Below, in pieces: positions 1 through 40,133 of a stretch of DNA of 40,133 nt. Position numbers and translations under genes: made by a program. The stretch is from an uncultured Lachnospiraceae bacterium (lineage in GTDB: Bacteria > Bacillota > Clostridia > Lachnospirales > Lachnospiraceae). The notes below the pieces were generated by a model that was given only the letters and a program-made list of their open reading frames with translations, did no database searches and was not told where the DNA came from. The DNA lies in assembly GCA_946626215.1 (NCBI GenBank), contig CAMOUD010000006.1, forward strand, positions 1-40,133, given 5' to 3'. Numbering within the stretch: position 1 is the first letter of the stretch; every line of letters begins with the position of its first letter.

Positions 1-66
1 TCTAAGTTAAACGGGGTCACGGCCCGCCATCCCCGCCGCCGGAGCTGCCGGCCAGTATAAGAATAA

Positions 67-102
67 AGACCGCCTGCGCGGATGCTTCCGGTCAGACGGT
101 CT
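67..102 (-). terminator. Candidate rho-independent terminator (minus strand)
   Basis: Arms AGACCGCCTG (67-76) and CAGACGGTCT (93-102) pair with one mismatch; on the minus strand the hairpin is followed by TTTATTCTT. Confidence 0.45.
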
Positions 103-565
103 GAGATCTGTGTATGTTTTCAGAAAAAATCATACCTGAAGATCAATCATTCCCTTGTTCTTTCGGAGTCTTTCCGCATGAAAAACAGCCCCTGCCGCGC
201 AGAAGGGATTCACAGCGATCATATTCATACTCCCGGCATAAGAGCTTCCCGCGCTTCATATCTGTCATAAACCCTTTCTTTTCTTCCTCAGCAGTGAACC
301 CCTTACGATTCTCCGCCTGTCTTTCTGCTTTCTGATGACATCCTACAGGACTTCTTATCTTCAGGACGAAAGGCCCCGGAAATCCAGCAGGACCGGCGGC
401 TGATTCATGCCCCTTCTCACAGGAAACAGATTTCCCCTCAGCCTGTTCTCCGGTTCCTGATTCCAGGATACTGCTCCGTTTTCTTCCTGTCATTCGACCT
501 GCGGTATAAGTTCCGCGTCAGCTTTTTGCTTCCGGCACAGGCACAGAGGACAGGTACTGACATAT

Positions 566-605
566 AAAAAAACAGAAGCCGGTCTCCCGACTTCTGTCTT
601 ATGCA
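566..605. repeat. 40-bp perfect direct repeat, copy 1 (also a minus-strand terminator downstream of the AlbA_2 gene)
   Basis: aaaaaaacagaagccggtctcccgacttctgtcttatgca is identical to 2215-2254. On the minus strand it reads ACAGAAGtCGGgagaCCGgCTTCTGTTTTTTT. Confidence 0.9.
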
Positions 606-637
606 ATTTCCAGCATACATCTTTGCTGAACGGATGA

Positions 638-2080
638 CTATATTCTTACGAATCGCTGTTTATGACTCCTCGGCTTTTCTGGAATAGTCATCTTAATGAG
701 CCCCTTTTCCAGCAGGGGAGTTACATATGCCTGCATAACATAACTGATGGTCCCTATTCCAAAAAACTCCGCGATTTCCTGCCTGCTCCTGGGGACGTTC
801 AAGAACCGCAGCAATAGTTCCTCCCTGTCTGTCAGGCCTTTTCCCGTGGACTCTGCCTGTAACTCCTTATATAACGTGACGGAGAACGTTCCTCTGTCAG
901 CTTCAAATATAGGCTCTTTCAAACCGGCTTCCGCCATTTCCCTTCTTATGGTAGGAATACCGGAATATCTGTTTTCCGCAATACTCATGACCTCCAGGGC
1001 GTTTACCAGAACCGGATTTCTGGTGTCAGGCTGCATTTTCCCCAATTGATCAATTCGAAGCCTGCCATAGATACCTCCGGGGTTTTTGATTTCTATACGA
1101 TCCGGATACATCAGAATCTGAATCGGCATTCCTTCCGTATGCAGACTGTAATCCCTGTGAACCAGCGCATTCAATATAGCTTCCCTGATTGCTGTAACCG
1201 GGTAATCCTGACGATCTTCTCTTTTTCCTGTATCAGGATTGATAATCGTCTTTGTCCGCATATTCTTTCGAACAAACGCAATTGCGCGCTCCAGCATTTC
1301 AGGAATATTTCCTTCCAGCTTTTGATTATCTGAAAACCGTTCTCCTGAAGGTCCCACCTCTCCTATCGTTTTGCCGGGAAGGACCACTGCTGTTATGCAT
1401 AGCTGCGGAAAAAAAGCCTGAGGATATCTACAGAAGAGCATGACTGCGCTCAGGGTAATCTCCTCCTTTCTCCTTATGCTCATCAGTTCATAAATCATTT
1501 CATCCGGCAAAGAACTCAAATTTGGCTTTTCTGATTTCAGGAGCCCTATATACGAATCCAAAAGCTTTTTATCAAGTACAGCAAAAGAAGCTCTCGGAAC
1601 TGCCCGCACATCATCCTGATATTTTTTCCGAAAAGCTTCATAGCTGTAAACTTCATATTCCGTCATAGGCTCGTCACTATCACCTACACGCACATAGGAG
1701 CCCTTAAGACGCCCTCTTCCAAGGTAATAGCAAGGCCGTTCTGTAATATCCATGCCCGGTATTTCAGCAGACACAAACCATTTTCTGTTTTTTTCCACGA
1801 CTGTCATGAGCGGTCTTACTACAGGATTCATCTGAAGACATTGTTCGTTTATCTTTTTTTGAATATCCTGAGGATCATAAACGCCGCACTCGTTATAATT
1901 ATTGCTCTCATCTACTCCAAAAAGAATGACGCCTCCCTCATCTTGGTTGGAAAAACTGGAAAGCGTATCATATAACCTTTTTGGACAACCAGATTCTGCT
2001 GCCTTCAGTTCGATGGTTTGTGTTTCACATTTGTTGTCCTGTATCGTGTTTAATAAATCAAGGAATTCTTCTTTTGTCAT
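638..2080 (-). CDS. AlbA_2 (Schlafen-type) ATP-binding domain protein / putative HTH transcriptional regulator
   Basis: 480-aa ORF. N-terminal 'QTIELKAAESGCPKRLYDTLSSFSNQDEGGVILFGVDES' resembles AlbA_2; 'TAIREAILNALVHRDYS...PIQILMYPDRIEIKNPGGIYG' resembles the ATPase-like C-terminal HATPase_c_4 region; the C-terminal end is wHTH-like. RBS aaggagg upstream. Confidence 0.85.
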   Translation of the reverse strand: MTKEEFLDLLNTIQDNKCETQTIELKAAESGCPKRLYDTLSSFSNQDEGGVILFGVDESNNYNECGVYDPQDIQKKINEQCLQMNPVVRPLMTVVEKNRKWFVSAEIPGMDITERPCYYLGRGRLKGSYVRVGDSDEPMTEYEVYSYEAFRKKYQDDVRAVPRASFAVLDKKLLDSYIGLLKSEKPNLSSLPDEMIYELMSIRRKEEITLSAVMLFCRYPQAFFPQLCITAVVLPGKTIGEVGPSGERFSDNQKLEGNIPEMLERAIAFVRKNMRTKTIINPDTGKREDRQDYPVTAIREAILNALVHRDYSLHTEGMPIQILMYPDRIEIKNPGGIYGRLRIDQLGKMQPDTRNPVLVNALEVMSIAENRYSGIPTIRREMAEAGLKEPIFEADRGTFSVTLYKELQAESTGKGLTDREELLLRFLNVPRSRQEIAEFFGIGTISYVMQAYVTPLLEKGLIKMTIPEKPRSHKQRFVRI

Positions 2081-2103
2081 TGCTGATCCTCCTTAATTTT
2101 ATA

Positions 2104-2137
2104 TACTAAATATAAATAATTTGGTTTTCAACCTTAT
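2104..2137 (-). promoter_or_regulatory. Candidate promoter of the AlbA_2 gene
   Basis: Minus strand TTGAAA-17 bp-TAGTAT, just upstream of aaggagg and the ATG (approximate coordinates). Confidence 0.5.
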
Positions 2138-2147
2138 TATTTGTCTT

Positions 2148-2193
2148 TTTTAGTTAATTATTTTAGTTTTTAAGGAATTAATTTTAGTTTTTA
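2148..2193. repeat. Phased AT-rich direct repeats upstream of the AlbA_2 promoter
   Basis: attttagttttta occurs at 2160-2172 and 2181-2193 (21-bp period); a partial copy ttttagtt starts at 2148. Confidence 0.6.
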
Positions 2194-2214
2194 TGCTATT
2201 CATCCCCGTCTCAA

Positions 2215-2254
2215 AAAAAAACAGAAGCCGGTCTCCCGACTTCTGTCTTATGCA
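2215..2254. repeat. 40-bp perfect direct repeat, copy 2 (terminator immediately 3' of tRNA-Arg)
   Basis: Identical to 566-605; begins at the nucleotide after the tRNA 3' end on the minus strand. Confidence 0.9.
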
Positions 2255-2328
2255 TGTTCCCGACGGGATTCGAACCCACGACCTTCCGCTTAGGAGGCGG
2301 ACGCTCTATCCTGCTGAGCTACGGAAAC
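2255..2328 (-). tRNA. tRNA-Arg (anticodon CCU)
   Basis: Reverse strand gtttccgtagctcagcaggatagagcgtccgcctcctaagcggaaggtcgtgggttcgaatcccgtcgggaaca. Acceptor gtttccg/cgggaac, anticodon stem tccgc/gcgga, loop CTCCTAA, and TTCGAAT T-loop. Confidence 0.95.
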
Positions 2329-2389
2329 ATTTTTCTGTCTGGTTCCGGAGAGGACAGGTCTGCAGCACTGTCCTCAGCGGAACATATTC

Positions 2390-2417
2390 ATTATACAGGT
2401 TTTATCCGGAATGTCAA
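2390..2417 (-). promoter_or_regulatory. Sigma-A type promoter for tRNA-Arg
   Basis: Minus strand TTGACA-16 bp-TATAAT; both hexamers are perfect consensus. Confidence 0.75.
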
Positions 2418-2470
2418 AACCATTTTGGCAAACCATGGGTAGAATCCGTCCCTGAGGCCTGTTTTCCAGC

Positions 2471-3367
2471 TTATCCCAGGCGGATCTCTCCCTGCATCCA
2501 GACAATGCCCTTGAAGCGCCTGCCCGGTTCCGGCTCCCCGTAAAGGTCCTTCTGGTTGATACAGAGACTGAACACCAGTTCGTTGCAGCTGATCCGCATG
2601 ACCCAGACCTTTTCCAGGGTATAGGGATTTTCCGTCAGCCTGCAGCTGATGATCTCGCCCAGGACGTTGTAGAGGTCACATTCGACCCCGGTGGGCATAA
2701 AGGTGGAATCCACCAGGGAATAGAGATCCTCCTGCCGGCGGATCCTGGCCACCAGGCTGGAATAGACGTCCATGTCTCCCAGGGTCAGGGTCCGCATGGC
2801 GTCCTCATTTCCGCTCCTGGCGTTCTGCATCAGGCTCCGTCTGGTCCGGGACCGTTCCCTGCGGATGGCCTGGTCCTCCTCCGTCTTCAGGATGGGCATC
2901 ATAACGGTGCCCTCCACGGACAGGGCGGACAAAGAAACATTGAAGGCAGTCTCCTCCGGCGGCATATTCTGCCAGGCCGCGCCGGCCTTCAGGAAATCCA
3001 CCACGTTCAGGAGACGGAAGATCAGGGTCACGCCCAGACGGAGATCATCGACGGTCCCGGCAAAGCTGGTCCCGTCGATCCTCTCCTCCACCTCCGTGTA
3101 CTCGGTGGTGGAAATATGGCCGTTATGCATATAGGGGATCACGGCGTCATAGATGAATTCCTCATCCGAATCGTAGGTCCCGTACAGGGCGATCCCGTAT
3201 CCCTCTCCCAGATCCATCCGGAATTCCGTCAGCATCAGGTCTTCGCTGCCGGGCAGAGAGGTATAGGCCCTGTAGGTAGGCTTGCTGATCACATCATCGA
3301 TCAGGTTCAGCCGGTCCAGGTTCTTCATGGTCTCTGAAAAACCGATGGCTCGAAAATAAAGATGCAT
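2471..3367 (-). CDS. DUF3881-like conserved hypothetical protein
   Basis: 298-aa ORF 'MHLYFRAIGFSETMKNLDRL...' resembles a Lachnospiraceae-type uncharacterised family; it follows serS closely in the same orientation. Confidence 0.7.
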   Translation of the reverse strand: MHLYFRAIGFSETMKNLDRLNLIDDVISKPTYRAYTSLPGSEDLMLTEFRMDLGEGYGIALYGTYDSDEEFIYDAVIPYMHNGHISTTEYTEVEERIDGTSFAGTVDDLRLGVTLIFRLLNVVDFLKAGAAWQNMPPEETAFNVSLSALSVEGTVMMPILKTEEDQAIRRERSRTRRSLMQNARSGNEDAMRTLTLGDMDVYSSLVARIRRQEDLYSLVDSTFMPTGVECDLYNVLGEIISCRLTENPYTLEKVWVMRISCNELVFSLCINQKDLYGEPEPGRRFKGIVWMQGEIRLG

Positions 3368-3379
3368 CTGGACTCCGTA

Positions 3380-4711
3380 TCAGTGTCTGGGGACCAGGAC
3401 GGTCTGTCCGCCCATGTAGGGCTGCAGAGTGGCAGGGATCAGGACCGTGCCGTCCGCCTGCAGGTTGTTCTCCAGGAAGGCGATCAGCATTCTGGGAGAA
3501 GCGACAACGGTGTTGTTGAGGGTATGGGCCAGGTACTTGCGGCCGTCCGCGCCCTTGACGCGGATGCCCAGTCTCCTTGCCTGAGCGTCGCCCAGGTTGG
3601 AGCAGGAACCTACCTCAAAATACTTCTTCTGTCTGGGAGACCAGGCTTCCACGTCACAGGACTTGACCTTAAGGTCTGCCAGGTCGCCGGAGCAGCACTC
3701 CAGGGTCCGGACCGGAATGTCGATGCTGCGGAACATTTCCACGGTATAGGCCCACATCTTGTCATACCATTCCATGGATTCCTCGGGACGGCAGACCACG
3801 ATCATCTCCTGCTTTTCAAACTGATGGACTCTGTATACGCCTCTCTCCTCGATGCCGTGGGCGCCGGTCTCCTTGCGGAAGCAGGGAGAATAGGAGGTCA
3901 GGGTCTGGGGCAGGCTTTCCTCGTCCAGCATCTGGCCGATGAACTTGCCGATCATGGAATGCTCGGAGGTGCCGATCAGATAGAGGTCCTCGCCCTCGAT
4001 CTTGTACATCATGGCTTCCATTTCGGCGAAGCTCATGACGCCGGTCACCACGTTGGACCGGATCATGAAGGGCGGGATGTGATAATTGAAGCCCTTGCCG
4101 ATCATGAAATCTCTGGCATAGGCCAGGACCGCGGAATGGAGCCTGGCGATATCGCCCTTGAGATAATAGAAGCCGTTGCCGGACACGCGGCCGGCGGACT
4201 CGAACTCGATGCCGTCGAAGCTGTCCATGATGTCCACATGATAGGGGATCTCATAGTCCGGGACCACGGGCTCGCCGTAGCGCTGGATCTCCACGTTCTC
4301 ACTGTCATCTTTTCCGATGGGGACGGAAGGATCGATGATGTTGGGGATGACCAGCATGATCTCCCGGATCCTGGCATCTGCCTTTGCCTTGATGGCATCC
4401 AGCTCCAGCATCCTGGCTTCATCTGCCGCCACCTCAGCCTTTCTGGCATCGACCTGGGCGGAAAGCCTTTCCGCTTCTTCGTTGTCGCCCTGCTTCTGGG
4501 CCCTCTTCATCATGCCCATGAGCTTGCCGATTTCCTTGGAGACCTTATTCTTACCGGAACGGATGGCGTCTGCTTCCGTCTGGGCCCTGCGGGTCTGGTC
4601 ATCCAGCTCGATGACTTCATCCACCAGAGCCAGCTTGGCATCCTGGAATTTCTTGCGGATGTTCTCCTTGACGACTTCCGGGTTCTCTCTTAAAAATCTG
4701 ATATCGATCAT
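3380..4711 (-). CDS. serS: Serine--tRNA ligase
   Basis: 443 aa; 'MIDIRFLRENPEVVKENIRKK', 'LIGTSEHSMIGKF', 'FRKETGAHGIEERGVYRVHQFEKQE' are class II SerRS motifs. Confidence 0.97.
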   Translation of the reverse strand: MIDIRFLRENPEVVKENIRKKFQDAKLALVDEVIELDDQTRRAQTEADAIRSGKNKVSKEIGKLMGMMKRAQKQGDNEEAERLSAQVDARKAEVAADEARMLELDAIKAKADARIREIMLVIPNIIDPSVPIGKDDSENVEIQRYGEPVVPDYEIPYHVDIMDSFDGIEFESAGRVSGNGFYYLKGDIARLHSAVLAYARDFMIGKGFNYHIPPFMIRSNVVTGVMSFAEMEAMMYKIEGEDLYLIGTSEHSMIGKFIGQMLDEESLPQTLTSYSPCFRKETGAHGIEERGVYRVHQFEKQEMIVVCRPEESMEWYDKMWAYTVEMFRSIDIPVRTLECCSGDLADLKVKSCDVEAWSPRQKKYFEVGSCSNLGDAQARRLGIRVKGADGRKYLAHTLNNTVVASPRMLIAFLENNLQADGTVLIPATLQPYMGGQTVLVPRH

Positions 4712-4765
4712 CTTTCCAAATCCTTTCTTACGCCTGCCCTGGGGCGGCCATATTCACAATGTTCA

Positions 4766-4795
4766 ATTATAGCACGTTTCAGGATTCTCCTTCAA
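4766..4795 (-). promoter_or_regulatory. Candidate serS promoter at the end of parB
   Basis: Minus strand TTGAAG-18 bp-TATAAT with an extended -10 (TGCTATAAT). Confidence 0.55.
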
Positions 4796-5744
4796 GCGGA
4801 CCGGTCATTCTGTCGATGATCTTTTCCAGATCCTCGGAGGAATAGAACTCGATCTCCAGCTTTCCTCCCTTTTTCCCCTTGGGCCTGATGGAGACCTTGG
4901 TGCCCAGGGCCGCCTTCATCTTCTTTTCCAGGTCCCTGTAGATCCTTTCCATGGCCGGGTCCTTTTTCTTCCCGGCAGGCTTTTTCTTCGCCTTTCCTCC
5001 CATGGAAGCGATCAGGGCCTCCGTCTCCCGGACGCTCAGGTTCTCTTCCAGGATCTTCCTGGCGGTCCGGACCTGGTCTTCCGGTTCCTTAAGGCCTGAC
5101 AGGCACCTGGCATGGCCGGCGGAGAGCTTTCCCTCTTCCACCATCTGCTGTACTTCCTCCTCCAGGTTCAGCAGGCGGAGGGCATTGGCAATGACCGGCC
5201 GGCTCTTGGAGACCCTCTCTCCGATCTGTTCCTGGGTCAGGGAGAATTCCTCCATGAGCCTTCTGTAGGCCCTGGCCTCCTCCATGGGATTGAGGTCCTC
5301 TCTCTGGAGGTTTTCGATCAGGGCCAGTTCCATGACGGTCTGCTCGCTGTCTGTCCGGATAATGACCGGGACCTCCTTGAGGCCCGCCTGCATGCAGGCC
5401 CGCCAGCGGCGCTCGCCGGCAATGATCTCGTAGTATCCTTCCTTTTCCCTGACCAGGATAGGCTGGAGAAGGCCGTACCTTCCGATGGAATCCGCCAGCT
5501 CTGCCAGGGACTCTTCATCAAAGGTCCTGCGGGGCTGGTCCCGGTTGGGCTCGATCTGGGAGATCCGGACCAGGACCTGGCCCTTTCCCTCTCTGGCCTT
5601 TTCCTCCGCCTTCTTCCTGGCGGCCTCTTCCTCTTCGATCCTTCTTTCCTTTGCCCTCTGCTCCGCCCTGGATTCCGACGCAGGTCTGGACTGCGGGATC
5701 AGGGCGTCCAGGCCTCTGCCGAGGCCTCCGTGCCTTTTTGCCAT
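4779..5744 (-). CDS. parB: ParB/Spo0J chromosome-partitioning protein
   Basis: 'GRGLDALIP', 'EPNRDQPRRTFDEESLAELADSI', 'IIAGERRWRA', 'LIENLQREDLNPMEEA' are ParB hallmarks. Confidence 0.97.
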   Translation of the reverse strand: MAKRHGGLGRGLDALIPQSRPASESRAEQRAKERRIEEEEAARKKAEEKAREGKGQVLVRISQIEPNRDQPRRTFDEESLAELADSIGRYGLLQPILVREKEGYYEIIAGERRWRACMQAGLKEVPVIIRTDSEQTVMELALIENLQREDLNPMEEARAYRRLMEEFSLTQEQIGERVSKSRPVIANALRLLNLEEEVQQMVEEGKLSAGHARCLSGLKEPEDQVRTARKILEENLSVRETEALIASMGGKAKKKPAGKKKDPAMERIYRDLEKKMKAALGTKVSIRPKGKKGGKLEIEFYSSEDLEKIIDRMTGPLEGES

Positions 5745-5776
5745 CTTCTTCTCTCCTCCTTACCGGAATCCGGATC

Positions 5777-6577
5777 TTATGAAAAGTCCTCTTCCATGTC
5801 CCCTGCTTCGTCTCCCTCGTCTGTCTCGATGATCTCCCTGGCCAGGGCCACATAGGCTCTGGCGCCGGCAGACCTGGGATCATAGCTGGTGATGGGCTCT
5901 CCATAGGAGGGGGCTTCCGCCAGCTTGATGTTCCTGGGGATCAGGGTCTTATAGACTCTCTGGTCCACGTTTTCCCGGACGTTCTCCACCACCTGCTGGG
6001 ACAGGTTGGTCCTGGCGTCATACATGGTGAAGACAATGCCCTCGATGTCCAGGCTGGAATTAAGGCGCATCCGGACCAGGTTGATGGTATGGATCAGCTG
6101 GGACAGGCCCTCCAGAGCGTAGTATTCGCACTGGATGGGGACCAGGACCGAATCGGCAGCCGTCATGGCATTGACGGTCAGGACGCTCAGGGAGGGCGGG
6201 CAGTCCAGGATCACGTAGTCGTAGTCATCCCTTATGAAATCCAGCACGTCCCGGAGGATATATTCCTTGTGCTCGATGCCGATCAGCTCGATCTCCGCCG
6301 CGGCCAGGTTGACATTGGCGGCGATCAGGTCCACTCCGGGCACCACCTCCCGGAGGATGGCCTCATTGACGGAACAGTCATCCAGCAGGAGCTCGTATAC
6401 GGTATTTTCTACTTCATTCTTATCTACGCCGAAGCCGCTGGTGGTATTGCCCTGGGGGTCCATGTCAATGATCAGGACCTTCTTTCCTTCCTCTGCCAGG
6501 GCGGCAGTCAGGTTGATGGAGGTCGTGGTCTTGCCGACCCCTCCCTTCTGGTTGGCGATTGCTATGATCTTTCCCAT
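5777..6577 (-). CDS. parA: ParA/Soj chromosome-partitioning ATPase
   Basis: 'IAIANQKGGVGKTTTSINLTAAL' deviant Walker A; 'YVILDCPPSLSVLTVNAM'. Confidence 0.97.
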   Translation of the reverse strand: MGKIIAIANQKGGVGKTTTSINLTAALAEEGKKVLIIDMDPQGNTTSGFGVDKNEVENTVYELLLDDCSVNEAILREVVPGVDLIAANVNLAAAEIELIGIEHKEYILRDVLDFIRDDYDYVILDCPPSLSVLTVNAMTAADSVLVPIQCEYYALEGLSQLIHTINLVRMRLNSSLDIEGIVFTMYDARTNLSQQVVENVRENVDQRVYKTLIPRNIKLAEAPSYGEPITSYDPRSAGARAYVALAREIIETDEGDEAGDMEEDFS

Positions 6578-6600
6578 TCTGTAATGTTTCCTCGCTTTTT

Positions 6601-7329
6601 CTATCGGATCGGGTCTTTGGCCGGCGTTCCGGCCTTCCGGGGATACCGGCCCGGCGTCTCTTTTACCTTGCGGATCAGGACCAGGGTCCTGCCGTAGTCT
6701 GTTTCCGGAAGGACAAAGGACTCTGTCCTTTCCACCCTGCCTCCCAGGATCTGTATGGCTCTTTTTCCTTCTTCCAGCTCCTGCTCTGCCTTTTCCGACT
6801 TATAGGCCGCAAAGAGGCCTCCCTTTCTGATAAAGGGCAGGCAGTACTCCGAAAGGACCGCCGCAGAAGCCACGGCCCTGGAACAGCAAAGGTCATACGT
6901 TTCCCTGTGCCTTTTATCCCTGGCCAGCTCCTCGGCTCTGGCATGGATGGTCCTGACATTGGAAAGCCCCAGCTTTTCCGCGGTATCATCCAGGAACCGG
7001 ATCCGTTTGTTCAGGGAATCCATGAGGGTGACCTCCATGTCCGGGAAGGCGATGGCAAGGACCAGGCCCGGAAAACCGGCTCCGGTCCCCACGTCGATCA
7101 TGCGCTTTCCCCGCATTGTTTCACGTGAAACGATCCTGACCAGGGACAGGCAGTCCAGGAAGTGTTTGGTATAGACATCTTCCTCTTCCGTAATGGCCGT
7201 CAGGTTCATGACCCTGTTCCATTCCGTCAGGTTCTCATAATAGGTCCTGAATCCGGCCAGCTGGTCCTCTGTCAGGGAAAGGCCCATGGAAGAAAGCCGG
7301 CGGATAAAATCTTTCTCTGTCTGTGTCAT
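6601..7329 (-). CDS. rsmG: 16S rRNA (guanine(527)-N7)-methyltransferase RsmG
   Basis: 'MIDVGTGAGFPGLVLAIAFPDMEVTLMDSLNKRIRFL' GidB motif. Listed ORF starts at TTG 7353; the internal ATG at 7329 (MTQTEKDF) is an alternative start. Confidence 0.93.
   Translation of the reverse strand: MTQTEKDFIRRLSSMGLSLTEDQLAGFRTYYENLTEWNRVMNLTAITEEEDVYTKHFLDCLSLVRIVSRETMRGKRMIDVGTGAGFPGLVLAIAFPDMEVTLMDSLNKRIRFLDDTAEKLGLSNVRTIHARAEELARDKRHRETYDLCCSRAVASAAVLSEYCLPFIRKGGLFAAYKSEKAEQELEEGKRAIQILGGRVERTESFVLPETDYGRTLVLIRKVKETPGRYPRKAGTPAKDPIR
7117..7132. promoter_or_regulatory. parS-like site inside rsmG
   Basis: TGTTTCACGTGAAACG; 15/16 match to TGTTTCACGTGAAACA. Confidence 0.88.
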
Positions 7330-7349
7330 AAGGCTTATCGGACCCCTTA

Positions 7350-7574
7350 TCAATAAATGTGCCGGATCTCATCCTCCCGGATCCCGAAGGTATCCAGGAA
7401 TTCCCGGAGGTCCTCCTCGGACCGGATCAGCATCTCGTCGATGAACTTTCCTGTTTCACGTGAAACAAATCCGGCGGTCTTTTCGCCGGTGCAGATGCTG
7501 CTGCGGATGGCGGGCTGGAGCTTTTCTCTGTCAAAGGTGCGGCGTTCCTGTTTTTTCTTTCCGAAAAACAGCAT
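7350..7574 (-). CDS. Small conserved hypothetical protein (74 aa)
   Basis: ORF between mnmG and rsmG on the same strand: 'MLFFGKKKQERRTFDREKLQPAIRSSICTGEKTAGFVSRETGKFIDEMLIRSEEDLREFLDTFGI'. Confidence 0.75.
   Translation of the reverse strand: MLFFGKKKQERRTFDREKLQPAIRSSICTGEKTAGFVSRETGKFIDEMLIRSEEDLREFLDTFGIREDEIRHIY
7452..7467. promoter_or_regulatory. parS site inside the 74-aa ORF
   Basis: Perfect TGTTTCACGTGAAACA. Confidence 0.93.
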
Positions 7575-7612
7575 GGTTCCCTCCTTGTTCTGAAAGCTTT
7601 CTATGCTGCTGC

Positions 7613-9505
7613 TTACGCTTTTCTTCTCTGTTTGTCGATATAGACCAGCAGGACCGATACGTCCGCCGGCGAGACTCCTGAAAGCCTGGAGGCCTGGCCG
7701 ATGGAAGCAGGCCTGTACTTCTTCAGCTTCTGCCTGGCCTCCAGCCGGAGGCTGAGGACATCGTCATAATCGATATCCGCCGGGATCTTCTTGTTCTCAA
7801 GGCGCTCGAACTGGGCCACCTGGCGCTGCTGCCTGGCGATATAGCCCTCGTAGCGGATGCCGATCTCCACCTGGCGCTTCACGGCCTCCGGAAGATCCGG
7901 ACGGTCCGGATCGAAGGGAGCCGTCTTATCATAGGAGAGCTCCGGCCGGCAGATCAGCTCCGCCAGGCTGCAGGCCGTCTTCAGCTGGGCGGACCCAAGC
8001 TCCCTTAAGATGACCTGGTTCCTTTCCGCGGCTCCGATCCTGACCTTTTTCAGTCTTTCGATTTCCGTCTCTATGGCTCTTTCCTTCTCACAGACAGCGT
8101 CGTAGATCTCCCTGCTGACAAGGCCGACCCTGAAGCCGTATTTCCGGAGCCTGATGTCCGCGTTGTCCTGGCGGAGCAGGAGCCTGTATTCCGCCCGGGA
8201 GGTCATCATCCGGTAGGGCTCCCGGTTGTCCTTATTGACCAGGTCGTCGATCAGGACGCCGATATAGGCCTCCGACCGCTTCAGGACCAGGGGCTCTTTT
8301 CCCAGGATCTTCATGGAAGCGTTGATGCCCGCCATCAGGCCCTGGGCCGCGGCTTCCTCGTAGCCGGAAGACCCGTTGAACTGGCCTGCGCAGAAAAGGC
8401 CGCTGACGGCCCTGGATTCCAGGGTCAGGTCCAGGTCATTGGCGTTGATGCAGTCATATTCGATGGCGTAGGCGTTCTTGACAATCACGCAGTTCTCCAG
8501 GCCGGGCACGGTCCGGTACATCCTCCACTGGACGTCGTCGGGCATGGAAGAGGACATGCCGTCCACATAGACCTCATTGGTCCCCCTGCCCTCAGGCTCG
8601 ATAAAGACATGGTGCCTGTCCTTTTCTGAGAACTTTACCACCTTGTCCTCAATAGAGGGGCAGTAGCGGGGCCCGGTGCCTTCAATGATGCCGGCGTAGA
8701 TAGGAGACCGGTCCAGGTTGGCCCGGATGATATCGTGGGTCTCCTGGTTGGTATAGGTCAGGTAGCAGGGCACCTGGTCGATCTGAACGTCTGCCGGGTC
8801 CGTGGAGAAGGAAAAGGGCTCCACCACAGGGTCGCCGGGCTGGATCTGCATCCTGCTGTAATCCAGGCTCCTCCCGTCCATCCGGGCAGGAGTCCCGGTC
8901 TTGAACCGGCGAAGGGAAATGCCTCTCTGTTCCAGAGAATCCTTTAAAAAGGTGGACCGCTGCATGCCGGAGGGCCCGGTCTCGGTAATGGATTCTCCCA
9001 CCAGGCACCTGGCGTTCAGGTAGGTCCCGGTACAGATGATGGCGGCCCTGCAGCCGTAGATCGTCCCGGTATGGATCTTCACGCCCCTGACCTCAGGCCC
9101 GTGTTCCGTATCCTCCGTGATCAGGTCCGTGACCTCCGCCTGACGGATGGTCAGATGGTCTGTTTCCTCCAGGACCCGGCGCATGGCTTTGGAATATTCA
9201 GCCTTGTCCGCCTGGGTGCGGAGAGAGTGGACGGCAGGTCCCTTGGACCGGTTGAGCATCTTGGACTGGATAAAGGTCTTGTCGATGTTCTTTGCCATCT
9301 CGCCGCCCAGGGCGTCGATCTCCCGAACCAGGTGGCCCTTGGAGGATCCTCCGATATGGGGATTGCATGGCATCATGGCGATGCTGTCCGTATTCATGGT
9401 AAAAATGACGGTCTCAAGGCCCAGACGGGCGCAGGCAAGGGCTGCCTCGCATCCGGCGTGTCCGGCCCCGATGACGCATACATCCGCTTTGATCTGATAG
9501 TTCAT
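7613..9505 (-). CDS. mnmG: tRNA uridine-5-carboxymethylaminomethyl(34) synthesis enzyme MnmG
   Basis: '[29 protein letters not shown]', '[22 protein letters not shown]', '[21 protein letters not shown]'. Start trimmed from the ORF-track start (9616) because the upstream codons come from parS sites. Confidence 0.96.
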
Positions 9506-9572
9506 ATCTGTCAGTCCTGTGATCCGGCTGCATTCACGCTTCGCGGGAATTCCGGCTGTCATAAGTAAAAAA

Positions 9573-9588
9573 TGTTTCACGTGAAACA
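9573..9588. promoter_or_regulatory. parS site upstream of mnmG
   Basis: Perfect TGTTTCACGTGAAACA. Confidence 0.93.
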
Positions 9589-9599
9589 ATGACACCATA

Positions 9600-9615
9600 T
9601 GTTTCACGTGAAACA
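9600..9615. promoter_or_regulatory. parS site upstream of mnmG
   Basis: Perfect TGTTTCACGTGAAACA, 27 bp from the previous site. Confidence 0.93.
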
Positions 9616-9665
9616 ATTATAGGAAAACCTGTATCAAAAGACAAGAAAAGACTTTCGGGTAAGCC

Positions 9666-11090
9666 TTATTTTCCCAGACAGAACCTGGAAAAGATCTCTT
9701 CCACCAGGTCATCCTCCACGGCTTCCCCGAGGATCCTGCCCAGGGCCGTGTAGGCGGTCATCAGGTCAATGGAGAAAAAGTCCTCGGACATGCCGTCTTC
9801 AATGCTCCTTCTGACCAGCTCCATGGCCTCCAGGGCTTCCCTGGCGGCTTCCTTGTGACGGAGGTTGGTCAGATAGACCTCCTCCCTCTGCATGATCTCA
9901 CCGGTATGGAAAAGCTCCTCCACAAGGCGGGACAGGCCCTCCAGGCCTTGTCCGGTGGCCAGGGAGCAGGAGAGGAAGGCGGGAAGGCAGTCCTCCGGAA
10001 AAAGGGCCCGGACATCCTCCTCCTTTGTCAGGACCTCCAGATCGTTCTTGTTGAGAAGAACGATGCAGCTGGCCCCCTCCTTCATTCTGCCGGTCAGGAC
10101 CTGGGCGATCTCCCGGTCTTCGCTGGTAACGGGCGTGGAAGCGTCGATCAGGAAGAGGATCAGCTGGGCCTTTTTCACGGCCTCCATGGTCCTTTGGATC
10201 CCGATTTTTTCCACCTTGTCCCTGGTATCCCGGATCCCGGCCGTATCCGTCAGATTTAACAGGATCCCGGAAAGGCGGACCGATTCCCTCAGGGTATCCC
10301 GGGTGGTCCCGGCCACGTCCGTGACAATGGCCAGGTCCTCCCCGGCCATGTGGTTCATCAGAGAAGACTTGCCCGCGTTGGGCTTGCCGACGATGACAGT
10401 AGGGATCCCGTCCTGCAGGAGCCTTCCCTCATCGGCATGGTCCGTCAGCTCCCGAAGACGCGTGGTGACCTCCAGGCAGACACCGTCCAGTCTTTCCGGA
10501 TAGCCCTCCAGGTCATAGGAGTCCGGATCGTCCAGGGCCGATTCAATGAAGGCGATCTCATAGAGGATCCTGGCCCGGAGGTCCCTGACGATATCCGACA
10601 CGGCGCCCCGTAGCTGGGCCAGGGAGTTTTTCCTGGCAAATTCATTTCTGGACCCGATCAGGTCCATGACCGCCTCCGCCCTGGCCAGGTCGATCCTCCC
10701 GCCCAGAAAGGCCCGCCTGGTGAACTCACCGGGCTCCGCCATCCTGGCCCCCTTTTTCAGGACCAGGTCCAGGACCCTGTGCATGATATAGATCCCGCCA
10801 TGGGTATTGATCTCCACCGTATCCTCCGTGGTATAGGAGTGGGGAGACCGCATGACGGACACCATGACCTCATCGATCAGGGTATCCCCGTCCACGATAT
10901 AGCCGAAGCGGATGGTCCCGGAGGCGTGAGAGGAGAGGGAATGTTCCTTCTTTCCGTTTATGTAGATTTCAGACCCGATCTCGATGGCCCTGTCTCCGCT
11001 GAGACGGATGATGCCGATGCCGGCCTCCGACATGGCCGTGGCCGCGGCCGCGATGGTATCGGACCTGTCCTGGTTGAATGTAAGCGCCAT
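9666..11090 (-). CDS. mnmE: tRNA uridine-5-carboxymethylaminomethyl(34) synthesis GTPase MnmE
   Basis: 'DTIAAAATAMSEAGIGIIRLSG', G1 'GKPNAGKSSLMN', 'DVAGTTRDT', C-terminal 'EEIFSRFCLGK'. Start placed at MALTFNQ because gggaggctgt ATG gives an RBS. Confidence 0.96.
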   Translation of the reverse strand: MALTFNQDRSDTIAAAATAMSEAGIGIIRLSGDRAIEIGSEIYINGKKEHSLSSHASGTIRFGYIVDGDTLIDEVMVSVMRSPHSYTTEDTVEINTHGGIYIMHRVLDLVLKKGARMAEPGEFTRRAFLGGRIDLARAEAVMDLIGSRNEFARKNSLAQLRGAVSDIVRDLRARILYEIAFIESALDDPDSYDLEGYPERLDGVCLEVTTRLRELTDHADEGRLLQDGIPTVIVGKPNAGKSSLMNHMAGEDLAIVTDVAGTTRDTLRESVRLSGILLNLTDTAGIRDTRDKVEKIGIQRTMEAVKKAQLILFLIDASTPVTSEDREIAQVLTGRMKEGASCIVLLNKNDLEVLTKEEDVRALFPEDCLPAFLSCSLATGQGLEGLSRLVEELFHTGEIMQREEVYLTNLRHKEAAREALEAMELVRRSIEDGMSEDFFSIDLMTAYTALGRILGEAVEDDLVEEIFSRFCLGK

Positions 11091-11172
11091 ACAGCCTCCC
11101 TTCTGCTTCCTCTTCCTTCTGTTCCTGTTCAGTTCCCGGTCTTGTCCATTCACCTCTTATCAGCATATGAAG

Positions 11173-11215
11173 AAGGAAGCGGTTATTCTCCATCATAGAA
11201 AATAACCGCTTCCTT
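11173..11215. terminator. Strong perfect-stem hairpin between jag and mnmE (terminator/attenuator candidate)
   Basis: AAGGAAGCGGTTATT (11173-11187) and AATAACCGCTTCCTT (11201-11215): 15-bp perfect stem, 13-nt loop; followed by cttctt on the minus strand and ttc on the plus strand. Confidence 0.6.
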
Positions 11216-11248
11216 TTCAACTCTGTTTCTTTATTTCCGGGTCAGGGC

Positions 11249-12439
11249 TCACTCCTGAGGATCCGCGGGCGTTTCCGCCGGTGCGGGTGCCGGCTTTTCC
11301 GCAGGGGCTTCCTGAACGGGAGCCTGAGGCTTTCTTTCGCCCCTGTCCCTGTACTCAAAGCGTCTGCCGCCGCCGATACCGCGGGGCTGCTTCTTCAGGG
11401 CTACCACGACTCTGCGGAAGGGCTCTTCGCCTTCGCTGTAGGTCGTCACGAACCTGTCGCTCTGGAGGGCGGAATGGATGATCCGTCTCTCATAGGGGTT
11501 CATGGGCTCTAAGGTAACGGGCTTTCTGCCCCTCTTGACCTTGGAAGCAATGTTCCTGGCCAGGTTCTCCAGGGTCTGCTTTCTGCGTTCCCTGTAGTTT
11601 TCCGTATCGGCCTTGACGTGGATATATCCGTCAATGCCCTTGTTGATGACCAGGGATACCAGGTACTGGAGGGAATCCAGGGTCTGGCCTCTCTTGCCGA
11701 TCAGCATGCCCATGTCGTCCCCTTCCATGTTGACGGTCAGGGTGCCGTCTTCCTGGTCATAGGTGGTGGAGACATCGACCTTAAGGTTCATGGCCGCGAA
11801 GACATCCCTGAGGAAGGTCTGGGCCTTGTCCTGGATGACGGAGATCTGATCCTCTGTCAGGACAGGAGCGTCCGCCTTCTTTTTGGACTCTTTGCGGGGC
11901 TGCTCGGCGCTCTGTCTGGTCTCGGCAGCGGGAGCGGCCTGTTTGTCGGCATTCTTTTTCCGGCGATTGCGGTTCCGGTTCCTCCGTCCGCCTTCCTTCT
12001 TTTCAGGCTTCTGGACGGGAGCTGCTTCCTCAGCCGGCTGGGCGGCTTCCGCGGGAGCTTCGGCTGCGGTCTCGGCAGGAGCAGGCTTTACAGCCTTCTC
12101 CTCTGCCTTCTTTTCCGGTTTTCTTTCTGTCTTCTTTTCCGCGGGCTTTGCGGCTGCTTTTCTTTCTTCCTTAGCGGGAGCGGCTGCTTCTTTCTTTTCC
12201 TGCACCCGCTTTTCTGCCTTGGTCAGCACATCGCTCAGAATCGCTTCCGCGGCATCGGAAGCTGACTTGGGCCTTGCCTTGATCCTGGCAGGCCTGGCAT
12301 TGAATCCGAGGAAGCCGCGGCTGCCCTGATCAATGACTTCATAATCCAGGTTCTGGCTGGTAACGGAAAGCTGCACGCAGGCTGCCGTAATGGCATCCTG
12401 CAGGGTCTTGCCTGTAGCCTCAATATATTCCTGAGACAT
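11249..12439 (-). CDS. jag: Jag/KhpB RNA-binding protein (Jag_N, KH and R3H domains)
   Basis: N-terminal 'EATGKTLQDAITAACVQLSV...GSRGFLGFNARPARIK'; KH 'MGMLIGKRGQTLDSLQYLVSLVINK'; R3H 'LEPMNPYERRIIHSALQ...TYSEGEEPFRRVVV'. Confidence 0.95.
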   Translation of the reverse strand: MSQEYIEATGKTLQDAITAACVQLSVTSQNLDYEVIDQGSRGFLGFNARPARIKARPKSASDAAEAILSDVLTKAEKRVQEKKEAAAPAKEERKAAAKPAEKKTERKPEKKAEEKAVKPAPAETAAEAPAEAAQPAEEAAPVQKPEKKEGGRRNRNRNRRKKNADKQAAPAAETRQSAEQPRKESKKKADAPVLTEDQISVIQDKAQTFLRDVFAAMNLKVDVSTTYDQEDGTLTVNMEGDDMGMLIGKRGQTLDSLQYLVSLVINKGIDGYIHVKADTENYRERRKQTLENLARNIASKVKRGRKPVTLEPMNPYERRIIHSALQSDRFVTTYSEGEEPFRRVVVALKKQPRGIGGGRRFEYRDRGERKPQAPVQEAPAEKPAPAPAETPADPQE

Positions 12440-12452
12440 TCTTTATCCTTTC

Positions 12453-13751
12453 TTAAGACTGGTCCGAATTCTTGAAATCTGTCACCATGTTCGCTCTGGC
12501 TGAAAGACTTCCTGATTTATATTTCTTTCCTTTTCTGGCGGCACGCTTTGCCTCGACTTCCTTTTCTCTGGAAGCACTGACCTTGGTGCTGTACTTGCTG
12601 CCGGAATCGATCCTCTTGGTGCTCATGGAAGAGATGGAGGACATATCGGAAGCAGCGCCTGTGCTCTTGCCTGACTTTTTGGCCTTTTCCTTTGCCTTCT
12701 TTTCATTTTCCTCGATCATGGCATCGATGTTCATGCTGTCGATGTGCTTGTTGACGAAGATCTGGATGATGGCTCTGACAACGGCGGAGGCGATCCAGTA
12801 GATGCCCATGCCGGCGGGAAGGGTGAAGCAGAAGAAAGCGGACATGAGAGGCATCATCATGTTCATGGTCTTCATGCTCTGGGCCGTAGAGTCATTGCTG
12901 CCGGAAGAAGCCGGAGTAGGCATCATCTTGATGTTGAACCACTGGGTAAAGGCAGCCAGGGCGGGGACCATGACGGCCGCGATCACGCCCAGAATGGCCT
13001 TGTCTGCCCATGCGGTGGTCAGCATGTACCTGGGAGAGTTGGCGATGTTGAGGCCCAGGAAGTTGTTGTAGATGCCGAGCTTGTTGAGGGTGGAAGTGAT
13101 TTCCGCGGTCAGACCGGAGAACTTCTCCGTCAGGGCAGTCCAGTCAGCAGTAGAACATTTGTTCAGTACGTCGATGTAGGTATTCTGAACATAGGTGGTC
13201 ACACCGTTGACAAAGTTGTCGTTGGTGAACTGCCTGCTGAACATGGAAGCTCCGCTTAAGGTCTGCAGAAATTCCGCGCTTCCTTCCTGGGCGATCAGGT
13301 CGTCGACCAGGGGGAAGAAGGCTTCCTTGACCATGGGCAGATAGGCCGGGACGCTGTAGAAGACCCGGTAGAGGCCCAGCAGGATGGGCATCTGGATCAG
13401 GAGCTGGACGCAGCTGCCGGCGGGGTTGACGCCGTACTTGGCGTAAACAGCCTGCATTTCCTGCTGCTGGGCAGTCATGGAAGCCTCATCCTTTTTGTTC
13501 TGATACTTTTTCTGGATCCTGTTCAGCTCCGGCTGCATCTTGGCCTGGAGCTTGGAGAATTTCTGCTGACGGATCGTCAGGGGCAGCATGCACAGGTTGA
13601 CGATGACCGTCATGATGATGATGGAAAGACCGATGTTGGGAAGTCCGACCTTATTCAGTACCCAGAAGATACCGTTCATCACGTATCCCATGAGGGACGC
13701 GACCTGGCCGATAATAAAGGTATTGTTCTTCGTTAATAAAAGAGGTGTCAA
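12453..13751 (-). CDS. yidC: YidC/Oxa1 family membrane protein insertase
   Basis: 'IIIMTVIVNLCMLPLTIRQQKFSKLQAKMQPELNRIQKKY', 'NPAGSCVQLLIQMPILLGLYRV'. Confidence 0.95.
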   Translation of the reverse strand: MTPLLLTKNNTFIIGQVASLMGYVMNGIFWVLNKVGLPNIGLSIIIMTVIVNLCMLPLTIRQQKFSKLQAKMQPELNRIQKKYQNKKDEASMTAQQQEMQAVYAKYGVNPAGSCVQLLIQMPILLGLYRVFYSVPAYLPMVKEAFFPLVDDLIAQEGSAEFLQTLSGASMFSRQFTNDNFVNGVTTYVQNTYIDVLNKCSTADWTALTEKFSGLTAEITSTLNKLGIYNNFLGLNIANSPRYMLTTAWADKAILGVIAAVMVPALAAFTQWFNIKMMPTPASSGSNDSTAQSMKTMNMMMPLMSAFFCFTLPAGMGIYWIASAVVRAIIQIFVNKHIDSMNIDAMIEENEKKAKEKAKKSGKSTGAASDMSSISSMSTKRIDSGSKYSTKVSASREKEVEAKRAARKGKKYKSGSLSARANMVTDFKNSDQS

Positions 13752-13769
13752 ATTTTAATCCTCCGCCTG

Positions 13770-13982
13770 TTAAGGAACCGGATCGTAACCTCCGTGAGAA
13801 AATGGATTACATCTGAGGATTCTCCACAAAGCAAGAAGACCTCCTTTCAAGGGACCGTATTTTTCAATGGCTTCCGCAGCGTACTGGGAGCAGGTCGGAA
13901 TATACGGACATCTTGTGGATTTAAGAGGAGAGAGATATTTCTGATAGATCCTGATCAGTTTAATCATTCCTTTTCGGATCAT
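13770..13982 (-). CDS. yidD: Membrane protein insertion efficiency factor YidD
   Basis: '[35 protein letters not shown]...[12 protein letters not shown]'. Confidence 0.96.
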
Positions 13983-14301
13983 AGATTTTCGCCTTTCCGG
14001 CCAGATGCAGAAGCGCGCTCTCTATCCTGTGATAGTCGGCATCCTTTGCCGCGGGACGCGCTATGACTGCTATGTCCAAACCACTATTGAACATCTGCTC
14101 ATGCAGTCTGTAACTCTCTCTGATCAGCCTTGTGATTCTATGCCTTACAACGCTGTTTCCCACTTTTTTGCTGACCGATATGCCGATCCTGTTCCGGCCG
14201 AGGCCGTTACCACACACATACAGGACCAGAAGACGGTTAGCGCAGGAAGACCCGTTGCGGTAGCAATTCCTGAAATCATCATTCTTCTTCAGGGATTCCA
14301 T
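13960..14301 (-). CDS. rnpA: Ribonuclease P protein component
   Basis: '[29 protein letters not shown]...[26 protein letters not shown]'. Confidence 0.96.
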
Positions 14302-14334
14302 TACAACTCCGTTTACTTACTCTGGTTATGAAAT

Positions 14335-14369
14335 GTGGAACCTCTGCAGGCATGCCGCATCGGTTCCAC
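14335..14369. other. Inverted repeat between rpmH and rnpA
   Basis: GTGGAACC (14335-14342) / GGTTCCAC (14362-14369), nested around GGCATGCC; no U-tract. Confidence 0.5.
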
Positions 14370-14406
14370 TCTATGACTGCTTAATTCATAAGCCGCTTTC
14401 AACAGC

Positions 14407-14544
14407 TCAGGCTGATAATACCTTTCTTCCCTTGGCTCTTCTGGCCTTGAGGACCTTTCTTCCGCCGGGAGTGCTCATTCTTGCTCTGAAACCGTGAACC
14501 TTGGACCTCTGCCTCTTCTTAGGCTGGAATGTCATTTTTGCCAT
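14407..14544 (-). CDS. rpmH: 50S ribosomal protein L34
   Basis: Too short for the ORF track; translated by hand: [45 protein letters not shown]. Confidence 0.97.
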
Positions 14545-14618
14545 TTATATATTCCTCCTTGACATAAATCTGAATCGTTCTTGATCAAATGCCGTTCTGT
14601 GTGGTAAACAGCTACATA

Positions 14619-14647
14619 ATTATATAAAATGCAATCTTACGCGTCAA
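14619..14647 (-). promoter_or_regulatory. rpmH operon promoter
   Basis: Minus strand TTGACG-17 bp-TATAAT. Confidence 0.75.
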
Positions 14648-14763
14648 GGAAAAAATCCTGATATTCCGCGCAGATAAGCCATTTTCAGCCTGTCATCCTC
14701 CGGACCGGACCACTATATTTTGATTAAAATTTTTTTTTCGCACAAGATATTGATTCAAAAAAG

Positions 14764-14772
14764 TTATCCACA
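14764..14772 (+). promoter_or_regulatory. DnaA box TTATCCACA
   Basis: Exact consensus. Confidence 0.9.
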
Positions 14773-14794
14773 TTTCCACATTTTCAAAGACACA

Positions 14795-14803
14795 TTATCC
14801 ACA
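14795..14803 (+). promoter_or_regulatory. DnaA box TTATCCACA
   Basis: Exact consensus. Confidence 0.9.
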
Positions 14804-14817
14804 TTTTGTGGATTGAC

Positions 14818-14826
14818 TGTGGATAA
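14818..14826 (-). promoter_or_regulatory. DnaA box TGTGGATAA (inverted)
   Basis: Exact reverse complement of the consensus. Confidence 0.9.
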
Positions 14827-14954
14827 ATGCCTTCTTTTCCTTTCCGGGGGGCCGAAAACACGCCATATTCGATAAAAACGGGTGTGGAAAACCTGCCTCT
14901 TTCCCTTTTCTTTTTCTGTTCACAGCAGGCCTTCCGGGACAGTTATACACTTTT

Positions 14955-14963
14955 TTATCAACA
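14955..14963 (+). promoter_or_regulatory. Degenerate DnaA box TTATCAACA
   Basis: One mismatch from TTATCCACA. Confidence 0.6.
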
Positions 14964-14984
14964 ATTCCCGCCTCTCCGCCTTTT

Positions 14985-15013
14985 TTGACTCTTTTTTTTA
15001 TTTATATTAAGAT
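14985..15013 (+). promoter_or_regulatory. Candidate dnaA promoter overlapping a putative DNA unwinding element
   Basis: TTGACT-17 bp-TAAGAT within ctttttttttatttatattaagataaat. Confidence 0.5.
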
Positions 15014-15116
15014 AAATCGTGATTCCCGGCTCACAGCCTCACAGGGGGCTTAACCGGGGTTTTCTTTCCCTTTCACCAGTTGTTTTTACCTTTTTAAAAA
15101 GGCGGTCTGACTCTTT

Positions 15117-16478
15117 ATGAACGAAAAAATCATCCGGCAGAACTGGCCCGAGATCAAGGAACATATCCGGACGGAATACCAGCTTTCCAACATTTCCTTC
15201 AAGACATGGATCGAAGGACTGGACCTTGATTCCGTTTCCGAGGATACGGTCACCATCCGAATTCCTTCCGACAAGCCTTTCATGCTTACCTATATCGAAA
15301 AGAACTATAAGATGCTTTTCCAGATCACCATTACGGAAATGCTGAACCAGGACTATGACATCCGGTTCGTCCTTCAGGGAAGGGAGAGCGTCCCCGCGGA
15401 GCCTGAAAAGAAGCCCTCCTCCTATAACACCAGCGTGGAGAGCGCCGGCCTCAACCCCAAGTACCGGTTCGATACCTTTGTCGTAGGTTCCAACAACAAA
15501 TTCGCCCAGTCTGCCTGTCTGGCCGTGGCGGAATCTCCCGGCCTTGCCTATAATCCCCTTTTCCTCTACGGAGGCGCTGGCCTGGGCAAGACCCATCTGA
15601 TGCATTCCATCGGACACTTTATATTAGAAAGAACGCCGGATAAAAAGATCATCTATGTGACCTCCGAGCAGTTCACCAACGAGGTCATTGAATCCATCCG
15701 GAGCGGCAACGCCAGCTCCATGGCCAGGCTAAGAGACAAGTACCGGACGGTGGACGTCCTTCTGATCGACGACATCCAGTTCATCATCGGCAAGGAAAGT
15801 ACCCAGGAGGAGTTCTTCCATACCTTCAACCAGCTGCACGCCGCCGGCAAGCAGATCGTCCTTTCCTCGGACCGGCCTCCCAAAGAGATGGAGACCCTGG
15901 ATGAACGCTTCCGGTCCCGGTTCGAATGGGGCCTGATCGCCGATATCCAGCCGCCGGACTATGAGACAAGGATGGCCATCCTGAAAAAGAACGCGGAATC
16001 CACCGGCCGTCATCTGGATGACGAGGTCCTGGAATACATAGCCACCAACATCCGGTCCAATATCCGGGAGCTGGAAGGGGCCTTCAACAAGATCATCGCC
16101 TATTCCAGGCTCAATAAGGTGGACGCCAACCTGGAGAATGCCAGGGAGGCCCTCCGGGATATCATTTATCCCGACGCCCAGACCCTGATCACGCCCGAGC
16201 TGATCGCCAACACGGTCTGCGACCACTACGGAGTCCGCCTCTCCAACGTGGCCTCCCGGAAAAAGAACGCGGAATGCGTGGTGCCCCGGCAGATCATCAT
16301 GTTCCTTTGCAGGGAATATACCGACGCGACCCTGGACAGCATCGCCAGGCTCCTGGGCAAAAAGGACCACTCCACCGTCATGCACGGCGTGGATAAGATC
16401 CGGGATGAGCTGCAGTCCAGCGCGGAGCTTCGTGCAAATGTGGATATCATCCTGAAGAAACTGGGGATACCTACCTGA
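15117..16478 (+). CDS. dnaA: Chromosomal replication initiator protein DnaA
   Basis: 'NPLFLYGGAGLGKTHLMHSIGHF', 'LLIDDIQFIIGKESTQEEFFHTFN', C-terminal 'KKDHSTVMHGVDKI'. Confidence 0.98.
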   Translation: MNEKIIRQNWPEIKEHIRTEYQLSNISFKTWIEGLDLDSVSEDTVTIRIPSDKPFMLTYIEKNYKMLFQITITEMLNQDYDIRFVLQGRESVPAEPEKKPSSYNTSVESAGLNPKYRFDTFVVGSNNKFAQSACLAVAESPGLAYNPLFLYGGAGLGKTHLMHSIGHFILERTPDKKIIYVTSEQFTNEVIESIRSGNASSMARLRDKYRTVDVLLIDDIQFIIGKESTQEEFFHTFNQLHAAGKQIVLSSDRPPKEMETLDERFRSRFEWGLIADIQPPDYETRMAILKKNAESTGRHLDDEVLEYIATNIRSNIRELEGAFNKIIAYSRLNKVDANLENAREALRDIIYPDAQTLITPELIANTVCDHYGVRLSNVASRKKNAECVVPRQIIMFLCREYTDATLDSIARLLGKKDHSTVMHGVDKIRDELQSSAELRANVDIILKKLGIPT

Positions 16479-16595
16479 GCCCCTGCCGGCTCATTCCTGA
16501 CCACTGCGAAAAAGGTGGAAAAAAGCCCCGATTTACACATGAAAAACGCAAGGCTGTAAACAGGTTTTCAATCGGCCGTCATTCGGCCGTATTCA

Positions 16596-16624
16596 TTGTA
16601 AAACCGGGCAAAAACGACTATAAT
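16596..16624 (+). promoter_or_regulatory. Candidate dnaN promoter
   Basis: TTGTAA-17 bp-TATAAT. Confidence 0.65.
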
Positions 16625-16750
16625 GGAAATGAGGCCTTCCACAAATCAACAGGCCTTATTAAGAAAGAAGACTATCTTCCCTTATCAGAAAGCGCGCACG
16701 CGAGGGAAGAAGACAAGGGAATAAGTCCCTGAAAGGACAGATACATACCT

Positions 16751-17857
16751 ATGAAACTGCAGATCGCAAAAGCCAGTCTCCTGGAGGGGATCCAGATCGT
16801 CTCCAGGGCAGTCCCTTCCAAGACGACCATGCCCATCCTGGAATGCATCCTGATCGACGCTTCCGGACTGGATATCCGTCTGATCGCCAACGACATGGAG
16901 CTTGGCATCCAGACCCTTGTTCCCGGCATGATCCTGGAAAAGGGCATCGTCGCCATTGACGCCCAGATCTTTGCCAACATCGTCCGCAAGCTTCCGGACG
17001 CGGACGTCACCCTGACGGTCACAGGCGAAAAGGTCCAGATCAACTGTCAGAAGGCCAGGTTCAATATCCCGGGCCACGACGGTTCCGACTTTGTCTATCT
17101 GCCCGCTGTGGAAAGAAAAGAGGAGATCCGGATCACCCAGTACTCTCTGAGAGAGATGATCAACCGGACCATCTTTTCCATTTCCGGCAATGAGACCAGC
17201 GGCATGATGACCGGCGAGCTCATGGAGATCCGGGGAAATACCATGCGGATCGTGGCCCTGGACGGCCACAGGATCGCCATCCGGAACGTGGAACTGAATG
17301 AATCCTATGAGGACCGCAAGGCCATCATTCCCGGCAAGGCCCTGAATGAGATCAGCAAGATCCTGTCCGGCGATACCGAAAAGATGGTCAGCATCTTCTT
17401 TACCGACAGGCATGTCCTCTTTTCCTTCGAGGATACCATCGTGGTATCCCGTCTCATGGAGGGAGAATACTACCGGATCGACCGGATGCTGTCCACCTCC
17501 TATGTGACCAGGTTCTCGGTCCAGAGAAAGGAGCTCCTTTCCTGCATCGACCGGGCTACCCTGCTGGTCAAGGAAGAGGATAAGAAGCCGGTCATCCTGA
17601 TGATCACCGATGAAACGGTGGAACTGAAGATCAATACTGCCATGGGCAGCCTGGATGAGGTCATCGAGATCACCAAGGAAGGCCCGGACCTGAACATCGG
17701 CTTCAATCCCCGTTTCCTGATCGACGCCCTCAGGGCCACCGATGATGACGAGATCACCCTGTATCTGGTCAGCGCCAAGGCTCCCTGCTTTATCAGGGAT
17801 GAGGCAGGCCGGTACTGCTATCTCGTGCTTCCCGTAAACTTTATCACCATCGACTGA
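16751..17857 (+). CDS. dnaN: DNA polymerase III subunit beta (sliding clamp)
   Basis: 'MKLQIAKASLLEGIQIVSRAVPSKTTMPILECILIDA', C-terminal 'YCYLVLPVNF', position after dnaA. Confidence 0.97.
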   Translation: MKLQIAKASLLEGIQIVSRAVPSKTTMPILECILIDASGLDIRLIANDMELGIQTLVPGMILEKGIVAIDAQIFANIVRKLPDADVTLTVTGEKVQINCQKARFNIPGHDGSDFVYLPAVERKEEIRITQYSLREMINRTIFSISGNETSGMMTGELMEIRGNTMRIVALDGHRIAIRNVELNESYEDRKAIIPGKALNEISKILSGDTEKMVSIFFTDRHVLFSFEDTIVVSRLMEGEYYRIDRMLSTSYVTRFSVQRKELLSCIDRATLLVKEEDKKPVILMITDETVELKINTAMGSLDEVIEITKEGPDLNIGFNPRFLIDALRATDDDEITLYLVSAKAPCFIRDEAGRYCYLVLPVNFITID

Positions 17858-17872
17858 CAAAACGGACCGGAC

Positions 17873-18088
17873 ATGGAAATTACAATCAGGGATGAATTCA
17901 TCAAACTTGGCCAGGCACTGAAGCTGGCCGCGCTGGTCGGCAGCGGCGTCGAGGCCAAGTTCGTGATAGAAGAGGGCCGCGTGCAGGTGAACGGAGAGAC
18001 CGAGACACGGCGCGGCAGAAAACTCAGGGACGGAGATACAGTCTCCTTTGAAGGCAGGACCTTTACGGTCCGGTCCAGGGAGGCCTGA
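17873..18088 (+). CDS. yaaA: S4 domain RNA-binding protein (YaaA-type)
   Basis: 'IRDEFIKLGQALKLAALVGSGVEAKFVIEEGRVQVNGETETRRGRKL'; located between dnaN and recF. Confidence 0.93.
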   Translation: MEITIRDEFIKLGQALKLAALVGSGVEAKFVIEEGRVQVNGETETRRGRKLRDGDTVSFEGRTFTVRSREA

Positions 18089-18112
18089 GTCTGTTCCGGG
18101 TTCGGAGCATAC

Positions 18113-21282
<3,170 letters not shown>

Positions 21283-21305
21283 TACGGCTATATTGGAGTA
21301 AACGA

Positions 21306-23804
<2,499 letters not shown>

Positions 23805-23826
23805 GCAGAAAACAGGCATGAAGAAA

Positions 23827-23858
23827 GGCTTCAGATCCGCGAGGGTCTGAAGCCTTTT
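23827..23858 (+). terminator. Rho-independent terminator after gyrA
   Basis: GGCTTCAGA tccgcgaggg TCTGAAGCC TTTT. Confidence 0.85.
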
Positions 23859-23876
23859 GCAGGTAAAGGAAACTGA

Positions 23877-24572
23877 TCAGGGAAGGGAAAACCCCAGCTC
23901 ATGCATGGGGATCAGGCTCCCGTCCGTCAGGCTGTAGGCGTAAAAGAAGGGGTCGTCCGCCCCGCTCTGGTTCTTTACCAGAAATTTGATGAAGATCCGG
24001 GTGGTCTGGCCTTTGGAATTCAGGACAAAGCCCTGGACCTCCGTGCTTCTCAGGGCGTTTTCCGCCCGGACGGAAGGGTTCTGCTCCAGAAAGAGCCGGC
24101 CTGCCTTCTGGCTCAGCTCCGCCCCGTTCAGGCCAGCCCTTTCCAGGGCCTCCTGGCTGGTGACGACATGGCCGGTCTCATTGTCATAGACCAGGGAGTA
24201 GAGGGTATATTCCGTCAGTCCGTCCCGGGTCTCGCAGCTGATCAGGGTGGCCTGGAGGAGAGAGTCATTGATGCTGGCCACATAGGTCTGCAGGGTCATA
24301 TCCCTGTCGGGGTCGGCTCCGGCCGCCATGTAGCGGTCCTCCAGATCCAGGACGATTTCGTTGAGCTGGTCCGCTTCCGAGGGCGTTTCCGAGGATTTGA
24401 CAAAATGGGGCACCTTCATTTCCTGGTCGCCCCGGGTGCCCAGGGAAACGATATCCAGGGTGACAGGGTCCGGTTCCCGGGCCCCGCAGGCGCTCATAAA
24501 CGCCAGCAGGACTGCCAGAAGGGGGATTTTCAGAAGTCCGGTGATTGCGCGCAAATGTTTTTTCCTAAACAT
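23877..24572 (-). CDS. Putative lipoprotein (DUF3298/RsiV-like secreted protein)
   Basis: Signal peptide with a lipobox-like 'LLAVLLAFMSACG'; 'TSQEALERAGLNGAELSQKAGRLFLEQN...YSLTDGSLIPMHELGFSLP' resembles RsiV-type extracellular domains. Confidence 0.65.
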   Translation of the reverse strand: MFRKKHLRAITGLLKIPLLAVLLAFMSACGAREPDPVTLDIVSLGTRGDQEMKVPHFVKSSETPSEADQLNEIVLDLEDRYMAAGADPDRDMTLQTYVASINDSLLQATLISCETRDGLTEYTLYSLVYDNETGHVVTSQEALERAGLNGAELSQKAGRLFLEQNPSVRAENALRSTEVQGFVLNSKGQTTRIFIKFLVKNQSGADDPFFYAYSLTDGSLIPMHELGFSLP

Positions 24573-24743
24573 GTACCGTTCATCCTTTATTATGACTGAT
24601 CCTGCGGTAAGAGGGGCATGCTGCAGGTACAGGGTCCAATTGCTACATCGATTATACCAAATGCTTCAAAGTATGGTAGAATTATATACTGCCTGATTTT
24701 GAACAGAACATCCGCAGATTCGATTACAGGAGTTTAAGATAGA

Positions 24744-25418
24744 ATGAGACTCAGAAATATACCCGGCGCCCGTGACATCATCGCTGAAAGTCCCTGGATC
24801 GTTCAGGATCCGGAAGAAAAGAAGGGCTGCTGGAAGGAAGTATTTGGAAACGACAAACCTATCCATCTGGAGATCGGGACCGGCAAGGGAAGGTTCATCC
24901 TCCAGCTGGCCCTGGAAAATCCGGACATCAACTATATAGGACTGGAAAAATACTCCAGCGTCCTGATCCGGGCCCTGGAAAAACAGGACGAAGCCCTTCT
25001 TCCCAATCTTTTCTTTATCCGGGGAGACGCGGAGCTGATCACGGCCTATTTCGCGGAGGGAGAGATCGACAGGATCTATCTCAATTTCTCCGATCCCTGG
25101 CCCAAAAAACGCTATGCCAAAAGAAGACTTCCTTCAGGCGCCTACCTGTCCCGCTACAACGTGATCCTTTCCGAGGGCGGCCGGATCGAATTCAAGACCG
25201 ACAACCGGATGCTTTTTGACTACGCGGTGGACGAAGTCCCCGCCAGCCCCTTTCAGATCGCGGAGATCACCTATGACCTGCATGCGGATCCTGTCATGGG
25301 GGCCGGCAATATCATGACCGAGTACGAGGAGCGGTTCTCTGCCAAGGGCAACAAGATCTGCAAGTACATCCTGGTCAGAAAGGAAACAAAGGAAGGGACC
25401 CCGAATGAAGAAGAATAG
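24744..25418 (+). CDS. trmB: tRNA (guanosine(46)-N7)-methyltransferase TrmB
   Basis: 'PIHLEIGTGKGRFILQLALENPDINYIGLEKYSSVL', 'IYLNFSDPWPKKRYAKRRL'. Confidence 0.96.
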   Translation: MRLRNIPGARDIIAESPWIVQDPEEKKGCWKEVFGNDKPIHLEIGTGKGRFILQLALENPDINYIGLEKYSSVLIRALEKQDEALLPNLFFIRGDAELITAYFAEGEIDRIYLNFSDPWPKKRYAKRRLPSGAYLSRYNVILSEGGRIEFKTDNRMLFDYAVDEVPASPFQIAEITYDLHADPVMGAGNIMTEYEERFSAKGNKICKYILVRKETKEGTPNEEE

Positions 25419-27189
25419 GAAAAGGGGCCTGATGAAAACAGGAGGGATCTGGATCCTGACCCTTCTGATGGCCCTGTGGACGGTCTGTCCGGCCCTGGCC
25501 GCCCAGACTCCTTCTCAGGAGGGGGCAGCGGAGGAAGCGGCGGCCGGGGAGACTTCGGAGTCTTCCGCAGGTTCCACTGCCGCCGCTGCCGCGGAAGAAT
25601 GGCCCGAGGGCCCTGCCGTCAGCGCAGGGGCCGCCATTCTGGTGGAAGCGGATTCCGGCGCCATCCTTTACAGCCTCAACATGCATGACAGGCATTATCC
25701 TGCCAGCATCACCAAGATCCTGACGGCCCTGATCGCCTATGAGAACCTGGAGCCCTCTTCCATGATCCGTCTGACCGACGAAGCGGTCTACAGCGTTCCC
25801 TGGGACGGGACCAACATCGGCATGGATACGGGAGAATCCATCACCATGGAGCAGGCCCTCTACGCCTGCCTGACAGCCTCTGCCAACGAGGTCTCCAACG
25901 GACTGGCCGAAGCCGTATCGGGAAGCCTGTCCGCCTTCGCTGCCAGAATGAATGAAAAGGCCGCCTCTCTGGGCTGCCAGGATTCCAACTTTGTCAACGC
26001 CAACGGCCTGTTCAATGAGAACCATTATACCTCTGCCTATGACATGGCTCAGATCGCCAGGGCCTTTTTTTCCTATGACGATCTCTGCATGGTATCGGGC
26101 ACGGTCCAGTACCACTTCAAGGCCACCCAGACCCAGCCGGATGAATTCTGGATCCGGACCCGCCACAAGATGCTGACGGGAGAGGTCCCCTACGAAGGCG
26201 TGGTCGGCGGCAAGACAGGCTATACGGATGAGGCCAGGAACACCCTGGTGACCTGCGCCAGGCGCGGGAACATGAAGCTGATCTGCGTCGTTCTGGAGGA
26301 GGAGCCCGGCGTCCAGTTCGAGGATACCGCAAAGCTCTTTGACTATGGCTTTGACAACTTCGTCAAGATCCCCGTCAGGGATCTGGAGAACGGGACTGTC
26401 AATCCGGAGGCCGGCTTTATGACCAAGGGCCGGGATGTATACGGGTCCAGCGTGACCCCTCTTTCCATTGATTCCGATGCCTCCGTGGTCCTGCCCGCAG
26501 GGGCCGATGCGGAAAGCCTCCGGTCTGCCATTGTTGGCGCGGATACCTATGTCAATATAAAAAAGACCCTGGCAAAGACCAATGAGATCCGTCTTTCCGG
26601 AATCACCGATCCTGATACCCAGGAGGTACCGGCAGAGGAAGAGCGGAAAGAGGAAGAAACGGAAACGTCCACGGAAACATCCGCGGAGCCTGACGCGTCC
26701 GCGGATCCGTCAGCAGCGGATACATCCGCGTCCGCGGAAGAGGCAGCGGAGGGAGAGACCCTGGCCCGGACCGCGGATACCGGCGAGACGGCCGCTCCGG
26801 CCGCCCAGGTCCCCTATGACGCTGCGGCCGCCGTCAGGTCCTATACCATGGGCGCGGTCCGCTACCGCTACGGAGACAGAGTGGTAGGCTACGCGGATAT
26901 CATCTTCCAGGATTCCTCCGCCGCGGAAAGGGAGAACCGGGAACACCAGGGCTATGAGCCCTCCGGGAACCGGAGCATGCTCGGGAACCTGGTCCATTTT
27001 GGCGCGGGAGGGACCCTGTATCTGAATATCACGGGGATCCTGATCCTGATCCTGGTCCTGGCGGCTGCCGCGATCACGGTCATCATGATCACGTCCTACC
27101 GGGATTATAAAAAACGCATGAAGCAGCGCCGGAAACGCCGGAGGAGAAGAAAATCCAGAAAGGCTGCAGGAAGGCGGACAAATGAATAA
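25405..27189 (+). CDS. Serine-type D-Ala-D-Ala carboxypeptidase (S11, PBP5-like) with C-terminal TM and basic tail
   Basis: 'YPASITKILTALIAYENL' (SxxK), 'TASANEVSNGLAE' (SxN), 'VGGKTGYTDEARNTLV' (KTG). Confidence 0.93.
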   Translation: MKKNRKRGLMKTGGIWILTLLMALWTVCPALAAQTPSQEGAAEEAAAGETSESSAGSTAAAAAEEWPEGPAVSAGAAILVEADSGAILYSLNMHDRHYPASITKILTALIAYENLEPSSMIRLTDEAVYSVPWDGTNIGMDTGESITMEQALYACLTASANEVSNGLAEAVSGSLSAFAARMNEKAASLGCQDSNFVNANGLFNENHYTSAYDMAQIARAFFSYDDLCMVSGTVQYHFKATQTQPDEFWIRTRHKMLTGEVPYEGVVGGKTGYTDEARNTLVTCARRGNMKLICVVLEEEPGVQFEDTAKLFDYGFDNFVKIPVRDLENGTVNPEAGFMTKGRDVYGSSVTPLSIDSDASVVLPAGADAESLRSAIVGADTYVNIKKTLAKTNEIRLSGITDPDTQEVPAEEERKEEETETSTETSAEPDASADPSAADTSASAEEAAEGETLARTADTGETAAPAAQVPYDAAAAVRSYTMGAVRYRYGDRVVGYADIIFQDSSAAERENREHQGYEPSGNRSMLGNLVHFGAGGTLYLNITGILILILVLAAAAITVIMITSYRDYKKRMKQRRKRRRRRKSRKAAGRRTNE

Positions 27190-28684
27190 AAAGGAAGTAA
27201 GCGGGCAGAAAAAAGAGATGCCCAGGCTCCTCCTGCGGGCGGGCTGCGCCCTGCTCCTGGCAGCGGTCCTGTATCCCGCGGCCCCTGCCAGGGCCCGGGA
27301 GGGAGTCCTGGCCCATCCGGACCATACCATAGCGGAGGGCGTTTCCATAGGCGGAGAGGATGTCTCCGGCATGACGGAAGAGGAGGCCCTCGCCTATCTG
27401 GAAGACCTGGCCCGGGAGGCGGGCGGCCAGACCCTGACCCTGCAGGGGGAGGAAGAGGACCAGAAAAAGGACTTCCGCATGGAGGATCTGGGCTATGCCT
27501 GGACCAATCCGGAGGTCATTGACGAGGCCGGGAGCCTGGGGCACGGGAAGAATATCCTGACCAGGTTCCGGGAGACCTCAGATCTGGTCCGGGAGCCCAG
27601 AGACTTTTCCATGGGCTTTGATTTTGACCGGGAGGCCATTCTTTCCGTCATTCAAAAGGACTGCGCCTCCTTCGACCAGGACGTTGTCAACGGAAGGATC
27701 GAAAGAAAAGAGGAGGGGGCCGTCTATGTTCCGGGCCAGCCCGGATATGAAGTGAAGGCGGAAGCCTCCGCGGACCGGGTCTACGCCTACCTGACAAGTG
27801 ACTGGGACGGAAGGTCCCCCGCCGTCAGAAAGCTGGAGATCGAGGTCACTCCCTACAAGGGAACGGAAGAGGAGATCGGCATGTGCACGGACCTCCTGGG
27901 CCGCTACACCACCTATTTCTCCCAGGGAGACTATTCCAGGTGCCGGAACATAGAGAACGGCTGCTCTCTGGCCTCGGATGAGATCCTGATGCCGGGCGAT
28001 ACCTTTTCGGTCCTGGACCACCTGACTCCCTTCGAGGAAAGCAACGGCTACTATTACGCCGGCTCCTATCTCAACAATGAAGTCGTCCAGAGCCTGGGCG
28101 GCGGCATCTGCCAGGTCTCCACGACCCTCTACAATGCCGTGATCCGGGCGGAGCTGGAGGTCCTGGAGAGGAAGAACCATTCCCTGATGGTCGGCTATGT
28201 GGAGCCCTCCATGGACGCGGCCATAGCCGAATCGGCCGGCATGGATATGAAGTTCAAAAATGACCTGAACTATCCTGTCTATATCTGGGGCCAGGCCGGA
28301 GGCGGCGCCATTACCTTTGAGATCTACGGAAAAGAGGAAAGGAGCAGCGACCGGGAGATCAGCTTTTACAGCCAGGTCCTGAGCTGGACCTATCCCAACA
28401 AGACCTATGAGCCGGTCTCTTCCATGTCCCTGGGCTCCAGGAGCACGGAGAGCGGCCATACAGGCTGCAGGGCCCAGCTGATCAAGGTCGTAAAGGAAAA
28501 GGGAGAGGTGGTCTCCAGCGAAGTCTTCAATGACAGCAACTACGCCATGACCCCCACCAAGATCAAGATCGGGACCGGCGGGAACAATTCCTCCGGCCTT
28601 ATCAGCGCCATCCGGTCGGGAAACGAAGGAAGCATTTCCTCTCAGATCAGCAAGATCAAAAACAAGAACAAGAAAAAGAAATAA
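27182..28684 (+). CDS. VanW family protein with an N-terminal peptidoglycan-binding-like (PG_binding_4) domain
   Basis: 'GVSIGGEDVSGMTEEEALAYLEDLA'; VanW core 'NGYYYAGSYLNNEVVQSLGGGICQVSTTLYNAVIRAELEVLERKNHSLMVGYVEPSMDAAI'. Confidence 0.92.
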   Translation: MNKKEVSGQKKEMPRLLLRAGCALLLAAVLYPAAPARAREGVLAHPDHTIAEGVSIGGEDVSGMTEEEALAYLEDLAREAGGQTLTLQGEEEDQKKDFRMEDLGYAWTNPEVIDEAGSLGHGKNILTRFRETSDLVREPRDFSMGFDFDREAILSVIQKDCASFDQDVVNGRIERKEEGAVYVPGQPGYEVKAEASADRVYAYLTSDWDGRSPAVRKLEIEVTPYKGTEEEIGMCTDLLGRYTTYFSQGDYSRCRNIENGCSLASDEILMPGDTFSVLDHLTPFEESNGYYYAGSYLNNEVVQSLGGGICQVSTTLYNAVIRAELEVLERKNHSLMVGYVEPSMDAAIAESAGMDMKFKNDLNYPVYIWGQAGGGAITFEIYGKEERSSDREISFYSQVLSWTYPNKTYEPVSSMSLGSRSTESGHTGCRAQLIKVVKEKGEVVSSEVFNDSNYAMTPTKIKIGTGGNNSSGLISAIRSGNEGSISSQISKIKNKNKKKK

Positions 28685-28688
28685 GACT

Positions 28689-29642
28689 ATGAAGCTCAGG
28701 ACCGGCAAGATCGGCAGGACAGTCCTGGACCGATCCGTCTACAAAAGAATAGAGTCCCCCCTCAGGGGAGAGGACGGGATCCCGGCGGACCCTGAAGGAC
28801 GGGTGGCCGTGACCGCGGACCCTGTTACCCTGGGAGGCAGCCGGGCCGGAGAGCTGAGCGTATACGCCGCCATCGGAGACCTGGCCTCCCTGGGAGCCAG
28901 ACCGACCCGTTTCATGCCGGTCATCCTTCTGCCTGAGGACAGTGAGGAGAGCCTTCTCCGGGAGATCATGGACCAGATCCAGAGGGTCTGCCGGACAGAA
29001 GGAATCCGGATCTCAGGCGGACATACCGAGGTGACCCGGGCTGTCAGTCAGCCCCTGGTGATCGGGACCGGGATCGGAACCGTCTTTGCTCCCAGAAGGC
29101 CGGACCTTTTCGGACCGGGAGATTCGGTCCTTATGACCAAATGGGCCGGCCTGGAGGGCACCTACATCCTCTCCATGGACAGGGAAAAGGTCCTGAAGGA
29201 CCGGTTCCCGGTGGCCATGGTGGAAAGGACAAGGAAGTATTATGAATGGCTGAGCGTGACCCGTGACGCGGCTGCCGCAGCCATGTCCGGTGACTGTCTG
29301 ATGCATGACTGCTCGGACGGCGGCATCTTTGCCGCCCTCTGGAGCCTGGCTGACATCACAGGTACCGGACTTTCCATAGACCTGGCCCGGATCCCCTTAA
29401 GGCAGGAGACCATTGAATACAGCGAGTATCTGGGCCTGCATCCTTACAGGATGGCATCGGGCGGGAGCCTGCTTGTCGTGACCTCCCATCCGGAGGCTGC
29501 CCTGGCCTGCCTGCGGGAGGCCGGGATCCCGGCAGTCCGGATCGGACAGCTGACAGAGGGAAAGGCAAGGGTCCTGGTGAACGGAGACGATACCAGCTGC
29601 CTGGACCTTCCCGGCCCGGATGCCCTGACCGGCGTACTGTAA
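28689..29642 (+). CDS. AIR synthase-related / HypE-like protein
   Basis: 'MKLRTGKIGRTVLDRSVYKRI', 'ELSVYAAIGDLASLGARPTRF', 'ISGGHTEVTRAVSQPLVIGTGIG', 'LMHDCSDGGIFAALWSLAD' match AIRS/AIRS_C organisation. Confidence 0.85.
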   Translation: MKLRTGKIGRTVLDRSVYKRIESPLRGEDGIPADPEGRVAVTADPVTLGGSRAGELSVYAAIGDLASLGARPTRFMPVILLPEDSEESLLREIMDQIQRVCRTEGIRISGGHTEVTRAVSQPLVIGTGIGTVFAPRRPDLFGPGDSVLMTKWAGLEGTYILSMDREKVLKDRFPVAMVERTRKYYEWLSVTRDAAAAAMSGDCLMHDCSDGGIFAALWSLADITGTGLSIDLARIPLRQETIEYSEYLGLHPYRMASGGSLLVVTSHPEAALACLREAGIPAVRIGQLTEGKARVLVNGDDTSCLDLPGPDALTGVL

Positions 29643-29672
29643 ACCAAGATAGAGAGAGAGGATTGAAATACA

Positions 29673-30173
29673 ATGACAACACTGACAACACTGGACGAAC
29701 ATGTTCTTGCCATTATTGAAAAGAACAGCAGGATCAATACCAAGGAACTGGCCATCCTTCTGGGAACGGAAGAGAAGGAGATCCGGGATTCCCTGGTCCG
29801 CCTGGAGGAGAACGGCGTAATCTGCGGCTACCATACCATGGTGGACTGGGACAAGACCGGCGTGGAAAAGGTCACGGCCCTGATCGAGGTCAGAGTCACT
29901 CCCCAGAGGGGCAAGGGCTTTGATGAGATCGCGGAAAGGATTTACAAGTATCCCGAGGTCAACAGTGTCTATCTGATTTCCGGCGGCTATGATCTTCTGG
30001 TCTCTCTGGAGGGCAAGAGCCTCAAGCAGGTCTCCTCCTTCGTGACCAACAAGCTGTCCACTCTGGATACGGTCATTGGGACCACCACCCACTTTATCCT
30101 GAAAAAGTATAAGGATCATGGAACGATCATGACCCGCAAGCATGAAGATCAGAGGGAGATGATTACGCCGTGA
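29673..30173 (+). CDS. Lrp/AsnC family transcriptional regulator
   Basis: HTH 'VLAIIEKNSRINTKELAILLGTEEKEIRDSLVRLEENGVICGYHTMVDW' plus a RAM-like domain. Confidence 0.93.
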   Translation: MTTLTTLDEHVLAIIEKNSRINTKELAILLGTEEKEIRDSLVRLEENGVICGYHTMVDWDKTGVEKVTALIEVRVTPQRGKGFDEIAERIYKYPEVNSVYLISGGYDLLVSLEGKSLKQVSSFVTNKLSTLDTVIGTTTHFILKKYKDHGTIMTRKHEDQREMITP

Positions 30174-31357
30174 GTGAAAATAAGAAAAAACAGGTCCTGT
30201 CTGAAAAGTGCCTGGGGATCCAGCCTTCCGGGATCCGGAAATTCTTCGATATCGTCAGTGAGATGAAGGATGCCATTTCCCTGGGCGTTGGAGAACCGGA
30301 CTTCGATACCCCCTGGCATATCCGGGATGAGGGCATTTATTCCCTGGAAAAGGGCCGTACCTTCTATACTTCCAATTCGGGCCTCAAGGAGCTCCGGGAA
30401 GAGATCGCCCGCTATATGAAGAGGACCCAGGGCATCGACTATGATCCCATCAGGGAGGTCTTTATCACTGTGGGCGGAAGCGAGGCCATTGACCTCATGT
30501 TCCGGGCCATGATCAATGAAGGAGACGAGGTCCTCCTGCCCCAGCCCTCCTATGTATCCTACCTGCCCTGTACGGTCCTGGCGGACGGCGTTCCCGTGGT
30601 CATCGACCTGAAGGAGGAAAAAGAGTTCCGTCTGACAGCCGCCGAGCTGGAGGAAAAGATCACCGACCGGTCCAAGATCCTGGTCCTGCCCTTCCCCAAC
30701 AACCCGACCGGATCCATCATGACCAGGGAAGACCTGGAGGAGATCGCCAGGGTCTGCATCGAGCACGACCTGTATGTCCTTTCCGATGAGATCTACGGGG
30801 AGCTGACCTACGGGTCGACCCACGTCAGCATTGCCTCCCTGCCCGGCATGCGGGAGAGGACCATTGTCGTCAACGGCTTCTCCAAGGCCTATGCCATGAC
30901 CGGCTGGCGCCTGGGCTATGCCTGCGGTCCGGAGGAGATCATCGCCCAGATGGTCAAGATCCACCAGTTCGCCATCATGTGCGCCCCCACCACTTCCCAG
31001 TACGCGGCCGTGGAAGCCCTGCGCAACGGAGATGAGGATGTGGCCATGATGCGGGAGGCCTATAACCAGAGGAGACGGTTCGTGGTCTTCAAGCTCAGAG
31101 AAATGGGCCTTCCCTGCTTTGAGCCCAGGGGAGCCTTCTATGTCTTCCCCTGCATCCGGGAATTCGGGATGACCAGTGAAGAATTTGCCACCAGGCTCCT
31201 GAAGGAGGAAAAGGTCGCCATCGTGCCCGGGACCGCCTTCGGAGACAGCGGAGAAGGGTTCCTCAGGATATCCTACGCCTATTCCCTGGACAACCTCAGG
31301 AAGGCCCTGGGCCGTCTGTCCCGCTTCGTGGACAGGCTGAGAGAGGCGGAAGGCTGA
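30170..31357 (+). CDS. PLP-dependent aminotransferase, class I/II
   Basis: 'LGVGEPDFDTPWHIRDEG', 'LPFPNNPTGSIM', 'VLSDEIYGELTY', 'VNGFSKAYAMTGWRLGY'. Confidence 0.95.
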   Translation: MSENKKKQVLSEKCLGIQPSGIRKFFDIVSEMKDAISLGVGEPDFDTPWHIRDEGIYSLEKGRTFYTSNSGLKELREEIARYMKRTQGIDYDPIREVFITVGGSEAIDLMFRAMINEGDEVLLPQPSYVSYLPCTVLADGVPVVIDLKEEKEFRLTAAELEEKITDRSKILVLPFPNNPTGSIMTREDLEEIARVCIEHDLYVLSDEIYGELTYGSTHVSIASLPGMRERTIVVNGFSKAYAMTGWRLGYACGPEEIIAQMVKIHQFAIMCAPTTSQYAAVEALRNGDEDVAMMREAYNQRRRFVVFKLREMGLPCFEPRGAFYVFPCIREFGMTSEEFATRLLKEEKVAIVPGTAFGDSGEGFLRISYAYSLDNLRKALGRLSRFVDRLREAEG

Positions 31358-31404
31358 GGATGGCCGGAGGCTGAAAAAGAGCCGCGCTGAAAACAGAAAT
31401 AAGA

Positions 31405-31463
31405 AAAAGACCGGGAGCCCCGGACGCGGAAAGAACTGCCGCGTCGGGGCTCCCCGGTCTTTT
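31405..31463. terminator. Bidirectional terminator between convergent genes
   Basis: aaaagaCCGGGagccccggacgcgg aaagaactg ccgcgtcggggctCCCCGGtctttt: about 20-bp stem with two bulges, A-tract before and T-tract after. Confidence 0.9.
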
Positions 31464-32920
31464 CATGCCGGAGTTTCCTCTTCAGGACTTTCTCCTTCGG
31501 GAGGCGGATCCTGTCTGGCCTTTTTCAGGGTAAAGATGAATTCGCTTCCTACTCCCTCGGTGGAGATCAGGCTGATGGTCTCGTCATGGGCCCTGATGAT
31601 CTCCCGGACAATGGAAAGGCCAAGGCCCGTTCCCTTCTTGTCCTTTCCTCTGGACAGGTCCGATTTATAGAACCGCTCCCAGATCATCTTCTGGTCCTCC
31701 CGGGGGATGCCGATGCCGTAATCCTTGACGGAGATCAGGACCTTGTTCTTCTTTTCCGTGGTCTCGATCAGGATCTGGGACCCGTTCCTGCTGAATTTCA
31801 GAGCGTTGTCGATCAGGTTGTAGAGGACCTGCTGAATCTTTTCCTGATCGGCGCTGACATAGAGGGTCTCGCCCGACAGGATCAGGGAGAATCGGATATC
31901 CCTGGACCGGCAGACCTGCTCGAAGGAGGAGCAGACATCCCGGATGGTCTGGTTGATGTCAAAGTCCGTATACTGGAGGAGCATGCCTCTGGTATTCAGG
32001 TTGTTGAGGGCCAGAAGGCCGTTGGTCAGCTTGGTCAGCCGCTCGGTCTCCTTGAGCACGACCTGGAGATAATGGGGGAACCTTTCCGGGGGGATCGTGC
32101 CGTCCAGCATGGCTTCCAGAAAGCCCCGGATGGAGGTCAGGGGAGACCGGAAATCGTGGGAGACATTGGCGATGAATTTCTTCTGGTCATCCTCGCTCCT
32201 GGCGATCTGGGAGGCCATGTACTGGAGAGAGGCGGACAGATAGCCCAGCTCATCGTCGCTCTCCACGCCCAGCTTGTAATGCATGTTGCCGGAGGCGTAC
32301 TGCTCGGTGGCGTGGATGATCTTGGTCAGGGGCCGGTAGACCACCTCGGTAAAGACCACCAGGATCATGATGGACAGGAGAAAGAGGAAGAGAAGCTCCA
32401 TGTAGGAGATGTTGAGGAGGGAATCCGCCTCCTTTTCCATCCGGGACAGGGGATAGTGGATCAGGACATAGCCCCGGACCTTGTAGGTCTCGGTGATGGG
32501 AGCGATGACGGTAAGCTGAGGCTCCTGAAAGCTGTCATGGAAGGTCCCGGTCATGTAAAAGCTCCCCTCCGCTTCCGTGGGATCGAAGCCTCCGATGACG
32601 ATCTCGGAGTCGGGATCGGCCGGGCGGGCAGAAGAGACCACCAGACGGCCGGAGGGGTTCAGGATCCAGATCTCCGCCTGGTTGTAGGCGGAAAAGACAG
32701 CCAGCTCCTTCTGGACGGTGTCCAGAGAGGTCTCGGAATTGTAAAGGTCGGACGCAAAGGATCCGGCGATCTCTGTCGCTTCCCGATAGAGGTCGCCGGC
32801 GTACTTGCGGCGGGTATGTTCGCTGGTCAGACGGGAGACAAAGGTGGCCACCGTCAGAAAGCCCAGAAGTCCGAAGAAAATCCAGGCCAGGACCAGTTTG
32901 AAATACAGTGTCTTACGCAT
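31463..32920 (-). CDS. Membrane sensor histidine kinase (HAMP, HisKA, HATPase_c)
   Basis: 'FIANVSHDFRSPLTSIRGFLEAMLDG', 'LIDNALKFSRNGSQILIETT', 'GTGLGLSIVREII'; RBS ggagg before MRKTLYFK. Confidence 0.95.
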   Translation of the reverse strand: MRKTLYFKLVLAWIFFGLLGFLTVATFVSRLTSEHTRRKYAGDLYREATEIAGSFASDLYNSETSLDTVQKELAVFSAYNQAEIWILNPSGRLVVSSARPADPDSEIVIGGFDPTEAEGSFYMTGTFHDSFQEPQLTVIAPITETYKVRGYVLIHYPLSRMEKEADSLLNISYMELLFLFLLSIMILVVFTEVVYRPLTKIIHATEQYASGNMHYKLGVESDDELGYLSASLQYMASQIARSEDDQKKFIANVSHDFRSPLTSIRGFLEAMLDGTIPPERFPHYLQVVLKETERLTKLTNGLLALNNLNTRGMLLQYTDFDINQTIRDVCSSFEQVCRSRDIRFSLILSGETLYVSADQEKIQQVLYNLIDNALKFSRNGSQILIETTEKKNKVLISVKDYGIGIPREDQKMIWERFYKSDLSRGKDKKGTGLGLSIVREIIRAHDETISLISTEGVGSEFIFTLKKARQDPPPEGESPEEETPA

Positions 32921-32950
32921 GGGAACCTCCATGCCGGCCCGGTCCCCGGA

Positions 32951-33664
32951 TCAGGGCTGGGTCCTGACATCAAATTTGTAGCCGACGCCCCAGATGGTGG
33001 AGATCTTCCAGTTGGCGTTGTCCCTGAGCTTTTCCCGGAGACGCTTGATATGGACGTCCACGGTCCTGGTGTCGCCCGCGTAGTCGTAGCCCCAGATCTG
33101 GTCCAGGAGCTGTTCCCTGGTGAAGACCCGGCCCGGTGAGGAGGCCAGGAAATATAAAAGCTCCAGCTCCTTGGGAGGCATGTCTATATGTCTGCCCATG
33201 TAGGTGACGGAATAGTTGGTCAGGGAGATGACCAGGTCGGGATAGACGACGGTCTTTTCATCCGCGGCCGGGGCCGGCTCGGAGGGAGCGGCCTTATGGT
33301 AGCGGCGGAGGACGGCCTTGATCCTGGCGATCAGCTCCTTGGGATCAAAGGGCTTTTCCATGTAGTCGTCCGCGCCCATCTCCAGGCCCAGGACCTTGTC
33401 GAAGATCTCGCCCTTGGCCGAAAGCATGATGATGGGGACGTCCTTTTTGGACCGGATCTCCCGGCAGACCTGGTAGCCGTCCATGCCGGGCAGCATCAGG
33501 TCCAGGAGGATCAGGTCCGGGTTCCAGAGCCCGGTCAGGCGCAGGGCCTCCTCGCCGTCTCCGGCGACCCGGGTCTCATAGCATTCCTTCATCAGATAGA
33601 GACTGATCAGTTCCGCAATGTTGCTGTCATCGTCTACAATCAGTATTTTCTGTCTGTTGCTCAT
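32951..33664 (-). CDS. OmpR/PhoB-family response regulator
   Basis: 'KILIVDDDSNIAELISLYL', 'PDLILLDLMLPGMDGYQVCREI', C-terminal winged helix 'LLDQIWGYDYAGDTRTVDVHIKRLREKL'. Confidence 0.96.
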   Translation of the reverse strand: MSNRQKILIVDDDSNIAELISLYLMKECYETRVAGDGEEALRLTGLWNPDLILLDLMLPGMDGYQVCREIRSKKDVPIIMLSAKGEIFDKVLGLEMGADDYMEKPFDPKELIARIKAVLRRYHKAAPSEPAPAADEKTVVYPDLVISLTNYSVTYMGRHIDMPPKELELLYFLASSPGRVFTREQLLDQIWGYDYAGDTRTVDVHIKRLREKLRDNANWKISTIWGVGYKFDVRTQP

Positions 33665-33695
33665 TCTTTACTCCCATATCAGCGTTCCGGTCCGG

Positions 33696-36116
33696 TCAGG
33701 ACTTTTTCAGAACGACAATGGTTACGCCGGCATCGCCTTCTCCGAATTCTCCGGCCCGGAAGGAAACTATGCCCTTGGCCTTGCGCAGGTACTGCTGGAC
33801 GGCCTTTCTGAGGGCTCCCGTTCCCTTGCCGTGCACGATCCGGACACTCTCCAGGTGGGCCATGCGGGCTTCGTCCAGGTACTTGTCCAGCTCCCGGATG
33901 GCTTCATCCGTGGTCATGCCCAGAAGCATGAGCTCGGGACGCATGGAAGCGGAGCCTGACAGGTCGATCTGCCGGGCCTCCTTTCCCTCCTGCATGGCAA
34001 AGGCCTTCTTCATGCTGGACCTGCCCCGCTGTTCGGCAACGGGCTGGCCGAAGGCGTCCTCATGGATCAGGACCAGGTCATCGACCCTGGCCTGGGAGAC
34101 CATGATGCCGCACTGGACCTTGACCTTATTGCCCCTGGGAGCCTGGACGACGACGCCGGTCAGGCCCATGGAGATGATCCGGACCTTGTCCCCCACATGG
34201 AGGTCTTCCGGTCTCAGCCGGCTCTTTAAGGGCTGGGGCTCTTCTTTTTTCCTGGAAAGCTTTTTGTTCTTGCCGGAGACGCCTTCCCTCAGAGAGGACC
34301 TGGTCCTCTCCATGGCGGACATATCTCCCTGGCCGCCCATCTTCCGGAGGTCGGAAATGGCCTGGTCGGCTGTCTGCTTGGCTTCCTGGAGGATGTCCCG
34401 GGCCTCTTCGTTGGCCCTGCGGAGGATGGCTTCCCTTTCCTCTTCCAGCCTCTTTTCCCTTTTTCTGAGCTCTGCTTCCTTTTTCTCCAGCTCCTCCCGG
34501 AGGCGCTTTGTCTGGAGGGTCAGGCTCTCTGCCTGGCGGCGGCTGGTCTCCAGGTCGGAGAGAACGTCTTCAAAGCTCTGGGTCTCCTGGCTCAGCTGCT
34601 CCCTGGCCGATTCAATGATGTCCTCAGGCAGGCCCAGCTTGCGGGAAATGGCAAAGGCATTGGATTTTCCGGGAACGCCTATGGAAAGATGATAGGTGGG
34701 CTGAAGGGTCTCCACGTCGAACTGGCAGCTGGCATTGACGATGCCGTCTGTCCGGAGGGCATAGACCTTGAGCTCGGAATAGTGGGTGGTGGCCAGGGTC
34801 CGTATGCCCCGCGCGTGCATGTAGTCCAGGATGGAGATGGCCAGGGCCGCGCCTTCCGTAGGATCCGTGCCGGCGCCCAGCTCGTCAAAGAGGCACAGGC
34901 AGTCGGAATCCGCCTGACGGATGATCTCCACGATGGCGGACATGTGGGCAGAGAAGGTGGAAAGGTTCTGCTCAATGCTCTGCTCATCCCCGATGTCGGC
35001 GAAGATCTCCCGGAAGAAGGCCAGCTCGCTCCGGTCGCCTGCCGGTATGTGGAGGCCGGCCATGCCCATGAGCTCAAAGAGGCCCACGGTCTTTAAGGTC
35101 ACGGTCTTGCCGCCCGTATTGGGGCCCGTGATGATGATCATGTCATAGGTGTCGCCCATGGAGATATCGATGGGCACCACCTTTTTGGGATCGATCAGGG
35201 GGTGGCGGCCCCGGTGGATATCGATATAGCGCCGGTCATTGAAGACGGGCCGGGTGGCGTTCATGTCCATGGCCAGGGAGGCCCTGGCAAAGATGAAGTC
35301 CAGCTCGGTCATGTTGACCGCGTTGTCCCTGAGCTCCATCAGATGGTCTCCGGCGGAGGCGGAAAGGTCTGCCAGGATCTTCTCGATCTCCTTCTTTTCC
35401 CGGATCATGAGTTCCCGGAGCTCATTGTTGAGGTTCACGACGGCGGTGGGCTCGATGAAGAGGGTCATGCCGCTGGAGGACTGGTCATGAACAATGCCGG
35501 GGACCTGGCCCTTGTAGTCGCTGCGGACCGGGATGCAGTAGCGGTCTCCGCGCATGGTAATGACGCTGTCCTGGAGATAGGCAGCGTAGGTGACATTGAC
35601 CATCTTGTTGAGGACCTGGTGGATCCGGCCGTTGATGCCTCCCATTTCCCTCCGGATCTTTCTGAGCTCGGAGCTGGCCTCATCGGCGATCTCCTCCTCG
35701 GAAAGGATGCAGCGCCGGATCTCGGAGACCAGGGAAGGGATGGGGCAGAGACAGTCGAAGAGGTCAAAAAGGACATAGTTCTCCGCGTCCTCTGTCAGGC
35801 CGTATTCCCGGACCCTGCGGACGTTCTCCAGGAAGGAAGCCAGCTGGAGGAGCTCGGCGGGGGACAGGGAGGCCTCTACGGCCAGGGCGCTGAAGAGAAA
35901 GGAGAAGTCCCGGTTGCTGCCAAAGGAGATGGACCCGCTCCGGAAGAGGTATCCCAGCGCGTCCTCTGTTTCAGCCTGGGCCCTTTCAATATCCGACAGG
36001 CTGTCCATGGGGACCAGGTTCCTGCACCTGTCCCTGCCGGGAGGGGACCCGGCGCGGTCTGTCAGAAGGGCAATGATCTTATTAAATTCTGCTACATGGA
36101 GTACTTTGGTATTCAT
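33696..36116 (-). CDS. mutS2: Endonuclease MutS2 / ribosome-rescue factor RqcU-type ATPase
   Basis: 'IIITGPNTGGKTVTLKTVGLFELMGMAGLHIPA', 'CLFDELGAGTDPTEGAALAISILDYM', C-terminal Smr domain 'LDLRG'-like region 'GMTTDEAIRELDKYLDEARMAHLESVRIVHGKGTGALRKAVQQYL'. Confidence 0.96.
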   Translation of the reverse strand: MNTKVLHVAEFNKIIALLTDRAGSPPGRDRCRNLVPMDSLSDIERAQAETEDALGYLFRSGSISFGSNRDFSFLFSALAVEASLSPAELLQLASFLENVRRVREYGLTEDAENYVLFDLFDCLCPIPSLVSEIRRCILSEEEIADEASSELRKIRREMGGINGRIHQVLNKMVNVTYAAYLQDSVITMRGDRYCIPVRSDYKGQVPGIVHDQSSSGMTLFIEPTAVVNLNNELRELMIREKKEIEKILADLSASAGDHLMELRDNAVNMTELDFIFARASLAMDMNATRPVFNDRRYIDIHRGRHPLIDPKKVVPIDISMGDTYDMIIITGPNTGGKTVTLKTVGLFELMGMAGLHIPAGDRSELAFFREIFADIGDEQSIEQNLSTFSAHMSAIVEIIRQADSDCLCLFDELGAGTDPTEGAALAISILDYMHARGIRTLATTHYSELKVYALRTDGIVNASCQFDVETLQPTYHLSIGVPGKSNAFAISRKLGLPEDIIESAREQLSQETQSFEDVLSDLETSRRQAESLTLQTKRLREELEKKEAELRKREKRLEEEREAILRRANEEARDILQEAKQTADQAISDLRKMGGQGDMSAMERTRSSLREGVSGKNKKLSRKKEEPQPLKSRLRPEDLHVGDKVRIISMGLTGVVVQAPRGNKVKVQCGIMVSQARVDDLVLIHEDAFGQPVAEQRGRSSMKKAFAMQEGKEARQIDLSGSASMRPELMLLGMTTDEAIRELDKYLDEARMAHLESVRIVHGKGTGALRKAVQQYLRKAKGIVSFRAGEFGEGDAGVTIVVLKKS

Positions 36117-36317
36117 GGTTACCAGTATACCACAAGACAGGGCAAACGTTCGATTTCACTTGCGGGGAACTTCCGGAAGGCCCTGGTTTTCAGTCTGTGA
36201 GCAGCTGACGAGGATGGAAAAATCCGGGGGCAGAAGGTATACTGGAGAGAGCCTTCCAGACCGCTGCCCGCATTCAGACAGGGCGGCCCTGACCTGAATG
36301 CCCGGGAGATTATAAGA

Positions 36318-37688
36318 ATGGATGATAATAAAAAAAGGGCCGGGACCGGCCCCGTTCAGGAAAACAGAAAGGGAAATCTGCCGGAGAATGAGACCAGCAC
36401 CCAGATTTCCGATTTTATGTATGAGCAGATCAAGCAGAGGCCGGCGGACCGGCAGAAGCTGGTCCGGACCATCCTGCTGACGGCCGGCCTGGCAGCGGTC
36501 TTCGGCCTGATCGCCTGTATCTGCTTTGTGCTTGCGGAACCTCTGATCAACTCCGCCCTGGTCTCCCAGGAGTCCTCGGAGGCCATTTCCTTCGGAGGAG
36601 AGGTAACAGAGGAGATCCCTCCGGAGGATCTGATCGCCGATGATTCGGAAATCGCCGCCATGGCTGCCAGCAGGACCCAGGAGGAGATCCGGGCCGCCGT
36701 GGAGGAGGTCCTGAAGCAGGAGAACCTGACAGCCGGCCAGTACGGACAGATCTATGAAGCGCTGGACCAGATCGCGAAAGGAGCCTCCCGGTCCGTGGTG
36801 GAGGTCTCCGGCATTACCTCGGACCAGAACTGGTGGGGGGATACCTATGAGAACAGCCGGGGCACGGCGGGCTTTATTGCCGCCCAGTCTGATTCCCAGA
36901 TCCTGGTCCTGGCCCAGGTCAGGAAGATCTCTGACGCATCCAGCATCCGGATCACCTTCTGCAGCGGGGAGTCGGCGGATGCCCAGCTCCTCAGGACAGA
37001 TTCCGTGACCGGCTACGGGATCCTCAGCGTGTCCAAAAGCGACCTGAAGGAGGATACCCGGGAGACCATCCAGACGGCCTCTCTGGGCGTCTCCGGAGAG
37101 AAACTGACGGGCCATCCTGTCATTGCCTTGGGCAGGCCCAGCGGGGTGGCGGGCTCCGTCATCTACGGCATCGTATCCGGCCGGGAGCCCCTGGACATCA
37201 CCGACAGCGGCTATGTGAACCTGGTGACGGATATGTACGGATCCTCGGAGGCCAGCGGGGTCCTGGTGGATCTGAACGGAAAGGTTGTCGGAATCATAGA
37301 TTCTGATTATAATAGGGCAGATATGCCCGGTATCCTCTGCGGGATCGGCATCAGCGAGCTCAGGTCCATGATCACGGCCCTTGTGGGCGGAGAGACCAGG
37401 GCCCTGCTGGGCATCCACGGCCAGGATATTCCGGAGGAGATCCAGAAGAGAGAGAACCTGCCGGCAGGCGTTTATGTCAGCCAGGTGGAGATGGACTCCC
37501 CTGCCATGACAGCGGGCATCGTGCCCGGCGATATCCTGTACGCCGTGGGAGAAAATGCCTTCACCGGGATCTCCGCCCTGACAGAGGCCCTGTTCGAGGC
37601 TTCGCCGGGAGATACCGTACTATTGAAATACTATCGGGCCATCGGGGACAGCTTTGAGGAGATGTCCGTCCAGGTGACCCTGGAATAA
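36318..37688 (+). CDS. HtrA/S1C-like trypsin-fold membrane protein with PDZ domain; probable pseudoprotease
   Basis: TM segment, degenerate trypsin-like core 'GYVNLVTDMYGSSEASGVLVDLNGKVVGIIDS', PDZ 'PAGVYVSQVEMDSPAMTAGIVPGDILYAVGENAFTGISALTEAL'. Confidence 0.8.
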   Translation: MDDNKKRAGTGPVQENRKGNLPENETSTQISDFMYEQIKQRPADRQKLVRTILLTAGLAAVFGLIACICFVLAEPLINSALVSQESSEAISFGGEVTEEIPPEDLIADDSEIAAMAASRTQEEIRAAVEEVLKQENLTAGQYGQIYEALDQIAKGASRSVVEVSGITSDQNWWGDTYENSRGTAGFIAAQSDSQILVLAQVRKISDASSIRITFCSGESADAQLLRTDSVTGYGILSVSKSDLKEDTRETIQTASLGVSGEKLTGHPVIALGRPSGVAGSVIYGIVSGREPLDITDSGYVNLVTDMYGSSEASGVLVDLNGKVVGIIDSDYNRADMPGILCGIGISELRSMITALVGGETRALLGIHGQDIPEEIQKRENLPAGVYVSQVEMDSPAMTAGIVPGDILYAVGENAFTGISALTEALFEASPGDTVLLKYYRAIGDSFEEMSVQVTLE

Positions 37689-37720
37689 GAGATGGAATAA
37701 GAAAGAGAGATAAGAACCAG

Positions 37721-38665
37721 ATGCGTTATATCAAAGATCTGAAAGAAGGAATGAACGTCAACGATATCTACCTGTGCCGGAAAAAACAGTCCCTGGTGAC
37801 CCGGAACGGAAAGTCCTATGATTCCCTGATCCTGGCGGACAAGACCGGGACCATCGACGCCAAGATCTGGGACCCGGGCAGCATGGGAATCGATGATTTT
37901 GACGAGCTGGACTATATCCATGTGGGCGGCGAGGTGACCTCCTTCCAGGGCCATCTTCAGATGAACGTAAGGCGGCTCCGCCGCTGCCGGGAAAATGAGT
38001 ACAGGCCGGAGGACTATGTACCGGTCTCCTCCAGGGACAGGGACGTCATGTTCGAGGAGATCCTGAAATATATCCAGTCCGTCCAGAACCCCCATCTGAA
38101 CAGGCTCCTCCAGTCCTTCTTTGTGGAGGATCCGGATTTTGTCAAAGCCTTCTGCTCCTCCTCGGCAGCCAAGTCGGTCCACCACGGCTTTGTCGGCGGG
38201 CTTCTGGAGCATACCCTGAATGTGACCAGCCTCTGCGCCTTCTACTGCAGGCTCTATCCGGTCCTCAACCGGGACCTTCTGCTGACCGTGGCCATGCTCC
38301 ACGACATCGGAAAGGTCCGGGAGCTTTCCAGCTTCCCCAGGAACGACTATACCGATGAAGGCCAGCTGATCGGCCACATCATTATCGGCTGCGAAATGAT
38401 CGGGGAGAGGATCCGGGAGATTCCGGACTTTCCTCCTGTCCTGGCCTCGGAGGTGAGGCACTGCATCCTTGCCCATCACGGGGAACTGGAATACGGTTCT
38501 CCCAAAAAGCCTGCCCTGATCGAGGCAGCTGCCCTGAATTTCGCGGACAATACGGACGCCAAGCTGGAAATCTTCAAGGAAGTCCTGGAGAACGCCTCCG
38601 ACGACGGATGGCTGGGCTATCAGGGACTTCTGGAGACCAATGTCCGCAGGACCATCATGGAGTAA
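37721..38665 (+). CDS. YhaM-like 3'-5' exoribonuclease (OB-fold + HD domain)
   Basis: OB-fold 'LILADKTGTIDAKIWD'; HD 'HHGFVGGLLEHTLNVTSLC...LLTVAMLHDIGKVREL'. Confidence 0.88.
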   Translation: MRYIKDLKEGMNVNDIYLCRKKQSLVTRNGKSYDSLILADKTGTIDAKIWDPGSMGIDDFDELDYIHVGGEVTSFQGHLQMNVRRLRRCRENEYRPEDYVPVSSRDRDVMFEEILKYIQSVQNPHLNRLLQSFFVEDPDFVKAFCSSSAAKSVHHGFVGGLLEHTLNVTSLCAFYCRLYPVLNRDLLLTVAMLHDIGKVRELSSFPRNDYTDEGQLIGHIIIGCEMIGERIREIPDFPPVLASEVRHCILAHHGELEYGSPKKPALIEAAALNFADNTDAKLEIFKEVLENASDDGWLGYQGLLETNVRRTIME

Positions 38666-38670
38666 ATACA

Positions 38671-40133
38671 ATGAGAACAAGACCCGATTTTCCCTTTGGA
38701 AAGAATGATGAAATCGTCATAGACATTACGGATCTTGGCAGCAGCGGAGAAGGAATCGGAAAGATCGCCGTCGGAGAGGATGCTGATAAGGCCCCCTCCG
38801 GCGGCTTTGCCTTTTTCATCAAGGACGCTCTGCCGGGAGACAGGATCCGGGCAAAGATCACCAAGCTGGCCAGAGGCTACGGCTTTGCCAGGCTCATGGA
38901 GGTCATAAAGCCTTCTCCCCAGAGAGTGGAGCCCCGGTGTCCTCTGGCCAGACGGTGCGGAGGCTGTCAGATCCAGGAAATGGAGTATCAGAGCCAGCTG
39001 GCCTATAAGACCGGCAAAGTCCGGGAGGACCTGATCCGTCTGGGCGGCCTGGAACCGGCCCTGGTGGATTCCTGCCTGCATCCGGCCGTCGGCATGGAAG
39101 AGCCCTTCCGCTACCGCAACAAGGAGCAGGTCCCTGTGGGAAAGGACCGGGAAGGCCGGGTTGTGACCGGCTTCTACGCGGGCAGGACCCACAGCATCAT
39201 CCCCATGGAGGACTGTCTGCTGGGCAGGCAGGAGAATGCCGGCATCATCCGGGCCGTCAAGGCCTGGATGGAAGAGAACCGGGTCTCCCCCTATGAGGAA
39301 GGCAGCGGCAGGGGCCTCATCCGTCATATCCTGATCCGGAACGGGATCTATTCCGGCCAGGTCATGGTTTGTCTGGTGGCCAATGCCGATAAGCTGCCTG
39401 CCGAAAAGGCTCTGGCAAGGTCTCTTATGCGGGAACCCGGCGTATGCAGCCTGATCCTCAATACCAACCGGGAAAAGACCAATGTGATCCTGGGGAAAAA
39501 GAACCGGACCCTGGCAGGAAAGGACGCCATCGAGGACCGGCTCTATATCCAGGAGACCCGGTATGAGGGAGCAGGAAGTCCCGTTTTCCATCCCACGGAA
39601 GACTATGTACGCTTTGGTATTTCTCCCCTGTCCTTCTACCAGGTCAATCCCCGGCAGACGGAAAAGCTTTATTCCCTGGTCCTGCATTTCGCGGGCCTGA
39701 CCGGGAAGGAGGTCATCTGGGACCTCTACTGCGGAGTCGGCACCATCTCCCTTTTCCTGGCCCGCTACGCAGGAAGGGTCTACGGGGTGGAGATCGTGCC
39801 GGAAGCCATCCGGGACGCCAGGGACAATGCCGAAAGGAACCATATCACCAACGCGGAATTCTTTGTAGGAAAAGCGGAAGAGGTCCTGCCGGCCTATGTC
39901 CGGGACCAGGAGAAGAAGGGAGGGATCGGCAGGGTAGACCTGATTACCGTGGATCCGCCCAGAAAGGGCTGCGACAGGGTCTGTCTGGATACGATCCTGG
40001 AGATCGGTCCTGACAAAGTCATCTATGTCAGCTGCGATCCCGCCACCCTGGCCAGGGACCTGAAGATCCTGACGGAGGGAGGTTATGAGATCCGGGCCGT
40101 GCAGCCGGTGGATCAGTTTGCGCAGACGGTACA
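38671..40133 (+). CDS. Class I SAM-dependent RNA (uracil-C5) methyltransferase, RlmD/RumA family, 3'-truncated by window end
   Basis: Hand translation from ATG 38671: MRTRPDFPFGKNDEIVIDITDLGSSGEGIGK...(TRAM)...CPLARRCGGCQ (Fe-S Cys motif)...FGISPLSFYQVNPRQTEKLY...VIWDLYCGVGTISLFLA...VDLITVDPPRKGCDR...VIYVSCDPATLARDL. No stop before the window end. Confidence 0.94.
   Translation, partial: MRTRPDFPFGKNDEIVIDITDLGSSGEGIGKIAVGEDADKAPSGGFAFFIKDALPGDRIRAKITKLARGYGFARLMEVIKPSPQRVEPRCPLARRCGGCQIQEMEYQSQLAYKTGKVREDLIRLGGLEPALVDSCLHPAVGMEEPFRYRNKEQVPVGKDREGRVVTGFYAGRTHSIIPMEDCLLGRQENAGIIRAVKAWMEENRVSPYEEGSGRGLIRHILIRNGIYSGQVMVCLVANADKLPAEKALARSLMREPGVCSLILNTNREKTNVILGKKNRTLAGKDAIEDRLYIQETRYEGAGSPVFHPTEDYVRFGISPLSFYQVNPRQTEKLYSLVLHFAGLTGKEVIWDLYCGVGTISLFLARYAGRVYGVEIVPEAIRDARDNAERNHITNAEFFVGKAEEVLPAYVRDQEKKGGIGRVDLITVDPPRKGCDRVCLDTILEIGPDKVIYVSCDPATLARDLKILTEGGYEIRAVQPVDQFAQTV

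Follow-up and report, generated by a model that had tools for sequence, protein, structure and literature searches.

A single foreign gene encoding an AlbA_2 regulator was, with high confidence, inserted behind the gene for tRNA-Arg(CCT) in an uncultured Lachnospiraceae bacterium, where it lies between two identical 40-bp terminator copies. The locus belongs to a window of 40,133 nucleotides (contig CAMOUD010000006.1, positions 1 to 40,133), which is the whole stretch of DNA analysed here and to which coordinates refer unless another locus is named. As a whole, it is best read as a horizontally acquired, one-gene, integrase-less islet bounded by attachment sites and similar to a CIME (cis-mobilizable element), and we give this reading an even chance of being correct; a site-specific mechanism of insertion is held with the same middling confidence.

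Results

The direct repeat proved to be exact, as originally predicted: positions 566-605 and 2215-2254 are identical at 40 of 40 bases, and a perfect match of this length is not due to chance. When up to three mismatches were allowed, the repeat core was found at only two sites in the 2.59-Mb genome, namely the two ends of the islet, and a 31-mer from it had no match beyond the source genome in 397 sampled genomes of the family, which rules out that the 40-mer is a dispersed repeat. A 26-mer of the terminator was likewise unmatched in viral contigs, and in none of these three collections (own genome, viral contigs and 397 family genomes) was another copy of the putative att found. Both copies are terminator-like on the minus strand, with T tails present, and each folds at -21.2 kcal/mol, with z-scores of -6.9 for the left copy and -5.9 for the right, beating all 200 shuffled sequences.

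The right copy (2215..2254, minus strand) is the terminator of tRNA-Arg(CCT), as the combined results of ARAGORN, the repeat search, folding and the terminator scan confirm. The tRNA itself is intact and was placed by ARAGORN at 2254..2329 on the minus strand; position 2255 is the last base of its acceptor stem and discriminator, and the repeat begins at the next base. The repeat contains no tRNA sequence and corresponds to the terminator rather than to the tRNA 3' end, in agreement with the original prediction. The left copy (566..605, minus strand), identified by the repeat search, fold and terminator scan as an intrinsic terminator behind the AlbA_2 gene, starts 32 bp past the point where the 480-aa ORF stops and is able to act as the terminator of this gene.

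Between the two copies, which are spaced by 1649 bp, there is one AlbA_2 ORF (638..2080, minus strand) with 32 bp and 134 bp of non-coding DNA, the latter being its promoter/operator region (2081..2214, minus strand, 22% GC; composition and promoter scan). Integrase, transposase, relaxase and conjugation genes are all absent from the islet, which bears out the predicted lack of an integrase or transposase with the gene, and the draft genome (90% complete) contains only two tyrosine recombinases, both Xer-like. Integration of the dif/Xer type was considered and rejected, the repeat being by eye unlike a dif site. The tRNA has a promoter of perfect consensus, TTGACA-16-TATAAT, at 2417-2390 on the minus strand (promoter scan), and on its 5' side lies its conserved neighbour, a DUF3881 gene (2471..3367, minus strand; Pfam and genus synteny), which together with serS marks the orthologous locus. 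At the other end, positions 1-565 hold no recognisable gene, only a single 116-aa ORF without a Pfam match, and no real relative of this segment was found among 62 genomes of the genus.

Only 565 bp of contig precede the left copy, and the assembly is a draft of 243 contigs, circumstances in which two terminator-sharing loci might have been joined artificially. We consider such an artefact of the metagenome draft highly improbable, since the 40-mer is on no other contig, so that there is no second locus to confuse, and since homologues elsewhere also show a compact single-gene unit.

The AlbA_2 gene has a GC content of 43.8% and a GC3 of 43.7%; GC3 of the DUF3881, serS, parB and gyrB genes of the window is 78-80%. 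Judged by this composition, the gene is foreign to the host genome. The gene order serS-DUF3881-tRNA-Arg(CCT) is widely kept in the 62 genus genomes searched, and the DNA behind the tRNA varies by species in the readable loci, with terminators other than that of the window; at some loci kilobases separate the tRNA from DUF3881, and in several cases the contig ends just past the tRNA. In every genus relative inspected the AlbA_2 gene is absent from this locus, hence the gene with its two terminators is not a common possession of the close relatives. Close homologues in these 62 genomes are limited to G066 (77%) and G015 (49%), on other contigs and at unrelated sites; the idea that the one in G066 is carried by a tRNA-Arg element lying 24 kb away was rejected because an integrase is absent there and carbohydrate genes surround it. 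In the comparison with relatives suggested in the original prediction, the gene is missing from this site, and no empty site carrying just one terminator turned up among the inspected relatives, all of which are of other species. Overall, the predicted integration next to a tRNA is supported as the insertion of one foreign gene.

The same tRNA is accompanied by partial copies in the genus. Isolated 5' halves of tRNA-Arg(CCT), 34-41 nt long and stopping at the anticodon loop, are found near the full tRNA, mostly about 35-250 bp upstream of it (loci L026, L031, L033, L183, L185, L187 and L198) and once downstream (L194), and this looks like anticodon-loop integration. In three species (L031, L185 and L187) genes for replication-initiator-like and ParA proteins lie directly behind the tRNA, and in a fourth (L027) a tyrosine integrase gene lies 261 bp behind it. 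One variant of the tRNA is base-identical across many species of the genus (for example, L023, L026, L028, L191 and L192) and another differs between species; a horizontal spread of the tRNA on mobile elements is possible.

These partial tRNA-Arg copies beside the full tRNA, common as they are, fit another origin of the repeat, in which tRNA-Arg was duplicated in tandem with its terminator, and only the terminator of the second copy survived after its tRNA disappeared or gave way to the AlbA_2 gene. Moreover, the six bases that border the left copy on the outside agree with the tRNA 3' end at four positions (GGAA in GGAAAT versus GGAACA). However, this match is weak, and no tRNA remnant is detectable in positions 1-565 or in the non-coding DNA of the islet, so that we find a lost tandem tRNA quite improbable. 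We also rejected the idea that DNA on the 5' side of the tRNA had been duplicated in tandem, an 11-bp match, AGAGGACAGGT, at about 545 and 2350 being unconvincing (p 0.04 versus shuffles).

The 480-aa product was confirmed by Pfam as an AlbA_2/Schlafen-type protein with a GHKL-type ATPase domain. Its SLFN_AlbA_2 (48.4 bits), HATPase_c_4 (88.7 bits) and Fic-like_C (38.1 bits) domains are all above the cut-off, the last being a C-terminal winged helix; the presence of both former domains together with the winged helix places the protein in the SLFN_AlbA_2/HATPase_c_4 regulator family. An alignment of 49 homologues shows E19, E24 and K26 in the AlbA_2 domain to be invariant, and likewise E300, N304, H308, R309 and D310, which resemble the N-box of GHKL proteins; ATP binding can be expected of the protein. 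The structure model (mean pLDDT 80) matches the fold of 3LMM, its N-terminal domain that of 2KYY and, more weakly, Schlafen N-terminal domains (7FEX and 7CUX). A second, distant AlbA_2/HATPase-type protein is encoded in the source genome (G000:C124:362-673), with 36% identity over the ATPase part.

Eighty homologues with 57-76% identity were collected from several families of the Bacillota and one actinobacterium; the homologues are orphans and lie scattered among gut bacteria. Their hosts are Lachnospiraceae, Oscillospiraceae, Mogibacterium, Erysipelotrichaceae, Selenomonadaceae, Acidaminococcaceae and one member of the Eggerthellaceae. In the tree of homologues host groups are interleaved, for example, a member of the Erysipelotrichaceae stands beside a Mogibacterium, and Selenomonadaceae fall inside lachnospiraceal clades, although many hosts are metagenome bins, and single placements may reflect binning errors. 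Many pairs of loci that are 84-99% identical at the DNA level have in common only the gene with about 60-165 bp of promoter DNA before it and 0-45 bp after it (L065/L082, L066/L069, L066/L082, L069/L082, L044/L047, L052/L058, L074/L083, L075/L077 and L071/L092). The left ends of the unit differ between copies, and L066 is devoid of the operator hairpin described below; with ends so variable, a transposon with fixed ends is ruled out. An origin from a phage or virus was rejected as well, since no viral contig encodes a relative and the terminator 26-mer is unmatched there; three matches of 54-66% fall in unannotated faecal 'Bacteriophage sp.' scaffolds of uncertain origin. The pattern of shared sequence indicates that the gene travels by itself, as a self-contained unit that probably regulates its own expression.

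The upstream region of this unit carries a conserved array of iterons. Copies of AACTNAAA upstream of the start codon average 3.2 per locus, compared with 0.2 in shuffled sequences and 0.2 downstream, and at least three upstream copies were found at 49 of 78 homologous loci. In the window three iterons of the form AACTAAAA, located by the motif count in homologues at 2182..2189, 2161..2168 and 2148..2155 on the minus strand, stand ahead of the probable -35/-10 promoter of the AlbA_2 gene, TTGAAA-17-TAGTAT, at 2131-2103 on the same strand (promoter scan). An exact operator hairpin, GGAACTCAAAT-N-ATTTGAGTTCC, is present in 4 of 12 tested genomes, as a single copy in each. Other upstream repeats were seen in two Mediterraneibacter loci (L105 and L114), where an alternative array of TTAGATTC has 8-10 matches, and in L116 (AGTACAAA). 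Such lineage-specific repeats would be expected if the operator and the winged helix evolve together. The protein probably binds its own promoter, and autoregulation through a private operator, which fits both the iteron arrays and the single-copy hairpin, is the probable mode of control.

Direct repeats are found at few of the homologous loci. Within 500 bp on either side, repeats with a score of at least 25 were detected at 4 of 78 AlbA_2 loci, the window included, and in 9 of 1226 control spans. As most homologues have no flanking repeat, the 40-bp repeat records the particular insertion event in the window and is not a property of the AlbA_2 gene. Individual cases are diverse. In L116 (Paraeggerthella hongkongensis) the long flanking repeats were discounted, for they belong to a palindromic family dispersed through the genome, with more than 40 matches; one contig has three long members of it, and AlbA_2 lies between two of these. 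In L104 (Selenomonas felix) the coding sequence that follows AlbA_2 is probably mtnA, and a diverged piece of it recurs ahead of AlbA_2; in L111 an 84-bp flanking repeat ends inside a hairpin arm; and in L044 a short 19-bp repeat lies in the left arm of the terminator of the upstream gene.

The unrelated duplications at L104, L111 and L044 lend weight to the main rival of the islet, a recombination accident without a site-specific recombinase; both a lost tandem tRNA and a misassembly are less likely than this. Here a homologous, template-switching or microhomology-mediated repair event would have attached foreign DNA downstream of the tRNA, with the hairpin terminator copied or crossed over and the repeat left as a by-product. 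It is consistent with the boundaries of the mobile unit, which vary between homologues without fixed ends, and with repeats scoring at least 15 at 8 of 78 AlbA_2 loci versus 17 of 1226 control spans, where, however, the control spans are not independent and several of the AlbA_2-locus repeats are the iterons of the gene itself. On the other hand, the 40-bp repeat is free of errors and matches the terminator unit almost exactly, whereas microhomology usually leaves matches that are shorter and less clean. We regard the accident as possible, though on the unlikely side.

Islets without an integrase were observed behind rpsI in other genomes of the Lachnospiraceae. In G083 (locus L257, reached via the homologue L065) about 96 bp comprising the rpsI 3' end, spacer and terminator occur in three copies with 95% identity (4129-4245, 6866-6961 and 10235-10330 of that locus). 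They delimit a first islet with genes for ferredoxin-like, PadR regulator and flavodoxin-like proteins and a second one with genes for an AAA_14/DUF4143 ATPase and an AbiTii protein, neither with an integrase; the last repeat directly precedes an AlbA_2 unit (10495-11934), which has the repeat on one side only. In G092 (L259, 2027-3603) the native rpsI repeat and, about 1.5 kb further on, an incomplete second copy enclose a single gene for an HTH, HATPase (GHKL) and DUF4325 protein, with GCGAATAAAAA repeats upstream, in parallel to the islet of the window. A common rpsI integration of AlbA_2 itself in L065, L069 and L082 was rejected: the unit stands straight after rpsI in L069, after the stacked islets in L065, and after a mobile element and an rpsI-like end in L082. 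At those loci it may simply have been resident beforehand.

A broader generalisation from these loci, which we regard as rather unlikely, is that terminator-bounded one-gene cassettes exist in the Lachnospiraceae. Small self-regulated genes, such as AlbA_2-GHKL-winged helix and HTH-GHKL-DUF4325 (in G092), would be placed behind housekeeping genes at terminators by a recombinase acting in trans, and each insertion would duplicate the terminator, leading to tandem stacking as at rpsI in G083.

The original prediction also allowed for a function in defence, which is so far no more than a lead. The gene is an orphan: nearest neighbours of the homologues do not recur, and few defence genes are among 114 of them. 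PADLOC matched the protein only via parts of the longer pAgo and Aga models, with no full-length match to a defence gene. AlbA_2 domains occur as fusions to some pAgos (PMC6299218); an RNA-cleaving, Schlafen-like role in stress or against phages is only a guess. In L066 the gene next downstream of AlbA_2 resembles hsdM, which encodes the methyltransferase of type I restriction-modification systems.

Discussion

The site-specific islet reading is favoured because the repeat is perfect and unique in the genome, around a gene of alien composition, because the DNA behind the tRNA differs among the inspected species despite the conserved serS-DUF3881-tRNA order, and because the family tends to travel as gene plus iteron promoter, and the integrase-less anatomy because of the precedents behind rpsI in G083 and G092 and of the CIMEs already described. 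Several observations speak against it. The repeat is without tRNA sequence, unlike that of classical tRNA islands, and the element ends at the relatives' tRNA-Arg stop at the anticodon loop, which is a different site. In addition, there is no integrase, no att match and no empty site, most homologues are without a flanking repeat, and the AlbA_2 unit of G083 has the rpsI repeat on one side only.

Under the preferred reading of an att-bounded islet, a self-contained AlbA_2 gene with its own iteron promoter would have been acquired horizontally and inserted directly downstream of the tRNA-Arg(CCT) terminator, leaving a 40-bp terminator copy at the far end. The two repeats would then be attL and attR of a minimal, integrase-less CIME-like element, whose recombinase either acted from another place or has been lost in the meantime. 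The winged helix may bind the iterons and control AlbA_2 expression, while the tRNA terminator would insulate the gene from transcription of the tRNA and the second copy would end the AlbA_2 transcript.

Should the repeats prove to be attachment sites, the islet would be near the smallest possible integrative element, with one gene, a promoter and a terminator doubling as att, and with its mobility supplied from outside. Such islets are missed by integrase-based searches, as the literature on CIMEs notes. The AlbA_2 regulators emerge as bare 1.6-kb units that bring their operator along when they pass from one bacterial family to another, and the question is raised whether such an orphan is kept by defence, stress response or selfish spread.

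CIMEs are defined as cis-mobilizable elements derived from an ICE or IME (PMC7563491, PMC5704250); in streptococci they are integrase-less, att-bounded, 1.2-13 kb long and arranged in tandem at several sites, of which rpsI is one (PMC7563491). The islet of the window, with 1649 bp, falls within this size range, and like a CIME it has direct repeats at both ends (putative attL and attR), cargo without integrase or conjugation genes between them, and a position 3' of a conserved gene. Unlike in a CIME, the repeat consists of nothing but a terminator and lies outside the tRNA, the sequences searched gave no related ICE, IME or att match, and the cargo is a single gene whose homologues are usually without repeats. 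With the tRNA-associated genomic islands of the Islander type (PMC4383910) it shares insertion directly at a tRNA gene; however, the islet has neither of their classical marks, a displaced tRNA fragment at the far end and a tyrosine integrase, and the tRNA is untouched.

The N-terminal domain appears related to that of the mammalian Schlafen RNase SLFN13, as the weak fold matches to 7FEX and 7CUX suggest. Residues E205 and E210 of SLFN13 are essential (PMC5862951), and their spacing equals that of the invariant E19 and E24, whereas the third acidic residue is unmatched in this comparison; the N-terminal nuclease domain of SLFN13 stands without the GHKL-type and winged-helix domains of the window protein. 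Among the closest known systems are the SLFN_AlbA_2/RecG-C-like ATP-binding regulators (PF04326 and PF13749; solved structures 3LMM and 2KYY), which we take to be COG2865 and which have both domain order and fold in common with the window protein. To these regulators the family described here adds the conserved iteron promoter and the record of repeated one-gene transfer.
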